64,000 nt of DNA from Levilactobacillus tongjiangensis (lineage in GTDB: Bacteria; Bacillota; Bacilli; Lactobacillales; Lactobacillaceae): positions 1 through 64,000 of the forward strand of contig NZ_RHNY01000010.1 of assembly GCF_003946345.1 (NCBI RefSeq). Direction: 5' to 3'. Below are positions 1 to 64,000 of this stretch, piece after piece (position 1 is the first letter of the stretch; every line of letters begins with the position of its first letter). The notes under the pieces were generated by a model. It did no database searches, had not been told where the DNA came from, and was given only the letters and a program-made list of their open reading frames with translations. Made by a program: the position numbers and the translations under genes.

Positions 1-2
1 AT

Positions 3-75
3 GGCTCGGTAGCTCAGTCGGTAGAGCAATGGATTGAAGCTCCATGTGTCGGCGGTTCGATTCCGTCCCGCGCCA
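3..75 (+). tRNA. tRNA-Phe (GAA)
   Basis: Cloverleaf of 73 nt with anticodon GAA in a seven-base loop closed by ATGGA/TCCAT, and a T arm with loop TTCGATT. The 3' CCA is not encoded. The acceptor stem GGCTCGG pairs with CCGCGCC, leaving a U4-C69 mismatch where a U-A pair would be expected. First of six tightly spaced tRNAs, probably the tail of a longer tRNA operon that begins outside the window. Confidence 0.95.
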
Positions 76-80
76 TTTAT

Positions 81-163
81 GGTGGGGTAGCGAAGTCTGG
101 CTAAACGCGGCGGACTGTAAATCCGCTCCTTCGGGTTCGGTGGTTCGAATCCACTCCCCACCA
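81..163 (+). tRNA. tRNA-Tyr (GTA)
   Basis: 83-nt class II tRNA with a long variable arm. Acceptor GGTGGGG pairs with CCCCACC, and the anticodon loop CTGTAAA carries GTA. It lies 5 nt after tRNA-Phe, in the same transcript. Confidence 0.97.
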
Positions 164-170
164 TCATTAT

Positions 171-241
171 AGGGATATAGTTCAATGGTAGAACAACGGT
201 CTCCAAAACCGTCGATGTGGGTTCAACTCCTACTATCCCTG
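171..241 (+). tRNA. tRNA-Trp (CCA)
   Basis: 71-nt cloverleaf. Acceptor AGGGATA pairs with TATCCCT with discriminator G, and loop CTCCAAA carries anticodon CCA. Confidence 0.97.
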
Positions 242-254
242 TTTGTAATGTGAT

Positions 255-328
255 GGCGGTATTGGTGAAGGGGTTAACACACCGGATTGTGGTTCCGGCA
301 CGCGTGGGTTCGATTCCCACATACCGCC
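255..328 (+). tRNA. tRNA-His (GTG)
   Basis: 74 nt including the extra 5' G-1 that pairs with C73, as is typical of tRNA-His. Anticodon GTG sits in loop TTGTGGT between CCGGA and TCCGG. Confidence 0.96.
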
Positions 329-385
329 CTAGATTGGGGCATCTTCAAGAAACAGTTGGTCCAGTCAGATTGGATAGACGATTAT

Positions 386-456
<71 letters not shown>

Positions 457-487
457 TTGACTGGGTGTATCCAATCAGAATTTTTTT

Positions 488-572
488 GCCGGAGTGGCGG
501 AACTGGCAGACGCGCTGGACTCAAAATCCAGTGTCCGTTGAGGACGTGTGGGTTCGAACCCCACCTCCGGTA
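488..572 (+). tRNA. tRNA-Leu (CAA)
   Basis: 85-nt class II tRNA with long variable arm. Acceptor GCCGGAG pairs with CTCCGGT (terminal G-U), and loop CTCAAAA carries CAA. Last gene of the cluster. Confidence 0.96.
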
Positions 573-592
573 TAAGAAGTTTCATCTCGGTA

Positions 593-622
593 GTCATTGC
601 ATTAGGCAATGGCTTTTTTTTT
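593..622 (+). terminator. Terminator of tRNA cluster
   Basis: Stem GTCATTGC/GGCAATGGC with a short ATTA loop is followed by nine T residues. It lies 20 nt after tRNA-Leu and ends the cluster. Confidence 0.85.
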
Positions 623-1690
623 GCGTATTTTTAGGCGTAATCTGTATTGATTGCGGATAGGCGGCCGTGATGACTGTAACTGAGACGCTATCTGAGGTTA
701 TCAGTTGTGTCAGTGAGCCGCTGAGGGACGTTCACGGAGAATTGACAGGGCTAAGGGCTAATGGCGGCTGCTAAGCAAAGTTAATGGCTTGACAGGTGCA
801 GGTGAACTGACACATTTCTCAGTTTCTTTCTAGTAGAGAGTTGTCTTAGGATCCTTACCATGAAGGTTGGGAGCCAATTTTAATAGGCAAAGGAAAGTTG
901 TGGAATGAATGGCAAATGGAAAGGTAAAGTTGCAAATTAAGCGCTATTTGAAAAAATAGATCCGTTTCAGACAGACTGGAGTAGTAAGGTCCTAGTTTTT
1001 TTTAAAATCATCCCAGGAACAGTTGCGCTTTGCATGGATCGGTATTTAACAAATGTACAATGAACATGGGACAAGGTGACTGGTGATCGGTTAAGTCGTT
1101 TTAGCAAGCTGCCGTTATACTAGTTTTCAGTATCAGTTTTGTTATAGATTAAATCCCTCATCGATGTAGTAAATGATGAGGAATCTTTCGGAGTGACTAA
1201 CCGATATCGTGTGAAAATGACGAATATGTCGAAAAACGGCCTCGAGAATTGGTGATACAGAGACTTTTCTATTCTTTTTAGGTAAGTATACCTGAATGTG
1301 ATAAAAACGCTTAGGAAGGAAGATAAGCTCATTTTGGTGAAAAGACGTTTAATGCTGAATTATTTAGCGGTTATGTCAGCGACTACTTTCGCTGGAATCA
1401 CTGAAGCTGAGAGAGCACTCGGCAAATCGTGGGTAATGCGTACTCAAAGGCAATTTCTGCTGGGGACTGCTAGTTTACTATCCTAAGCTGATCAGTAAAG
1501 TTGCTTCAACCGGTGTCTTTTTGAAAGGTATTCAGAGAGTAGGGAGTTACTTCGTTGGCATCAAGAGTGATGGGTAGGGAAAGTCACGGTGCTCCTGGTT
1601 TAGCCAGTTTCTGGGGCTTCACAGGTTGTGTGGTGCTATCTAGTCAGGCTGCAGTTGTGCGTTGACTATGTATAGTAAATTTAGCGTATT
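623..1690. other. About 1.07 kb with no convincing gene
   Basis: No reading frame here combines a ribosome binding site, useful length and a recognisable protein. The longest candidates (669-773, 1120-1332 minus, 1298-1486) encode 34-70 residues without a recognisable family, and none has a good Shine-Dalgarno sequence. The composition looks like decayed coding DNA. The place just behind a tRNA cluster is a usual integration site for mobile elements, but I found no integrase remnant and no copy of a tRNA 3' end in this stretch. Confidence 0.5.
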
Positions 1691-1718
1691 AAAAAAGCCT
1701 AGCGGGACGGCTAGGCTT
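1691..1718 (-). terminator. Terminator of secreted protease gene
   Basis: Read on the minus strand, GCCTAGC/GCTAGGC forms a stem followed by a T run. It lies 43 nt after the protease stop codon. Confidence 0.85.
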
Positions 1719-1760
1719 TCGCGGGTATTACTATGTCAATGTTAGATAGAGGTTTGGTTC

Positions 1761-2333
1761 TTATTCGCCGTAAGCTTGGTCCAAGCCAACTTTGTCTTGG
1801 TGGTCGATGGATGCGTAACGGTCGGATGCGTACATAACGCTCTTCTTGCTGGATGAGTGGCTCAAGCCGAGGGCATGGCCAATTTCATGAGTAGCAACGT
1901 TCGTCCGTTGGTTCTTGGTGTAACCGTACTTGGTAAGTAAGCTACGGTTCAAAGTAGACTTAGCAGAAACGATTTGGTTGTTGTCGTTACCTTTGTTGAT
2001 GTATGAGTAGTTGGTGTAACCAGCTAACTTGCCGCTCTTGGTGCTGAGTGAAGCGGAAGAGGTTAATGTGATGTCAGCCTTTTCGCCGCTCTTAGCAGCT
2101 TTCAATTGAACAACGCCAACTTTGTTCCAGCGCTTAACGGCGTTCTTCCAAACACCCTTGTAGTAAGAAGAAGTGTTGCTAGTCTTATATGTAATAGTGG
2201 TGTCTTTCCAGCTACCCCATGAAGGTGTAACAGGTGCTTTAGCTGCGGCGAAGATGGTTGAGCTACATGCTGCTAAAGTTAAGACGATGGTTGCGACGAT
2301 TAAGACTGTCCCTTTAATGATTTTTTCTAACAT
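1761..2333 (-). CDS. Secreted matrixin-type (M10-like) zinc metalloprotease
   Basis: A 190-residue exported protein. The zinc-binding motif HEIGHALGLSH lies near residues 149-159 and is followed by SVMYA, a good metzincin Met-turn, so the catalytic site looks intact. This is the compact M10A-like protease found in many lactobacilli; the substrate is unknown, probably extracellular or wall-bound protein. The N terminus is hydrophobic and holds two possible processing sites: LAAC near residues 20-23 (a lipobox) and an Ala-rich site just after IFAAAKA. It could therefore be a lipoprotein or a fully secreted enzyme. The Shine-Dalgarno sequence is weak. It is monocistronic, with its own terminator. 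Confidence 0.85.
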   Translation of the reverse strand: MLEKIIKGTVLIVATIVLTLAACSSTIFAAAKAPVTPSWGSWKDTTITYKTSNTSSYYKGVWKNAVKRWNKVGVVQLKAAKSGEKADITLTSSASLSTKSGKLAGYTNYSYINKGNDNNQIVSAKSTLNRSLLTKYGYTKNQRTNVATHEIGHALGLSHSSSKKSVMYASDRYASIDHQDKVGLDQAYGE

Positions 2334-2599
2334 GATGAATACCCGCTTTCTTAAAATCCGAATTATCTCTTTTTCAATTGCTTGCTATCTTATTGACTGA
2401 CATAAGTATAGAACGGGTTCCAAAGGAGTAGGACGGACACATAAGCGAGTATGGATAGTTTCCGGGGGACAATAATTCGATTGTGGACAAACATTGTCCC
2501 AGAAAGCCTTTTGTGTGGGGATAAATGGTTACACATCAATGATTGTGGCTATAAAGATAACTACGTAACCGGGTGTCCAATTCAATCTTTTTGGCCAAA
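2334..2599. other. Intergenic region with an inverted repeat
   Basis: No gene seen. The arms GGGGACAAT (2466-2474) and ATTGTCCC (2493-2500) form a hairpin or dyad with an 18-nt loop, about 130 bp upstream of the protease start. It could be an operator or part of the divergent promoter region; no family is recognised. Confidence 0.35.
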
Positions 2600-2649
2600 A
2601 TAAAATCCAGCCCGGTCTGCCGCGGTTTGGCGGCTGATTGGGCTGGATT
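2600..2649 (-). terminator. Terminator of YbjQ gene
   Basis: On the minus strand a long stem closed by CCAGCCC/GGGCTGG, with inner pairing of GCCGCC and GCGGCA regions, is followed by ATTTTATTTT. Confidence 0.6.
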
Positions 2650-2742
2650 GTTGGTATATTTGGGCAACTAATTCGAAGTGTAACGAACATTGTATGCAAC
2701 ACAATGGCGAAAGTGGCTAGTTTTTGCGTAAAATACGAAAGT

Positions 2743-3063
2743 TTAGATATATTTCACAGCGGTCCCGTAAGCGGCCACGGATTGCATGTCCGTGCCAATG
2801 GAACCGGAATCAAACCGCATCATAACCACCGCATCGGCTCCCATATTTGCAGCATTTAGCTTTAAACGATCGACGGCAACGTTTCTGGCTTCATCGAGCA
2901 TATTGGTGTAGTCACGGATTTCCCCACCCACAACGTTCTTTAGTGAAGCACCAATGTTTCTGATTAAGTTCTTAGACTGGGTGGTGAGTCCAAAGACCTC
3001 ACCGATAACTTCGTATTGATGGCCGGGAATGTTCTCGGTAGTAGTGACTAAAATATCTGACAT
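2743..3063 (-). CDS. YbjQ/UPF0145 family protein
   Basis: A 106-residue cytosolic protein of the YbjQ (UPF0145) family, sometimes named a heavy-metal-binding domain though its function is not established. Family features: N-terminal strand with [16 protein letters not shown], and the C-terminal block [15 protein letters not shown] ending in YGTAVKY. The Shine-Dalgarno sequence GAGGAGG lies 8 nt before ATG. It is full length for the family. A divergent relative is encoded at 23844-24137. Confidence 0.92.
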
Positions 3064-3385
3064 AGTAATTCCTCCTCAGGTGATGTAGTTAATATACCCA
3101 TATATGGCAGGAATAGCAACGACAAGTGACTAAAGAAAAAATAAGTTTAAACTCTTCAATTAGTCTATTTATATGACAAAAGTGCATGAAGGCGGAGCCA
3201 TTTGGCTGTTTATACGTCTTACTAGAAGTCTCGCGGGAATAAGATACATTATTTTGATGACAAGTCTATTTTTGAGGTTTTTTGAAGTGCGGTTTATTAA
3301 TAATTAGGACTATTAAGTTCAGCTTAAACGTGCTATCTTTAACTCTATCGTCAGCTTCTATTAAGGGCAGCGATGAGGAGAATTC
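3064..3385. other. Intergenic, AT-rich
   Basis: Divergent promoter region between the YbjQ gene and the hypothetical gene at 3386. No terminator, RNA structure or repeat is recognised. Confidence 0.4.
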
Positions 3386-3982
3386 ATGAATAAGAATATG
3401 AAGCTTCAATCTGATGTGAGGAGCCACAATTTGGAAGCAGCCCCATCACCGTTTGATCACACAGCCATTAAGCTCGGAGCAGCTCATCAGAAAAATGTCA
3501 TGGCGTGTAAGCAATCCGAACAAGCTTTGTATGATTATCTCCCCGAGGCGGGGTGGTCGGAGTTTCGTAACCAGCATTTACTTTACGAGGACATTCGCGA
3601 CTTGGCTTACTTTCGGCTCAACTTCTTCGCTGGTCCCATTCAAAAACTAATCGACGTTTTGGGAATAGGCTATCAGCTGGAAGTATGGGATCGAAAGTCT
3701 CACCGCAAGCATAGCTTTACCAAGGACCGGCTGAGAGATGCTCGGTTTGTCCAAGCAGAGGAGGGGGATCTAGTGGAGACCCTTTTCTACCCGCTAGTGG
3801 GCTATCGTATTCGTAGGTCCTTTACAATAGTAGATACGCGGATTTACTGGAAGAAGACCCAGTTCTTTGTGAATGGCAAAAGAGTGCTAGTCGACGAGGG
3901 GTTAATGCAATTACAGAAACAGATTAATCAGGTGAAGGATTGGCCTCAGGGGCCCAATTTTCGGATCGCCGATCTGACCTGA
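3386..3982 (+). CDS. Hypothetical protein, 198 aa
   Basis: I do not recognise this family. The gene has a good Shine-Dalgarno sequence (GAGGAG, 6 nt before ATG), which supports it as real. The protein is soluble, charged and rich in aromatic residues, with no signal peptide or membrane segment. The C-terminal half (from about residue 110) contains a run of basic and aromatic residues (YRIRRSFT, YWKKTQFFVNGKR) that resembles a beta-rich domain. It stands alone between convergent neighbours and has no obvious own terminator. Function unknown. Confidence 0.7.
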   Translation: MNKNMKLQSDVRSHNLEAAPSPFDHTAIKLGAAHQKNVMACKQSEQALYDYLPEAGWSEFRNQHLLYEDIRDLAYFRLNFFAGPIQKLIDVLGIGYQLEVWDRKSHRKHSFTKDRLRDARFVQAEEGDLVETLFYPLVGYRIRRSFTIVDTRIYWKKTQFFVNGKRVLVDEGLMQLQKQINQVKDWPQGPNFRIADLT

Positions 3983-4040
3983 GGGGATGAGGAAAATCGA
4001 TTCTATCGCTGGTATCAGAATCTGCGTTAATTAAGACAAC

Positions 4041-4070
4041 AAAAAAGTCCAACCATGCGATGGCCGGACC
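4041..4070 (-). terminator. Terminator, minus strand
   Basis: On the minus strand GTCCGGCCAT/ATGGTTGGAC pairs (one G-U) around CGC and is followed by TTTTTTG. It directly follows the stop codon of the 4073-4417 gene. Confidence 0.8.
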
Positions 4071-4072
4071 AA

Positions 4073-4417
4073 TTAGTTAACGGAATAGTGTAGCGAGTCT
4101 TGGGAGATTAACTGTTGCTTAGTAGCTGTAATTTGCCCACGTAGTAGGTCTGTGTGGCTAACTGGGATAACGTTCCCGTTGCCTCTTTGATGGCCGCTAA
4201 CGCGCAAAATTTGGGTGTCAATAATATAGACAACATTTGGGTTAATCGTCAGATCCCAGTGATGTTCGGCTTGAATGGTGTCGCTAGAGAGTTGTAAAGC
4301 AATTGCCAGATTCTGACAAAAGTGATCGATCAGGGCCGCATCTACAATTTGATTACCGGTTAAGCTAGGCTGAAATTTGCCGCTTAAGATGTCGCCAATC
4401 ACTTTGATTTCCGTCAT
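4073..4417 (-). CDS. Hypothetical protein, 114 aa
   Basis: I chose the ATG at 4417 because ATGGAGGAACGGAA places a strong Shine-Dalgarno sequence in front of it; an upstream in-frame ATG (4450) lacks one. The 114-residue product is soluble, with no recognised motif. The segment from about residue 60 (NPNVVYIIDTQILRVSG) looks beta-rich. It is followed at once by a terminator. The membrane-protein gene at 4519 lies upstream on the same strand, about 100 bp away, so the two may be cotranscribed. Function unknown. Confidence 0.65.
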   Translation of the reverse strand: MTEIKVIGDILSGKFQPSLTGNQIVDAALIDHFCQNLAIALQLSSDTIQAEHHWDLTINPNVVYIIDTQILRVSGHQRGNGNVIPVSHTDLLRGQITATKQQLISQDSLHYSVN

Positions 4418-4518
4418 TTCCGTTCCTCCATTAACTAGATGATGCCCCATTCTAGCACAGCTAGTGGTACAAGCGGGCGTTCAACTGTGGAGTTTAGCGA
4501 AACTTTAAAAGACTGAGG

Positions 4519-5226
4519 CTATAGAAGGATTAACAGACCAACAATCAGTTGAAAGAGGCCCGTCGTGACCAAACGGTAGCGCTGATTCAGACGACCTTGG
4601 AGCCACCAGTGAGCGGCGGTCAGTAAAATAATCAAGATGATGCGCCAACTGAAGGGCAACCAAAATAGGGTGACCACAAAAATCAATGGGGTAATCAAAC
4701 GTCGCCGCCAGTCCTGAGTACCCGTGACGTAGTATGGTTCAAAGAATGCCAGGTAACTGGCCATTAGCGGAATTAATGGTGCGAGAAATTGGACGGCCAG
4801 GTAGTGGTTCCTGAGAAAGAACAGGACTACGGGAACCCCTAAACCGGCGAGAAAGCTAAAGACAACTAGCCCGTACACCGATTGTAGACCTAACTGTGGG
4901 ATACAAGCTAACACGAGAAAAATGCAGATCAGCAGGGCAAAGAGTTGTACCAAGTGAGCTTGGGGAGCGGCGAGAAAACCCATCGTTCCCGCAGCAACGA
5001 CGAGAATTGGGCCAACCGCTGTTTGAAAATGGCGCTTCAAGATGAGAAAGTAGCCGGCTGCTAAGAAAACGCCGTACACTAATAGGAAGAACTTGACGTC
5101 GGTTCCTAAAGGATTGCCGGTAGAAGCCGTCGAACCGGCGACCCACCAAAGAATATTTTGACACAGAGTGAAGATAAATAATTGCTGCACTGTGCGGTTT
5201 TTAAAGAAGGCCATGAGTGTGGTCAT
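4519..5226 (-). CDS. Polytopic membrane protein, unknown function
   Basis: 235 residues with about seven to eight hydrophobic segments, for example around residues 45-63, 70-85, 90-108, 113-137, 143-160, 180-200 and 220-235, and few charged loops. No transporter signature, catalytic motif or signal peptide is recognised. The start at 5226 has GGAGCG about 5 nt upstream; an ATG four codons downstream is possible. It is read divergently from metK, and the shared intergenic region holds the metK riboswitch. Confidence 0.7.
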   Translation of the reverse strand: MTTLMAFFKNRTVQQLFIFTLCQNILWWVAGSTASTGNPLGTDVKFFLLVYGVFLAAGYFLILKRHFQTAVGPILVVAAGTMGFLAAPQAHLVQLFALLICIFLVLACIPQLGLQSVYGLVVFSFLAGLGVPVVLFFLRNHYLAVQFLAPLIPLMASYLAFFEPYYVTGTQDWRRRLITPLIFVVTLFWLPFSWRIILIILLTAAHWWLQGRLNQRYRLVTTGLFQLIVGLLILL

Positions 5227-5324
5227 GGAATCGCTCCGTTTCGACTGGTTATAGTATTGCCTTTTATCTTAGTGAAAATTATGGGTTTGGTCAACGTTTG
5301 TTTTTGAAAATTCACATCCCTTCC

Positions 5325-5354
5325 TTGTTAAATCGGCCTGATTTATGTTAAAAT
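5325..5354 (+). promoter_or_regulatory. metK promoter
   Basis: TTGTTA (5325-5330) and TAAAAT (5349-5354) with an 18-bp spacer fit a sigma-A promoter. Transcription would start just before the riboswitch. Confidence 0.6.
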
Positions 5355-5370
5355 TCTTGGGTTATGAGTC

Positions 5371-5469
5371 AATTCCCGATAGGATTCACGAGTTTAGTGA
5401 AGCTGCCTTGTAACCGAATGGCGACGAGATTATCGGTCAACTTGCCGTCAACACTATCTAGGGGGAATA
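5371..5469 (+). promoter_or_regulatory. SMK box (SAM-III) riboswitch
   Basis: All conserved blocks of the Lactobacillales SMK box are visible: ATTCCCGATAGGAT (5371-5384), GCCTTGTAACCGAA (5404-5418 region) and the Shine-Dalgarno block AGGGGGAAT (5460-5468). The GGGGGAA Shine-Dalgarno sequence can pair with TTCCC near the 5' end when SAM is bound, which blocks translation of metK. Compared with the minimal crystallised form, about 40 nt are inserted between the GTAACCGAA block and the Shine-Dalgarno block; this insert can form its own hairpin (GGC..GCC, GAC..GTC). Family knowledge: SMK boxes control metK in Enterococcus, Streptococcus and Lactobacillus. Confidence 0.93.
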
Positions 5470-5473
5470 TCCA

Positions 5474-6673
5474 TTGCAAGAAAGACATTTATTTACTTCG
5501 GAATCCGTTTCTGAAGGCCATCCAGACAAAATCGCTGATCAAATCAGTGATGCCATTTTAGACGCGTTGCTTGCACAAGATCCCGATTCACGGGTTGCCT
5601 GTGAAACTTCCGTTACGACGGGGCTCGTCCTGGTCTTCGGTGAAATTTCCACCAAGGCCTACGTTGACATCCAAAAGGTTGTTCGCCAAACGATTAAAGA
5701 AATCGGCTACACGGACGGCCAATATGGTTTCGATGGCGACAACTGTGCCGTTTTAGTTGCCATTGATGAACAATCACCTGATATCGCGCAAGGGGTCGAT
5801 GATTCCTTGGAAACGCGGAAGGGTGACGTGGATCCACTGGACCAAATTGGTGCTGGTGACCAAGGGTTAATGTTTGGGTACGCAGTTGATGAAACGCCTG
5901 AACTCATGCCACTGCCAATCATGTTAAGTCACGCCTTGATGCAACGCATCGCTAAGTTGCGGAAGACTAACGAGATTGATTACCTACGGCCAGATGCAAA
6001 GGCTGAAGTTACGGTCGAATACGATGACAATGACAAGCCAATGCGAGTCGATACGGTGGTTTTGAGTACGCAACATGATCCTGACGTGACGTTAGACCAA
6101 ATTCGTCAAGACGTGATCAATCAAGTGGTTAAGGAAGTTATTCCAGCTAACCTGCTTGATGATCAGACCAAGTACTTTATCAACCCAACTGGCCGGTTCG
6201 TTATTGGTGGTCCCCAAGGGGATGCTGGTTTAACGGGTCGGAAGATTATCGTTGATACGTACGGTGGTGCTGCTCATCATGGTGGTGGGGCCTTCTCAGG
6301 GAAGGACGCCACGAAGGTTGACCGTTCTGCTAGTTACGCAGCGCGGTACATTGCTAAGAACATTGTGGCTGCTAAGTTGGCATCCGAATGTGAAGTGCAG
6401 ATTGCCTACGCCATTGGTGTGGCCGAACCAGTTTCTGTGTACGTGAACACCTTTGGCACGGGGACCGTTGCGGAAAGTAAATTATCCGCAGCCGTTCGTG
6501 ACTTGTTTGATCTTCGTCCAGCCGGAATCATCAAGATGCTCGACTTACAACGGCCAATTTATAAGCAAACTGCCGCATACGGCCATTTTGGTCGGACCGA
6601 CATCGATTTGCCTTGGGAACACCTTGATAAGGTCGACGCTTTGAAGGCGGCTTGTGAAGTAGCAACAAAATAA
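5474..6673 (+). CDS. metK: S-adenosylmethionine synthetase
   Basis: 399 residues, full length. It makes SAM from methionine and ATP. Recognisable family motifs are [13 protein letters not shown] at the N terminus, [12 protein letters not shown] in the middle and [16 protein letters not shown] near residue 270. The start is TTG at 5474, five nt after the AGGGGGAAT Shine-Dalgarno block, which the upstream SMK box can sequester. The weak start codon together with the sequestered site gives tight translational control by the product SAM. It is monocistronic and ends at a strong terminator. Confidence 0.98.
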
Positions 6674-6689
6674 TTTTTAAAATCTATAA

Positions 6690-6725
6690 GAGTTCCGATT
6701 GCCCATGGGGTGGTCGGAACTTTTT
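6690..6725 (+). terminator. metK terminator
   Basis: Perfect stem AGTTCCGA/TCGGAACT followed by TTTTT, 17 nt after the stop codon. Confidence 0.92.
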
Positions 6726-6942
6726 AGTGTCGGTTAGGGGAGACCGCCAACAACAGACTGGCTCCGGCGGGTCGCGGGAAGTGTGTTGACGGGGATGTCG
6801 CAAATAATTAAGCATAAACTCTTGATATTTCAAAGGTTACCCCTGATAATTAATCTATTACTATCTCGAATAGAAATTGGGAAGTGGCAGTTTTTGGCCA
6901 CTCAAATACGTTGTGTGGCGGGGCCAACGGTAGGAGGAAATT

Positions 6943-8412
6943 ATGGTTAAGAAACAAACTAACGTTGGTGTCGTTACTGGCGCCGTCTTCGTCGCAACTT
7001 TTATGTCCGCCATTGAAGGAACCATCGTCTCGACTGCCATGCCCACCATTGTCGGTGATTTGCACGGGGTGGCCTTGATGAACTGGGTCTTCTCAATTTT
7101 TCTGCTAACCAGTGCGTTAGCCACCCCTATTTACGGTAAGTTGGCTGATACAGTGGGTCGTAAACTGGTTTTCTTGGTGGGGTTGTTTGTCTTTGTCTTG
7201 GGATCGATGCTGTCGGGGATGTCTCATAGCATGGAAACCTTAATTGCTTGGCGAGCTCTGCAGGGAATTGGGGCTGGGGCCATTATGCCCGTCTCATTTA
7301 CGATTTTAGCCGATATTTATCCGGTCGAACAACGGGCCCGGGTTATGGGACTAAACGGCTCAGCGTGGGGAATAGCGGCCGTGGTGGCCCCGTTACTGGG
7401 GGGCTTTATCGTGGACCAACTTTCCTGGCATTGGATCTTCTTCATTAATATTCCAATTGGGTTGATTACCATGGCGCTGATTTGGTTCAACCTTAACGAA
7501 TCCACCCAGCGCAAGGCATTTACGATGGACTGGGGGGGATGTATCTGGCTTTCAGTCGGGTTACTAGCTATGATGTTAACGTTCCAGTTGCTGGGTGACG
7601 GTGGTATTAGTCTGACGTGGGTCGTTGTAGGCTTTATCGTGGCCGTGGTGTCATTTGGCCTGTTTATTCATCAGGAACGGCGGGTAGCGGATCCTTTGAT
7701 TCCAATGTCATTATTTAAAGACCGCACGTTTGTCATTCAAAATTTAATTGCGGCACTGCTAAGTGGATTTATCATGGGTTTTGAAGTGTACTTGCCAACC
7801 TGGACGCAAGGACTTCTTGGTTTATTAGCGTCGCAAGCAGGGTTTGCCATTACGCCCAGCTCCTTAATGTGGATCGTTGGGTCATTCATTGCTGGTAAAC
7901 TGTTGTTGGACCGCTCACCCTATCAGATTGTGAACATTGCGTTAACACTGGTTATCATTGGTGCGGTCACCATGGCAGTCTTGCCTATGAGCACGCCGTT
8001 TTGGAGTTTCTTCGTGATTGCGGCCATCTGTGGGACTGGATTTGGGATTACGATTACTACGACCACCGTGACCGTCCAAAGTCACGTGGCGACTGATGAA
8101 GTGGGTGTGGCGACTTCCTTTAATACGTTAGCCCGGACACTGGGACAGACCATTATGGTCTCTATTTTTGGAATCATCATGAACGTTGCGATGACGCGTG
8201 GTGTGGCCAGTCACCCAGGAACGACCATGGCAATGATGAACAAATTGATCAATCCGCAGACGGCAAAAGACTTGCCAGCCCATCTGCTACCAACGCTTCA
8301 CGGTATTTTGTATCAGGGGTTACATGCCATCTTCATCGCAGGAGCCTTGTTGATTGTCATTTCATTTTTGGTGAATATTTTAGATCGACGGAGCACCCAG
8401 GACGTTGTCTAG
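6943..8412 (+). CDS. DHA2-family MFS multidrug exporter
   Basis: 489-residue membrane protein with about 14 membrane segments, the size and topology of the EmrB/QacA (DHA2) drug:H+ antiporters. Family signatures: GTIVSTAMPTI in helix 1 (motif D1), YGKLADTVGRK between helices 2 and 3 (motif A), RALQGIGAGA in helix 4 (motif B) and GSAWGIAAVVAPLLGG in helix 5 (motif C). TAGGAGG lies 7 nt before ATG. The substrate cannot be read from sequence. There is no adjacent TetR/MarR regulator; the gene stands alone between metK and the DUF960 gene. Confidence 0.93.
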   Translation: MVKKQTNVGVVTGAVFVATFMSAIEGTIVSTAMPTIVGDLHGVALMNWVFSIFLLTSALATPIYGKLADTVGRKLVFLVGLFVFVLGSMLSGMSHSMETLIAWRALQGIGAGAIMPVSFTILADIYPVEQRARVMGLNGSAWGIAAVVAPLLGGFIVDQLSWHWIFFINIPIGLITMALIWFNLNESTQRKAFTMDWGGCIWLSVGLLAMMLTFQLLGDGGISLTWVVVGFIVAVVSFGLFIHQERRVADPLIPMSLFKDRTFVIQNLIAALLSGFIMGFEVYLPTWTQGLLGLLASQAGFAITPSSLMWIVGSFIAGKLLLDRSPYQIVNIALTLVIIGAVTMAVLPMSTPFWSFFVIAAICGTGFGITITTTTVTVQSHVATDEVGVATSFNTLARTLGQTIMVSIFGIIMNVAMTRGVASHPGTTMAMMNKLINPQTAKDLPAHLLPTLHGILYQGLHAIFIAGALLIVISFLVNILDRRSTQDVV

Positions 8413-8489
8413 AGGTAAGCGTAAATATTCCCGTTTTCAAATAACTTACGGTATAATAGTGCTAAATGACCGAAAGTGGAGGCGAGAAG

Positions 8490-8813
8490 ATGTTTGAAAC
8501 CAATCATGCGCGGTATGCCAGCTATGGTACCGTTGCGGCCATGCCTGGTGATATGATCGATGCCGTTTGGCAGATTATTGACCGCGACCTCCAAGGGCTA
8601 TTCCCGTTGGATAACCTGCTGACGTTTAAGTTGCACAACAATCAGGGCAACACAACGTTCGAGTATGTTCAAACGGATGATAAACAGATGACGTTACGGG
8701 CGGGATTTGATACTGAATTTGGGTATACCCCCGAGCTCCCGGAAACGGTATTGGCTTATGATGATGGTGACAGCCAGATTATTCTTTTACCATCCGAAAC
8801 AGCTGATAGATAA
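8490..8813 (+). CDS. DUF960 family protein
   Basis: 107 residues from the ATG at 8490, which has GTGGAGG about 8 nt upstream; an in-frame ATG at 8466 lacks such a site. The sequence (MFETNHARYASYGTVAAM near the start, then LQGLFPLDNLLTFKL) matches the small DUF960 family of Firmicutes, which has no known function. The protein is cytosolic and acidic. It is 77 nt after the exporter gene, with a possible own promoter in the gap, and ends at a shared bidirectional terminator. Confidence 0.8.
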   Translation: MFETNHARYASYGTVAAMPGDMIDAVWQIIDRDLQGLFPLDNLLTFKLHNNQGNTTFEYVQTDDKQMTLRAGFDTEFGYTPELPETVLAYDDGDSQIILLPSETADR

Positions 8814-8815
8814 AA

Positions 8816-8857
8816 CAAAAAGACCACAAGCTTTGACAGCTTGTGATCTTTTTTTGT
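8816..8857. terminator. Bidirectional terminator
   Basis: AAAAAGACCACAAGCT and AGCTTGTGATCTTTTTTT form a stem with A and T runs on either side. It serves the convergent DUF960 and deoxynucleoside kinase genes. Confidence 0.9.
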
Positions 8858-8862
8858 GGTTC

Positions 8863-9510
8863 CTAAACGGTAGCGTTGGAGCGAATATCCTTTAAGGCGT
8901 CATCGATTTGTGCTAAAACAAGGTCGGTGTTGCCAGGTACGTCTAAGTCGTACTTTTGCAGGTCAATTTTAATCTTAGGACTAACATCGTAGTCGGCAAA
9001 CCAGCCCTGGTAGGCGGTCCACATCTTCTTGTAGTAACTTTCCAATTCTGGATTGTTATCGAATTGTTCGTAGTCACGACCACGCTTCTTGATCCGGTGA
9101 AGAATCGTGTCAAAGTCAGCATCAGCGTAAACTAACAAGTCTGGCGCCTTCTTTGGCAATTCGTCCAGCTCGTTCATCATGTTGTCGAGGAGGTTTAAGT
9201 AAACCTCAAGCTCAGTATCCGTGATGTTCCCTTCAGCGTTGTTTTCGCGCGTGAAGAGGGCATCTTCATAGATGGAACGGTCGAGGACGTTGTTGTCGTC
9301 GGCAAGCGCTCGCTTAATCATGCTGAAACGCTTGTTCAAGAAGTAAATTTGCAGTAAGAAACCATATTGCTTAGGATCCCGGTAGTAAAGTGGCAGCACA
9401 GGGTTGTCCCCAACGGGCTCGAAAAATGCCTGAGTTCCCAAGTGTGTCGCAATCTTTCCAGTAAGGGTCGTTTTACCGACACCAATCATTCCAGCTGTAA
9501 TTATCACCAT
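8863..9510 (-). CDS. Deoxynucleoside kinase (dAdo/dGuo kinase type)
   Basis: 215 residues, typical of the deoxyadenosine/deoxyguanosine kinase family of lactobacilli. It phosphorylates deoxynucleosides with ATP for dNTP salvage. The P-loop GMIGVGKTT is at residues 7-15, the DRSIYED motif (catalytic E/DR region) near residue 79, and the lid region KKRGRDYEQ near residue 140. AGAGGGG lies 6 nt before ATG. In Lactobacillus acidophilus such kinases come as a tandem dAK/dGK pair; here there is only one, so specificity is uncertain. Confidence 0.92.
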   Translation of the reverse strand: MVIITAGMIGVGKTTLTGKIATHLGTQAFFEPVGDNPVLPLYYRDPKQYGFLLQIYFLNKRFSMIKRALADDNNVLDRSIYEDALFTRENNAEGNITDTELEVYLNLLDNMMNELDELPKKAPDLLVYADADFDTILHRIKKRGRDYEQFDNNPELESYYKKMWTAYQGWFADYDVSPKIKIDLQKYDLDVPGNTDLVLAQIDDALKDIRSNATV

Positions 9511-9658
9511 GATAGCCCCTCTTTAATTAGAAATACAAGATATAGTGTACCATAAAAATGCTCTGTACTACATCTGCTAGACAGATTTTTCTCCATTTCG
9601 TTAACTTTGGTTAGGCTGTATAATGGAGCCGTAGAGTTGTTGATTAGGAGGTTATGGT

Positions 9659-10429
9659 ATGTATCAAGCAATTGTCTTTTTTGATTTAGATAGTACGTTG
9701 TTTGACGACGACAAGAATGTCTTGCCAGCCAGCATCGCCGCTATTCACGAGATGCAACAACATCATATTCTACCAGTTATCGCGACTGGAAGAAACATTT
9801 TTGAGATTCAATATGTTTTGGACGCCACGGGGATTGATTCCGTGGTCGGGGCCAATGGCAGTTATGTCCAGTTAGAAGGCAAACGCCTGACCGCATCCGT
9901 GATTGACCAGCAGACGCTAAATGATATCACAGCGTTTGCGAGCGAGCAAGGGGACCCGTTGGCGTACTATACCAGCCAGGGGTTTCGGTTGAGTCAGGCC
10001 AATGCTGATACAACGGAGAACTTTCAGCTTTTACGGCTGCATCCGGTGGTCGATGCCGAGTGGTATCAGGACCAGGAAATTAATTTTTTGAACGTCTTTA
10101 ACCGAGACAAGGATCAGGCTTATCAGGCAAAATTTGCAGGTAAGCTAGATCTCGTGCGTAACAATCCGCGCTGCCTGGATACCATGATTCACGGTGTCAG
10201 CAAGCAGTCTGGCATTCGCACGTTGATTGACAAGGCCGGCTTGCAGGGAATTAAGACCTATGCCTTCGGGGATGGCTACAACGACCTCCAGATGTTTGAT
10301 GAGGTCGACGTGCCCATCTCCATGGGGAATGGTGTTCCCGAGGCCAAGGCGAAGGCTGCGTACGTGACAACAACGAATACAACGGACGGTATCGTTCATG
10401 GCCTCCGGCACTTTGGCCTCATCAAGTAG
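9659..10429 (+). CDS. HAD-superfamily Cof-type phosphatase
   Basis: 256 residues. HAD motif I is FFDLDSTLFDD (residues 8-18), the ATGRN motif II lies near residue 43, and the C-terminal GDGYNDLQMFDEV is motif IV, which places it in the Cof/IIB subclass acting on sugar phosphates and similar small molecules. Note that motif I has Ser (DLDST) where most members have Gly; the Asp pair is intact. The Shine-Dalgarno sequence TAGGAGG lies 8 nt upstream. It is followed by a structured repeat rather than a simple terminator. Confidence 0.9.
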   Translation: MYQAIVFFDLDSTLFDDDKNVLPASIAAIHEMQQHHILPVIATGRNIFEIQYVLDATGIDSVVGANGSYVQLEGKRLTASVIDQQTLNDITAFASEQGDPLAYYTSQGFRLSQANADTTENFQLLRLHPVVDAEWYQDQEINFLNVFNRDKDQAYQAKFAGKLDLVRNNPRCLDTMIHGVSKQSGIRTLIDKAGLQGIKTYAFGDGYNDLQMFDEVDVPISMGNGVPEAKAKAAYVTTTNTTDGIVHGLRHFGLIK

Positions 10430-10440
10430 ACACTCTTCTC

Positions 10441-10605
10441 GCCTTGCCGGTTGGCAGATATGGGCTGGAACGGTGCGGGCACAACTTGAAGCCTCGAAAA
10501 CCACGAGTCTACAAGCTTGGCCTTATTCTAAGCCAGTGGGGAAATCACCCGCCGACTAAGAATAATTTCGCGCCTGAGCCCATATCTGCCAACCTATCGG
10601 CTTAG
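10441..10605 (+). repeat. Structured repeat, copy D (family of CGCCTTRCCGG repeats)
   Basis: Perfect 18-bp inverted arms (GGTTGGCAGATATGGGCT starting near 10449, its complement at 10577-10594) enclose further nested pairs, including TTATTCT/AGAATAA and CTCG/CGAG. It starts with CGCCTTGCCGG and continues with GCTGGAACGGTGCGGGCACA, the same module found in copies A and E. No terminal inverted repeat or target duplication is visible. It begins about 12 nt after the HAD stop codon and may act as, or be inserted near, a 3' end. Confidence 0.7.
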
Positions 10606-10640
10606 TTGGTAATTGTAGGCCGTCTCGGTGGTAGTAGGAG

Positions 10641-10735
10641 AATGCTCAATTTACGATTGTTAGCTTGTCGTTGTGACTAATGTCCAAGGAAGCAAATCAC
10701 CACCTTTGACTGCTGAATCATGAGCATTTTTATTT
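10641..10735 (+). other. Possible small structured transcript
   Basis: Arms AATGCTCA (10641-10648) and TGAGCATT (10721-10728) enclose 72 nt and are followed by a T-rich tail (TTTTTATTT), so this could be a short RNA ending in a terminator. No protein start or known RNA family is recognised. It is weak as evidence for a gene. Confidence 0.3.
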
Positions 10736-10744
10736 AATTCCAAG

Positions 10745-10777
10745 AAACAGCTATGGCGCTGGCCATGGCTGTTTTTG
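10745..10777 (+). terminator. Terminator
   Basis: AACAGCTATGGC/GGCCATGGCTGTT stem followed by TTTTTGTTT. No coding sequence ends just before it; it may end readthrough from the HAD gene or the possible small transcript at 10641-10735. Confidence 0.8.
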
Positions 10778-10894
10778 TTTGGAGGGATGGATAAGTAAAG
10801 AATTCTTAAGATGTTAGAAAGTGGGTGACAAATCTTCGCTAGATTTCGTTAGTAATAAATGAGTCGTTCGTTTAGGTCAATGTGGCAGGGCCAT

Positions 10895-10930
10895 TAAAAA
10901 AAGGAGTTGAGAAATTATCTCAACTCCTTA
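10895..10930 (-). terminator. Terminator of GH65-pgmB operon
   Basis: On the minus strand a perfect 12-bp stem AAGGAGTTGAGA/TCTCAACTCCTT precedes a run of T. It lies 30 nt after the pgmB stop. Confidence 0.92.
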
Positions 10931-10960
10931 ATGACTAAGTGGTTAATCTAAACGCGTGAT

Positions 10961-11632
10961 TTAGCCTAATTTCTTTGCAATGTTTTCCAGGGTAACCTCA
11001 GCCGTGTTGCTAAAGACCATATCTGCAGCACCGAGCTCCTTGGCATCACCAATTCCCAAGGAGACTTCACCAGCCGCGTTGATGGCAGCCACCCCAGCGG
11101 CAGCGTCTTCCACACCAATACATTGTTCTGGTGGGAGGTTCAGCAGTTCAGCACCGCGGGTGTAGATTTCAGGATCTGGCTTACCATGTGTCAACGTTGC
11201 TGGGTCAACGATCTTAGGGAAGTAATCGGCCAACTGTAGCTTGCCTAACACGCGTGGCGCATTCTTTGAAGCGGAAGCCAATGATAGGTCGTATCCCTTG
11301 GCCCGCAGGCTATCGAGGAAGTCCTTCATGCCAGGCAAAATATTGGCAGGCGTCATCTTGTCGACTTCAGCGACGTAATTGGTGTTCTTCTGAGCAGCCA
11401 ATTTTTCTTTCTCAGCTTGGGTGTAGTCGTTTTCCTTGCTACCAGCCTTTAGAATCATTTCCAAAGAGTCCATCCGGCTAATACCCTTGAGACCGTCGCC
11501 CAGTTCTTTACTCCAAGCAACACCGAGACTGTCGGCGAGTTGGTGCCAAGCGGTTCCATGGAGGATTGAGGTATCAGTAATGACCCCATCGAGGTCGAAG
11601 ACGAATCCTTTAATATCAGCAAATTTTGTCAT
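10961..11632 (-). CDS. pgmB: Beta-phosphoglucomutase
   Basis: 223 residues from ATG 11632 (AAGGAG 9 nt upstream; a GTG three codons earlier overlaps the Shine-Dalgarno sequence and is unlikely). It converts beta-glucose-1-phosphate to glucose-6-phosphate. The HAD catalytic pair is in FVFDLDGVITDT (Asp13 nucleophile, Asp15 acid/base), with SASKNA and the C-terminal GVEDAAAGV that binds Mg. It lies 12 nt after the GH65 phosphorylase gene, which would make its substrate, so the two form an operon for disaccharide phosphorolysis. Confidence 0.95.
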   Translation of the reverse strand: MTKFADIKGFVFDLDGVITDTSILHGTAWHQLADSLGVAWSKELGDGLKGISRMDSLEMILKAGSKENDYTQAEKEKLAAQKNTNYVAEVDKMTPANILPGMKDFLDSLRAKGYDLSLASASKNAPRVLGKLQLADYFPKIVDPATLTHGKPDPEIYTRGAELLNLPPEQCIGVEDAAAGVAAINAAGEVSLGIGDAKELGAADMVFSNTAEVTLENIAKKLG

Positions 11633-11644
11633 GTAAAACACTCC

Positions 11645-14356
11645 TTAATAGGTAATAGTTTGTGAAGCATCAGGTTTAAGTGAAACAGAATGAGTGCCTA
11701 CCTTGATGGTGGCCGCGTGATCGGCCGTCACGGTGATTTGGTGATGGTCGATGTTGAAGGTGAATCGGGTTCCCCGTAAGAGTTGGTGGAACTGCACACT
11801 CTGCCAAGCTGCTGGCAGGTGTGGATTGATTGTCAACTCAGAAGCCAGTGAATCAACACCGGCATAGAACCGGGTGGACATTAGTGTGACAGCGCCCATG
11901 ACACCAAGGTGAATGCCTTCAGCAGTGGTGCCCCCTTGAATATCATAGTAATCGGAGAACAAAGCTTGTGAGAAGAAGCGCCACGATTGATCCATATTGC
12001 CAGCCATAGCGGTCAACGCTGCGTACACGATCCGGGAGAGGGTGGACCCATGAGTGGTGCGATCCAGGTAGAATTGTAGGTTGTTTAACAGCGCCTGTTG
12101 CGGCAAGTCATAGCCTAATTGTTTTAATAAGCCCAACACCTGAGGCGCGTCCAAGTTATAGAACGCCATTAGGGCATCAGCCTGCTTGGCAACCTGGTAG
12201 GCGTCGGGAGTCTTCCCCTCGGCCTTTAAGATTCGGTCCATCCGGGAGATGTCGCCGTACTTTTGCCGGTACTTACCGAAGTCGAGCCGAGGGAGCTTGA
12301 AGTATCCCTCAAATTGGCCAATGATACCGTCACTATTAATGTCCAATTTAAGATGATGCGCCACGTCAGCCTGTTTCTGTAAAAGTTCCGGTGTGACGGC
12401 GGTCTTTTGGTCAACCACTGTTAGCGTTTCTTTTGAAAGCTGCTGGCGAATGTCTGCCAGCTGATTAAACAGCCAAGCAACCATTAAATTAGTGTAGGCG
12501 TTGTTGGCCAAGCCAGTTGTATCTGAGTTAGGATAATTTTCGTGGAATTCATCGGGACCCATGACCTTGTCAATGGTGTAACGGTGCTTGGACTGGTCGA
12601 ACTTAACTTTGCTCAGCCAGAATTGCGCAATCTCTTGCAACATTTCCAAGCCGTACTTTGCCATGAAGTCCCAGTCACCAGAAATGCGGGTGTACATGAT
12701 GACGTTGTACGCAATGGCTAGCGAAACGTGACGTTGTAACGAGGAATAGTCGGGATCCCAGGTATTGGTGAGGGGGTTCAGGTGGACAATTTGCGATTGT
12801 TCGTCGCCAATCTCACCAGATTGCCAGGGATACATGGCACCAGCATAGCCAGCCGCTTGTGCGTTCTTCTTAGCAGCGGGTAGGCGCCGGTACCGATACA
12901 TGAGCAGTTGCCGCGCTAATTTTGGATCGTGTAGCGCGAAGACGGGGAGATCAAACATTTCGTCCCAGAAGACGTGACCACGGTACGCTTCACCGTCAAG
13001 CCCCCGAGCATTGATGGAAGCATCAATTTTACCGGAGCGAATTGATTGCACGGCGGAAAATAAGTGGTAGAGGTTGACGCGGGTCAGTTTTTGCGACGTA
13101 ATATCGCCCTTAATCTGAATGTCAGCATCTGCCCAACGTTGCTCCCAGTAATGGGTACTGCTTTGCAAGGTATCGTCGTAGGACGCAGCCTGCAAGTCTG
13201 CCGTCGCCGTTTCCAGAAGGTCACCGGTGGTTTCACGATTGGTGAAGAGCACAACGTTTTTTTCAAAGGTATAAGTGTGTTGCGGTTCGACACTAACGGA
13301 GCGCATTTGTCGAACCTGTTGGCCATCTACGGGTGAATTGGCTGGAGCAGCTAAAGCATCACCGGGTCCGCTCAGGTGCGAACCAATGGCAAAGTGAACC
13401 TGCGAAGACCGCGTTTTACCTTCCAGGAAAATTCGGTCTGGTTGTTGGCTGGTACCGGTGACCTGAATATGATGCTGGTCAAAGGCATTGTAGCGTTCAA
13501 CGTTACCGTTAACGACGCCGCCATCAATGGCAGAGTAGACCTGCAAGGTCCCGGCGAAGTTAAGAGGTGTGATTTCGTACCTAATGGCCAAACGGTGCCA
13601 GTCTTTGAAGTTGGCCAGTTTAGATGTCCGAATCCGCAGGGCGTGTCCGGTTGAGAGCTGAACCAGCATGGTGGTAGTCAGCGTGCCAGTGTGCAGGTCG
13701 AGACTGCGATAAATATCCTGAATGTCGGCCGCTTTGATTTGAAAGGGATTTTGATGGTCGACACCAAATGAGAGGGCTTGAGCGTTTGGTAAATTGACTA
13801 AGTCTTCATTTTTAACCTGCCGGCCGTTGAGATTGGTCGTCAGTTGATCGTAGAGTCCAGCGGTGTACATGCCCGGATAGTTGTCTGCATCAGCGTGGGC
13901 CTCCGTATAGGCACCACGAAGGCCAAAGAAACCGTTGCCAACTGTCAGCATCGCTTCCTGACCATAGTTGCGTTTGCCAGCATACTGACCGTAATAATCA
14001 AGATGCCAGCTAAGATAGTCGCGCTTGGCGGCTAGGGCCTTGGTCAAGCCGTGTTCAGCGATGGCCTGATTGCTAACGACGGGGATGTTCAACATGTTAG
14101 TGATGGCCAAGCCAATGTCAATTCGTTGGTGGTTGATGCCGACGACTGTGTCTGAAAATGGGTAGCTGAGGGCGTTGTCAATGATAGCAGCGTCCACATC
14201 CAAGCCAGCGAGTTTAAGTCGTAAATTTTCGAGGTTCTCGCCAATGGTTTGTTCAGCGTTATAGGCAATGATAAATTGACGTTGTCCGGACCGATCAGCG
14301 GGTTGATAACTGACTTCTAAGGAGTCATCTAAGACGTGTAATGTAATGATTTTCAA
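11645..14356 (-). CDS. GH65 disaccharide phosphorylase (maltose phosphorylase type)
   Basis: 903 residues; cytosolic. GH65 enzymes split maltose, kojibiose, trehalose or similar alpha-glucosides with phosphate into beta-glucose-1-phosphate and a sugar. Visible: N-terminal GH65 beta-sandwich with LTVGNGFFGLRGAYTE near residue 138, HVFWDEMFDLPVF near 465, the catalytic acid in MGPDEFHENYPN (Glu near residue 600), then NNAYTNLMVAW and the C-terminal domain. About 110 residues precede the usual start of GH65 phosphorylases. The start is TTG at 14356 with AAAGGATG about 10 nt upstream. Specificity cannot be read; maltose is the usual substrate in this group. pgmB follows. Confidence 0.9.
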   Translation of the reverse strand: MKIITLHVLDDSLEVSYQPADRSGQRQFIIAYNAEQTIGENLENLRLKLAGLDVDAAIIDNALSYPFSDTVVGINHQRIDIGLAITNMLNIPVVSNQAIAEHGLTKALAAKRDYLSWHLDYYGQYAGKRNYGQEAMLTVGNGFFGLRGAYTEAHADADNYPGMYTAGLYDQLTTNLNGRQVKNEDLVNLPNAQALSFGVDHQNPFQIKAADIQDIYRSLDLHTGTLTTTMLVQLSTGHALRIRTSKLANFKDWHRLAIRYEITPLNFAGTLQVYSAIDGGVVNGNVERYNAFDQHHIQVTGTSQQPDRIFLEGKTRSSQVHFAIGSHLSGPGDALAAPANSPVDGQQVRQMRSVSVEPQHTYTFEKNVVLFTNRETTGDLLETATADLQAASYDDTLQSSTHYWEQRWADADIQIKGDITSQKLTRVNLYHLFSAVQSIRSGKIDASINARGLDGEAYRGHVFWDEMFDLPVFALHDPKLARQLLMYRYRRLPAAKKNAQAAGYAGAMYPWQSGEIGDEQSQIVHLNPLTNTWDPDYSSLQRHVSLAIAYNVIMYTRISGDWDFMAKYGLEMLQEIAQFWLSKVKFDQSKHRYTIDKVMGPDEFHENYPNSDTTGLANNAYTNLMVAWLFNQLADIRQQLSKETLTVVDQKTAVTPELLQKQADVAHHLKLDINSDGIIGQFEGYFKLPRLDFGKYRQKYGDISRMDRILKAEGKTPDAYQVAKQADALMAFYNLDAPQVLGLLKQLGYDLPQQALLNNLQFYLDRTTHGSTLSRIVYAALTAMAGNMDQSWRFFSQALFSDYYDIQGGTTAEGIHLGVMGAVTLMSTRFYAGVDSLASELTINPHLPAAWQSVQFHQLLRGTRFTFNIDHHQITVTADHAATIKVGTHSVSLKPDASQTITY

Positions 14357-14382
14357 ATTAATTCGTCATCCTTTCTGCTAAA

Positions 14383-14396
14383 TGTTAGCGTATTCT
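14383..14396 (-). promoter_or_regulatory. cre site (CcpA) before GH65 gene
   Basis: On the minus strand AGAATACGCTAACA matches 12 of 14 positions of the cre consensus TGWAARCGYTWNCW. It lies just downstream of the proposed -10 box, a position where CcpA would block transcription in the presence of preferred sugars. Confidence 0.55.
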
Positions 14397-14405
14397 TCAC
14401 CATTT

Positions 14406-14434
14406 ATCTTAGGCTACCGCCAGACAATAAGCAA
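14406..14434 (-). promoter_or_regulatory. Promoter of GH65-pgmB operon
   Basis: On the minus strand TTGCTT (14429-14434) and TAAGAT (14406-14411) are 17 bp apart. Confidence 0.5.
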
Positions 14435-14587
14435 TTAATCCCCTTCAATTCGTTAAAAATAATTTTACTTATAAATGGCTAAATGGCGCCATTGCAACCG
14501 ATTGCAGTATTTTGGCCTGGATGGGTAAAGTGGCCTTACTAGGCGTCTAAAAGTGGTTTAGCATAGTCAATTGAAAATATTTGGCAT

Positions 14588-14621
14588 AAAAAGAGTCTGA
14601 AACGATTACGTCTCAGACTCC
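14588..14621 (-). terminator. Terminator-like hairpin beside repeat copy A
   Basis: On the minus strand AGTCTGA/TCAGACT pair around ACGTAATCGT and are followed by CTTTTTATG. It would end minus-strand transcripts that run through the dehydrogenase gene and the repeat. Intergenic DNA 14435-14656 holds nothing else recognised. Confidence 0.6.
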
Positions 14622-14656
14622 GAATTGAAAAAGTTTAAGTTAATTGAAGTCAATTG

Positions 14657-14896
14657 CCGTCCACCTGCGGCTGTCAAAGATTCCGTCTTAGGTTAAACAG
14701 GTTCGTGGAAACTAAGCTAGCTTAAATGCCTGAACAACAGCATTTACTCAATATTATCGGTAATCCGCTAGGTAGCTGAGAGTGAGTCAAATTAGTACCT
14801 AGCCGTGGTATTTTCAAGTGAGGGACAGGACCGCTTCTTGGCTTGTCCCGTCCTTCCCATCGCGTTCCAGTCCGTAGCTGGCGGCCGGTAAGGCGA
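14657..14896 (-). repeat. Structured repeat, copy A (partial)
   Basis: Read on the minus strand it starts CGCCTTACCGGCCGCCAG, continues through CTGGAACGCG, GGGAAGGACGGGACAAGCC, TTTGACTCACTCTC, ATATTGAGTAAATGCTG, CAGGCATTTAAGCTAGCT and CTGTTTAACC, and ends with TTTGACAGCCGCAGGTGG. Every block is found in the same order in copy C (22618-23212), but the central hairpin module of about 170 bp, between GTTTAACC and the GACAGCCG block, is missing. No terminal inverted repeat is visible. One end is 22 bp from the dehydrogenase stop codon. Confidence 0.8.
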
Positions 14897-14917
14897 TTGC
14901 ACACAATCACGGATCAA

Positions 14918-15880
14918 TTAAGGATTGACGACGTATAACGGTTGTTCGTCACTTGCGACTCTGACTGCATTGTTAGCCACGATGGTGGCCATGGCGTCTC
15001 GAGCCTCAACGGTTGCATTGCCGACATGCGGAGTCAAAATGACATTGTTCAGTGCCTTAAAGCCATCGTCAACGTGCGGTTCAGCCTCGTAGACGTCTAG
15101 GGCAGCACCGGCTAATTCACCGCGTTGCAGGGCAGCCAGCAGAGCAGCTTCATCGATTACGGGCCCCCGTGCAGCATTGATCAACATGGCGGAGTCTTTC
15201 ATTTGCTTGAAGGCGGCTGCTCCCAGCAAGTGATGTGTGTCTGGCGTCAGGGGACAGTGGATGGTTAAGACATCACTTTGCGCCAAGACTTCATCCAAGG
15301 TGCCATAGGAAGCGTGCATGCTGGCTTCCGTAGCGGCTGGTAGGGGATGGCGTTGGGTGTAGATGATCCGCATGTCAAACGCAGCTAACCGTTTCGCCAC
15401 CGCTTGGCCAATTTGGCCCATACCAATGACACCTAAAGTTTTGCCTGCTAACTCGTGACCCAGGAAGAAGAGTGGGGACCAACCGGCAAAACCTTTGGTC
15501 CGCATCAGCTGATCACCTTCAACGATCCGGTGGGCCAGGGCGATAATCAAACCGGTCGTTACTTCAGCCGTGGAGGTCGTCGAGACCTTAGGGGTATTGG
15601 TGACGGGGATGCCTTTACTCTTGGCGTACGCCGTGTCGATGTTGTTAAAACCAGCACCATAGTTGGCAATCAATTTTAGCTGAGGTGCTGCATCAATAAC
15701 GTCTTGATCAACCTGAGTGGATAGGGGGGTAATCAGAGCGTCAATGTTGGCGACGTGCTGCAGGAGTTCTGTCTTGGTAATCAAGCCATCACCGCTGTAG
15801 CTTTCAACTGTCAGGCCCGCCTGATTTAGAATATCGAGGGCCGACTGGGGAATTGGTGCGCTGACAAATACACGACTCAT
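14918..15880 (-). CDS. D-2-hydroxyacid dehydrogenase family protein
   Basis: 320 residues from ATG 15880 (AAGGAG 8 nt upstream; an in-frame GTG nine bases earlier touches that site). It belongs to the NAD-dependent 2-hydroxyacid dehydrogenases. The Rossmann motif GVIGMGQIGQAVAKR starts near residue 150, and catalytic residues are in NAARGPVIDEAAL (Arg), DVYEAEPHVDDG (Glu) and TPHVGNAT (His). The pattern resembles glyoxylate/hydroxypyruvate reductases more than D-lactate dehydrogenase; the substrate is open. It is monocistronic; repeat copy A lies directly downstream. Confidence 0.92.
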   Translation of the reverse strand: MSRVFVSAPIPQSALDILNQAGLTVESYSGDGLITKTELLQHVANIDALITPLSTQVDQDVIDAAPQLKLIANYGAGFNNIDTAYAKSKGIPVTNTPKVSTTSTAEVTTGLIIALAHRIVEGDQLMRTKGFAGWSPLFFLGHELAGKTLGVIGMGQIGQAVAKRLAAFDMRIIYTQRHPLPAATEASMHASYGTLDEVLAQSDVLTIHCPLTPDTHHLLGAAAFKQMKDSAMLINAARGPVIDEAALLAALQRGELAGAALDVYEAEPHVDDGFKALNNVILTPHVGNATVEARDAMATIVANNAVRVASDEQPLYVVNP

Positions 15881-16045
15881 ACATGTCACTCCTTCATTGA
15901 ATAGGTACTACTTCTATTGTATCCGCTTTCATCAGAGAAAGCACGCCATCCGGAATTTCTCCTATGAAATGTCGGATTAAACGTGGTAAGCTTTTAATAT
16001 AAATTAGGCAGAATTCCCTTACTTTCAAACAAGGGATGAATGCCC

Positions 16046-16465
16046 TTATACTTTTTGTTGATTGGCAATGTATTTTTCCACGGTCGTCTTGCTCATGTCA
16101 CCCAGGGTACTCATGAAGTAACTAGGAGACCAAAGATGTCCACCCCAGAATTTTTGAGCCTTTATCTCTGGATGTAGTTCGAAAAATAAGCGAGCCGAAC
16201 CGCCCTTAAAGGCTTTGACAATATTAGTTGGTGCGTACTTGGGCTTAAAACTTAGTAGTAAGTGAATATGGTCAGGCATTACTTCTATTTGCTCAATGGT
16301 CACTTCGTTCAGTCGGGCTATTTTTGTTAGAATGTCAGTCATTTCAGCGACTAACTTTGGTGTTGTAAACGATTCGTGCCGGTATTTAGTGACCCAGACT
16401 AAGTGAAAATGAAAGTTGTAAACATAGCCTCGTTCGTGAATTACTCCGCCAATAGTTTTGCTCAT
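16046..16465 (-). CDS. tnpA: IS200/IS605 transposase TnpA (Y1 HUH)
   Basis: 139 residues, complete. It is a single-strand DNA transposase: the HUH motif is HIH in VMPDHIHLLLSF near residue 65, and the catalytic tyrosine is in TVEKYIANQ near residue 132. Other signatures are HFHLVWVTKYRH and FWGGHLWSPSYF. No stop or frameshift is seen, so TnpA may still be active if functional ends remain. GGAGGT precedes the start. Confidence 0.95.
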   Translation of the reverse strand: MSKTIGGVIHERGYVYNFHFHLVWVTKYRHESFTTPKLVAEMTDILTKIARLNEVTIEQIEVMPDHIHLLLSFKPKYAPTNIVKAFKGGSARLFFELHPEIKAQKFWGGHLWSPSYFMSTLGDMSKTTVEKYIANQQKV

Positions 16466-16562
16466 ATGTTACCTCCATAAATATTATTGTAAGACACTTT
16501 ACTATTGGATATAGTATACTCATATGGTACGCTGGTTATCAAGCAAAGGGATATGGCAGTTT

Positions 16563-16850
16563 ATGGCGAAAACGATGGCACAATTACCTTATCATTATGG
16601 GGTTAAGGTTAGAGTCTTTCCTTCAACCGGACAAAAACGGCTGATTAAACGTAACAGTGATGCTAGTCGCTTCATTTACAACGAAATGAACGGGATGAAC
16701 AATGATCTATTTTGGCTGAAGAAAGTTAAAACACCAATTACGCTTGTTTTGAAGCGAATCGCTGATCTGACTGAACGTCTAAAGAAGGCATCAACTGCTA
16801 TCTCCAATATTCACGGATGGCTCAATTTTATAGGCTATCGCTGTATCTAA
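16563..16850 (+). pseudogene. tnpB: TnpB N-terminal fragment (IS605 RNA-guided nuclease)
   Basis: About 95 residues remain of a protein that is normally 350-450 long. The start LPYHYGVKVRVFPSTGQK and RNSDASRFIYNEM is the characteristic TnpB N terminus. The sequence stops after the GWLN segment; no RuvC-like catalytic part follows. Its neighbour on the right is an unrelated small gene, so the 3' part and the end that would encode the omega RNA are deleted. It is not expected to have nuclease activity. Confidence 0.85.
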
Positions 16851-16857
16851 GCAAATT

Positions 16858-16904
16858 GAGGTCACCATGCTAAAGGGTGTGGTGACCTCAAGCGTCTGTT
16901 TTTT
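16858..16904 (+). terminator. Hairpin with T run after tnpB remnant
   Basis: A perfect GAGGTCACC/GGTGACCTC stem with a 14-nt loop is followed, after a short spacer, by TGTTTTTT. It may be a terminator or a leftover end structure of the element. Confidence 0.55.
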
Positions 16905-16946
16905 AAACGGGCGTGGTTGACCAGCGATTCTGAGAAAGGGGCGTGA

Positions 16947-17171
16947 ATGACTTTGAAAGTTGTGACCACCGTATTAATGGTTTTACTGACTGCCGGGTTG
17001 GTAGGCGGTACCCTCTGGCTGATGTTGAGCTTACAGCTAGTGGCTTGGCTGGAAGCCTTGCTAGGGTTTGCTGGGTTAACGCTCAGTACATTGGTCAACC
17101 TGGGGCTTTTTTGGTTCCTATGGCCACGGTCGACGTCACTTGAGTCCGAGGAGTCCGAAGAGGACGAATGA
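16947..17171 (+). CDS. Small two-helix membrane protein
   Basis: 74 residues, with hydrophobic segments at about 5-28 and 32-58 and a very acidic C terminus (ESEESEEDE). AAAGGGG lies about 7 nt before ATG, which supports translation. No family is recognised. It is squeezed between the decayed IS605 element and a mobile repeat, so it may be a cargo or lineage-specific gene. Confidence 0.55.
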   Translation: MTLKVVTTVLMVLLTAGLVGGTLWLMLSLQLVAWLEALLGFAGLTLSTLVNLGLFWFLWPRSTSLESEESEEDE

Positions 17172-17177
17172 GGGCAA

Positions 17178-17230
17178 TAAAAAAGAGTGAAACAAGCGGA
17201 GTTGACTGCCTGTTGTCACACGTTTCGACT
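17178..17230 (-). terminator. Weak terminator-like structure
   Basis: On the minus strand AGTCGAAAC and GTTTCACTC can pair and are followed by TTTTTTATTG, with a large loop between. It overlaps the left target duplication of the repeat at 17236. Confidence 0.35.
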
Positions 17231-17235
17231 AGATA

Positions 17236-17681
17236 CTAAAGAGTTGAAGGTTGGAAAATCGTTATCAAGCCAAGAATCGTAAGGCGTTATAGACTTAAAA
17301 TTAATCTCACCCAGCCACTGGAGGTAGTCAGAGATTCCGCCTGCTGTGGGGAACACCTCCGGCCTGAAAAGCGGTCCTTCGGCTCAGTTTGAAGACTGGA
17401 AGAACCACCAGTCTTCAAACACGTCTCACGCTGTAAGCCGAGAATCGGCTAACACCATCGACACAACTGGCTCCACCTCTGACTGCCTCCGGTTAAACAG
17501 GTTAGCTGGCTCAGATGCCCGAATGACAGCACTTACTCAGCATTAAAGGCGCCCACACTGAGTAGCCGAGAGTGAGTCAAATTTGGCGAACGGTAAGGCA
17601 GTAACTTTCCACTAGTTCTGACTAACCATCAACCCTTGTTGTATCAGGTATAGTGGGTATTTCAGCGCTTTCAACCTTTAG
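17236..17681 (-). mobile_element. MITE-like structured element, copy B
   Basis: 446 bp with terminal inverted repeats: CTAAAGAGTTGAAGG at the left end and, as complement of the right end (17668-17681), CTAAAGGTTGAAAG. A perfect 7-bp direct repeat CTAGATA flanks it (17229-17235 and 17682-17688), the mark of insertion. It encodes no protein. Its inside is highly structured: GTTTGAAGACTGG/CCAGTCTTCAAAC (17387-17420) is a perfect 13-bp hairpin nested within GGAGGTAGTCAGAG/CTCTGACTGCCTCC (17320-17333 and 17477-17490). It is in inverse orientation to copy C and lacks about 140 bp that C has between two CAAATTTG copies. Confidence 0.85.
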
Positions 17682-17734
17682 CTAGATACATTTGGCGAGC
17701 AAAAAGAGTCTAAGACTTCTGTCTTTAACCCAAC

Positions 17735-17920
17735 AAAAAAAGCCATTACGAGAAATCGCAATGGCCAAAGAGTAAGGTTACAACATAATTGGGGGATTAT
17801 GTTGTAAAAAATTTCATCTACTTTGGGGGAGTAAAATGAAATCTGTCTGTTGAATGAGGACAGAAGCCTCACGAACAAGCTAAACTTGCCCGCAACCATA
17901 TAGTACCGCATTCTATATAA
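17735..17920 (-). ncRNA. Candidate small RNA with two CCCCC-loop hairpins
   Basis: Read on the minus strand, hairpin 1 (17811-17841) pairs TTTCAT..ACT with AGTAGATGAAA around CCCCCAAA, hairpin 2 (17778-17807) pairs TTACAACATAAT with ATTATGTTGTAA around CCCCCA, and a terminator follows (GCCATT/AATGGC, then seven T, 17735-17765). C-rich single-stranded loops are the usual seed of Gram-positive small RNAs that bind Shine-Dalgarno sequences (for example RsaE and LhrC types). The 5' end is estimated; an AT-rich stretch with TATATAGAAT lies near 17911-17922. No known RNA family is recognised. Confidence 0.6.
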
Positions 17921-18051
17921 AAATGCTATTAAAAAATAAATAATTCATAAAATCGATTTGGCTAACTAATGTAAAGTAACGTTTTGTCGCTTATTAACAG
18001 GCTTTACCCGAGTTAGTTAGCCTGCATAACAAAAAAGAGAGGGCGAATATT

Positions 18052-18732
18052 GTGCAAAGAAATCAGCCAAAAGTCGGAAGTTTTATGAGTTGGGGTTGGA
18101 TCATCCTAATGGTGTTTTTAGTTAGTGTGGTGCAATTACCACTGCTCAAGTTAAACCACGGAACGACACTTGACCGGACAATGTGGTCGATAATCTACCT
18201 ATTAGGTTTCGTGGTCACGATTGCTATTGGTGGGTGGCAATATCATCGGTTACATCCTAAATGGCAACGATTGACTGGCCAGGATTGGGGGTTAATGATC
18301 AAGGGCTACGCATTCATGATTTTTGCGGAAATTGTGTTGGGCGTCTTGAATAAAATGCTCTACCATGAAACGAGTACGCAGAACAATCAGACGATTACGA
18401 CATTGATGGATCGTGGCACGCTGACGATGGTGCTTTTAGCGGTAACAGCGGTCTGTGCGTCGCCAATCATCGAGGAGCTGACGTTCCGAGGTCTGTTAAT
18501 TGACGGGTGTTTCTCAGCGGAGTCATTTTGGCTACCCATTGTAATCAGTGGGATTGTCTTTTCCATTCCCCATGCCAGTAATAATCCCGTGAGCTGGATT
18601 ATTTACGCAGTGATGGGCGGAACTTTCGCCTACGTTTATAAACGTACAGGTAAATTGCAGAGTACGATCCTAATGCACGCTTTTAATAACCTGATTGCTG
18701 TTGCTATTATGCTAACGACACTTGGCCATTGA
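18052..18732 (+). CDS. CPBP-family intramembrane metalloprotease (Abi/CAAX type)
   Basis: 226 residues, with about six to seven membrane segments. The three conserved CPBP motifs are present: SPIIEELTFRGLL (EExxxR) near residue 145, FSIPHA near 176 and HAFNNL near 213, giving the Glu/His metal site. Such proteins in lactobacilli are often linked to bacteriocin immunity or surface protein processing, but no bacteriocin gene is seen here. The start is GTG at 18052 with AGAGAGGG upstream. It ends at a strong terminator. Confidence 0.9.
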   Translation: MQRNQPKVGSFMSWGWIILMVFLVSVVQLPLLKLNHGTTLDRTMWSIIYLLGFVVTIAIGGWQYHRLHPKWQRLTGQDWGLMIKGYAFMIFAEIVLGVLNKMLYHETSTQNNQTITTLMDRGTLTMVLLAVTAVCASPIIEELTFRGLLIDGCFSAESFWLPIVISGIVFSIPHASNNPVSWIIYAVMGGTFAYVYKRTGKLQSTILMHAFNNLIAVAIMLTTLGH

Positions 18733-18812
18733 TTGGCTACCGGCATTGCCGGCATAGATGGGATAACCTATAGGTAACCGGTTGGTAGGAGAACGAATAG
18801 ACTAAAATAAGT

Positions 18813-18842
18813 TGGCGGTCCAGTGAGGGCCGTTTTTTTTTT
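18813..18842 (+). terminator. Terminator of CPBP gene
   Basis: CGGTCC/GGGCCG stem followed by ten T residues. Confidence 0.88.
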
Positions 18843-18916
18843 GCAAACAATTGATTGCCGTCGCAACGGTGTTGCTTGATTTTATGATTTGAGGACTAAT
18901 CTAACTGGTTAAATGC

Positions 18917-18956
18917 AAAAAAAAGGAATCAGCGCCCAAAATGGTCGTTGGTTCCT
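18917..18956 (-). terminator. Terminator of ohrR
   Basis: On the minus strand AGGAACCAACGACC pairs with the opposite GGGCGCTGATTCCT arm around TTTT (with mismatches) and is followed by eight T. Confidence 0.8.
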
Positions 18957-18961
18957 AAAAA

Positions 18962-19438
18962 CTAATCTTTGTCGACTTCTTTAGCAATCAGTCGTTGATG
19001 GCTCACCGTATCCAGTTGATCTTTGACGGTGACTAACTCAGTCATCATGCTATCGATCTCATTGTCGGTCATTCCCAATAATGTTTGGCATTGGCCAATT
19101 CGAGAATAGACTTCATCACGCTTGGCTTCAGCAGTTTCAGTCAAATGAATGAGCACTTGCCGTTCGTCAGTTCGACTCCGAACACGTGTGACCCATCCTT
19201 GCTTTTCAAGGCGCTTGAGGAGGGGCGTTAACGTCCCACTATCAAGCTCAAGGCGTTCACCAAGCTGATGAACCGTCAACGGTGCATCTTCCCAGAGCAC
19301 CAGCATTGCAATGTACTGCGGATAAGTTAAACCAAAGGGTGCCAACGCGCTTTGGTAGAAGTGATTAAATTTTTTGCTGGCGGAGTAAATAGAGAAACAT
19401 AACTGTTCGTCCAGCAAAACTGGGGAAACTTTGGGCAT
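18962..19438 (-). CDS. ohrR: OhrR-type MarR family peroxide-sensing repressor
   Basis: 158 residues. The N-terminal DEQLCFSIYSASK carries the reactive cysteine (Cys14) of the OhrR group, and the winged-helix core LTYPQYIAMLVLWE and LDSGTLTPLLKRLEKQGWVTR with DERQV in the wing is typical. The family represses organic hydroperoxide resistance genes until the cysteine is oxidised. AGGAGG precedes the start. A matching operator lies in its own promoter (19479-19494), which points to autoregulation. No ohrA gene is found in the window, so its target is elsewhere. Confidence 0.9.
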   Translation of the reverse strand: MPKVSPVLLDEQLCFSIYSASKKFNHFYQSALAPFGLTYPQYIAMLVLWEDAPLTVHQLGERLELDSGTLTPLLKRLEKQGWVTRVRSRTDERQVLIHLTETAEAKRDEVYSRIGQCQTLLGMTDNEIDSMMTELVTVKDQLDTVSHQRLIAKEVDKD

Positions 19439-19472
19439 GGCACAGGCCTCCTTTCAAATACTTTCGAAGAGT

Positions 19473-19501
19473 ATTGTATACAATTAAATTGCTACTGGCA
19501 A
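19473..19501 (-). promoter_or_regulatory. ohrR promoter with OhrR-box operator
   Basis: On the minus strand TTGCCA (19496-19501) and TACAAT (19473-19478) are 17 bp apart. The spacer holds TAGCAATTTAATTGTA (19479-19494), a near match to the OhrR box TACAATTnAATTGTA. Repressor binding here would cover the spacer. Confidence 0.75.
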
Positions 19502-20035
19502 GCAATAAACCTTTAATTATTGATATTCTAATGAACCGTTAACGAAAAAGCACTAATGCATGACCACAATTTCACGATAACGTAACCTCAGAATAATTGT
19601 ACAGTAGAATGATAACCAATCACAATGATTATTGATAAAATAAGTTTCTATTTATCAAAAAGCTTATTTTACGCTATTTTGGTAGGCGGGATCAGCTAAA
19701 GATTAAGGTTGATTCAACCAAATGATTCTAGTTAAATTTATTCTTAAAAGGTCCCATCATCACTGTAACGAATTAACAAAAATGACACTAAAAATAAGCT
19801 GGCATCATTATAAGTTAGTTATCTTTCTAACCAATCTAAGTATAGCAGACCTATTGTAAAAGAAAAGTAAAATTAGTGAAATTATACAAAGAAACCCCGT
19901 CCTGAGTGACTTCCTGACAAAAAGTAACCTCACAATGTGAAAACTTTATCAGACGATAGTTTTGATTGTTATTAGGCATTGTTAATATCCAATAAGTAAC
20001 ATGGGGGAATCAGTTGCATGCCTATACAATTATGC
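19502..20035. other. AT-rich intergenic DNA
   Basis: No gene recognised. An inverted repeat TAAAATAAG (19636-19644) and CTTATTTTA (19663-19671) is visible. The very AT-rich composition differs from the neighbouring genes and fits upstream DNA of a large surface-protein gene. Confidence 0.4.
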
Positions 20036-20063
20036 TTGATATTTACTATAAATCAGGTACAAT
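20036..20063 (+). promoter_or_regulatory. Promoter of LRR surface protein gene
   Basis: TTGATA (20036-20041) and TACAAT (20058-20063) with a 16-bp spacer. It gives a leader of about 165 nt with a small hairpin GCCACT/AGTGGC (20195-20213) just before the Shine-Dalgarno sequence. Confidence 0.5.
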
Positions 20064-20237
20064 GAGGGTGTAATCAAACTATCCAAATCAGTGAATGTGT
20101 GAGTAAATATTTTATGAACGATTTGATTTAGAAAGTTGAGGTTAACTAGCTATCTGCTGATTCAGTTATTTTAATCTATGTGCTTACTAGGGAAGCCACT
20201 TACATATAGTGGCAAACTTCACAAGGAGGATGCTATC

Positions 20238-22559
20238 ATGATGAAGCGTGTTTTGGGTGAATCTAAGCAACATTACAAGAGCTACAAGGCAGGCAAACGC
20301 TGGGTTTTTGCCAGCATTACGGTTATTTCGTTAGGATTAGGTGTGACGGGTGTTAATGTGACTGCCAAAGCAGATGCGGCTGCGGACAGTACGGCTGAAT
20401 CAACTGCAGTTGGTGGCCAAGTTGATAAGTCTGAACAGCAAGTTAACCTGGCTAAAGCAGGTGAACAAGCGGGAGCACCTGAACAAAAGCAAAATGAAGT
20501 TTCTGGGCAACAGTTCGATGGAAGCGCTAACAAAAAGACGCCGACAACGGCGGAATCCAAGCCAGAACAGCAACCTGTTACTTCTGAAGTGGGAGCTGTT
20601 CAACAGCCACAGCAGGATGAGAAGCCAGTGGTTAATCCGGTAAAAGAGGAGCAACCTACTCAGAATGGTGACGCCCTTAATCAGGAGCCAGAAAATGTAA
20701 AGTCTGACAATGATCAACCGGCAGCCCCTAAAAAGATGGCCAGAATGGCGGCGCCAGCAGCCCCTGTTTTATTGGGAACCGTGGCCGGTGACCAGGCAGA
20801 TATCTATAATCAAGATGCATCAATTTGGTTGCCAGATGCGAACCTTCGTCAATTGATTGAAGATAATTTAAACTACCAATATTACAGTGGGACTCAAGCC
20901 ATCAATGACAGTAATTTGTGGACTTGTGTGAACTATGCTGGCTTTAAGGCCGGTGTTAACGTTCGTGAGGTTGGAGTTGCTGCTAAGGGTCCAATTACCG
21001 ATTTGACTGGACTGGAGTACTTTACCGTTTTGAATCAATTTATTTTAGGCGCGGATACATTCCAAGTACCTGAATCAGAAATGATTTCGTTTGCATTTGC
21101 ACAGAACCTGACTTCTTTCCAGATTGACTTTAGTGGGACGACTTGGAACTCATCGGCCAATGAGACCGTGCAAAAGTACCTGTCCGGCAATCAAAAGCTT
21201 CAATTTTTAAGCTTGACGCACTTGGACAGTACAGCGGCCGCGGCCGATGTGATGCCTGATTTGTCTAGTTATCAAGATTTGCAATTTATCGACTTGGTTC
21301 ACGCTAACTTAAAGGGCACAATCGCCTCATATGCTTACCTACCGAAGCTAAGCTTCTTCAGAGTAAACAATAATCAATTGACTGGAAGTATCCCAGAAAT
21401 CGGGACGTGGACACCAGAATTGACCACGGTGGATTTCAGTGACAATTTGCTGACTGGGGTCTTGCCAGACCTAGGTGCTGCTAATTTGCACTCCGTCGAC
21501 TATGCCCGGAACATGATTTCAATGGGGCTTTCACCTGAGTCAATTGCAAATAAAGAGTATGGTAGCGTTCGTGCTGGTGGTCAATCCTTAAATGCCGGTA
21601 AATTTGCAGTGACGAACAGTCAACCAAGTCTGGACCCAGTTACCAACGTGATCAGTTATCAAGACTTTACGACTGGTCAGGCAGATAAGTCTGTGAAAAA
21701 TACCCTGGGTAATTTTGGCAATGGTGTGACGATTGTTTACACGACTGGCAGTACGGCTGGTCTCACAGATTATCCAGCTTGGGCAGCGACGCAAACGGAT
21801 GCCTCCAGTTGGTTCACGGTAGTGGCTGATCCAAAGAATGCGCAAGGGTTCTCACTGGTAGCTAATAGTAAGGCAAAGTCCGGCAACTATGTTGTTCGGG
21901 TGATGACGGCCGGTGATACCAGTGGTCAATATAACGCTTGGGTGGCATTTACGGTTGACAATCAAATGACGACACCACCGGTTGATCCGGGGACGCCGGA
22001 AACGCCTACGCCGGGTGAAACGACCGGGACAGTTACTATCGTCAACGTTGATCAAAATGGCAACGTGCTTAGCAAGCGGGTTCAAACTGGAACCGTTGGT
22101 GACAGCTACACGGTTAAGGCGGACAGTATCGATGGTTACCAAATTAACGGTAGCGGTCAAGCTTCTGGCGTTTATACGGCTAATGGAACGACGGTGACCT
22201 TCACCTACAGTGCTGTCACGACTGGTGACGGTGCAGATACGGTTGATCCAGCAGATAAACCAACTACTAAGAAGACTGGTCAAACGGTGAAGAAGAGTAC
22301 CAGTGGTCAAGCCGCAGTTATTGCTAGTGACCATCAAAAGAGTCAGAGCACGGTTGCTGGTTCGCAGGTTGCTCATGCTAGTCAAGGCGCTCAGGCGGTT
22401 AACCTGGCAACTGATGGTCGGAGCGTGGCTAAGCAGTCAGCTAAGACGACTTTGCCACAAACCAATGAACAATCCAGTGTTGGCATTGTGGCAGCAGGAC
22501 TAGCTTCCCTGATGGGGGCGCTAGGTTTAGCTGGTTGGCAAAAACGGCGTCATGAATAA
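20238..22559 (+). CDS. LPxTG-anchored LRR/MucBP surface protein
   Basis: 773 residues from ATG 20238 (AAGGAGG 8 nt upstream). Order of parts: KxYKxGKxWV-type signal peptide (KSYKAGKRWVFAS, residues 14-26) cleaved near AKA; a Gln/Glu/Pro-rich low-complexity stalk to about residue 180; a globular region; leucine-rich repeats near residues 350-440 (LDSTAAAADVMPDL, NNNQLTGSIPE, DNLLTGVLPD); one MucBP-type domain near 595-660 (TVTIVNVDQNG, GYQINGSG); a Thr/Ser/Gln-rich linker; and a sortase signal LPQTNE near residue 739, with hydrophobic tail and KRRHE end. Sortase A would couple it to the wall; a mucus or host adhesion role is inference. It is monocistronic with its own terminator. Confidence 0.93.
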   Translation: MMKRVLGESKQHYKSYKAGKRWVFASITVISLGLGVTGVNVTAKADAAADSTAESTAVGGQVDKSEQQVNLAKAGEQAGAPEQKQNEVSGQQFDGSANKKTPTTAESKPEQQPVTSEVGAVQQPQQDEKPVVNPVKEEQPTQNGDALNQEPENVKSDNDQPAAPKKMARMAAPAAPVLLGTVAGDQADIYNQDASIWLPDANLRQLIEDNLNYQYYSGTQAINDSNLWTCVNYAGFKAGVNVREVGVAAKGPITDLTGLEYFTVLNQFILGADTFQVPESEMISFAFAQNLTSFQIDFSGTTWNSSANETVQKYLSGNQKLQFLSLTHLDSTAAAADVMPDLSSYQDLQFIDLVHANLKGTIASYAYLPKLSFFRVNNNQLTGSIPEIGTWTPELTTVDFSDNLLTGVLPDLGAANLHSVDYARNMISMGLSPESIANKEYGSVRAGGQSLNAGKFAVTNSQPSLDPVTNVISYQDFTTGQADKSVKNTLGNFGNGVTIVYTTGSTAGLTDYPAWAATQTDASSWFTVVADPKNAQGFSLVANSKAKSGNYVVRVMTAGDTSGQYNAWVAFTVDNQMTTPPVDPGTPETPTPGETTGTVTIVNVDQNGNVLSKRVQTGTVGDSYTVKADSIDGYQINGSGQASGVYTANGTTVTFTYSAVTTGDGADTVDPADKPTTKKTGQTVKKSTSGQAAVIASDHQKSQSTVAGSQVAHASQGAQAVNLATDGRSVAKQSAKTTLPQTNEQSSVGIVAAGLASLMGALGLAGWQKRRHE

Positions 22560-22580
22560 GCTGATGAATTTGTACACAGG

Positions 22581-22609
22581 AAAGTCGGGACAATCGTCTT
22601 GGCTTTTTT
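22581..22609 (+). terminator. Terminator of surface protein gene
   Basis: AAGTCGGGAC and GTCTTGGCTT pair (three G-U pairs) around AATC and are followed by TTTTTTA. Copy C of the mobile repeat is inserted 8 bp further on. Confidence 0.75.
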
Positions 22610-22617
22610 AGTAGTGA

Positions 22618-23212
22618 CTAAAGATTGAAAGCACTGAAACACCAACTATGTCTGATACAATAAGAGTTTGGTATTGGAATTTAGCCAGATATAGTGGGAA
22701 ATTACCGCCTTGCCATTCGTCAAATTTGGACTGGAACGCGGTGGGAAGGACGGGACAAGCCAAAGGGCGGTCTTGCCCCTCGCTTGAAGCCGAAAAGCAT
22801 GTCTTCAAGTCGCCATTTTCAAGAAAGTCACTTGAAAATCTCACGGTTGTGTCCAAATTTGACTCACTCTCGGCTACCTAGTGGCGCGCCAATAATATTG
22901 AGCAAGTGCTATCACTCAGGCATTTAAGCTAGCTGAGTTTTCAGGAGCCCGTTTAACCGGAGGAGGTCAGAGATGGAGCCAGCTGTGTCGACGATGTTAG
23001 CCGATTCTTGGCTTACATCGTGGGACGTGTTGGGAGACTGGTGGTTTTTCCAGGCTTCAAACCGAGCCGAAGGACCGTTTTTCAGGCCGTAGGCGTTCCC
23101 CACAGCAGGCGAAATCTCTGACAGCCGTAGGTGGATGGAGAAGACTAGTTTTAAGTCTATAGCACCTTACTATTCTTGGCTTGATAACGGTTTTCGAACT
23201 TTCAACCTTTAG
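22618..23212 (+). mobile_element. MITE-like structured element, copy C (longest)
   Basis: 595 bp. Terminal inverted repeats CTAAAGATTGAAAG (22618-22631) and CTTTCAACCTTTAG (23199-23212) differ at one position. A perfect 7-bp duplication GTAGTGA flanks it (22611-22617 and 23213-23219). It contains the modules seen in all other copies: CGCCTTGCC, CTGGAACGCG, GGGAAGGACGGGACAAGCC, TTTGACTCACTCTCGGCTAC, CAGGCATTTAAGCTAGCTGA, GTTTAACCGGAGGAGGTCAG and the central hairpin. There are two CAAATTTG copies about 130 bp apart, and copy B has just one with the segment between them deleted. No long gene; short frames in it are shared between copies only because the DNA is. Confidence 0.88.
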
Positions 23213-23317
23213 GTAGTGATTAAGCCGGCAGAGATAAGTATCGGTTGGGGGAGCTGGCTTTTCTTATTGTCGCTGGCTGGAGAAGTCGGTATACTATAAA
23301 TATTGAGGAGGGTGCGT

Positions 23318-23815
23318 ATGGATCGTTGGTTACCGTATGGTGTTACCAGTCTGGTTTTGGTCAGCTTGATTTTTCGAACAATTTCACGACGACAGTACCG
23401 GCAGGCATTGTGGTGGTTGGGTTGTTGGGGACTAGCTAGCTTAACCTGGACACCCGTGGCCCTGAACTTTGGGGGCACCATTGGTGAAATTACGACCCAC
23501 TGGTGGTTTGGAGGAATCTGGGTCATCCACCCCTTGCAGGCCGCAAGTATGGACATCTCGTTTTGGTTAAATATTTTGATGACGGTGCCTCAAGGCGTGC
23601 TGTGGCAATTAAATCATCGCTGGAGTCGTTGGTGGCAGTGGTTTGCAGTTGGCCTGGCAACTGGGTTGACACTGGAAACTGGTCAGGCCCTTGGCAATTG
23701 GGTCGTCAGTTTGGGCCGGTGGGTTGATATTAATGATGTGATTACCAACTGTCTGGGCGTTATGATTGGCGCGGCAAGTTGGTGGCTCGTCCAGCGTTAC
23801 CGGCAACAAAATTGA
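23318..23815 (+). CDS. VanZ-family membrane protein
   Basis: 165 residues from ATG 23318 (GAGGAGGG 5 nt upstream). Hydrophobic segments and the VanZ pattern are present: FWLNILMTVPQGVLWQL, LATGLTLETGQALG (the E..Q motif) and RWVDINDVITNCLGVMIG near the C terminus. VanZ proteins are linked to teicoplanin resistance in enterococci, but most homologues have no known role. Only 28 nt separate it from the next gene, so the two are probably cotranscribed. Confidence 0.88.
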   Translation: MDRWLPYGVTSLVLVSLIFRTISRRQYRQALWWLGCWGLASLTWTPVALNFGGTIGEITTHWWFGGIWVIHPLQAASMDISFWLNILMTVPQGVLWQLNHRWSRWWQWFAVGLATGLTLETGQALGNWVVSLGRWVDINDVITNCLGVMIGAASWWLVQRYRQQN

Positions 23816-23843
23816 GAAAGCGTTTATTAGAGGAGGAGACACA

Positions 23844-24137
23844 ATGTTTATGACCACTGGTGGGTTGAATCGGGCCCATGCAATTCAAGGGATTTTAACG
23901 GCAACGGCTCACACGATGCTGCGGTCGGAGAAACCGGATGAATTTTCGCTGTTTGATGGGTTGTTTGATGAGGTGAAGCAAGACCTGATGAAGCAAGCGC
24001 AAACAATGGGCGCGGATGGTTTGATTGAGGTGCGGTTCAACACTGAAATTGCTCAAATGAACGTCGCTCCTAAGTTTATCGTGGTTCACGGCTACGGAAC
24101 CGCAGTTAAATTTCCAAATCAAAAAAAATCTGAATAA
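23844..24137 (+). CDS. YbjQ-like protein, divergent paralogue
   Basis: 97 residues from ATG 23844 (GAGGAGGAG 7 nt upstream). The C-terminal half QAQTMGADGLIEVRF and VVHGYGTAVKF matches the block [12 protein letters not shown] and YGTAVKY of the YbjQ protein at 2743-3063, so I place it in the same fold group; the N-terminal half is divergent and shorter. Function unknown. It follows the VanZ gene in a likely two-gene operon. Confidence 0.75.
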   Translation: MFMTTGGLNRAHAIQGILTATAHTMLRSEKPDEFSLFDGLFDEVKQDLMKQAQTMGADGLIEVRFNTEIAQMNVAPKFIVVHGYGTAVKFPNQKKSE

Positions 24138-24188
24138 GGGGTTCCATTTTATACAGACTTAGTGTAATATATTATTTGTTGTTGAGTT

Positions 24189-24272
24189 GCCCCGATGGCG
24201 GAACTGGCAGACGCGCAGCGTTCAGGTCGCTGTTTGGGAGACCAAGTACAGGTTCGAATCCTGCTCGGGGCA
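24189..24272 (+). tRNA. tRNA-Leu (CAG)
   Basis: 84-nt class II tRNA. Acceptor GCCCCGA pairs with TCGGGGC, and anticodon loop TTCAGGT carries CAG. It is followed 17 nt later by its own terminator. Confidence 0.96.
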
Positions 24273-24288
24273 TCATGAATAACTGATA

Positions 24289-24329
24289 AAAAGTCGTTCG
24301 TTGAATTTATTCAGCGAACGGCTTTTTTT
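24289..24329 (+). terminator. Terminator of tRNA-Leu
   Basis: AAGTCGTTCG/CGAACGGCTT stem with TTTTTTT. Confidence 0.92.
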
Positions 24330-24350
24330 GCGTATTTTGGCAGAATAAGA

Positions 24351-24833
24351 TTAAACGACGACCTCCGGAACAACGTCCTTACCATTTCGGGACTCGGCAA
24401 TAACAGCGATACTGTTAGAGGTTTTGACCGCGTAACCTAATAGCAGAACATCATGGCCTTTTAATTGTAGCGCAGCCTCACTAATAACCCGTTGATAGTT
24501 GCGAATTAAGCGTTTTTCAGACTTGGTGGCACTGTCATTTTGAAGATTAGTTCGGGCCGCTTCGACCTTTTTGATGGTAGCACGGTTTTTAAAGATGACC
24601 TGAATCTGTTGATGGGGGAGTTGGTCGCCTCGTTTGTCTTTTTTTGATTGATTGTCGACGACATCCGTTTCGACCTTGGCGGTGACTTCCGAGTGACCGA
24701 GTTTCTTGACCACGTTGCGAGCGACCCGTTGGTTAGTCGCACTGGGCTTGCCGGCCGACTTCACCTGACTGGTGCAGCCGGTTAGAGTGAAGAGAATGAT
24801 GACGGCGAAGAATGTTGAAAGCCATTTGTTCAT
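24351..24833 (-). CDS. Predicted lipoprotein, unknown function
   Basis: 160 residues. An N-terminal hydrophobic segment ends in the lipobox LTGC (residues 17-20), so the protein should be lipid-anchored outside the membrane. The rest is soluble, basic and charged, with no recognised domain. AAGGAGA lies 11 nt before ATG. No terminator of its own is evident on the minus strand, since the tRNA-Leu terminator lies close by and can function only weakly in reverse. Confidence 0.75.
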   Translation of the reverse strand: MNKWLSTFFAVIILFTLTGCTSQVKSAGKPSATNQRVARNVVKKLGHSEVTAKVETDVVDNQSKKDKRGDQLPHQQIQVIFKNRATIKKVEAARTNLQNDSATKSEKRLIRNYQRVISEAALQLKGHDVLLLGYAVKTSNSIAVIAESRNGKDVVPEVVV

Positions 24834-25054
24834 GAGTGAGCGTCTCCTTATGTAAGTAAATGATGAGTCTGGTACGTTGCTTGGGGTAACTAGTCCAGAT
24901 GAACCGATTCTAGGGTTCTGTTGTTAAGCATATCAAAAATATCAGCCAATAGGGCGATGAATTTATAAGCCAACTTATTTGTGGTGAGAAATAGCTAATG
25001 GGTCATCAGGGTTTAAATTTAGCACGCTAAGCTCATCCAAATCTATGAATGAAG
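24834..25054. other. Intergenic, nothing recognised
   Basis: Upstream region of the lipoprotein gene. No repeat, RNA or clear promoter seen. Confidence 0.3.
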
Positions 25055-25092
25055 AAAAAGGGCACCAACAGTCAAAGCTGTTAGTGCCCTTA
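25055..25092 (-). terminator. Terminator, minus strand
   Basis: On the minus strand AAGGGCACTAACAG and CTGTTGGTGCCC pair around a short loop and are followed by TTTTTC. Confidence 0.85.
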
Positions 25093-25102
25093 TGTTTTAA
25101 AA

Positions 25103-25339
25103 TTAAAGTTTCTTGGAAACTGTGTAGCGCTCCGTCGTTGACGGTTGCTTCTGGTCTTTTAGTTGCTGTTCAGCTAAAAAAATATCAAATGAAGGTTCGC
25201 CGTGTTCGCTCTTAACGACTAAAACGTGGCCAGAATCAAGATGCCGATCACGGTAAATCTGGGCCGTTTGCACGGCTTCGTGATAATCATGAAAGTTACC
25301 AATTGAATTGCCTGGGTTGAATAATACTACTTCATCCAT
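25103..25339 (-). CDS. Hypothetical protein, 78 aa
   Basis: The ATG at 25339 is preferred because AAAGGA lies 9 nt upstream; the earlier in-frame ATG touches that site. The product is a small acidic soluble protein beginning MDEVVLFNPGNSIGNFHDY. No family is recognised. It lies between pepD and a terminator on the same strand, 70 bp after pepD, and may be cotranscribed with it. Confidence 0.6.
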   Translation of the reverse strand: MDEVVLFNPGNSIGNFHDYHEAVQTAQIYRDRHLDSGHVLVVKSEHGEPSFDIFLAEQQLKDQKQPSTTERYTVSKKL

Positions 25340-25408
25340 CGTTATCATTCCTTTCGAAGCTAGCTGCTGATTTCATTATAGCGCATTTAGCTTGAAAACG
25401 ATATCAAT

Positions 25409-26818
25409 TTACAAGTTCTGGTCCATTGTAAAGGTCAGTTGGGACAGCTCAGCGTTGGCCTGGACGAGTTTAGCGGTCTGTTGGTGGATAGCTTGAGCTA
25501 GTTCATCAGCCGTGGCCGCGTTGAACGATCCCAGGGTAGCTGACGTTGGCTGCCCGGTGGCGTCACCAATGGTTAACCGATGTAGGCCAGCAATCTGGGC
25601 TTGCTTTTGGAAATCAGCCAGCAACTTGCGGTTTTGATGGTAGTGATCTTCACTCAAAACATCAAGCAGTTTAGCTGCCCAATACGGGTTGGTTGGGCTG
25701 TAGTCAGCGTTGTTAGCCGACCAGGCCGACCCAAGCTGATCTCCAGCCGCGTAGAATGGCACGTAAGGGCTGAACGCAGGGTTGCCTAAGCACTGCCAAA
25801 TAACACCAGTCAGAAGGGGTGAAACGTGGCGTCGTAGCTGAAGAATATGGGAGTTTTGCGTCCGGGCCAGTCCAACAGCTCTGAAACGATGCCGCTCCTC
25901 ATCTGTCCCGTGACCCAGCGGATCGAATGGGGTTTCTTGGTAGTGAGATCCCAAGAAGGCCTCAACTTCTTCAATACTGATTTTATGTTCAGCATGCTGA
26001 ATGAAGGGCAGCTCCATACTAATGGGTTCCTCAAAGGCACTAGGCGTGAAGAGCTTGTGGCCGTACCAGACGCGCGGCGTGTTGTAATGAGCATCGTCAG
26101 CGTTGTGGGTGCCAAAGATGTGACGCGAATTAAATCGGTTACCGTCCGGATTCAGGCGGTTAGCCTGAACAAAGTGGCGGATGTCTGGCGAGGTCATGAA
26201 ATTTTGGGCGTTTGTGAAATCGATGTCTTCAATGGCCAGCTGATTGGCTACCACGGCGTAGGCGTCATCCGGGATCCGTTGTGCGACCCAGTGATGGCCA
26301 CTGACGATTTCCATGTACCAGACTTCCTCAGTATCACTGAACAGCACACCGTTGGTTTCGGCTGCACCGTTGGTGGTGACCAGGTCGCCTAGCCGTTGAA
26401 TCCCAGTTCGAGCTGAGTCAACGTAGGGGAGAACGACCGTCAACATGGCGTCCTCGGCAATACCGTCGGTGACTAACGGGTCGATACCTAGGACGTGGCT
26501 GTTGGTATAGGCACTTTCGGTGGCGCTCATGGCCACGTTCTGATCGTTGATACCACTCTCTTCATAATAGCCTTCGCTGGGATCCGTGTCGGGCATGGCG
26601 GTGTAGGCAAAGCTGTGAGTTGGGAGCTGGGTGTGGAAACCATTATTTTTGGAAATGAAGTCTGAGTCATTGACTGCGTCGGTAGCGTGTTTCAGGGCTC
26701 GTTTGGGCCAGATGGCAACGAAGTTATCTTCGTTACGAGCAATAAGGGTACTGCCATCAATGGTGGCGAGCTTGCCGGCTAAAAATGAGGTGCAGGCTTG
26801 ATGGGTGTGGCGGTTCAT
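25409..26818 (-). CDS. pepD: C69-family dipeptidase (PepD type)
   Basis: 469 residues. Ntn-hydrolase of family C69: the nucleophile Cys9 is in HQACTSFLAGKLATIDGSTL, close to the initiator, with IARNEDN shortly after. Family members hydrolyse a wide range of dipeptides in the cytosol and supply amino acids during growth on protein. Length is normal. AAGGAGG lies 8 nt before ATG. The repeat E begins about 90 bp upstream of the start. Confidence 0.93.
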   Translation of the reverse strand: MNRHTHQACTSFLAGKLATIDGSTLIARNEDNFVAIWPKRALKHATDAVNDSDFISKNNGFHTQLPTHSFAYTAMPDTDPSEGYYEESGINDQNVAMSATESAYTNSHVLGIDPLVTDGIAEDAMLTVVLPYVDSARTGIQRLGDLVTTNGAAETNGVLFSDTEEVWYMEIVSGHHWVAQRIPDDAYAVVANQLAIEDIDFTNAQNFMTSPDIRHFVQANRLNPDGNRFNSRHIFGTHNADDAHYNTPRVWYGHKLFTPSAFEEPISMELPFIQHAEHKISIEEVEAFLGSHYQETPFDPLGHGTDEERHRFRAVGLARTQNSHILQLRRHVSPLLTGVIWQCLGNPAFSPYVPFYAAGDQLGSAWSANNADYSPTNPYWAAKLLDVLSEDHYHQNRKLLADFQKQAQIAGLHRLTIGDATGQPTSATLGSFNAATADELAQAIHQQTAKLVQANAELSQLTFTMDQNL

Positions 26819-26906
26819 AGAATTCCTCCTTAAAGGTCATTAAGTTTTAGCGACTTCCGGTTGTTTTACTTTGCTGGATGTCTTCTTGCAAAATCATCTA
26901 GTTAGT

Positions 26907-27243
26907 CTAAAAAAATTGAAAGATAGATTGTTTGTTCCAATTTAGTCTTAGCAAGCATCAGTGTTGTTGACTTGGATGCACTCTGGAAGTCAGAGATCCT
27001 GGCTGATCTGATTCCGTTGCATGTTGGCCGCTGCAAATTGTTCGTGGTCAGATCCGTATAAATGAGCTAATAGATAACGTGTTAAGTATCAGTAGGGTAC
27101 GATGTAAGCCGAGAGGTCGCCAGATATGAGCTCAAGCTGTGTCCGCACTGTTCCAGCTCATATCTGGCGGCCGGTAAGGCGGATGAAAACATGAATGTTG
27201 TTAGAACCAGTTCAATCGGCAGTCAAAAGTTTTCAACATTTAG
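26907..27243 (-). repeat. MITE-like repeat, copy E (degenerate)
   Basis: About 337 bp. Candidate ends: CTAAAAAAATTGAAAG (26907-26922) and, as complement of 27229-27243, CTAAATGTTGAAAAC, both related to the ends of copies B and C. No flanking duplication remains. Inside, read on the minus strand, are CGCCTTACCGGCCGCCAG and GAGCTGGAACAGTGCGGACA, a perfect 15-bp hairpin (CGCCAGATATGAGCT, 27118-27132 and 27155-27169), and GGATCTCTGACTTCCAGAG. The order matches the family; much of the centre is lost. Confidence 0.7.
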
Positions 27244-27375
27244 TACTATAGCATAAATGAGATTGTTGAGCGGATTTCACCGGTTACCCGATTTAGTTTG
27301 CTATTATGAGTATAATGATGGTGAAGCCACTAGGACTGTGGTTTCACTGGTTATTTAGAAAAGGGAGATGTCGTC

Positions 27376-28077
27376 ATGGATCACGCACACCAGCACGAAC
27401 ACTCGATCGAACGGGAATTAGAATGTGTCTCACAGGTGCCTATCTTTCAGCGCCTAGCCGATGAACAGCTGATTTCCGTTGCCCAGGTTACGCGACCGAT
27501 TCACGCGGATAAGGGGGGAACCGTCTTCAGTACGGGGGAAGTGTCCCAGACGCTATACATCGTCAACACGGGTCAAGTTCGTCTCTATCATTTAGGGGAT
27601 GATGGTCGTGAACAAGTCTTGCGAGTCCTGAATCCTGGCGACTTTATTGGCGAAATTGCCTTATTCACTGATGAAGTCCATTCGTCGTACGCTGAAGCGA
27701 CCAAGAAAACAGAGCTGTGCACAATCTCCCGCCAGTCACTGACTAAGCTAATTGCGGGGATGCCAGAACTTTCGATGAATTTACTGGGTGCCCTGGCAGA
27801 TCGGCTAAAGTCGGCTGAGCGACAAGCAACGTTGCTGGCTATCCCGGATGCTTTGCCCCGGCTTGCAGGCTACCTGCAAGAGCTGAGTGGCCATCAGGCA
27901 GGAACATTTGACTTGCCGATGAGTAAGCAGGATTTGGCCGCTTATTTGGGCATGACCCCAGAGTCGTTGAGCAGAAAGTTTCGGCAATTGACCACTGATG
28001 GGGTAATCGAAACGGTTGGTCGGCGGCAAGTTCGGGTGACGGATGCTGATGAACTCGCTACTGTAGCTCCAGAATAG
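27376..28077 (+). CDS. flp: Crp/Fnr-family regulator (Flp type)
   Basis: 233 residues. An N-terminal cyclic-nucleotide-binding-like barrel (about 20-140, with VLNPGDFIGEIALF) is followed by a C-terminal helix-turn-helix (DLAAYLGMTPESLSRKFRQL near residue 190). Two cysteines, Cys17 and Cys115, recall the redox pair of Lactobacillus casei FLP, which forms a disulfide; there is no Fnr iron-sulfur cysteine set. The start MDHAHQHEHS is unusually His-rich and could bind metal (inference). AAGGGAG precedes the start. Regulated genes are not visible in the sequence; asnB follows at 28222 with its own upstream region. Confidence 0.88.
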   Translation: MDHAHQHEHSIERELECVSQVPIFQRLADEQLISVAQVTRPIHADKGGTVFSTGEVSQTLYIVNTGQVRLYHLGDDGREQVLRVLNPGDFIGEIALFTDEVHSSYAEATKKTELCTISRQSLTKLIAGMPELSMNLLGALADRLKSAERQATLLAIPDALPRLAGYLQELSGHQAGTFDLPMSKQDLAAYLGMTPESLSRKFRQLTTDGVIETVGRRQVRVTDADELATVAPE

Positions 28078-28221
28078 GGAATCAATAGCTATCCCTTAAG
28101 AATCCTTAATAATATGGTATTCACAAATTAAATTTGCTAAAATGGGAATTGTGAATTATTTAAATTTAATGAACAACTAATTAAGTCGTAAGATTTTACG
28201 TATGAAAAAGGGGATACGCAC

Positions 28222-30105
28222 ATGTGTGGATTCGTTGGCTATGTTAATCAAAAGGACGTTCCGACCACAACAATTAATGATATGGCGGATCGGATCAAAC
28301 ACCGAGGGCCCGATGACGAGGCCTACTTCCATGATGAACAAGCCGTAATGGGTTTCCGGCGCCTGTCAATTATCGACTTGGCGCATGGTAAGCAACCCAT
28401 GTATAACAATGATCAAACAAAAGTTTTAACCTTTAATGGTGAAATTTATAACTATCAAGAAATTCGGGAAGAATTATTGAAGCTTGGTTACAAGTTCCAA
28501 ACGGACGTGGATTCAGAAGTTCTGATTCACGGGTACGACGCTTGGGGTCCTAAGTTGTTGGACCGGTTACGGGGGATGTACGCCTTCGTTATCTACGATC
28601 AAGTTAAGAATGAAGTCTTTGGTGCCCGGGACCACTTTGGTATCAAACCCCTTTACTACTACGATGACGGCAAGTCATTCATGTGGGGCTCAGAAATCAA
28701 GTCGTTTTTGGAACACCCTAACTTCAAGAAGGAATTCAACGAAGCACTCTTACCAATCCACTTGAGTTTTGAGTTCATTCCTTCACGCGACACCATGTTC
28801 AAGAATGTTTACAAGGTCTTACCTGGTCAATACTTCTTGCACCATGCTAATGGCGAAACTGAAACGCACCGTTACTTCAAGTTTAGCTATGATCATATCG
28901 ACAATAGCCAAACGATCGAAGAGGATGCTAAGAAGATTCGCAGCATCGTTGACGAATCTGTTAAGTCGCATATGATTGCCGACGTTGAGGTTGGGAGTTT
29001 CTTATCCAGTGGGATCGACTCTTCCTACGTCTTGAACGAAGCTTCTAAGTTAAAACCAATTCAATCCTTCTCCTTAGGGTTTAAGAACTCTAAGTACAGT
29101 GAATTGAGCTGGTCTTCAGAATTTGCTAAGGAAATCAAGCAAAAGAATACGCCACTGTACATGACGGGTGATGATTACTTTGATATCTTGCCAACCATCA
29201 TGTACTACATGGATGAACCATTATCTAACCCTTCAGCTATGCAATTGTATTACCTGTCAAAGGGAACGCGTAAGTCTGTGAAGGTAGCCTTGTCTGGTGA
29301 AGGTGCCGATGAATTCTTCGGTGGGTATAACACTTACCTGGAAGCAATTCCGTTCGAACGTTACCAGAAGTGGGTTCCTAAGGGGATTCGGAAGATGCTG
29401 GGTGGCATCGCTGAAAAGTTCCCACGGTTCCATGGTCGGCGGTTCCTGGTTCGTGGTGCGCAACCATTGAGTGAACGCTACTACCGGGTCAACTACGTCT
29501 TTGACTACCATGACCGGAACAAGATTCTGAAGAACCCTAGTCTTAACCAAGATGCTGGTGCTTACACTAAGCACCTCTTTGACGACGTTAAGGGCTTGGA
29601 TGAAATGACGCAAATGCAATACTTTGATATCAACACGTGGTTGCCTTTTGATATTTTGCACAAGGCTGACCGTATGAGTATGGCGAATTCGCTGGAAGTG
29701 CGGACACCATTAGTTGATAAAGAAGTGGCGAAGTTTGCTGCTACTATGCCGGTTAAGACGCGGATTCGTCCCGATGAAACGAAGATTTCACTGCGGACCG
29801 CCGCTGAGGCAGAATTACCAGAACGGGTTGCTAAGAAGGAAAAGATGGGCTTCCCATCTCCAATCGCAACGTGGATCAAGACGGAACCATACAAGTCCCG
29901 GATCATTGAAGCGTTTAATTCCGACGTAGCCCACAAGTTCTTTAACACGGACGCCTTGATGGATATTTTGCACGAACACATCAACGGTAAGTCCAGCATG
30001 CAAAAGATCTTTACGATTTACACGTTCATTCTCTGGTATGAAGTTTACTTCCCAGAAGATACAACGGCTAAGACGGTGGACCTGGTTCGCCGCACACAAG
30101 TTTAA
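28222..30105 (+). CDS. asnB: Glutamine-dependent asparagine synthase (AsnB/AsnH type)
   Basis: 627 residues. Class II glutamine amidotransferase with catalytic Cys2 (MCGFVGYV), FNGEIYNY near 71, and the synthase part with PP-loop SSGIDS (262-267) and LSGEGADEFFGGY. The PP-loop usually reads SGGxDS; the first Gly is Ser here. Downstream are a D-Asp ligase and an aspartate racemase. In Lactococcus lactis and L. casei the AsnH paralogue amidates D-Asp in the peptidoglycan cross-bridge rather than making free asparagine. Its place here makes that role likely (inference). A terminator separates it from the ligase gene, so it is a separate transcription unit. Confidence 0.93.
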   Translation: MCGFVGYVNQKDVPTTTINDMADRIKHRGPDDEAYFHDEQAVMGFRRLSIIDLAHGKQPMYNNDQTKVLTFNGEIYNYQEIREELLKLGYKFQTDVDSEVLIHGYDAWGPKLLDRLRGMYAFVIYDQVKNEVFGARDHFGIKPLYYYDDGKSFMWGSEIKSFLEHPNFKKEFNEALLPIHLSFEFIPSRDTMFKNVYKVLPGQYFLHHANGETETHRYFKFSYDHIDNSQTIEEDAKKIRSIVDESVKSHMIADVEVGSFLSSGIDSSYVLNEASKLKPIQSFSLGFKNSKYSELSWSSEFAKEIKQKNTPLYMTGDDYFDILPTIMYYMDEPLSNPSAMQLYYLSKGTRKSVKVALSGEGADEFFGGYNTYLEAIPFERYQKWVPKGIRKMLGGIAEKFPRFHGRRFLVRGAQPLSERYYRVNYVFDYHDRNKILKNPSLNQDAGAYTKHLFDDVKGLDEMTQMQYFDINTWLPFDILHKADRMSMANSLEVRTPLVDKEVAKFAATMPVKTRIRPDETKISLRTAAEAELPERVAKKEKMGFPSPIATWIKTEPYKSRIIEAFNSDVAHKFFNTDALMDILHEHINGKSSMQKIFTIYTFILWYEVYFPEDTTAKTVDLVRRTQV

Positions 30106-30142
30106 TAGACCAAGCACCGGCAACGGTTTGCTAATCACGATG

Positions 30143-30178
30143 AAAAACTGCCGGTAGAGCTTTACTGGCAGTTTTTAT
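30143..30178 (+). terminator. Terminator of asnB
   Basis: AAACTGCCGGTA/TTACTGGCAGTTT stem followed by TTTTATT. Confidence 0.88.
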
Positions 30179-30290
30179 TGTATTCGCGACGCCTATTTTA
30201 TAATGTGTTTAATTATTGACGTGATGAAAAGCCTTGTTCTGACGGGATTCTTCACGGAATCCTAGGGCTTAGCACGTATTTAATTCAGGT
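30178..30290 (+). promoter_or_regulatory. Promoter and structured leader before D-Asp ligase gene
   Basis: TTGTAT (30178-30183) and TATAAT (30199-30204) form a promoter with a short 15-bp spacer. The transcript would begin with a leader in which three nested helices stack: CGTG/CACG (30220-30223 with 30273-30276), AAGCC/GGGCTT and GGATTC/GAATCC around TTCACG (30245-30262). It ends well before the start codon at 30336 and has no T run, so it is not a terminator. No known riboswitch family is recognised; it may be a regulatory leader. Confidence 0.5.
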
Positions 30291-30335
30291 TATTAGTCAT
30301 TAAAATCTAGTTATCACGAAGGGACTTTACTCGTT

Positions 30336-31595
30336 ATGGAAACCAAAGATGGAAAAAAATTCACCCCGATTCTCTTAGGTAGTGACTTCAATGTTTATGG
30401 GATGGCCCGGTCATTCTACGAACTCTACCATGAACCCGTTCAAGCCTTTGCCAGCATTCAGTTAGCGCCAACGCGTTACACGAAGGTGGTCAACTTGGAA
30501 TTAATTCCAGGTTTTGATGAAGATCCCGTTTGGATTGAATCCATGCGGAAGCTGAAGGAACGGTATGCCAACCATCCAGAACCCGTTATTTTAATTGGTT
30601 GTGGAGATGGGTACGCCGATCTGATCAGTCGTCACAAGGCTGAACTTGAAGACGTCTTCATCTGCCCATACATTGATCACGACTTGTTGATCACCTTGAG
30701 TGAAAAGCGGAGCTTCTACGATGTCTGCGAAAAGTATGGCTTGCCATATCCAGCTACGCGAATCATCACGAAGGCAGATGTCGAGGGCAACAAGCCTGTT
30801 GATCAACCATTTGATTACCCAGTGGCTTTAAAGCCCGCTAACAGTGTTGAATGGTTGGATATCCACTTCGATGGACGGAAGAAAGCTTACCGGATTCAAT
30901 CTGAAGCTGAATTCCAGGACATCCTGAAGAAGGCTTATGACGCTGGTTATACTTCTGAAATGATTTTGCAAGACTTCATTCCAGGGGATGACAGTCGGAT
31001 GCGTGTGGTTAACGCTTACGTTGACCAACACCATCATGTGAAGATGATGTGTTTGGGTCATCCATTATTGGAAGATCCCGCACCATCAGCTATCGGAAAT
31101 TACGTTGCGATTATTCCTGAATACAATGACACCATCTATGATCAAATTCAGAAATTCCTTGAATCCATTGAATTCACTGGTTATGCAAACTTCGATATGA
31201 AGTATGATGACCGTGATCAGACCTTTAAGTTGTTTGATATCAACTTGCGTCAGGGTCGGAGTAGTTTCTTCGTGACCTTAGCCGGGTATAACTTGGCTGA
31301 TTGGGTCGTGAAGGATTATGTTAAGGGTGAATTAGTTGATGCGCCAACGGTTCGGGCTAACAAAGACGAGAAGACCCATGCTTTATGGATGGGTGTTCCT
31401 GTCAAAGTCTTCAAGCAGTACACCCGTGAAAATGCGGACAAAGATCGTGCTTTGAAACTGATTGCCGCTGGTAAATACGGCACTACTTATCGGTATGACG
31501 AAGATATGAACCTGAAGCGCTGGGCGTTGATCCAATGGATGCAACATAATTACACAGTTAACTTCAAAAAATACTTTGCAGAAAATAAGGGGTAA
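30336..31595 (+). CDS. Peptidoglycan D-aspartate ligase (ATP-grasp)
   Basis: 419 residues. An ATP-grasp enzyme with the features of Aslfm-type D-aspartate ligases: YPVALKPANSVEWLD near 165, QDFIPGDDSRMRVVN near 215, and a metal-binding end FDINLRQGRSSFF near 300. The family attaches beta-D-aspartate to the Lys side chain of UDP-MurNAc-pentapeptide, giving the cross-bridge. The next gene, 5 bp away, encodes an aspartate racemase that supplies D-Asp. GAAGGGA lies 11 nt upstream. Other ATP-grasp carboxylate-amine ligases cannot be excluded by sequence, but gene context supports this one. Confidence 0.88.
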   Translation: METKDGKKFTPILLGSDFNVYGMARSFYELYHEPVQAFASIQLAPTRYTKVVNLELIPGFDEDPVWIESMRKLKERYANHPEPVILIGCGDGYADLISRHKAELEDVFICPYIDHDLLITLSEKRSFYDVCEKYGLPYPATRIITKADVEGNKPVDQPFDYPVALKPANSVEWLDIHFDGRKKAYRIQSEAEFQDILKKAYDAGYTSEMILQDFIPGDDSRMRVVNAYVDQHHHVKMMCLGHPLLEDPAPSAIGNYVAIIPEYNDTIYDQIQKFLESIEFTGYANFDMKYDDRDQTFKLFDINLRQGRSSFFVTLAGYNLADWVVKDYVKGELVDAPTVRANKDEKTHALWMGVPVKVFKQYTRENADKDRALKLIAAGKYGTTYRYDEDMNLKRWALIQWMQHNYTVNFKKYFAENKG

Positions 31596-31600
31596 TAATC

Positions 31601-32314
31601 ATGAAAAAATTCTTTACGATTCTCGGCGGTATGGGTACCATGGCTACAGAAAGTTACATTCATCTGTTGAACAAGCGGACTCCTGCACATGCGGATCAAG
31701 AATATTTAGATTATGTTCTGGTAAACCATGCCACTGTGCCTGACCGCACGGCTTACATTCTGGATCACAGCAAGCCTAACCCATCAGTTGACTTGTTAGA
31801 AGATATTCGTCAACAAGCGCAATTTGGCCCTGAATTCTTCACGTTACCTTGCAACACGGCCCACTATTTCTATGACGAATTACAAGCTGCTACGGATGTT
31901 CCTATCCTGCACATGCCTCGTGAAACGGTCAAAGAAGTTCAACGTCGTTTCCCTAATGCCAAGAAGATTGGGATCACTGGGACACAGGGGACCATCACTG
32001 ACAAGGTTTATGAAGATGAAATTAACAAGGCTGGGTTGACCCCCGTTCTGCCTACGAAAGAAATCGAAGCAGAAACCATGCAATTGATCTACGATGACAT
32101 CAAGGAAAAGGATACTGTTGATGCGAAATTATTCCACCACATCATTCGTGAAATGATTGAAGATCAAGGGGCTGACATTGTTATCTTAGGTTGCACCGAA
32201 TTATCATTAGCTCAAGAACGTGAACCTGAAACTGAATTACCAGTTGTCGATGGCCAATCCGTCTTAGTTGACCGGACCATTGAAATGGCAATGAAGAGTC
32301 GTCAAGAAGCCTAG
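31601..32314 (+). CDS. racD: Aspartate racemase
   Basis: 237 residues. Asp/Glu racemase family: TILGGMGTMATE at the N terminus, the first catalytic cysteine Cys84 in LPCNTAH and the second Cys198 in LGCTELS. It interconverts L- and D-aspartate without cofactor. It lies 5 bp after the D-Asp ligase gene, sharing its leader, and makes its substrate. Strong terminator follows after about 150 bp. Confidence 0.93.
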   Translation: MKKFFTILGGMGTMATESYIHLLNKRTPAHADQEYLDYVLVNHATVPDRTAYILDHSKPNPSVDLLEDIRQQAQFGPEFFTLPCNTAHYFYDELQAATDVPILHMPRETVKEVQRRFPNAKKIGITGTQGTITDKVYEDEINKAGLTPVLPTKEIEAETMQLIYDDIKEKDTVDAKLFHHIIREMIEDQGADIVILGCTELSLAQEREPETELPVVDGQSVLVDRTIEMAMKSRQEA

Positions 32315-32460
32315 TTTTTTAGTGAAACTAACGGATTCTAGATGACTGGCTGGTGGCTGTTAACGCAGTTATCGGCCGAATCAGGTGATTTTTAACCGGG
32401 GGTGACCCCTAAATCAATCATCGTTCACAAGTCAACAAGTTCAGGAATAATCGCATAAAA

Positions 32461-32495
32461 GCGGGCTTTCTCTTGCAGAGAAGGCCCGTTTTTTG
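32461..32495 (+). terminator. Terminator of racD operon
   Basis: GCGGGCTTTCTC/GAGAAGGCCCG stem around TTGCA followed by TTTTTT. Confidence 0.92.
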
Positions 32496-32526
32496 CTATC
32501 CTTGTGATGTAAGCGTAAGTGAAAGA

Positions 32527-32565
32527 GTGCACTTCTTGCACTGATAGCGTGTGCATTAATTGCAC
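32527..32565 (+). promoter_or_regulatory. Tandem GTGCA-N5-TGCAC operators
   Basis: Two 15-bp palindromes, GTGCACTTCTTGCAC (32527-32541) and GTGCATTAATTGCAC (32551-32565), start 24 bp apart, close to two helical turns. They lie directly upstream of a cre site and the PTS operon, so they are probably binding sites for its regulator, perhaps the PRD protein encoded at 38903 (inference). Confidence 0.6.
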
Positions 32566-32594
32566 TTGGAAACGCTTACCGTACGGTTTAAAGT
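32566..32594 (+). promoter_or_regulatory. cre site and promoter of PTS operon
   Basis: TTGGAAACGCTTACC (32566-32580) contains TGGAAACGCTTACC, a close match to the CcpA cre consensus. The same DNA may contain the promoter: TTGGAA (32566-32571), 17 bp, TAAAGT (32589-32594). CcpA bound here would overlap the -35 box and repress in preferred sugars. Confidence 0.6.
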
Positions 32595-32627
32595 ATGAGG
32601 TGTCTTAAGAAGCGGAGGTTGACTAGA

Positions 32628-33074
32628 ATGTTAGAAACGTTATTGACACCCGATACTGTCCAAGTACGACAGGCCGGCGATCTTAATTGGAAGGAGGCAA
32701 TTCAACAAGCAGCAACGCCCCTGTTAACTTTAGGGAAGGTTGAACAATCCTACGTTGATGCAATGATTGATGTTGTTGAGAAGAATGGTCCATTCATCAA
32801 CATTGGCCCCCACATTGCTTTAGCTCACGCGCGTCCCGAAAATGGGGTCAACGAAATGGGCATGGCACTGATGAAGGTCGATCCGGCTATCAATTTGGTC
32901 AGTGATGAACATCCGATTATGTTGTTCTTCGTTCTGGCAGCAAGCGATAACACCAAGCATTTGGAAGCGCTACAAGAATTAGCAACGAAGCTTCAAGATG
33001 CTGACAGTTTTGCCAGAATGGAAAATGCAACGACTGTTGAAGAACTGGTTAACGAATTCAAAGGAGTGGAATAA
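32628..33074 (+). CDS. ulaC: PTS system EIIA component (ascorbate/mannitol-fructose type)
   Basis: 148 residues from ATG 32628 (GCGGAGG upstream). EIIA-2 domain with the phosphoryl-accepting histidine in ALAHARPENGVNEMG (His67). It passes phosphate from HPr to EIIB. First gene of a PTS operon with EIIB 2 bp and EIIC about 35 bp further on. The gene symbol follows the best match of the EIIC partner; substrate is unproven. Confidence 0.9.
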   Translation: MLETLLTPDTVQVRQAGDLNWKEAIQQAATPLLTLGKVEQSYVDAMIDVVEKNGPFINIGPHIALAHARPENGVNEMGMALMKVDPAINLVSDEHPIMLFFVLAASDNTKHLEALQELATKLQDADSFARMENATTVEELVNEFKGVE

Positions 33075-33076
33075 TA

Positions 33077-33376
33077 ATGAAAATTGCAGCGGTATGCCAA
33101 TCAGGTTTAGGTTCCAGCTTCATGATTCAAATGAATATTGATAGCGTTCTCAAGGCTGAGAACGTTGACACGGACAACATCGAAGTTACCCACTTTGATA
33201 CTGGTGGTATGAATGTAAACGCTGCCGACTACTTCTTCTTAGGTAGCGATTTGGCAGAACAAGCTTCAGACTTGCCTCAGGAAAAAGTGTTCGTTTTGAA
33301 GAGTATCATCGACAAGGACGAATTAACTGTAAAGCTCAATGAATTGCTCGACAGAGAAGGCATTAAGCACGATTAG
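33077..33376 (+). CDS. ulaB: PTS system EIIB component (ascorbate type)
   Basis: 99 residues. Small cytosolic lactose/galactitol/ascorbate-fold EIIB with the phosphorylated Cys7 in AVCQSGLGSSF. It receives phosphate from EIIA and hands it to the sugar carried by EIIC. Its start is 2 bp after the EIIA stop. Confidence 0.9.
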   Translation: MKIAAVCQSGLGSSFMIQMNIDSVLKAENVDTDNIEVTHFDTGGMNVNAADYFFLGSDLAEQASDLPQEKVFVLKSIIDKDELTVKLNELLDREGIKHD

Positions 33377-33409
33377 TGTTTATAACGTTTGATTGGAGGA
33401 ATAGCAATT

Positions 33410-34780
33410 ATGCAAGCAACTATTAATTTTATTGTTTCTATTGTTAGTACGCCTGCCATCCTAGTTGGGTTAATCGCCTGTCTAGGGCTGGCACTGCAAA
33501 AGAAGCCTGGTACCAAGATCATGGAAGGAACTGTTAAGACCTTCGTTGGGTTCTTAGTTCTGACCGGTGGTGCTGGTATCTTACAAGCTTCATTGACACC
33601 ATTTGCATCAATGTTTAAATTCGCCTTACACGTTCAAGGGGTTGTTCCTTCTAACGAAGCCGTTGTGGCCATTGCGTTGCAACAGTATGGGACGACGACC
33701 GCTTTGATCATGTTTGTTGGTATGATTGTAAACGTTCTCTTGGCACGGTTCACGAAGTTTAAGTACATCTTCTTAACTGGTCAAGCCATGCTTTACGTTT
33801 CTTGTTTAACTGCCGTTATCCTGATTTCCACTGGGATGAAGTCCGGTGCAACCACGATTCTCTTAGGTGGGTTGTTTGAAGGGACTTTGTTAACCGTAAC
33901 GCCAGCTTTGTGTCAACCATTCATGCGTAAGATTACTGGTGGTGACGCGGTTGCCATGGGACATACGGGTAACATTGGTTACGCAACTGCCGGTTTGATG
34001 GGTAAGTGGTTCGGTAACTCTAAGAAGTCTACCGAAGATATCAACGTTCCTAAGGGCTTAAGTTTCTTGCGGGATTCAACGGTTTCTATTACTTTAGTTA
34101 TGGCAATTGTTTACTTAGTTTTAGCTCTAGTTTCAGGTCCACATTTTATCGAAACCAAGTTGAGTTCAGGAACTAACTTCTTAGTTTACGCGCTTACACA
34201 AGCCGGGACTTTCGCCGCTGGTTTCTACGTTGTTTTAGCCGGTGTTCGGATGATCTTGGGTGAAATTGTGCCAGCCTTCCAAGGGATCGCTACGAAATTG
34301 GTTCCAAACGCCAAGCCAGCCTTGGATGTACCAATCATCTTCCCATACGCACCAAACGCTTTGCTGATTGGGTTCTTCGTCAGCTTTATCGTTGGGACGC
34401 TCAGTATGTTCGCTATGATCGGCATGGGAACCACGGTTATCATTCCTGGTGTTGTTGGTCACTTCTTCTGTGGGGGTGCCGCTGGGATTTACGGTAACGC
34501 TACTGGTGGTCGTCGTGGTGCCATCATCGGTTCCGCTGTTAACAGTCTGCTGATCAGTTGGTTACCATTACTCATCCTGCCTGTTCTGGGTGGTTTGAAG
34601 TTGGCTGCTTCAACTTTCGCCGACACCGACTACTTGGTACCTGGTATCTTACTTGGTAACTTGGGTCACTATGGTGAAGCCGCTGTTATCACTGGTATCA
34701 TTGGCTTTACTGTCGTCGTTATCATCTGGTCCTTCTTCCTTAAGGGAGACAAGAAAGATGGTGTCAAGGCTGAAGGTTAA
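33410..34780 (+). CDS. ulaA: PTS system EIIC component (UlaA ascorbate family)
   Basis: 456 residues from ATG 33410 (GGAGG 10 nt upstream; an alternative TTG at 33389 would cover the Shine-Dalgarno sequence). About ten to eleven membrane segments with the SgaT/UlaA pattern (FKFALHVQGVVPSNEA, MGHTGNIGYATAGL, GTTVIIPGVVGHFFCGG). It imports and phosphorylates a sugar or sugar acid. No UlaD, UlaE or UlaF-like enzymes for ascorbate-6-phosphate follow; instead a transketolase follows, so the substrate may be a pentose or pentitol (inference). Confidence 0.9.
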   Translation: MQATINFIVSIVSTPAILVGLIACLGLALQKKPGTKIMEGTVKTFVGFLVLTGGAGILQASLTPFASMFKFALHVQGVVPSNEAVVAIALQQYGTTTALIMFVGMIVNVLLARFTKFKYIFLTGQAMLYVSCLTAVILISTGMKSGATTILLGGLFEGTLLTVTPALCQPFMRKITGGDAVAMGHTGNIGYATAGLMGKWFGNSKKSTEDINVPKGLSFLRDSTVSITLVMAIVYLVLALVSGPHFIETKLSSGTNFLVYALTQAGTFAAGFYVVLAGVRMILGEIVPAFQGIATKLVPNAKPALDVPIIFPYAPNALLIGFFVSFIVGTLSMFAMIGMGTTVIIPGVVGHFFCGGAAGIYGNATGGRRGAIIGSAVNSLLISWLPLLILPVLGGLKLAASTFADTDYLVPGILLGNLGHYGEAAVITGIIGFTVVVIIWSFFLKGDKKDGVKAEG

Positions 34781-34838
34781 CATAACCTTGAGTCACAACT
34801 TTTCAAAATTTTGGTCCATGGATAAGGAGTAATCGTTA

Positions 34839-36863
34839 ATGACAAATACAGGCACAAGTGAAGTTCAAGCAAACTTCACAGAGAAAGACGAATTAGCCGT
34901 CAATTCTTTGAGAATGTTGAGTGTGGACATGATCGAAAAGGCTAAGTCAGGGCACCCAGGTCTGTGCTTGGATGCAGCACCCATGGCTTATGTTTTATGG
35001 AACTACCACATGAAAACTGACCCCAAGCGTCCAAACTGGATTAACCGCGACCGATTCGTTCTCTCAGCAGGTCATGGTTCAGCATTGCTTTACAGCTTAC
35101 TTCACATGAGTGGGTACGCTGTTAAGCTGGATGATTTGAAGCAATTTCGGCAGACTGGTTCATTAACGCCAGGCCATCCCGAATACGGTCACACACCAGG
35201 CGTTGATGCAACGACTGGTCCACTGGGCCAAGGAATCGGCATGGCTGTGGGGATGGCATTAGCTGAAAAGCATTTAGCAGCTAAGTACAACACCGCAGAT
35301 TACGACTTGATCGACCATTGGACTTACACCATTGTTGGTGATGGCGACTTGATGGAAGGTATCAGTCAAGAAGCCATCAACATTGCTGGTAAGGAAAAGT
35401 TGAACAAATTAATCGTGCTCTACGATTCAAATGACATTACGTTGGATGGACCGTTGGCTAATGGTTCTGTTGAAACACAAAGCTACCGTTTCAAGGGTGC
35501 TGGCTGGAATTACCTCTTCGTCGAAGACGGTGAAGACTTAGCAGCTATCAACAACGCCATTAACGAAGCTAAGCGGGCAACCCAACCTACGATTATTGAA
35601 GTTAAAACACAAATTGGCCATGGCTCACCACAAGCAGGGACCAACAAGGTCCACGGTGCAGCCTTAGGTGCTGAAAATATCAAGAAGACCAAGGAATTCT
35701 ATCACTGGAGTCAAACGCCATTCTCCGTTTCCGAAGATGCCTATGCTGAATTCAAGCAGGGAATTGAAGAACGTGGGGAAGCTGCTCACCATGAATGGAC
35801 GGAACTCTACACGAATTACCAACGCAACGAACCCAAGCTGGCTGCCGAATTTACCCCAGAAGTGGGTCCTAAATTAGACATGAGTCAGGTTAAACTGAGT
35901 GATGAAACGATTGGCAAGGAAGTTGCTACGCGGGTCACTAACTCAGAGATTTTGCAACAAGTTGCGAAGTACAACCCGAACTTCTGGGGTGGTGCTGCTG
36001 ACTTGTCTTCCAGCAATAAGACGCAGTTGAAGGATGAAGGACGCTTTAGTCCCGAAAGTCCTGCCAACGACAACGTTTGGTTCGGTGTTCGTGAATTTGG
36101 TGAAGCCGCTGCTTTGAATGGGATGACTTTACATGGTGGTTCACGGGTCTTTGGGAGTACCTTCTTCACATTCTCAGACTACATGAAAGCTGCTATTCGT
36201 TTAGCTGCCTTACAAGGTTTACCGGTAACTTTCGTCTTCACGCATGATTCCATTGCGGTTGGGGAAGATGGACCAACTCATGAGCCAATCGAACAATTAG
36301 CCGGTCTGCGGGCAATTCCAAACGTCAATGTTATTCGGCCGGCCGATGCCCACGAAACTTTGGGGGCTTGGCAGACGATTGCTGAGACAACTGATAAGCC
36401 AACTGTCCTGGTTCTTTCCCGTCAAGGGTTACCATTGCTAGAACAAACCCATCCAGAAGACGTTGCCCGTGGTGGTTACGTTGTTTCACCCGCTAAGAGT
36501 GAAGCTTCCGATGGCATTCTGATTGCCAGTGGTTCTGAAGTGCAGTTAGCCTTGAAGGCCCAAGCTAAGTTATGTGAAAAGCAATACGATGTTTCCGTTG
36601 TTTCTATTCCTAGTTTCGAACTCTTTGAGCAACAAAGTGAGGAATACAAGAACTCTGTCTTACCACCACAAGTTGATAAGCGGATCTCTATCGAAATGGA
36701 CAGTACGTTTGGCTGGGGTAAGTATACCGGCTTGAACGGTGCCAATATCGGTGTGGATACCTTTGGTTTGAGTGGTAAGGGTCCTGAAATCATCGAAAAG
36801 TTCGGCTTTAACACGGATACAATCGTTAAAAAGTACGAAGAATTATGGAAGAAGTCGGAATAA
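34839..36863 (+). CDS. tkt: Transketolase
   Basis: 674 residues, full length. Thiamine diphosphate enzyme that moves two-carbon units between pentose phosphates. Motifs: SGHPGLCLDAAP near residue 37, GPLGQGIGMAVGMA near 127, and the ThDP/Mg motif VGDGDLMEGI through NDITLDG near 170-205; central EAALNGMTLHGG and FTHDSIAVGEDGPTHEP near 425-485. It lies 58 bp after EIIC with its own Shine-Dalgarno sequence (AAGGAG). Its place in a PTS operon links the imported substrate to pentose-phosphate interconversion. Confidence 0.97.
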   Translation: MTNTGTSEVQANFTEKDELAVNSLRMLSVDMIEKAKSGHPGLCLDAAPMAYVLWNYHMKTDPKRPNWINRDRFVLSAGHGSALLYSLLHMSGYAVKLDDLKQFRQTGSLTPGHPEYGHTPGVDATTGPLGQGIGMAVGMALAEKHLAAKYNTADYDLIDHWTYTIVGDGDLMEGISQEAINIAGKEKLNKLIVLYDSNDITLDGPLANGSVETQSYRFKGAGWNYLFVEDGEDLAAINNAINEAKRATQPTIIEVKTQIGHGSPQAGTNKVHGAALGAENIKKTKEFYHWSQTPFSVSEDAYAEFKQGIEERGEAAHHEWTELYTNYQRNEPKLAAEFTPEVGPKLDMSQVKLSDETIGKEVATRVTNSEILQQVAKYNPNFWGGAADLSSSNKTQLKDEGRFSPESPANDNVWFGVREFGEAAALNGMTLHGGSRVFGSTFFTFSDYMKAAIRLAALQGLPVTFVFTHDSIAVGEDGPTHEPIEQLAGLRAIPNVNVIRPADAHETLGAWQTIAETTDKPTVLVLSRQGLPLLEQTHPEDVARGGYVVSPAKSEASDGILIASGSEVQLALKAQAKLCEKQYDVSVVSIPSFELFEQQSEEYKNSVLPPQVDKRISIEMDSTFGWGKYTGLNGANIGVDTFGLSGKGPEIIEKFGFNTDTIVKKYEELWKKSE

Positions 36864-36884
36864 GCATTTGAGGTGAAGGATTAC

Positions 36885-38609
36885 ATGTCAAAGAGAATTA
36901 CGGGTATTGCGGCAAGTGACGGTATTGGTATCGCCAAGGCCTACCGCTTAGTAGATCCAGATTTGAGTTTTGAAAAGAAGTCGATTACGGACGCTGATGC
37001 TGAAATCAAGCGTCTCGAACAGGCCATGAGTGATTCTACGGATGATTTAAAAGTTATCCGGGACAAGGCGGCTGAAAACTTAGGTGAAAGTGAAGCCGAG
37101 GTCTTTGACGCCCACATGACGATCCTGGCTGACCCTGAAATGACTTCCCAGATTGAGGAACTCATTAAGAGTCAAAAGATTAACGCTGAAGAGGCTTTGA
37201 AAGAGGTCACTGACCAATTCATCACCATCTTCGAAGGAATGACGGATAACAAATACATGCAAGAACGGGCGGCAGACGTCAAGGACGTTACCAAGCGGGT
37301 CATGAGTCATTTGTTAGGCAAGTCACTTCCTAACCCGGCCTTGATCAACGAACCAGTAATCGTGATCGCCCATGATTTGACGCCTTCTGACACGGCTCAG
37401 ATGGACACGAATTACGTGAAGGGGTTTCTGACTGATCTAGGCGGCCGGACGAGTCATTCGGCCATCATGTCACGAACTTTGGAAATCCCAGCGGTCGTCG
37501 GCACTGAGCAAGCAACTCAGACGGTACAGGATGGCGATACGCTGGTCTTGAACGGGTTGGATGGCTTTGCTTTAGTTGCCCCCGATGCGGCTGAAATTGC
37601 CCAATATCAGGAACAGGCTAAGCGATACGCTGCGGAACGTGCTGAGTGGCGGAAACTCAAGGATGCTGCGTCCGTCTCCAAAGACGGCAAACACTTTGAG
37701 GTTGCGGCCAATATTGGGACGCCCGATGACATCGACGCCGTTGTTGACGCCGGAGCCGAAGCAGTTGGTTTGTTCCGGACGGAATTCCTTTACATGAACA
37801 GTGACAAGTTACCATCCGAAGATGATCAGTTTGAGGCTTACAAGAAGGTCGCTGAGGCCATGCACGGTAAGCCCGTGGTTATTCGGACCATGGATATTGG
37901 TGGGGACAAACACTTGCCATACTTGCCACTTCCCGAAGAAATGAACCCATTCTTGGGTTACCGGGCAATCCGGATTTCATTGGACCGGCAGGAAATCTTC
38001 AGAACGCAGCTACGGGCCTTGATTCGAGCCTCCCATTACGGTGAGATTCGGATCATGTTCCCAATGATTGCGACGTTGGATGAATTCCGCGCAGCCAAGC
38101 AAGTCTTCTCTGAGGAAAAGGCCAAGTTGGTCGCTGACGGGGTTCCCGTTGCGGACGACATCAAGCTCGGAATGATGGTTGAAATTCCGGCCTCCGCCGT
38201 CTTCGCTGACCAATTTGCTAAGGAAGTTGACTTCTTTAGTATTGGGACCAACGATTTGATTCAATACACCTTTGCTGCTGACCGGGGGAACGAACACGTT
38301 TCTTACCTCTACCAGCCTTACAATCCAGCCTTGCTGCGGTTGATCAAGAACGTGATCGATGCCGCTCATAAGGAAGGCAAGATTGCGGCGATGTGTGGAG
38401 AAATGGCCGGCGACCAGGTTGCGGTTCCATTACTGATGGGGATGGGTTTGGATGAGTACTCAATGAGTGCCACGTCCGTTCTCCGAGTTCGGAGCCAAAT
38501 GAAACACCTTGATACAACTGATTGGGCACAAGTTGTTGATGAAGCCATCACCACTTGTCAGACCAACGAAGAGGTCAAGGCCCTAGTGGAAAAGCACCTT
38601 CAGGCTTAA
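36885..38609 (+). CDS. ptsI: PTS Enzyme I (phosphoenolpyruvate-protein phosphotransferase)
   Basis: 574 residues from ATG 36885 (GAGGTGAAGG upstream; GTG 36873 is in frame but falls in that site). It takes phosphate from PEP on His191 in [14 protein letters not shown] and passes it to HPr. PEP-binding residues are in [10 protein letters not shown] and [16 protein letters not shown], the catalytic Cys in [10 protein letters not shown]. It is complete. Unusually there is no ptsH in front: the gene follows tkt in the ascorbate-type PTS operon, so it may be the sole EI or a second copy. Confidence 0.96.
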
Positions 38610-38642
38610 CCATGATTGGGAAGCACTAAAAGAATAATGGTT

Positions 38643-38695
38643 CACTAAACAGCATGGTTGCCAGGCAAATTGGCGTCATGCGTTTAGTGTTTTTA
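38643..38695 (+). terminator. Terminator of PTS-tkt-ptsI operon
   Basis: CACTAAACAGCATG/CATGCGTTTAGTG stem with a 20-nt loop, followed by TTTTTAG. Confidence 0.85.
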
Positions 38696-38781
38696 GGACA
38701 GTTTTGGCGACGTTGCTTAGTCTGACTATCTGTATGCCGTGGTACAATCAAGACTAATTAAGTCAAACGTGTCTCAACTAT

Positions 38782-38810
38782 CCGGCGGGTTCGACTCCCG
38801 CTGGGTGGTA
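38782..38810 (+). pseudogene. tRNA 3'-end fragment
   Basis: CGGGTTCGACTCCCG (within 38785-38801) is a perfect T-arm hairpin with canonical TTCGACT loop, followed by an acceptor-like TGGGTGGTA. Nothing upstream gives a D arm, anticodon arm or matching 5' acceptor (CCACCCA). It is a tRNA remnant, perhaps from an att site or a decayed gene. Confidence 0.5.
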
Positions 38811-38902
38811 TCGTAATTGTTGGGTGGCCGGTGATAAGTGATTATGTCAGATCAACGTGAAGGTTAATTGCTGGAATTGAGAGAGATTGTTGAGGTAATG
38901 CT

Positions 38903-40960
38903 ATGCTGAATATTAGTAAGAAAGGACAAATTAATCTATTAGTTTCCATTCTGGCCGAGGGGAAGAAGTACAAAACCGTGGCCGATTTGGAGGCTAAGAT
39001 GGGCCTCTCCAGGCGCAGTGTGTTTTACTGGCTGAAGCAGGTCAACGCCACACTGAAGTCGCTGGATTTGGATGATGTGCAACGTCTGTCACAGGGCGGC
39101 TACTTTTTGACGCAGTCCACGTTGGACGAACTGCAGCAGCACGACCAGTCCGAAACACAGCCCCTGTTAAACGTGGCTGAGCGGCGGCAAATGATTATCT
39201 GGTACTTAGTCCAGCAGGACGCCCATCTGTCGCTGGTGAACCTGTCAGAACGGTTAAACGTCTCCAAAAATACCATTATTAAAGATTTGCGGGCGCTGCC
39301 ACCATTATTACCGGCGGATACGGAGATCATTAATACGAGTCATGGTAAGGCTCTAGCTGGTAGTGAAGTGATGCAACGCCGGTGGGTGTACCGTCAGCTA
39401 GCTCAGCAAAACTTACTGATTATTCATAAAATTCAGAAGTTGCCGCACATTCAGATGCTGACTGAGCGATTGACTCAGTTACAGGCGGATACCGGCAACT
39501 ATTACACGGGGGACGCTGCCCAGACATTGATCTGGTATATTGCCTGGCTGCTGAATCGACTCCAGATGGCAGATCGGGCATTGACGACAGTCAACAATTA
39601 TCCGTTAGATCGGTTCAGCCAATGGTGTGAGGACCTGTTGTCACGCTATGGACGGGTGACGCCCGGAGAGGTTGGAAGTTTGCGGGAACTGTTGCTAGCT
39701 GGTCAGCTACAACAAGTTAATGATGATGACCGCTTTGCCAAGGAATTGTTGATGACTACGCAGAAGGTGGCACGGCGGTTTAGTTCTGTATCGGGAATCG
39801 ATATGGTGACTGATAAATTCTTAGAGGCGCTGGCGACCCACTTGTATTCGACGTACTTTCGAATCAAGTATAATGTGCAATACCACCACGCTAACCTAAC
39901 GGATGTGAAGCTGGAATACAGTTACTTGATGAACCTGACCAAGTACGCGCTGCAGCCGTTTGAGGAATTCTTGCACGCACCGGTTTCCAGCGACGAGTTG
40001 GCACTGATTGCGGTTTATTTCGGTGGTGAGGTCAAACGGCTCTCACCGGATTGGTTGGAGTCGGAGAAGCAGCCGGACGTTATTCTGGTCTGCACCAGTG
40101 GGGTGGGGACCAGTCTGTTGCTGTATCAACAGCTATCGGCCCGCTATCCAAACATTAGCTTCTCTCAGCCAGTAAGTTTAGAGGAGTTTCAGAAAATTGA
40201 TTTGACCCAGGGGGCGCCTAAGTTGGTATTAACTACGGCTAAGCTGCAGGAGCCAGTGGACGTACCAACTCTATGGGTCCAGGCCATTCCAACCTCGAGT
40301 GATTTTCAGCGGTTGAGCCAAGAATTTCGGCAACTAGGCTTGTTGGATAATTCACAGGAAACGAAGCTGGTGCACGCGGTGCTCGACATCATTACGGATT
40401 ACGCCCGGGTCGATGATTTTAACGGGTTAACAGCGAGTTTGCGGGATTACTTCCAGAAAACACCGTTAGAAACGACTGCGGTGCAGAACAGTCGGCCCTC
40501 GTTGGCAGACCTGATTACGCCGGAACGGATTCAGATTGCGACGGAAGAATTGGATTGGCAAGCAGCGGTACATGAGTCGCTGGTTCCTTTGCAAATCGAT
40601 GGGACGGTCCAACCGATGTACGCTGATCGGATTGTAGGGATTACCTTGGCAAAGGGACCGTACATGATGATCAAAGATGGTGTGATGTTGGCTCACGCTA
40701 AGCCAGAGGATGGCGTAAACAGTCTGGGGATGTCACTGTTACTTCTGAAGCAACCGACCACTTTAGTTGCACAAGGGCAGAGCCGCCAATTAGCCGTTGT
40801 CTTTGGTCTGGCACCGGTTGATCGGGACGCGCACGTTCACGCCTTGAGCCAATTGTTAGCCTTACTACAGGATGCGGGGTTGTACGCAGAATTACAGACG
40901 GCTGATCGACCGGAGGATATCTATAAGATTTTGGAACGGGCGATTCAGTTGCCTTCATAG
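38903..40960 (+). CDS. BglG/MtlR-type PRD transcriptional regulator with EIIB and EIIA domains
   Basis: 685 residues. Order: N-terminal winged-helix domains (GLSRRSVFYWLKQVN near 35-50; NVSKNTIIKDLRALP near 115-130), two PTS regulation domains in 180-390 with histidines such as in YHHANLTD, an EIIB-like domain with VCTSGVGTSLLLYQQL near 398, and a C-terminal EIIA-like domain with LAHAKPEDGVNSLGMS near 590 that resembles the EIIA encoded at 32628. Phosphorylation by EI/HPr/EII sets its activity. It lies 290 bp after ptsI and most likely activates the PTS operon at the tandem operators (inference). It has its own Shine-Dalgarno sequence. Confidence 0.9.
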   Translation: MLNISKKGQINLLVSILAEGKKYKTVADLEAKMGLSRRSVFYWLKQVNATLKSLDLDDVQRLSQGGYFLTQSTLDELQQHDQSETQPLLNVAERRQMIIWYLVQQDAHLSLVNLSERLNVSKNTIIKDLRALPPLLPADTEIINTSHGKALAGSEVMQRRWVYRQLAQQNLLIIHKIQKLPHIQMLTERLTQLQADTGNYYTGDAAQTLIWYIAWLLNRLQMADRALTTVNNYPLDRFSQWCEDLLSRYGRVTPGEVGSLRELLLAGQLQQVNDDDRFAKELLMTTQKVARRFSSVSGIDMVTDKFLEALATHLYSTYFRIKYNVQYHHANLTDVKLEYSYLMNLTKYALQPFEEFLHAPVSSDELALIAVYFGGEVKRLSPDWLESEKQPDVILVCTSGVGTSLLLYQQLSARYPNISFSQPVSLEEFQKIDLTQGAPKLVLTTAKLQEPVDVPTLWVQAIPTSSDFQRLSQEFRQLGLLDNSQETKLVHAVLDIITDYARVDDFNGLTASLRDYFQKTPLETTAVQNSRPSLADLITPERIQIATEELDWQAAVHESLVPLQIDGTVQPMYADRIVGITLAKGPYMMIKDGVMLAHAKPEDGVNSLGMSLLLLKQPTTLVAQGQSRQLAVVFGLAPVDRDAHVHALSQLLALLQDAGLYAELQTADRPEDIYKILERAIQLPS

Positions 40961-41062
40961 AAAATCGTGAAATCTCGCAATGTACGCCATTAGAACTGAA
41001 GGGATTACGCATATCACTCATGGGAGGCTATCTAATATACGCGCTAGTAGTGTTTAAGATGC

Positions 41063-41097
41063 TAAAAACGTCTAGGAATTAATCCTAGGCGTTTTTA
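41063..41097. terminator. Bidirectional terminator
   Basis: AAAAACGTCTAGGA and TCCTAGGCGTTTTT pair around ATTAA, with A and T runs. It serves the convergent regulator and YisL genes. Confidence 0.9.
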
Positions 41098-41151
41098 CTT
41101 GAAATTTTTATTTAAATTAACTGAATATAACCGAGGCTCTCAGCGGGCAGT

Positions 41152-41493
41152 TTATTTAAACGCTAAAGTGAGTCCAAGGCCAACAGTAATCAGGGCGACG
41201 ACCCCCAGAATCCAGTAGACAATGTGTGGGGTGTCCCGTTCCATTTTGCGACCAAAGCTAATTTCAATTAAGGCGATCGTCGCAATGCCTAAGAGAAACT
41301 TCAAACTGATGAGGAAGGGGGCGTGAACAAATGTCCGGATACTTAAAACGACCCCACTGATAATCATGACAAGATAGGCAATTCTTGCGATGAGCAGAAA
41401 TTGCGTGATGCGTTTCTCGGAATGGCGAGTCAATCCTAAAATCACTAGGATCGTTAGGATGATCCACGTCCAAAAGTGTAGTGCCAGCCACAT
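41152..41493 (-). CDS. YisL/DUF1516 membrane protein
   Basis: 113 residues with four membrane helices (about 5-20, 34-52, 60-76 and 92-110). The start MWLALHFWTWIILTILVILG and SLKFLLGIATIALIEI match the DUF1516 (YisL) family of Firmicutes, unknown function. GGGAGCGG lies just before ATG. It is followed by the shared terminator. Confidence 0.85.
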   Translation of the reverse strand: MWLALHFWTWIILTILVILGLTRHSEKRITQFLLIARIAYLVMIISGVVLSIRTFVHAPFLISLKFLLGIATIALIEISFGRKMERDTPHIVYWILGVVALITVGLGLTLAFK

Positions 41494-41555
41494 AAAAAAC
41501 CGCTCCCTTACTTACTCAATATCTTAAGCGTACCATACTCAGCGTGGTGGCGGAA

Positions 41556-42086
41556 TTAATTTCCCTGGCGAAAGACCATTTCAGAGAGGGGACCGTATTG
41601 ATGTACAGCGGTCAACTCAAATTTATGCGTCGTGGTAAGGTCACCAAAGAGACGTTTTCCTTGGCCGAGCACGATGGGGGCCACTTGCAGGTAAAGCTCA
41701 TCGATTAAATCAGCTTCGAGTAGTGGTGTCAGAATCTGCTGACCGCCGACAACCCAGACGTTGCCTGGGTTCAATCGTAGGTGACTTGCTAACTCTGTGA
41801 CTGAACCAGCGGTAAAGGTGACCTGTGGCGTGTCTTCGCGGGTCGCGTGAGTCATGACGTAGCTGTGCATCTGAGGATTCTGTGGATTGAAGGGGGCGTT
41901 GGGGGCAAATTGAGCAACATAGTCGTAGGTGACCCGGCCCATGATGGCACTGGTCATCTGTGACAAGGTTTGGGCGCCCACGTCTGCGGGGATGCCGTTT
42001 AGCCCAGTTAGCCAATCAATATTGTTATCCGTAGTTGCGAGGTAGCCATCAAGTGACGTGGCTCCGTAGAATTGAATTTTACCCAT
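41556..42086 (-). CDS. DHFR/RibD-C-like reductase
   Basis: 176 residues. The dihydrofolate-reductase-like fold of RibD C-terminal relatives: FYGATSLDGYLAT at the N terminus, IMGRVTYDYV near 48 and VWVVGGQQILTPLLEADLIDELYLQVAP near 108-135 (NADPH site). Such proteins (YwjB/YyaP) are reductases of unknown substrate. AAAGGAG precedes the start. It is 62 bp upstream of yisL on the same strand and may share its transcript. Confidence 0.9.
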   Translation of the reverse strand: MGKIQFYGATSLDGYLATTDNNIDWLTGLNGIPADVGAQTLSQMTSAIMGRVTYDYVAQFAPNAPFNPQNPQMHSYVMTHATREDTPQVTFTAGSVTELASHLRLNPGNVWVVGGQQILTPLLEADLIDELYLQVAPIVLGQGKRLFGDLTTTHKFELTAVHQYGPLSEMVFRQGN

Positions 42087-42161
42087 ATGATTAACTCCTT
42101 TTGAGAGAGTGATTCAGCAGGTAGTAGCTACCTGTTGGTGGATATAAGCTTGAAGAGACAA

Positions 42162-42192
42162 CAAGGGCCTGGGCGTTTGACCCAGACCCTTG
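42162..42192 (-). terminator. Terminator-like hairpin after amidase gene
   Basis: On the minus strand CAAGGGTCTGGG/CCCAGGCCCTTG pair around TCAAACG; the tail is only moderately T-rich (TTGTCTCTTC). Confidence 0.6.
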
Positions 42193-42203
42193 AGAGGTGC
42201 CTA

Positions 42204-43472
42204 TTAAGCGTTACCGTTAACACTGCTTGCCTTCAACCAGTAGCTCTTGCCACTTAGTGTGACCCGGTACCAGGAAGACTTGTCACTGGCCTTGTAACCG
42301 GCCTTGTTGATTTTTACGGTCGTGCCACTAGCGAAATCTTGCGTATGTGCAGTGGTCTTGGATAGATAGTTCGAGTTCAAGACGTGGTTGTACATGGGGT
42401 AGTTTTTCGCGTTGTTCAACGTGACTGTACCACTAGCATCACTGTAAGTGACCTTTGGGAAGTTCAGGACTTTGCTGTAGACCCAGTACTTAGTTGTTGC
42501 GTTCTTGCTGAAACGAATGCGGTACCAAGTGCCACTCCAGCCGCCTTTTTTGACTCCGCGACTGTCGACGTAAACTTTAGTGCCACGGTGATCAGAGTAG
42601 AGACGACTCCAACCGATCTTGTAGGCACCACTAGTGCCTTTAATGTGGTTGTAGACGGTCCACTTCGTGTAATTCTGCGCCAGGGTAGCTGTTTCGTTGT
42701 TGCTACCGTGGTTATAGGTGACCGTTTTTTTCTTGGGGGTCGTCGTGGTATGGTCCGTTGACGTATCCGTGGTGTCAGTTGTATCGGTCGTGTCCGTCGT
42801 AGTATCAACACTGCCACCCAGAGCGGCATATTGGGTCTTCACTAAGGCTAAGAAGTCCGTCATGTTGTAAGTTGTCCCAAAGTAGGACTTGGCGTTACTG
42901 GACCAATAACCGTCGGGATCGGTATGGTTAGTGCCACCTAGGTTAGTGGAAACGTCATGGTGAGAAAGCACCGTGGTGTGACGCTTTGGCGTCAGACCAT
43001 ATTTTTTCAAAATGTAGGCTGTGTAGTACGAGGCGTTGTTCAACTCGGAAGCGAAGGCCGCCTTGGAGTGAACCTCTACTTGTTCAAATTGCACGTAGCG
43101 TTGGTTGGCAATTGGACCAGCCCCCCAGCAGAGGTACTTCGTGTTTGCCACGTTGATAATGCTACTTGCATCTACGAAGGTGTGAACAAATGCGGAATTG
43201 TAATTATTCTTCATATAATTGATTTCACCATAAATGGTTGAATTGGGGTTAGCCGTTTCATGGACTACGACTCCCTCAGGCTTGCCATTTCGGTAACCAT
43301 ATTGTGGGAAGGTCGGCCAAATGTTGGTGGTGATCTTCGGCGTCGCATACTGTTGATTGGCGATGTAGGTGTTGATTGAGTTGGCACTGGCGGTTGTACT
43401 TGACCAGAAGAGGCCTAAGCACCCCGCAGTGAGGGCCATTCCCCGAACGGCCCATCGTTGCCATTTTTTCAT
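42204..43472 (-). CDS. Secreted N-acetylmuramoyl-L-alanine amidase with SH3/GW-type repeats
   Basis: 422 residues from ATG 43472 (GGAGGAG 8 nt upstream). Signal peptide (residues 1-30, ending ASA) followed by an Amidase_2 domain: VVHETANPNS with the zinc histidine, FVHTFVDASSI, LSHHDVS and HTDPDGYW with further ligands. A Thr/Asp-rich linker (TDTTDTTDTTD) leads to three SH3-like or GW-like wall-binding repeats (WYRIRFS, KYWVYS, WYRVTLSGKSYWL). It cleaves the amide between MurNAc and L-Ala and is likely an autolysin in wall turnover. It is monocistronic. Confidence 0.92.
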   Translation of the reverse strand: MKKWQRWAVRGMALTAGCLGLFWSSTTASANSINTYIANQQYATPKITTNIWPTFPQYGYRNGKPEGVVVHETANPNSTIYGEINYMKNNYNSAFVHTFVDASSIINVANTKYLCWGAGPIANQRYVQFEQVEVHSKAAFASELNNASYYTAYILKKYGLTPKRHTTVLSHHDVSTNLGGTNHTDPDGYWSSNAKSYFGTTYNMTDFLALVKTQYAALGGSVDTTTDTTDTTDTTDTSTDHTTTTPKKKTVTYNHGSNNETATLAQNYTKWTVYNHIKGTSGAYKIGWSRLYSDHRGTKVYVDSRGVKKGGWSGTWYRIRFSKNATTKYWVYSKVLNFPKVTYSDASGTVTLNNAKNYPMYNHVLNSNYLSKTTAHTQDFASGTTVKINKAGYKASDKSSWYRVTLSGKSYWLKASSVNGNA

Positions 43473-43811
43473 ATTATCTTCTCCTCCTGTGAAATTACTC
43501 CCAATTGAATAAAAAACGTTGTAACGCAACGCCTAAAGTATAACGTATTTATGGTGAGATGGATATGGTTTACAAGGTTATGTAACATTACAAGTTGTTC
43601 GGAAACTCGCTACGACTGCCTGATAATTTGGGCGGATTGGTGAATTCAATTGGGTTTTGCGAGCCAACGTTAATGTTCCAAAAAAGTTATTCGGGTTTTG
43701 CCTTTTGTTTCAAACACCTTACAATTTGATTGCGAAGCAGGAAGGCTTTACTTGCTATGACCGGGAAACATGACTATAATAGTTATTTGCATATGAAAGG
43801 AGCGACGAACC
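43473..43811. other. Intergenic, divergent promoter region
   Basis: No RNA or repeat recognised. A candidate TATAAT is near 43776-43781 and the Shine-Dalgarno sequence GAAAGGAG at 43795-43802 belongs to the next gene. Confidence 0.3.
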
Positions 43812-44042
43812 ATGGCTGAAGAAACAGAGATCAAGATTGGCGATATCATCGCGGCCAAGAAGTTTGGCCCCCTGGAGCATAATTTCACGGGAGAAGTCAC
43901 CAAAGTGTATGATAATTCAGTTTTAGTCGAGATCCGGGACTATGACCCTAAGGACAAGACAGCGGTTGGCGATATGAACAACCGGGCAGTTGTACGGAAG
44001 TCAGCTGCTAAGATTACAGGAAATGTAGCGGATAAAAACTAG
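43812..44042 (+). CDS. DUF2187 family protein (YkvS type)
   Basis: 76 residues. A small soluble SH3-like/KOW-like protein, with KIGDIIAAKKFGPL and FTGEVTKVYDNSVLVEI. DUF2187 is common in Bacilli and unknown in function. AAAGGAGCG lies 7 nt before ATG. Confidence 0.82.
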   Translation: MAEETEIKIGDIIAAKKFGPLEHNFTGEVTKVYDNSVLVEIRDYDPKDKTAVGDMNNRAVVRKSAAKITGNVADKN

Positions 44043-44080
44043 TTTTCTGAAGTTCTTTTGAATTTATTTGCAAAAAAATA

Positions 44081-44109
44081 ATGACAACTCACAGATGGTA
44101 TGCTATACT
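44081..44109 (+). promoter_or_regulatory. Promoter of tRNA-Gly
   Basis: ATGACA (44081-44086) and TATACT (44104-44109), 17-bp spacer, end 12 bp before the tRNA. Confidence 0.65.
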
Positions 44110-44121
44110 TTTCTGTGTTGT

Positions 44122-44192
44122 GCGGGTGTAGTTTAGTGGTAAAATTCAAGCTTCCCAAGCTTGCGTCGCGGGTCCGATTCCCGTCACCCGCT
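44122..44192 (+). tRNA. tRNA-Gly (CCC)
   Basis: 71 nt. Acceptor GCGGGTG pairs with CACCCGC, anticodon stem CAAGC/GCTTG encloses TTCCCAA, giving anticodon CCC. The T loop is TCCGATT instead of TTCGANT. It is followed by a hairpin GGGCGGCC/GGTCGTC with a T-rich tail (44201-44229), probably its terminator. Confidence 0.93.
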
Positions 44193-44200
44193 TTCGAATG

Positions 44201-44229
44201 GGGCGGCCTTAGGGTCGTCTTTCTTATTT
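44201..44229 (+). terminator. Terminator of tRNA-Gly
   Basis: GGGCGGCC/GGTCGTC (two G-U pairs) around TTAGG followed by TTTCTTATTT. It lies between tRNA-Gly and the T-box leader. Confidence 0.6.
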
Positions 44230-44245
44230 ATTCGAAAGCTTTTAA

Positions 44246-44441
44246 CCAGCAGTTGCATGAGTACCAGACAGACGTTTTCTTTTCAGCGAATCCGGGAGGC
44301 TGTGAGCCGGGTAAGACGCATCTGGGAACGGAGCAACTGGTGACAATCAAATTAATCATTTAAGTGGACTTTTAAGTCAATCAGAGTGGTACCGCGGGAA
44401 TTCTCGTCTCTTACAATTTTATTTGTAGGGGACGTTTTTTT
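44246..44441 (+). promoter_or_regulatory. T-box leader of argS (Arg specifier CGC)
   Basis: Stem I closes with CAGTTGC (44250-44256) and GCAACTG (44333-44339). The likely specifier codon is CGC (44317-44319), an Arg codon that fits the downstream arginyl-tRNA synthetase. The T-box AGAGTGGTACCGCGGG (44383-44398) is followed by a terminator (CGTCTCTTACAA/TTTGTAGGGGACG, then TTTTTTT, to 44441). Uncharged tRNA-Arg favours the antiterminator and argS expression. No clear promoter was found between the tRNA-Gly terminator and stem I. Confidence 0.93.
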
Positions 44442-44515
44442 GTCCCGTCGGTTGAATGGTGTAGACTAAGAGCACAATGTCATTGATGAAGCAAATTACA
44501 GGGAGGAAAAATAGC

Positions 44516-46207
44516 ATGGATTATAAACAAAAAGTTACAGCAGCTTTAGCCACTGCCTTAGACGGCCAACTGACTGCCGACGAAATTTCGGCTAAGTTGG
44601 AACGTCCTAAGACTTCTGACAAGGGGGACATGGCGTTCCCAACGTTTACTTTAGCTAAGGTGTTGCACCGTGCGCCCCAACAGATTGCCCAGGACTTAGC
44701 CGAAAAGCTTGATCAAACTGGGTTTGAAAAGGTCGAAGTTGTAGGTCCTTACCTGAACTTCTTCTTTGACAAGGGTGCTTACAGTGAAGATACCTTGAAC
44801 ACGGTGTTGACGGATGGCGCCAGTTACGGTCAAAACGAAGCCGGCAACGGCGGCAACGTCCCCATCGATATGTCTTCGCCTAACATTGCCAAGCCAATGT
44901 CCATGGGTCACTTGCGTTCAACGGTGATTGGGAATTCAATCGCTGAAATTTTGACGAAGAACGGGTATCACCCAATCAAGGACAATCACCTGGGTGACTG
45001 GGGAACACAATTTGGTAAGTTGATCACGGCCTACAAGCTGTGGGGGAACGAAGCCGACGTGAAGGCTGACCCCATCAACAAGCTGGTTGAATACTACGTT
45101 CGTTTCCATAAGGAAGACGTCGACAAGCCTGAACTGGACGATACGGCCCGTGAATGGTTTAAGAAGTTGGAAGATGGCGATGAAGAAGCCCATCATTTGT
45201 GGGAATGGTTCCGTGAAGCTTCCTTACAAGAATTCAACGACGTTTACGATGAATTAGGCGTTAAGTTTGATACCTACAATGGGGAAGCCTTCTACAACGA
45301 TAAGTTGGCAGAAGTTGTGCAAATTCTGAAGGATAAGAATTTGTTGGTTGAATCTCAAGGCGCCCAAGTGGTTGATTTGAGTAAGTATGACCTTAACCCT
45401 GCACTGATTTTGAAGAGTGACGGGGCTTCTCTGTACATCACGCGTGACATCGCTACGGCCCTGTACCGTGACCGGACCTACGCACCAGCGAAGAACTTAT
45501 ACGTGGTTGGTTCCGAACAGACCTACTACTTCAAGCAACTGAAGGCTGTCTTGCAGGAAATGGGCGTAAAGTCCGCTGACAACCTGCAACACGTCCCATT
45601 TGGTCTGATCACTGTTGATGGTAAGAAGTTATCAACGCGTTCTGGTCGGATCATCTTGTTGGCAAAGGTACTGGAGGAATCCGTTAAATTAGCTGGCGAA
45701 GAAATTGACGAAAAGAATCCGGACTTACCAAATAAGGCCGAAGTTGCTCGTCAAGTTGGTGTTGGGGCCATTGTCTTCGGTGATTTGAAGAACGAACGGA
45801 CCAACAACATTGACTTCGTTTTGGCTGATCAGTTGAAGTTTGAAGGTGAAACGGGTCCTTACGTCCAATACTCGCATGCACGTGCTGAAAGTATTTTGCG
45901 GAAAGCCGGAAAGGTCGACGTTCAGGCTGCTGGCAACCAGATTGATGACCCAGAAGCTTGGGATACGATTAAAACCTTGGCTGACTTCCCAGCAATTGTG
46001 AAGATGGCTTGTGCTGAACTAGAACCTTCAGTGATTGCCAAGTACGCCATTCGCTTAGCTAAGACCTTTAACAAGTATTACGCACACTCCAAGATTTTGA
46101 CGGAAGATGCTGAATTGCCAGCTCGTTTAGCTCTGGTTAAGGCGGTTTCGACGGTCTTGAAGGAAAGTCTACGTCTCTTAGGCGTACAGGCACCAGATGA
46201 AATGTAA
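44516..46207 (+). CDS. argS: Arginyl-tRNA synthetase
   Basis: 563 residues from ATG 44516 (GGGAGGA about 11 nt upstream). It charges tRNA-Arg. Class I signatures: SPNIAKPMSMGHLRST (the HIGH-equivalent GHLR) near 123 and KLSTRSGRII (KMSK-equivalent) near 372. The N-terminal ArgS domain and C-terminal DALR anticodon-binding domain (EPSVIAKYAIRLAKTFNKYY) are present. It is regulated by the T-box just upstream and ends at its own terminator. Confidence 0.98.
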   Translation: MDYKQKVTAALATALDGQLTADEISAKLERPKTSDKGDMAFPTFTLAKVLHRAPQQIAQDLAEKLDQTGFEKVEVVGPYLNFFFDKGAYSEDTLNTVLTDGASYGQNEAGNGGNVPIDMSSPNIAKPMSMGHLRSTVIGNSIAEILTKNGYHPIKDNHLGDWGTQFGKLITAYKLWGNEADVKADPINKLVEYYVRFHKEDVDKPELDDTAREWFKKLEDGDEEAHHLWEWFREASLQEFNDVYDELGVKFDTYNGEAFYNDKLAEVVQILKDKNLLVESQGAQVVDLSKYDLNPALILKSDGASLYITRDIATALYRDRTYAPAKNLYVVGSEQTYYFKQLKAVLQEMGVKSADNLQHVPFGLITVDGKKLSTRSGRIILLAKVLEESVKLAGEEIDEKNPDLPNKAEVARQVGVGAIVFGDLKNERTNNIDFVLADQLKFEGETGPYVQYSHARAESILRKAGKVDVQAAGNQIDDPEAWDTIKTLADFPAIVKMACAELEPSVIAKYAIRLAKTFNKYYAHSKILTEDAELPARLALVKAVSTVLKESLRLLGVQAPDEM

Positions 46208-46228
46208 GTTTAAATATGTGTGAAGTAG

Positions 46229-46262
46229 GAAGGATGCCATTTAGTTGGCATCCTTTTTATTT
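46229..46262 (+). terminator. argS terminator
   Basis: AAGGATGCCA/TGGCATCCTT stem followed by TTTATTTT. Confidence 0.92.
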
Positions 46263-46440
46263 TGTCATTAATCAATTTTTTTGTAGAAATACATGGGAGC
46301 CATTATATTCTAAAGTTCGTATATTGTAGGGGTGGTTGATTCTGATGGTAAATAGATATGGTAGCTGTAATAACTAGAATGAGCTACTAATAAGGAATGA
46401 TGCTGAACGAATTTTAAATGATAAAGTGTTGGTGATTGTT

Positions 46441-46516
46441 AATTCCGAATATTAAAAAGATTATAGTCGGTAAAGTTCTCAAATTCGTTGACACTGGACG
46501 TGGGAGTTGCTAAACT
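46441..46516 (+). promoter_or_regulatory. PurBoxes and promoter of the pur operon
   Basis: AATTCCGAATATT (46441-46453) matches the PurBox AWWWCCGAACWWT at 12 of 13 positions, and AAAGTTCTCAAAT (46472-46484) matches its complement at 11 of 13. The inverted pair, 18 bp apart, is the usual PurR operator layout. It ends just before TTGACA (46488-46493), followed after 17 bp by TAAACT (46511-46516). A further match ATATACGAACTTT on the minus strand (46312-46324) lies further upstream. Confidence 0.75.
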
Positions 46517-46546
46517 TAAGCTCAAAATAGATGAAGGAGAATTGAC

Positions 46547-47029
46547 ATGGTACAAGTGGGGTTAGTCATGGGATCAATTTCGGATTGGCCAACGATGAAA
46601 CAGACAGCGGCGTTGTTGACGTCACTGGGAATCAGCTATGAACGGCGTGTGATTTCGGCCCATCGAATGCCAGCAACTCTTCAGTTATACGGCGAGCAGG
46701 CACTTGAACGGGACCTGCAGGTAATTATTGCGGGTGCCGGGGGTGCCGCTCATTTGCCAGGGATGCTGGCAGCCAATACGTTGCTACCAGTGATTGGTGT
46801 GCCAATTCAGTCGCGCGCGTTGCAGGGAATGGACTCGCTATTATCGATTGTCCAAATGCCCGGCGGGGTACCGGTAGCCACGATGGCCATTGGCTCAGCG
46901 GGAGCAAAGAACGCAGCGTTAATGGCCGCTCAGATTTTAGGACTACAAGATACAACTATTCAGACAGCAGTACAGAACTTTCGGCAGCAACAGCGACGGG
47001 AGGCGGAAGAGAGTGAACAACGGTTCTGA
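46547..47029 (+). CDS. purE: N5-carboxyaminoimidazole ribonucleotide mutase
   Basis: 160 residues. Converts N5-CAIR to [17 protein letters not shown] at the N terminus, SAHRMP near 43 and [13 protein letters not shown] near 68 are the class I PurE active-site motifs. First gene of the purine operon, with PurBoxes and promoter upstream. It overlaps purK by 17 nt. Confidence 0.97.
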
Positions 47030-48143
47030 GGACATTATTTTGCCACCGGCGACGATTGGTATTGTTGGCGGCGGTCAACTGGGACAAATGTTGGCCTTAC
47101 AGGCAAAGGCAATGGGTTATCACGTGGGGGTATTGGACCCAACACCAGCGGCACCCGCTGGTCAAGTCGCTGATTTTCAAATTGTGGCTGAGTATCAGAA
47201 TGATGAGGCATTAATGGAATTGGCGCAGCGTAGTGATGTTTTAACGTATGAGTTTGAAAATGTGGATGAGCACGCACTGCAAGCTGCGCAAGCACATACC
47301 CAATTGCCACAAGGGACGGCCCTACTTCACATCACTGGGAATCGATTGCGTGAGAAACAGTTCCTCAGGGAACACGGTGTACCGGTGACGCCATTTGCAG
47401 CTGTAGCTAATGGCGCTGAGCTGACAATAGCGCTTCAAAAAATCGGCACACCAGCAATTTTAAAAACGGCTGCCGGCGGGTATGACGGGCACGGACAGGT
47501 GAACCTAGATTCAGTCGTCGTACCAGTTGAAGTGTCAGAGCTATTGCAGGTGCCCTGCATTTTAGAAGCTCGTCAGGCGTTCAAACTGGAAGTTGCCATG
47601 ATGGTTGCCCGACAAGCCAACGGTCGAGTAGTAACCTTTCCACTGGTAGAAAATCGGCATCACCGTCACATCTTGCATACGACCATTGCACCGGCAGCGG
47701 TTAGTGCTACGGTTCATCGTCAGGCGCAACAGATTGCGACGACGATTGCTCAGGCATTGACGTTGCGTGGTGTACTCGGAATTGAGTTTTTTGTCCTTGA
47801 AGATGGTAGTTTGCTGGTCAATGAACTGGCGCCGCGACCGCATAATTCGGGTCACTACTCAATTGAAGCATGCAACGTTTCACAGTTTGAGGCCCATATT
47901 CGGAGTATCTGTGGGTTGCCGATTCCTGACATTACACTGGTGCAACCGGCCGTCATGCGTAATTTGTTGGGGGCAGATTTAACGACAGCTCGTCAAGCAT
48001 TGTTAACGGAACCAACCTGGCATTTTCATGATTATGGGAAGGCGGAAATTAAACCGCAACGTAAGATGGGGCACGTGACGGTTTTGGGGTCAGATGTGAA
48101 CCAGCTGTTAGCAAGCTTAGCGCAATTGAAGGGAGAACATTAA
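47013..48143 (+). CDS. purK: N5-carboxyaminoimidazole ribonucleotide synthase
   Basis: 376 residues. ATP-grasp enzyme that makes N5-CAIR from AIR, bicarbonate and ATP. Motifs: [13 protein letters not shown] near residue 16, [12 protein letters not shown] near 150 and [17 protein letters not shown] near 270. The start is GTG (47013) with GGGAGGCGG just upstream, inside purE, so purE and purK are translationally coupled. Confidence 0.97.
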
Positions 48144-48147
48144 CGAT

Positions 48148-48879
48148 ATGACGATTGAAAAGGGTGCATTACTTTATACCGGTAAAGCTAAAAAAATGTA
48201 CGCGACTAACGATCCAGAAGTTTTATGGGTGGACTACCTTGATCAGGCGACAGCCCTAAATGGTAAGCGTAAGGTCGTTGTTGAGCAGAAGGGGTTGCTG
48301 AACAATCGAATTTCTAGTTTGATTTTTCAAGACTTAGCCAAGCATGGTATTCAGAATCATTTCATTGCGCAACCTTCGGAATACGTCCAACTGGTCAAAC
48401 GGGTCAAGATGATTCCGTTGGAAACAGTGGTTCGAAACGCTGCTTCGGGAAGTTTTGAGCGGAAGTTTGGGGTAGCTTATCTGCAGCCGTTGGTTCAACC
48501 AGTCATGGAATTCTTTTACAAGAGTGATGAACTGGATGATCCATTTATTAATGACTCACAAATTTCAGCGTTAGGCTTGGTGAGTCCTGAAAATTTGGCT
48601 GAAATGAAGCGTCAGGCGCTTCAAGTTAATCAGCGCCTGCAGGCCATTTTTGATGAAATGGGGATTCAACTGGTTGATTTCAAGGTGGAATTTGGTCTGA
48701 CGATGGACGGCCACGTCCTTCTGGCAGATGAAATTTCTCCGGATAGCTGTCGACTAGTCGACAAGCAGACTAAAAAGTCGCTGGATAAGGATGTCTTCCG
48801 TAAAAATTTAGGTTCCTTAACGACTGTTTACCGGGAAGTATTAGATCGGCTCAGCGTCCTTGAAGGGAGTCCCGAATGA
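48148..48879 (+). CDS. purC: SAICAR synthetase
   Basis: 243 residues. Joins CAIR with aspartate to SAICAR. Signatures: YTGKAKKMYAT near 10, VVRNAASGSFERK near 92 and LADEISPDSCRLVD near 190. It starts 4 bp after purK and overlaps purS by 4 nt. Confidence 0.97.
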   Translation: MTIEKGALLYTGKAKKMYATNDPEVLWVDYLDQATALNGKRKVVVEQKGLLNNRISSLIFQDLAKHGIQNHFIAQPSEYVQLVKRVKMIPLETVVRNAASGSFERKFGVAYLQPLVQPVMEFFYKSDELDDPFINDSQISALGLVSPENLAEMKRQALQVNQRLQAIFDEMGIQLVDFKVEFGLTMDGHVLLADEISPDSCRLVDKQTKKSLDKDVFRKNLGSLTTVYREVLDRLSVLEGSPE

Positions 48880-49130
48880 CCTATTTAGCAAAAGTTACTG
48901 TTACGTATAAAGAATCAATTTTAGATCCTAAAGGAGAAGCCATTAACGACGCTCTTCATCGATTGGGCTACAGTAATGTTCAATCGGTAGAGATGGGTAA
49001 ATACTTTGAACTTAAAGTGACTGGGAATGGCCAACCAATTGAGGAACAAGTCGACGAAATGTGCGATCGACTATTAGCAAATGTAAATATGGAAACCTAT
49101 CAAATTAAAATTGTGGAAGTGGAGGATTAA
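48876..49130 (+). CDS. purS: FGAM synthase subunit PurS
   Basis: 84 residues. Small subunit of the three-part formylglycinamidine ribonucleotide synthase (PurS, PurQ, PurL). Sequence with DPKGEAINDALHRLGY and VESVEMGKYF-like block is typical. It overlaps purC and precedes purQ by 3 bp. Confidence 0.95.
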   Translation: MTYLAKVTVTYKESILDPKGEAINDALHRLGYSNVQSVEMGKYFELKVTGNGQPIEEQVDEMCDRLLANVNMETYQIKIVEVED

Positions 49131-49133
49131 GTT

Positions 49134-49811
49134 ATGAAGTTTGCCGTACCAGTCTTTCCTGGTTCTAATTGTGATTATGACATGGTTAACGCGTTGCGGG
49201 ATATTTTGAACGTTCCGGCTGATTTGGTCTCGGCGCAGGCCACGAACCTTGAAGGCTACGATGCGGTCGTTTTACCCGGTGGCTTTTCGTATGGTGATTA
49301 CTTGCGGAGTGGTGCTATTGCCCGGTTCTCACCGGTTATGGCAGCGGTTAAGGACTTCGCTGCTACTGGGAAGCCGGTACTGGGAATCTGCAACGGGTTT
49401 CAGATCTTGACGGAAGCCGGTCTATTACCGGGGACGTTGCAAGCTAATCGTTCCGCCCAGTTTATCTGTCAAGCGAGCGAATTGATCATTCGTAATTCAC
49501 GGACGATGTTTACCACGGCTTATGAGAATCAAACACAAATCTCATTGCCAATTGCCCACGGTGAAGGAAACTACTATTGTGATGCGCAGACCTTAGCAGA
49601 GTTGCGTGCCAATCACCAAATTGTTTTTGAATACGTGGATAATCCCAATGGAAGTATTGCCAATATTGCTGGAATTACGAACCGGCAGGGCAATGTTTTA
49701 GGGATGATGCCACATCCAGAACGGGCCGTGGAAACAATTCTGGGCTCAACCGCGGGGTTGGGAATCTTTCAGTCGCTGCTCAGCCATCAACGGGAGGGTG
49801 CCCATGCTTAA
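49134..49811 (+). CDS. purQ: FGAM synthase glutaminase subunit PurQ
   Basis: 225 residues. Class I glutamine amidotransferase that delivers ammonia to Pur[11 protein letters not shown] carries the catalytic Cys (near residue 86), and [10 protein letters not shown] carries His and Glu. FPGSNCDYD is at the N terminus. It overlaps purL by 8 nt. Confidence 0.97.
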
Positions 49812-52023
49812 AAATATAGAACCAACGCCGGAAACCTTACGTGATGACCATATCTACCGTGAGTGGGGATTGTCAGACGCTGAGTATGAATTGATCGTTA
49901 AAAAAGTTTTAGGGCGGTTACCGAATTACACGGAGGCCGGATTATTCTCAGGCATGTGGAGTGAACATTGTTCTTATAAGAATTCCAAGCCGGTCTTAAA
50001 GAAGTTCTGGACCCAAGGAGACCAGGTCGTGGCAGGTCCCGGGGAAGGTGCGGGTATTATTGATATTGGCGATGGTCAGGCAGTTGTTTTCAAGGCAGAA
50101 AGCCACAACCATCCCTCGGCCATTGAACCGTATGAGGGTGCAGCTACTGGTGTTGGGGGAATTATCCGGGACATCTTTTCAATGGGCGCAAAACCGATTG
50201 CGTTACTGGATAGTTTGCGTTTCGGTGAGTTGACCGATGAAGCGACGAAGTATTTAGTGTCACAGGTGGTTGCCGGTATCGGTGGTTACGGGAACTGCAT
50301 CGGTATTCCAACCATTGGTGGGGATACCGCCTTTGATGCCAGTTATCAGAAGAACCCCTTGGTTAATGCTATGTGTGTCGGTATCTTAAACCAGTCCGAC
50401 ATTCAGAAGGGGCAGGCGACTGGTGTAGGTAATAGTGTCATCTACGTCGGTGCTAAGACGGGACGTGATGGCATCAGTGGTGCGTCGTTTGCTTCAGCGG
50501 AATTCAACGATGCCAAGACTGCGCAACGCTCTGCTGTTCAAGTGGGAGATCCATTCATGGAAAAACTTCTTATGGATGCCTGTTTAGAAGTCATTCATGA
50601 TCACCGTGAGAGCTTGGTTGGTATTCAGGATATGGGGGCGGCGGGCTTAGTGTCCTCGTCCGCTGAAATGGCATCCAAGGCCGGCAGCGGTTTGGAGCTG
50701 AACTTAGACTTAGTTCCGCAACGTGAGAGTGGCATGACGCCGTTCGAGTTGATGCTATCGGAATCTCAAGAGCGCATGTTGCTGTGTGTCCAGGCTGGTG
50801 CGGAGAAAGAAATCAACGCTGTTTTTGAAAAATACGGTCTTGACGCAGTCACGATTGGTCACGTGACGACCGGTCATCAGTACCGGTTATGGCACCAGGG
50901 GAAGTTGGTGGCCGATGTGCCGGTAGATGCTCTGGCGAGTGATGCGCCCGTCTATCAACGGGAGCAAAGAGTGCCTGTACGATTAGCACAGCAGTCAAAT
51001 GTTCAGTTTAGTCCAGTAGTCACGGATGTAACGACCACACTCAAGCAGATTCTCCAACAACCAACCGTTGCATCGAAACGGGCTTTATATCGGACTTATG
51101 ATTCACAAGTTCAGACCAATACGGTGGTGCAACCCGGTTCAGATGCGGGGGTCGTGAGAATCCGACAAACGGATAAGGCATTGGCGATGACGACAGATGT
51201 GAATGGTCGTTATTTATTCCTGAATCCACGCGTTGGTGGTGAGATGGCAGTTGCTGAAGCGGCCCGAAATATCGTGGCCTCAGGTGGTGTGCCCTTGGGA
51301 ATTACGGATTGTTTGAACTTTGGGAATCCTGAAAATCCGGAACAGTTTTATGAATTGGATGAATCTGCTCAAGGAATTAGTCGCGCTTGTCAGCTCTTCA
51401 ACACACCCGTTATTTCAGGAAATGTTTCTTTGAACAACGAATCAAATGGGCAACCTATCTACCCAACGCCAATGATTGGGATGGTGGGGCTAATCAAACA
51501 CCAACGTGATATTACTACTCAGGACTTCAAGCAACCGGGGGATGCGGTCTACGTTCTCTGCGACACGTATGCTGATTTTAACGGCAGTGAATTACAGAAG
51601 ATGTTGACCGGTTCTATTTCGGGCAGGTTGTTTGATTTTGATCTTGAAGCTGAAAAAAGGAATCAGGATTTACTACTTGGTGCGATTCAAGCAGGACTAG
51701 TCGCTAGTGCACACGATGCTGCAGAGGGCGGCTTGATTGTGGCCATTGCTGAGTCCTGCTTTGGAAATAATTTAGGGGTGAGCCTGATCAGTGATTTGCG
51801 AGCTGTGGAATTCTTTGCGGAGACGCAGTCCCGTTTCGTGGTGTCCGTACCGCAGGAAAAACGACACGCTTTTGAAAATCAAATGCAGTCTCAGGTGACT
51901 TATCTGGGGGATGTGACGGCGACAGACCGGTTGTTTGTGCAAACGGCTGATCAAGCATTTGATGTTCCAGTCAGTGTTGCCAAACAACTGTGGGAGGAGG
52001 CGTTACCGTGTCTACTGAAATAA
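49804..52023 (+). CDS. purL: FGAM synthase large subunit PurL
   Basis: 739 residues from ATG 49804 (CGGGAGGG 5 nt upstream). The synthetase subunit of small PurL type: [14 protein letters not shown] near residue 40, [13 protein letters not shown] near 98 and [12 protein letters not shown] near 172. Phosphate-binding blocks of the two AIRS-like halves are present. It overlaps purF by 16 nt. Confidence 0.97.
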
Positions 52024-53444
52024 AGAGCCTCAATGAAGAGTGTGGTGTTTTTGGGGTTTGGGGAACGCCTGATGCAGCAAACTTAACTTATTTTGGGCTG
52101 CATACCCTGCAACACCGTGGTCAAGAAGGTGCGGGAATTACGGCGAATAATGCTGGTAGCTTAAGCTTCGAACGGGGATTAGGGTTGTTAGCAGATGTCT
52201 TTCGAGATCCTCATCGATTGGGACGGTTACAAGGAACCGCGGCGGTAGGCCATGTCCGGTATGCGACCGCGGGTAATCATGGTTTGGAGAATATCCAGCC
52301 CTTAGAATTTAACTTTAGTGACGCGCAGTTTGCTCTGGCGCACAATGGAAATTTGACGAATGCCATGACGTTGCGACGTAACTTGGAACAGGCTGGTGCC
52401 ATCTTTCACGCAAGTTCTGACAGTGAAATTTTGATGCACTTGATCCGGCGGAGCCAAGCTTCCACGTTGCAGGAACAGGTCAAAGTTGCGTTACAGCAGA
52501 TTCATGGCGGCTTTGCTTACCTACTGTTGACCAATGATCGGCTATTCGCGGCATTAGATCCGAACGGGTTACGGCCACTAGTAGTTGGTGAATTACCAAC
52601 TGGCGGAATTGTCGTGTGCAGTGAAACTTGTGCCTTGGACGCGGTGGGCGCAACTTTTATTCGCGATGTACAACCAGGCGAATTGCTAACGGTTGACGAT
52701 TCGGGTCTTAAAATTGACCACTATACCACCGATACGCAACTTGCCATTTGTTCGATGGAATACATCTACTTTGCTCGGCCAGATTCCAACATCTATGGGG
52801 TGAACGTGCATTCCGCCCGTAAGCGCATGGGGGCGCAACTCGCTAAGGAACAACCAGTAGATGCTGACATTGTTGTTGGTGTTCCTAACTCATCACTCTC
52901 CGCTGCCAGCGGGTATGCGGAAGCGAGTGGGTTACCGTACGAAATGGGGTTGATCAAGAATCAATACTCAGCGCGAACCTTTATTCAACCCACCCAGGAG
53001 TTGCGCGAACGGGGCGTCAGAATGAAACTTTCTGCAGTTAAGGGTGTGGTGGCTGGTCAACGAGTTATCTTGATCGATGATTCAATTGTTCGGGGTACCA
53101 CGAGTCGACAGATTGTTAAATTATTGAAGGATGCTGGCGCCAAGTCGGTACATTTAAGAATTGCGTCGCCACCCCTTAAATATCCTTGCTTTTACGGAAT
53201 CGATATTCAAACAACCAAGGAACTGATTGCTGCGCAGGAGAGCATTGCGGAAATGCGACAAAGTTTAGGCGTAGATTCATTGGGATTCTTGAGCGAACAG
53301 GGCGTCATTGATGCTGTGGGATTACCAACATCAGCACCATACGGTGGCCTCTGCATGGCTTATTTTAATGGGGACTATCCTACGCCACTATATGACTATC
53401 AAGCGGAATATGATGAAGAGATTCGTCAGGCAAAACGACCATAA
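52008..53444 (+). CDS. purF: Amidophosphoribosyltransferase
   Basis: 478 residues from GTG 52008 (GGGAGGAGG 7 nt upstream, inside purL). First committed step: PRPP to phosphoribosylamine. Class II amidotransferase with a short propeptide before Cys ([13 protein letters not shown], Cys12), then the PRTase domain with the PRPP motif [15 protein letters not shown]. Four-cysteine positions of the iron-sulfur type ([21 protein letters not shown]) resemble the B. subtilis enzyme. Confidence 0.97.
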
Positions 53445-53463
53445 CAGAAAAGGGGGGACGCAC

Positions 53464-54507
53464 GTGAGTGATGCTTATAAAGAGGCCGGCGTTGACATTA
53501 ACGCGGGGTACCAGGTTTTAAAAACGGTCAAAGAGATGAGTGGTAATGCACAACTAGGGGCCTTTGGGGGACTGTTTCCTTTGCCATTAACTGACATGGG
53601 TCAGAACCCGGTTTTAGTCGCGGGAACCGATGGTGTCGGAACTAAGTTGTTGGTCGCTATTGCTGCGCAGCAACATACGTCAATTGGGATTGATTTGGTA
53701 GCCATGTGCGTCAACGACGTTTTAGCACAGGGGGCTCGCCCGTTGTTCTTTTTAGATTACTTAGGATTAGGCCATACGGAAGAGCAACGGGTCGCTGACA
53801 TTCTTGAAGGTGTCGTAGCTGGGTGCCATGAGGCTGGTGTTGCTTTGATTGGCGGTGAGACTGCGGAAATGCCCGATATGTATGGTCAGGACCATTATGA
53901 TTTGGCAGGATTTGCCGTGGGACTGGCTAATCAGCCAGATCTGCTTCATCCAGAGAAAGTCTATCCTGGTGATATTTTGATTGGTTTATCCTCAAACGGC
54001 TTGCATGCCAATGGATTCAGTTTAGTGCGGAACATCTTATTTAAGCAAAATGATTATCAGTTGACTCAGGAGATATCAGATTTGGGGCATTCGTTGCAGG
54101 AGGAACTGTTACGACCAACGACAATCTACGTGAACCAGGTGCTACCATTGCTTCAGCAGAAGCTAGTTGCTGGTATTGCGCATATTACAGGTGGCGGCCT
54201 GATTGAAAATGTCGCACGGGTACTTCCCAATGGTTTGCAAGCCCAATTTACACTTGGCAGTTGGCCTGTCCCAGCAATCATGACCTTTCTAGAAAAGGCT
54301 GGTAATTTAACTCCAACCGATATGCGGGAAACATTTAATCTTGGCTTAGGGATGGTGTTAGTCGTTCATGCGGACAAGGTACCCGAAGTTTTGGCCAGTT
54401 TAAAGGCCAATGGTCAACCAGCTTATGAGGTGGGGTCAGTGGCCATTAATGATCCAGACACCATTGATAGTCCTACCGTTAGCTTTAAGGAGGCTGACCA
54501 TGACTAA
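53464..54507 (+). CDS. purM: AIR synthetase
   Basis: 347 residues from GTG 53464 (AGGGGGG about 9 nt upstream). Closes FGAM to AIR with ATP. Signatures: YKEAGVDINAG at the start, GTDGVGTKL near 58, MCVNDVLAQGARPLFFLDYL near 82 and ALIGGETAEMPDMY near 127. It overlaps purN by 8 nt. Confidence 0.97.
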   Translation: MSDAYKEAGVDINAGYQVLKTVKEMSGNAQLGAFGGLFPLPLTDMGQNPVLVAGTDGVGTKLLVAIAAQQHTSIGIDLVAMCVNDVLAQGARPLFFLDYLGLGHTEEQRVADILEGVVAGCHEAGVALIGGETAEMPDMYGQDHYDLAGFAVGLANQPDLLHPEKVYPGDILIGLSSNGLHANGFSLVRNILFKQNDYQLTQEISDLGHSLQEELLRPTTIYVNQVLPLLQQKLVAGIAHITGGGLIENVARVLPNGLQAQFTLGSWPVPAIMTFLEKAGNLTPTDMRETFNLGLGMVLVVHADKVPEVLASLKANGQPAYEVGSVAINDPDTIDSPTVSFKEADHD

Positions 54508-55078
54508 ACGTTTAGCCGTGTTCGCTTCTGGTACGGGGACCAATTTTAGTGCCTTGGATCGGGCAATTAAGGACCGACAAATTCCGGCCGAAATTGTGCT
54601 ACTTGTGTGTGACCATGAGCAAGCGCCGGTGGTTCAGCGTGCTCAGGAAGCCCATATCCCAACGCTGATTGTGGATTTTCATGCATATTCTACTAAGGTC
54701 GCGGCTGAGAACTGGATTTTGCGGAACTTGAAAGAAAATCAAGTGGATGCCGTTCTATTAGCTGGTTACATGCGAATCGTGGGTCCGACATTGCTGCAAG
54801 GGTATCCGCATCGAATCTTGAATCTACACCCGGCGCTGCTACCAAAGTTTCCTGGTCGTCACGGAATTGCGGACGCTTTGGCAGCAGGTGTACGTGAAAC
54901 TGGCGTGACGGTTCACTTTGTTGACGCTGGCGTTGATACCGGTGAAATCATTGCCCAACGGGTAGTCCCGGTGAATTCAGGCGATACGGTTGCTTCACTG
55001 GCTACCCGAATTCATGACGCTGAACACGACTTATATCCGACGGTTCTTCAACGCTTAATTGATGAGGATGTTCTGTAA
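54500..55078 (+). CDS. purN: GAR transformylase (10-formyl-THF dependent)
   Basis: 192 residues from ATG 54500 (AAGGAGG upstream inside purM). Transfers formyl from 10-formyltetrahydrofolate to GAR. Motifs: FASGTGTNFSAL at the start, LAGYMRIVGPTLL near 88, NLHPALLPKFPGRHG (catalytic Asn and His) near 108, and HFVDAGVDTGEII with the catalytic Asp. Confidence 0.97.
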   Translation: MTKRLAVFASGTGTNFSALDRAIKDRQIPAEIVLLVCDHEQAPVVQRAQEAHIPTLIVDFHAYSTKVAAENWILRNLKENQVDAVLLAGYMRIVGPTLLQGYPHRILNLHPALLPKFPGRHGIADALAAGVRETGVTVHFVDAGVDTGEIIAQRVVPVNSGDTVASLATRIHDAEHDLYPTVLQRLIDEDVL

Positions 55079-55132
55079 GTATTGGGAAGGAAAGCGAAGA
55101 AACCACTAAAACTTAAAAAGGATGAAACGAGA
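55079..55132 (+). other. purN-purD junction where purH is usually found
   Basis: 54 bp between purN and purD. The common gene order puts purH (about 1.5 kb) here. The junction contains AAAAAGGATGAAACGAG just before the purD ATG; ATGAAACGAG resembles a typical purH start (Met-Lys-Arg), so it may be the scar of a deletion (inference). Within it a 9-codon frame from 55122 ends inside purD. Confidence 0.4.
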
Positions 55133-56389
55133 ATGGCAAAGGTATTAATTGTGGGAAGCGGTGGTCGAGAACACGCCATTGCGAAGACCATGCTAGCAAG
55201 TCCACAAGTCACGACGGTTTTTTGTGCGCCTGGTAATCCGGGGATGGTGGCCGATCACCTGCGGCTAGTTGCGATTGATGAGTTAGACTTTGCGGGACTA
55301 ATTGCTTTTGTTCGCAAAGAAGAGATTGATTTAACGTTCGTTGGGCCAGAGGCGCCATTAGCAGCAGGGATTGTTGACGCCTTTTTAGCAGCTGATTTAG
55401 CGGTTTTTGGCCCGTCTCAAGCTGTTGCCCGGCTTGAGAGCTCCAAAGTGTTTGCCAAGCAATTTATGCAGCGAAATGGGATTCCCACCGCTGACTACCA
55501 GTTATTTCACGACCTTGCTGCTGCGTTGGCTTATAGTAACCAGGCACCGTTGCCACAGGTAATCAAAGTAGACGGGTTAGCAAGTGGTAAGGGTGTGACG
55601 GTTGCGGTTAACCATTTGATGGCTGCTGATGCCTTAACGCAGGCCTTTGAAACGACCGATACGGTGCTTATCGAACAATTTATGAGTGGGTTTGAGTTTT
55701 CACAAATGGTATTGGTCGGGGGCGAGCAGTACAGCCTGTTACCAACGGCACAGGATCATAAGCGATTACGCAACCATGATGGAGGACCAAATACGGGTGG
55801 AATGGGGGCGTATTCACCAGTTTCTCAGATCACGCCTGAAATTATCCAAGAGACTATTCAGCGCGTGATTGCGCCTACTTTGGCAGGCTTAAAAGAAGAA
55901 GGTTTATGTTTCAACGGGATCCTCTACGTGGGTGGTATTTTGACGGCGGCAGGTGTGCAAGTGGTCGAGTACAACTTGCGGCTGGGTGATCCAGAAACAC
56001 AGATTATCCTCCCACAGGTGACCAGTGATTTTTACCAGGGGATTCAAGACCTGATGGCGCATCGGCAACCGCGGTTAACTTGGCAAGAAGACGTGACTTA
56101 TTTAGGTGTTGTGTTGGCGGCGCCGGGTTACCCTAGCTGTCCCCAATTAGGCGTGGCAGTCCCGACTGTTGCCGGGGCCGATTATGCAGGTGTGCGGGGT
56201 GAAGCTGGTCAGCTAGTCAGTGCAGGCGGTCGGGTCATGTTAGTGAGCGCGCACGCGGCTGATTTAGCCACCGCACAACAGCGAGTTTATGAGCAACTTG
56301 AACAGGTGCCCACTGGTGATTTGATTTTTCGAACGGATATTGGTGCTAAAGGCATGGATAAAATGTCCAGCGATAATCCTCAAGCGTAA
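55133..56389 (+). CDS. purD: Phosphoribosylamine-glycine ligase
   Basis: 418 residues from ATG 55133. ATP-grasp enzyme joining phosphoribosylamine with glycine to GAR. Signatures: [13 protein letters not shown] at the start, [11 protein letters not shown] near 145, [24 protein letters not shown] near 210-235 and [12 protein letters not shown] near 285. The Shine-Dalgarno sequence AAAAAGG is 13 nt from ATG, longer than for its neighbours. Last gene of the operon. Confidence 0.97.
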
Positions 56390-56408
56390 GCAAGATAGTA
56401 GGTCAACG

Positions 56409-56435
56409 ATTCGTTTTTTTGCGTTAAAAACGAAT
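56409..56435. terminator. Inverted repeat after purD
   Basis: Perfect 10-bp arms ATTCGTTTTT and AAAAACGAAT around TTGCGTT... form a hairpin 20 nt after the purD stop. The T run lies inside the stem, so it is not a classic terminator. It could terminate weakly or be an operator for argR. Confidence 0.4.
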
Positions 56436-56532
56436 ATTTGGTACACTTGCTTTATAAATATGCAGAGACATGTGGCGTTTTTCCGCATCCTTTGTTATAC
56501 TTAGTGAAATTTTATGCGGGAGGGTCGTCGTC

Positions 56533-57000
56533 ATGAAGAAAAGTATTCGCCAAGCGCGCATTGAGCAATTAATTAATCAGTATCCCATTGGAACTCAGGA
56601 AGAATTAATGGATCATCTGGAGGATGTCGGTATTCAGGCGACGCAGGCCACCATTTCACGAGACATTCGAGAAATGCAGATTGTAAAGGCTCAAGATGGA
56701 CATGGTCACCTGCGTTATACAATCTTTAAAGCGGGTAATCGTAGTGAAAAGGAACATCTGCGAGAGACCATTAATGAAGTGGTGACGGGCCTGACCCGAG
56801 TTGAGTTTGTTAATATTTTGAAAACGCTGCCGAGTAACGGTAACCTGTTGGCGGCCATCTTTGATGATTTGAACTTACCAGAGATTGCTGGTACGTTGGC
56901 AGGTCACGATACGATTTTTATCATCAGTCCAAGTGCTCAAGTAGCTGAAAAGCTACATGATGAAATTGCGGCGGAAATGAATCCAGAAATTGTTCACTAG
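56533..57000 (+). CDS. argR: Arginine repressor ArgR
   Basis: 155 residues from ATG 56533 (GGGAGGG 11 nt upstream). Winged-helix N-terminal domain (RQARIEQLINQYPIGTQEELMDHL; QATQATISRDIREM) and C-terminal oligomerisation/arginine-binding domain (LAGHDTIFIISPS; the usual GTxAGDDT reads GTLAGHDT here). It controls arginine genes. The T-box argS is 10 kb upstream, unlinked. Arg boxes could not be assigned with confidence in its own promoter. Confidence 0.9.
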   Translation: MKKSIRQARIEQLINQYPIGTQEELMDHLEDVGIQATQATISRDIREMQIVKAQDGHGHLRYTIFKAGNRSEKEHLRETINEVVTGLTRVEFVNILKTLPSNGNLLAAIFDDLNLPEIAGTLAGHDTIFIISPSAQVAEKLHDEIAAEMNPEIVH

Positions 57001-57192
57001 GCGTTATTGTGGATTGAACAGGCGTGGGTCGGCAAAAGTCGGGTCACGCCCTTTGTTTGAGATAGGCGCAGTTACATAGGTCAGTCGCGTTAAGCTAATT
57101 TAAAGCTTCATAAAGTTTGCCTGAAAACGTAGTTAAGCGCCATGACTATGCTAAAATAGCCATATTATAATTGAGATAGAAGAGGCTATTTT
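57001..57192 (+). other. Intergenic before PBP gene
   Basis: 192 bp. TAAAAT near 57151-57156 is a candidate -10 box; no clear -35 or terminator is visible. Confidence 0.3.
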
Positions 57193-59280
57193 ATGAATAA
57201 CCAAGAACCGAATGAGAATGCTTGGTCCGGATTTAAGTCTGGATTTAAGCGCATCTGGCACCGATTTCAGTTGACCCGCTGGATCATTGTGATCATCTTA
57301 AGTATGGTCCTGGTCATGAGTGGGTACTTAACGTTTATGGCCAAGTCGGCTAACGTTGGTGACTTGAAGGCGGCGTTGGAAAATCCCACGCAGATTTATG
57401 ATCGTCACAATAATAAGGCGGGGACCCTGTACTCCCAGAAGGGGACCTACGTCCCACTTAAGAAAATTACCACGAACGTGCAGAGCGCAGTGATTTCTAC
57501 CGAGGACCGGAATTTTTATCACGAACATGGTTTCTCCGTTAAGGGGATTGGGCGGGCCTTTTTCCTGTACGCCAAGAATAAAGTACTCCGACAAAACTAC
57601 ATTAGTGGTGGGGGGAGTACATTGACCCAACAATTGGTCAAGAACGCGTACCTCACGCAAGAGCAAACGTTCACGCGGAAATTCAAGGAACTATTCCTGT
57701 CAATCGAAGTTGAGAACGTTTATTCTAAGCAAGATATCTTGTCCATGTACCTTAACAACGCTTACTTTGGTAACGGAGTTTGGGGTGTTCAAGATGCCGC
57801 TAAACGGTACTTCGGGAAGTCCGCTGCGGCATTGACGGTACCAGAGTCTGCTGTGTTAGCGGGGATGCTCACGTCGCCATCGGCTTACAATCCAGTTGAC
57901 CACCCGCAGGCCTCACGGGCCCGACGAAACGTCGTTCTGGGCCTGATGGCGGATACCGGAGCCATTTCAAAGTCACAGGCGAAGAGCTATCAGGCGACGG
58001 CCCTGACCACGAATGATACTTACAACTATAAGAACAGTTATCGGTACCCGTATTTCTTTGATGCAGTGATTAACGAAGCTGTCAGCAAATATGGCCTCAC
58101 TGAATCTGAAATTATGAACAAGGGATATAAAATCTATACCACCTTGGATCAGGGTAATCAGAAGCAGATGCAGACATTATTTAAGAACACCTCTTACTTC
58201 CCAGCCAATGCTAGCGATGGGACCAAGGTTCAGGCGGCTAGTATCGCCATTGACCCGAATACCGGTGGTGTTGAAGCCGTGGTAGGGGGTCGTGGAAAGC
58301 ACGTTTTCCGGGGCTATAACCGAGCGACACAAATGCGGCGACAACCGGGATCAACCATCAAGCCACTGGCGGTTTATACTCCGGCATTAGAAAATGGGTA
58401 CTACTATGATTCCGAACTGACTGACAAGAAGAAGTCGTACGGGACCAATAACTATTCGCCGCATAACTACGGTAACCAATACAGTGGCAAGGTACCGATG
58501 TATCAAGCTCTGGCGCAAAGTAAGAATGCACCAGCCGTTTGGTTACTAAATAAGATTGGCGTCGACAAGGGCTACGATTCCGTCAAAAAATTTGGTCTTC
58601 CAGTCACCAAGTCTGATAAGAACCTGGCCTTGGCACTGGGTGGGCTGAAGACCGGAGTCTCTCCGCAGCAGTTGGCTCAAGCTTACACGGCGTTTGCTAA
58701 CAACGGGACCATGTCGTCGGCGCACTATATTCGTAAGATTGTGGATGCTTCAGGAAATGTAGTGGTGGATACTTCTGACTCTGCTGCGAAGACGACTAAG
58801 GTCATGTCGAGCAAGACCGCTAAGCAGATGACCAGTATGATGATGGGCGTCTTTAACTACGGAACCGGGGTTAGCGCCAAGCCTTACGGATATACGATTG
58901 CTGGTAAGACCGGGAGTACTGAGGCTGATGGTGATTCCGATGCCACCCGTGATAAATGGATCGTGGGATACACCCCTGACGTCGTTGTGACGACTTGGGA
59001 AGGGTTTGACAACACGAGCAACAAGAATCACCTGGAGAACGTCAGTGGTACTGGTGAGGGGCCACTCTATCAGGCTGAAATGCAAGCCATCTTACCAAAC
59101 ACCAAAGGAACTGCCTTTGACACCAAGGATGCTTCTACCATCGCCAAGGGCGAGGACAATTCTAGTTCTAGCGACAGCGATATCTGGGATCAGGTACAGG
59201 AGGGTATTAACAACGCTGGGAAGTCCTTTAACAGCGCAGCTAATACTGTCAAATCTTGGTGGAAATCAGTCGTTCAATAG
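57193..59280 (+). CDS. pbp2A: Class A penicillin-binding protein (PBP2A type)
   Basis: 695 residues. Short cytosolic tail, one membrane helix (about 28-50), then the GT51 transglycosylase domain (EDRNFYHEHGFS with catalytic Glu near 98; GGSTLTQQLVKN near 138) and the transpeptidase domain with SxxK in PGSTIKPL, SKN in AQSKNAPAV and KTG in GKTGSTEADGD. It polymerises glycan strands and cross-links them. The C-terminal Ser/Asp-rich tail is low complexity. With the D-Asp cross-bridge genes it is part of this strain's wall machinery. Confidence 0.95.
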   Translation: MNNQEPNENAWSGFKSGFKRIWHRFQLTRWIIVIILSMVLVMSGYLTFMAKSANVGDLKAALENPTQIYDRHNNKAGTLYSQKGTYVPLKKITTNVQSAVISTEDRNFYHEHGFSVKGIGRAFFLYAKNKVLRQNYISGGGSTLTQQLVKNAYLTQEQTFTRKFKELFLSIEVENVYSKQDILSMYLNNAYFGNGVWGVQDAAKRYFGKSAAALTVPESAVLAGMLTSPSAYNPVDHPQASRARRNVVLGLMADTGAISKSQAKSYQATALTTNDTYNYKNSYRYPYFFDAVINEAVSKYGLTESEIMNKGYKIYTTLDQGNQKQMQTLFKNTSYFPANASDGTKVQAASIAIDPNTGGVEAVVGGRGKHVFRGYNRATQMRRQPGSTIKPLAVYTPALENGYYYDSELTDKKKSYGTNNYSPHNYGNQYSGKVPMYQALAQSKNAPAVWLLNKIGVDKGYDSVKKFGLPVTKSDKNLALALGGLKTGVSPQQLAQAYTAFANNGTMSSAHYIRKIVDASGNVVVDTSDSAAKTTKVMSSKTAKQMTSMMMGVFNYGTGVSAKPYGYTIAGKTGSTEADGDSDATRDKWIVGYTPDVVVTTWEGFDNTSNKNHLENVSGTGEGPLYQAEMQAILPNTKGTAFDTKDASTIAKGEDNSSSSDSDIWDQVQEGINNAGKSFNSAANTVKSWWKSVVQ

Positions 59281-59369
59281 TGAAATCCCTCTGGGGTGAA
59301 AGCGCAAACCATGGTACAATAATAAATGGCAATTCAACTGGGCGTAGGCCCAACAAGGAGGAAACACCA

Positions 59370-59714
59370 ATGGCTGAAAAGATGGAAGACTTGGGTGCAC
59401 AATTAGCCCAAGCACTTCAAGAATCAGAAGAATTCACGGGTTTAGAAACGGCATACAACGACATGAAGGCTGACGCCGACACGTACCAGCTGTTTAAAGA
59501 CTTCCAAAAAATCCAAATGGACTTGCAACAAAAGCAAATGGCTGGTCAAGAGTTGACCAACGACGAGATGAGCCATGCCCGCGAAGTTGCTGACAAGGTT
59601 TCTAAAATCGATTCCATCAAGACTTTGATGGAAAAGGAACGGGATGTTAACACCCTGTTATCCAACTTGAATCAGACGATTACGAAACCCATCGAAAGCA
59701 TCTACCAGGGCTAA
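59370..59714 (+). CDS. yheA: YheA/YlbF-YmcA-family protein
   Basis: 114 residues from ATG 59370 (AAGGAGGA 8 nt upstream). A small alpha-helical protein of the DUF964 (UPF0342, YlbF/YmcA/YheA) family, with EFTGLETAYNDMKADADTY and FQKIQMDLQQKQMAGQELT. In B. subtilis yheA is also beside yhaM-yhaN-yhaO. Function of YheA is unclear; it could relate to RNA processing partners (inference). Confidence 0.88.
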   Translation: MAEKMEDLGAQLAQALQESEEFTGLETAYNDMKADADTYQLFKDFQKIQMDLQQKQMAGQELTNDEMSHAREVADKVSKIDSIKTLMEKERDVNTLLSNLNQTITKPIESIYQG

Positions 59715-59813
59715 AACGTCTGTTGATCGTCGGTACAACCCCTCATTCTTGGGAGGTCCGTGCCGGCGATTTTTCAATTTAAATCGCTAAAAAATGAAAG
59801 GAGTGCTCACTTG

Positions 59814-61025
59814 ATGAAATTTATTCACGCTGCAGATTTACATTTAGACAGCCCGTTTCTCGGCCTTACGGGGCTGCCAGCCTCATTGGCAACGACCGTA
59901 CGAGAATCTACCTTTACGGCGGCCACCAAGGTATTTGACCGTGCCCTCAGTGAGCACGTCGACTTTGTCCTCTTGGCGGGTGATTTATTCGATCGGGCTG
60001 AGCAGAGTGTGGCCGCGCAAGCATTCCTATTCACGCAATTTTCTCGCTTGGATGACGCGCAAATTCCCGTGATCGTGAGCTTTGGTAATCATGATTACTT
60101 AACGGAACAAGCAGTGACTTATCCGAACAACGTGACGGTTTTAGGTGAACGCGTCACGACCACTACGTTACAACTGGCTTCTGGTGAAACAGTGGCCGTG
60201 AGTGGTTTCAGCTACCCCCAACGTTGGGTTTCAGATGATCCGTTAGCAGCGTATCCCGTGCACGCCGCAACGGACTGGCACGTGGGGATGTTGCACGGGG
60301 CCGTGGCTACGGGTAGTCAGGACCATTACGCGCCATTCGCAGTGGATGAACTGTTGCGCAAACGTTACGACTACTGGGCCTTGGGCCACATTCATCATCG
60401 TCAAAGCTTAAATGAACAGCCACCAATCTTATACGCGGGCAACACCCAGGGTCGAGCTGTGACGGAGACTGGCATGAAGGGGGCTTACCTGGTTCACAGT
60501 CAGGATGGCCACTTAGTGCCGGAATTTTTCCCAACTGCAACTGTAATCTGGGAAACGGCCGAGCTCGCTCTGGATGGAACTGATCTGGCAGCACTCAACG
60601 AAGAGCTGCTGAACTGGTTAGCTGCGCACCCAGCGGATCAGACCACGCTCACTGCAATAACGTTGACAACCAGCTCACCATTTTCGGTAGCTGAGCAGCA
60701 ACGATTAGCAACCGGTGACTGGTTACAGCTCTTTCAACGGACGCACCAACGCCAACTGAAGGCGGCCCAGCGTTACATTGTTCGGTTTAGTTTAGATGAA
60801 AGTACCACGGTAGTTCCAGCGCCCAACCTGGATCAGAGTTATTGGGAGTTGGGGGCCAAGACGGTGTTTACCGCGGCCAATCGACAGGAATTATTCGGTA
60901 AACTAGCACAGGAACCGGCGTTGGCGGCGTGGTTTGACCGGCCTGAGACGGCAGCTAGTTTGGAAACGGCCGCACGTCGCCGGTTAGCGCAATTAATGGG
61001 AGAGGAGGGTCAGGATGAATCTTAA
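59814..61025 (+). CDS. yhaO: YhaO, SbcD-like DNA repair exonuclease
   Basis: 403 residues from ATG 59814 (AAAGGAG about 10 nt upstream; TTG 59811 directly before is also possible). Calcineurin-like metallophosphatase of the SbcD/Mre11 type: FIHAADLHLDSPF, LLAGDLFDRAE, SFGNHDYL and MLHGAV with ALGHIHHRQ carry the metal ligands. It pairs with the ATPase YhaN, whose gene overlaps its end by 11 nt, as SbcD pairs with SbcC. Confidence 0.92.
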   Translation: MKFIHAADLHLDSPFLGLTGLPASLATTVRESTFTAATKVFDRALSEHVDFVLLAGDLFDRAEQSVAAQAFLFTQFSRLDDAQIPVIVSFGNHDYLTEQAVTYPNNVTVLGERVTTTTLQLASGETVAVSGFSYPQRWVSDDPLAAYPVHAATDWHVGMLHGAVATGSQDHYAPFAVDELLRKRYDYWALGHIHHRQSLNEQPPILYAGNTQGRAVTETGMKGAYLVHSQDGHLVPEFFPTATVIWETAELALDGTDLAALNEELLNWLAAHPADQTTLTAITLTTSSPFSVAEQQRLATGDWLQLFQRTHQRQLKAAQRYIVRFSLDESTTVVPAPNLDQSYWELGAKTVFTAANRQELFGKLAQEPALAAWFDRPETAASLETAARRRLAQLMGEEGQDES

Positions 61026-63639
61026 GCGGTTAACGATTTATGGTTTTGGTCACTTTCACGATCGAACTTTTGATCTATCACCTGGTCTGAACTTCCTAGT
61101 GGGTCCTAACGAAGCGGGCAAGTCGACGTTGACGCAGTTCATCACAGCCATTTTCTTTGGTTTTCCCACGAAAAAACATCCTGAATTACGCTACGAACCG
61201 CTGGACGGCAGCCGATTTGGTGGGGCAATTACATTCCAACAGGACGACACGACCTATACCGTGACGCGGACGGACGGTCCCAAAGGGGGAACGGTGACGC
61301 TCCATGATGACACCACGAATCTAGATTTACCGGCGGAGCTACTCACCAAATTACTGGCACCAGTCGATGGTCAGCTCTTTACCCGGGTCTATGCGATTAA
61401 CGAGCCTCGGTTGGGGACAGTCTTTACAGCTTCCAAGCAGGAACTGGTCGACCGGCTCCGGCACGTCGGCGCCGTTGGTAGTGAGTACTGGTTACAGCAA
61501 GCGCAGCGCCTGGACCAAGCCGCTGATGACCGGTATAAACCTCAGGGGCGTAATCCCTTATTAAATCAGCAATTGCGAGAACATCAGGAATTATCGGCTA
61601 AGCTGGAGAAGGCCAACGGGGCCTACCAAACGTATTGGCAGCTGCGTCAGCAACAAGTCGACGGTGAGCGTCAACAGCAAGTTCTTCAGACAACGCTAAC
61701 ACAACAACGACAGGCAACGACTAGGCTGACCCAACTGTTAGCTCAGTGGCCAACCTATCAGCAATGGGTGGCGTTGGCTCCGGCTGCGGAAGCTGTCTCC
61801 CATGGATTCACTGCTACCGACGCAACTCGCTTAGAGCAGTTGCGAAGTGCAGCGACCGCCAGTGAGCAGACGTTAGCGGATGATCAACAACGGTTTGCGG
61901 AGTTACAACGTGATCAGCAACTGCCACCACTGTTTGATCAGTATTTACCCATCGCCGATAAAGTCGATGCGCTTACGCAACGGCTACCGCAAGTTCAGGG
62001 TAGTCAACAGGAGGCACAACGGTTAGGCACATCGCAGCGGGATTTGGAACAACGTGCCGGTATTTTGGAGCAACAATATGCAGTGAACGGGCAAATGCCG
62101 CGACCATTTTCACTGGCGATTACTCAGCAGGTGCGGCAATTAGCGGGGGAGCTAACCACAGCGAATCAGAAACGGCGCCGTTTACAGCAACAACTTAATC
62201 AGCGCAACGAACAATTTCGACAGGTTCAGCCGACGCGTCAGCAGCACAATAACCCATTAGCGGATAAGCAGGTCGGATGGCTGGCAGCTGGTCTGGTCGT
62301 CCTTGTGGGCGCCATGTTCCTCCCCAATACATTTCTCAAGCTCGCTGGCGCCTTGCTGGGTGTTGCAGTTGGCTATTATGGTGTTTTTTTGGTTGACAGT
62401 AGCACGCCAGCTAGTCGTCAATTGGATGAACTGACCGAAGATATTCGTGATCTGCAGGCCCAGCTGCGTGAAGGTGGGCAGGCCGTTGATGCGTTGACAA
62501 CTCAGTTAGATACGATTGGTGATGCTCACGGAATGAGTCAGATTCCGTTGGAACAATGGTCGGCGGCCCAGTCTGCCATTGCCGAGTGGGAGCGATTGAC
62601 GCGTTTGCTGGAAACAACGGCCGAGCAAGCTGCGACGCAACAAGCAACGGTTCGGCAGTTCTTACAGGAGGCAACGACCATTCTGCCTGATTTAACAGAC
62701 CAAGACCTAGCAGCAGTGGCATCTCAGCTGACACAGTTGCAAGCTACGCGGCAAGCACTAAGCCATCAAGAAACTGATGTGGCAGCCTTAGCGTCCCGGC
62801 TACAAGCAGACCAAGCGGCGGTCGAGCGGGGAAAACGAGAACTACAGGCATTTTTACGGACACGGAACTTAACCGATGTAGCGGCTTTCTATCAACAGTA
62901 TCAAGCAGACCGAACGCAAACGGAACGCCAGCAACAGCGACACACACTGGTCACTCAGATTGGGGCCGACAACTTGACGGCTTTGAAGCAACAGATCAGT
63001 CGAGCAGCGTTGCAGCAACAAGTGACCACGGCTCAACAGAATCAAGCTACTACACAGGCGACCTTGGACCAGACGACTAGTCACTTGGCAACGTTACAGG
63101 GGCAGTTGACGCACCTGACGGCCAGTGGAACACAAGCCACGTTGCGGCAGAAGCTTGCCGATTTGGAAACACAAATGACCCAGACGGCGGCTACCTGGCT
63201 GACGGAACGATTGGTGAGTCAGTGGATTTCGGCAGCGTTGGCGGCGGCTTCCGGTGACCGCTTACCACAAATCGTGGCGCAAGCTAGTGAATTTTATGGT
63301 AAATTAACTGAAAACCGGTATACTAAAATTGAACTGACACCAACCACCTTACGAGTTCAGCGTGCGACTGGTGAATGGCGCAACGTGGGGCAACTTTCAC
63401 GAGGGACGGCCGAACAGCTAGACCTTGCCGTGACCCTAGGTTTTGCGGTCGTGATGAATCGACAGGTCCAGATGCCCCTGATTATCGACGATGGTTTTGT
63501 GAACTTTGACGAGGCCCGCCGACAGGCTGCCTATCGCTTGTTGGCGACCATCGCGATGGACGTGCAGGTCATTCTCCTGACGGCTGATGAAAGTGTGACC
63601 ACGCACACCACGGGTAAGGTTTTACGGTTGACGGAATAG
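61015..63639 (+). CDS. yhaN: YhaN, SbcC/Rad50-like ATPase with internal membrane helices
   Basis: 874 residues. Walker A GPNEAGKST (near 32-40) in an N-terminal ABC-like AAA_27 half, long Gln-rich coiled coils (about 180-410 and 470-760), a hydrophobic pair in the middle (about 422-465; VGWLAAGLVVLVGAMFLPN), and the C-terminal half with signature LSRGTAEQLDLAV and Walker B MPLIIDDGFVNFD. It is a partner of YhaO. The membrane hairpin shows it can be membrane-bound. Confidence 0.92.
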   Translation: MNLKRLTIYGFGHFHDRTFDLSPGLNFLVGPNEAGKSTLTQFITAIFFGFPTKKHPELRYEPLDGSRFGGAITFQQDDTTYTVTRTDGPKGGTVTLHDDTTNLDLPAELLTKLLAPVDGQLFTRVYAINEPRLGTVFTASKQELVDRLRHVGAVGSEYWLQQAQRLDQAADDRYKPQGRNPLLNQQLREHQELSAKLEKANGAYQTYWQLRQQQVDGERQQQVLQTTLTQQRQATTRLTQLLAQWPTYQQWVALAPAAEAVSHGFTATDATRLEQLRSAATASEQTLADDQQRFAELQRDQQLPPLFDQYLPIADKVDALTQRLPQVQGSQQEAQRLGTSQRDLEQRAGILEQQYAVNGQMPRPFSLAITQQVRQLAGELTTANQKRRRLQQQLNQRNEQFRQVQPTRQQHNNPLADKQVGWLAAGLVVLVGAMFLPNTFLKLAGALLGVAVGYYGVFLVDSSTPASRQLDELTEDIRDLQAQLREGGQAVDALTTQLDTIGDAHGMSQIPLEQWSAAQSAIAEWERLTRLLETTAEQAATQQATVRQFLQEATTILPDLTDQDLAAVASQLTQLQATRQALSHQETDVAALASRLQADQAAVERGKRELQAFLRTRNLTDVAAFYQQYQADRTQTERQQQRHTLVTQIGADNLTALKQQISRAALQQQVTTAQQNQATTQATLDQTTSHLATLQGQLTHLTASGTQATLRQKLADLETQMTQTAATWLTERLVSQWISAALAAASGDRLPQIVAQASEFYGKLTENRYTKIELTPTTLRVQRATGEWRNVGQLSRGTAEQLDLAVTLGFAVVMNRQVQMPLIIDDGFVNFDEARRQAAYRLLATIAMDVQVILLTADESVTTHTTGKVLRLTE

Positions 63640-63650
63640 GAGGGACTTTC

Positions 63651-64000
63651 ATGGCGGCAACAAAAAAATTAATGGATTATGGCGTCGATGAAGCGGTCGA
63701 TGTCTTTGTACTTTTGAAAGCGGCGGACGTGCGGACGGCCAAGAACGGTAAACAATACATTGCACTGGTGTTTGAGGACCAATCCGGTGAGATTTCTGGT
63801 AAATACTGGGATGCTTCGCCCGAAGACATTACAAATTATGTCGCGGGCCGCGTCGTTCACCTACAAGGAAAACGGGAAAATTATCAAACGCATCCACAAA
63901 TCAAGATTTTTCACTTACGCTTAACCAATCCAGGTGAACCGAGTGATCCCAACGCCTTCATTGAACAGGCACCAATGAGTCGGGCTGAAATGGAAGATTA
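63651..64000 (+). CDS. yhaM: YhaM, 3'-5' exoribonuclease (partial, runs off window)
   Basis: 116 codons seen, cut by the window end; the normal length is about 310. ATG 63651 follows AGGAGGG by 7 nt. The visible part is the N-terminal OB-fold (DVFVLLKAADVRTAKNGKQY, GEISGKYWDAS), which binds nucleic acid; the HD domain is beyond the window. It lies 11 bp after yhaN in the yheA-yhaO-yhaN-yhaM cluster. Confidence 0.9.
   Translation, partial: MAATKKLMDYGVDEAVDVFVLLKAADVRTAKNGKQYIALVFEDQSGEISGKYWDASPEDITNYVAGRVVHLQGKRENYQTHPQIKIFHLRLTNPGEPSDPNAFIEQAPMSRAEMED

Follow-up and report, generated by a model that had tools for sequence, protein, structure and literature searches.

REP, BIME and REPIN sequences are extragenic palindromic units that occur singly or as inverted pairs. 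The pneumococcal BOX, RUP and SPRITE repeats are presented in an excerpt of PMC3049150 as dispersed, folded, non-coding sequences that are enriched between convergent genes, with RUP ends like those of IS630-Spn1. The ISPepr1 subgroup of the IS4 family is characterized, in an excerpt of PMC2266710, by ends of the form YT-AA-YTT---A, direct repeats of 7–8 bp, a length of 1500–1600 bp and AT-rich targets.

The window analyzed here (64,000 nucleotides of Levilactobacillus tongjiangensis, positions 1 to 64,000 of contig NZ_RHNY01000010.1) contains two related elements, copies B and C. It is highly probable that both are MITEs cross-mobilised by the IS4 family, that their cargo is a REP/BOX-like cloverleaf repeat, M, which lies mostly outside the MITE, and that the MITE arose by ends flanking an existing pair of M. 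A DDE transposase of the IS4 family (ISPepr1-like, NF049925) would recognise the 14-bp end CTAAAGGTTGAAAG, duplicate 7–9 bp on insertion and move B and C in trans. The mechanism would be the ordinary one of an IS4-powered MITE; the cargo is unusual and apparently an undescribed structured repeat.

The units of M, like those of REP, BIME and REPIN, are extragenic and occur singly or in inverted pairs, but they are several times longer and are branched. M is also dispersed, folded, non-coding and enriched between convergent genes, as are BOX, RUP and SPRITE in the excerpted account, from which it differs in being larger and branched, in occurring in many genera and in lying mostly without TIRs nearby. 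The likeness to ISPepr1 consists of an IS4-family DDE transposase, a size of 1.55–1.57 kb, CT ends and 7–8-bp duplications; the MITE differs in having no gene and carrying M, the end has a G at position 7, and the placement is made from ends, size and duplications.

Insertion sites and ends of copies B and C

The two elements and their boundaries are as follows.

17229–17235, unstranded: target duplication of B, CTAGATA; slightly diverged single copy in G031
17236–17681, minus strand: MITE copy B, 446 bp, with most of one module gone
17668–17681, minus strand: perfect TIR of B (end scan)
17682–17688, unstranded: second target duplication of B, CTAGATA; perfect 7-mer
22611–22617, unstranded: left target duplication of C, GTAGTGA; slightly diverged single copy in G031 and G032
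22618–23212, plus strand: MITE copy C, 595 bp
22618–22631, plus strand: left TIR of C, CTAAAGATTGAAAG (end scan)
23199–23212, minus strand: right TIR of C, perfect CTAAAGGTTGAAAG (end scan)
23213–23219, unstranded: right target duplication of C, GTAGTGA; perfect 7-mer

An earlier note on this DNA had placed both copies correctly and had recognised that each has a perfect 7-bp duplication of its own on either side (CTAGATA for B, GTAGTGA for C). The matching ends that it described are real insofar as the 14-bp end is shared, but the other end of B is imperfect (CTAAAGAGTTGAAG) and the left end of C reads CTAAAGATTGAAAG. The copies do lie on opposite strands, as claimed; the statement that they share most of their internal sequence has to be qualified, since B is without most of the left module of C and aligns to C positions 1–111 and 236–595 (blastn).

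Just left of copy B is an IS605-type remnant, comprising an IS200-like Y1 transposase gene (16046–16465, minus strand; PF01797, 132.3 bits) and beside it a short OrfB/TnpB N-terminal piece (16524–16850, plus strand; PF12323, 24.7 bits). Copy B is adjoined at about 17186–17235 by a second recurring motif, which is found near terminators and whose core resembles GCRCGTTTCGRC. Similar motifs occur in the left flank of locus L031, where the G031 copy is set in one, and in L217, L228, L333, L334 and L350. The motif may be a favoured target for MITE insertion; its 12-base form occurs once within the window, no more than expected by chance. The window also contains a tRNA cluster (3–572, Rfam) and a SAM-III riboswitch (5357–5476, Rfam 55.4 bits).

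Copy number and mobility of the family

The draft genome of the window (G000) comprises 2.72 Mb in 43 contigs. With C as query, 53 matches were obtained from the 40 candidates scored of 142, a lower bound on copy number, and the best other scored copy is 89% identical to C. Element C was matched in 28 of 35 genomes of the genus, and no match was found in plasmid and phage DNA. The end CTAAAGGTTGAAAG (at most one mismatch) occurs at 73 places in G000, versus 1 for the reversed control, and lies well above that control in nine of the ten genus or family genomes scanned, the exception being G015 (1 vs 3).

The assessment of target duplications covered 31 copies for which both ends were recovered; they come from G000 and a relative, G031, and include two orthologous pairs, and loci without both ends were left out of this count. 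Perfect duplications of 7–9 bp flank 13 copies, 20 match at six or more of seven positions, and a clear duplication is absent in 11. In 1000 re-pairings of the flanks, no perfect duplication arose and the mean at six of seven was 0.5 (largest 4). Short duplications by a transposase had been proposed in the earlier note as 7 bp; the family range is 7, 8 or 9 bp.

The site of C is element-free, with one copy of the target, in G031 and G032, and that of B in G031 and, less clearly (alignment only), in G032. The single targets at these empty sites are 1 to 3 bases off the 7-mers of the window. Fifteen flank-matched locus pairs (14 in G000) have a copy at an identical position in G000 and either G031 or G032, and these are therefore older, shared insertions. 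Some copies are missing one end or one module.

With its matching TIRs, a target duplication and empty site, and ends shared with an autonomous element (see below), the family falls within the MITEs. The reading of B and C as non-coding, non-autonomous mobile elements is upheld because of the empty sites, the duplications and the autonomous ISs with the same ends.

The IS4-family transposase as likely driver

In genome G003, the TIR adjoins the C-terminal part of a transposase of IS4 type broken by another IS; this piece of 155 residues scores 148.5 bits against NF049925, under the whole-protein cut-off of 250. A PF01609 scan of six genomes, with 30 loci fetched, showed a transposase piece next to the exact end only in the overlapping loci L234 and L239, while L243 holds a MITE and five others have only end matches with 1–2 mismatches. 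A search of 301 family genomes found relatives of the G003 piece in 41, and 67 plasmid records also have them; none was found in the 43 contigs of the G000 draft.

Among 30 transposase loci that were fetched, five show a stop-to-stop frame of 455–482 codons flanked on either side by CTAAAGGTTGAAAG ends, with CTAAAGGTTGAAA likewise on both sides. These five ISs are 1554–1567 bp long, with only 41–107 and 75–83 bp lying beyond the open frame; three of them are flanked by duplications of 7 or 8 bp, and none was seen in the other two. One further IS has one altered end, six more distant ISs carry CTGAAACTTGAAA on both sides, and the remaining loci are fragments or are without clear ends. Two full-length transposases score 501 and 481.6 bits against NF049925 (cut-off 250) and match Pfam DDE_5 and DDE_Tnp_1. 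Like IS4-family enzymes, the transposase has a Y..R...E......K run.

The 14-bp end agrees with the excerpted ISPepr1 consensus at seven of eight defined positions, with G at position 7 where the consensus has Y, and the duplication length and size of the complete ISs also fit that subgroup (PMC2266710). In the ISTeha4 copy that was examined, CTAAAACTTGAAA stands close to the ends; an excerpt of PMC10269466 reports frequent ISTeha4 transposition and places ISTeha8 in ISPepr1, and in that excerpt the same is not said of ISTeha4. Judged from these sequence matches, the driver of B and C is likely an ISPepr1-like transposase of the IS4 family (NF049925), which would act in trans. The earlier note had described a real element without recognising its family, now assigned as IS4-type and ISPepr1-like, and had overlooked inside it the inverted pair of a separate structured repeat, one with a wider distribution than the MITE.

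An autonomous copy was sought by eye in the G000 list of TIRs as pairs 0.9–3 kb apart, and none was found. Two such pairs in G003 were rejected as autonomous copies, as they have no transposase inside (100 of 120 TIR places examined). With no such transposase found in the G000 draft and no scored copy more than 89% like C, the family is an old one that probably no longer moves in this genome.

The inverted modules of the element

The cargo of C consists of two inverted copies of M (about 170–185 bp each), and that of B of one copy plus a remnant. The matches in the window to two models of M, R1 and R2, are listed below.

10443–10603, minus strand: solitary diverged M; R1 52.8 bits, R2 57.1 bits; no TIR (at most one mismatch) near
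14772–14892, plus strand: diverged partial M; R2 68.1 bits; also found as a repeat
17317–17495, minus strand: module M of copy B; R1 180.2 bits (in the building set of R1)
17562–17597, plus strand: remnant of the second module of copy B; R2 31.9 bits
22709–22879, minus strand: module M, copy 'A' of C; R2 173.1 bits (in the building set of R2); R1 41.6 bits, E 1.3e-8
22954–23133, plus strand: module M, copy 'B' of C; R1 201.6 bits (in the building set of R1); R2 37.6 bits, E 1.2e-8
27105–27178, plus strand: partial M; R2 50.8 bits

Modules A (C positions about 91–262) and B (336–520) stay alike across the genus, and the ends and spacer diverge. Read on the minus strand, A is homologous to B read on the plus strand: the model of either module finds the other in C with an E of about 1e-8. 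At the gathering score, Rfam gave no match to M in the whole window; at E up to 1, element C matched tRNA-Sec alone (E 0.68). No paper on the M repeat was found among the titles listed in searches of open-licence papers. A small protein starting from the GGAGG-ATG in M was considered and rejected: of 115 copies, 5 are without the start, 54 have frames open to the module end and 56 stop, 23 of these at 20–24 codons, which was not taken as a conserved gene.

Occurrence of M outside the element

In G000, 149 of 150 scored candidates (917 at first look) match R1, and these at least 149 copies cover 27 kb, or 0.99% of the genome. Of 301 family genomes, 62 contain M by R1 under strict filters, as do 10 of 40 genera. 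An order-wide draw gave 18 of 395 genomes, of which one lies outside the family (E 1.8e-5). When named genomes were scanned with a pattern, at least 114 stretches were returned; the 80 matches listed all belong to Lactobacillaceae or uncultured Lactobacillus, and include Levilactobacillus, Lactiplantibacillus mudanjiangensis, Companilactobacillus, Furfurilactobacillus, Secundilactobacillus angelensis and Lactobacillus sp. The same pattern found nothing in viral contigs. M would be a REP/BOX-like extragenic repeat of Lactobacillaceae that lies mostly outside the MITE and usually behind genes.

Genes around M were called by a simple longest-frame rule, and single calls may be wrong; the M-free gaps (n = 159) were drawn from the second sample only. 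Of the 79 distinct single M from two samples whose position was informative, 2 have divergent genes on their two sides, versus 47 of the 159 M-free gaps. This avoidance, the at least 149 dispersed and recognisably homologous copies in one genome, and the occurrence of direct as well as inverted arrangements are what would be expected if M were an independent mobile element inserting behind genes (moved, e.g., by a Y1 transposase as for REP, or by a retro-mechanism), with the MITE a late hitch-hike. We regard this as a serious contender whose chance falls somewhat short of even, as no partner enzyme was identified and no empty site or duplication was found for M alone. The avoidance is also weaker for paired M, with 4 of 37 in divergent gaps (P 0.02), and a strict rule by which a gene stop faces the 3' end of M held in 33 of 35 cases in the first sample and in only 29 of 51 in the second.

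Strong in the first sample and absent in the second, that rule was withdrawn; after removal of one locus common to both, the count is 61 of 85, and a third sample with short flanks gave 20 v 12 with 3 uncalled. One Secundilactobacillus locus was considered as a clean empty site for M alone and rejected, as its flanks are too diverged and the orthology is mixed. Paired M occupy convergent gaps in 15 of 37 cases, versus 17 of 159 M-free gaps (P 6e-5). Neighbouring M are divergent in 33 of 35 cases in the first sample, in 50 of 51 two-member clusters in the second (besides six larger clusters) and in 19 of 22 cases in G000. In G168, a Fic-family gene (PF02661) lies cassette-like between two direct M copies that are 92% alike (L227, 1483–2770).

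Origin of the element

For the MITE itself, the most likely origin is that IS4-type ends came to surround a pre-existing pair of M; the IS ends would have captured the pair, and the MITE would not be a simple internal deletion of an IS. Were it a plain internal-deletion derivative, with M as MITE sequence that outlived decayed ends, the identity of its TIRs with those of the ISs would follow, as would the copies that lack one end or one module. TIR-bound M pairs are known from two genera, which also fits; a genome of another genus has two copies with the same TIR, the M pair and 7–8-bp duplications. Nevertheless, we consider such a derivation improbable. The five ISs have no room for M, because so little lies outside their open frame. 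Among the best 43 M in G000, an outward TIR (at most one mismatch) lies 30–160 nt past the 3' end in 24 and any TIR within 700 bp in 33; the corresponding numbers for the 106 lower-scoring M are 4 and 11, leaving 102 and 95 without. A bounding TIR pair (2 mismatches) was absent at all 20 loci fetched for such lower-scoring M, two of which have stray single matches. In that other genus and three more genera, an exact 9-base inverted repeat is absent from the 110-bp flanks of seven of nine M pairs, although weaker ends could be missed by this search.

Fold and conservation of M

RNAalifold on 99 copies of A and 115 of B gave branched folds, with 55 and 58 pairs common to both strands. Covariation was measured in divergent subsets of 19 and 21 sequences, with structures derived from the same alignments. 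Paired cells amount to 97.2% and 97.5%, respectively, and 25 of 56 and 24 of 54 pairs of the branched cloverleaf are changed on both sides, numbers reached by none of 500 shuffles and compared with at most six in slid structures. Of ten covariation measures, the weakest was that of further pair types on the first alignment, which 9 of 500 shuffles reached. In G168, locus L296 has an M cut to a near-perfect long hairpin, its inner branches lost.

Constraint in place was examined in 14 orthologous pairs, after modules with more than 20% difference or less than 60% overlap were dropped. Differences in module B affect 39 of 1334 stem sites, versus 68 of 786 loop sites (P 1e-8), and in module A 72 of 1176, versus 62 of 714 (P 0.04). 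In all 15 pairs, undropped and with some mis-set boundaries, differences amount to 11% in the ends, 16% in the spacer, 7% in A and 8% in B. Most recent changes are single-sided, and pairs going from Watson-Crick to Watson-Crick number 2 in A and none in B.

In the orientation of M, single-sided changes between orthologues lead to G-U in 43 cases vs 30 to A-C (P 0.16); over all copies, which are not independent, G-U cells number 251 vs 137 A-C cells. The common pairs contain 5087 and 6311 Watson-Crick cells and, on the aligned strand, 65 + 136 G-T and 115 + 72 A-C cells.

The pairing of M is kept up. Template switching in palindromes, rather than selection, could have restored it in part, but a purely mutational covariation without function, in keeping as it is with the rarity of both G-U and A-C cells beside Watson-Crick ones and with the lack of a significant strand preference in recent changes, is a poor prospect, given that unpaired positions are conserved in both modules, that outer stems more than 100 nt apart covary and that, among recent orthologues, stems are less altered than loops.

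The fold is probably the means by which M acts, either as RNA at the 3' ends of transcripts or as DNA hairpins, and it would function at the 3' ends of genes. A fuller proposal is tentative and on balance doubtful: M as an undescribed family of structured RNA (or single-stranded DNA hairpins) of Lactobacillaceae, with at least 150 copies per genome 3' of genes, spread partly by the IS4-powered MITE as an inverted pair that places one copy in sense either way.

Implications

The MITE gains a likely driver, and a large, covariation-supported and apparently undescribed repeat that fills at least about 1% of G000 has been uncovered. Two questions now become testable, namely what keeps the repeat able to fold at 150 or more sites, and whether the MITE may serve as a vehicle for a functional structured module.
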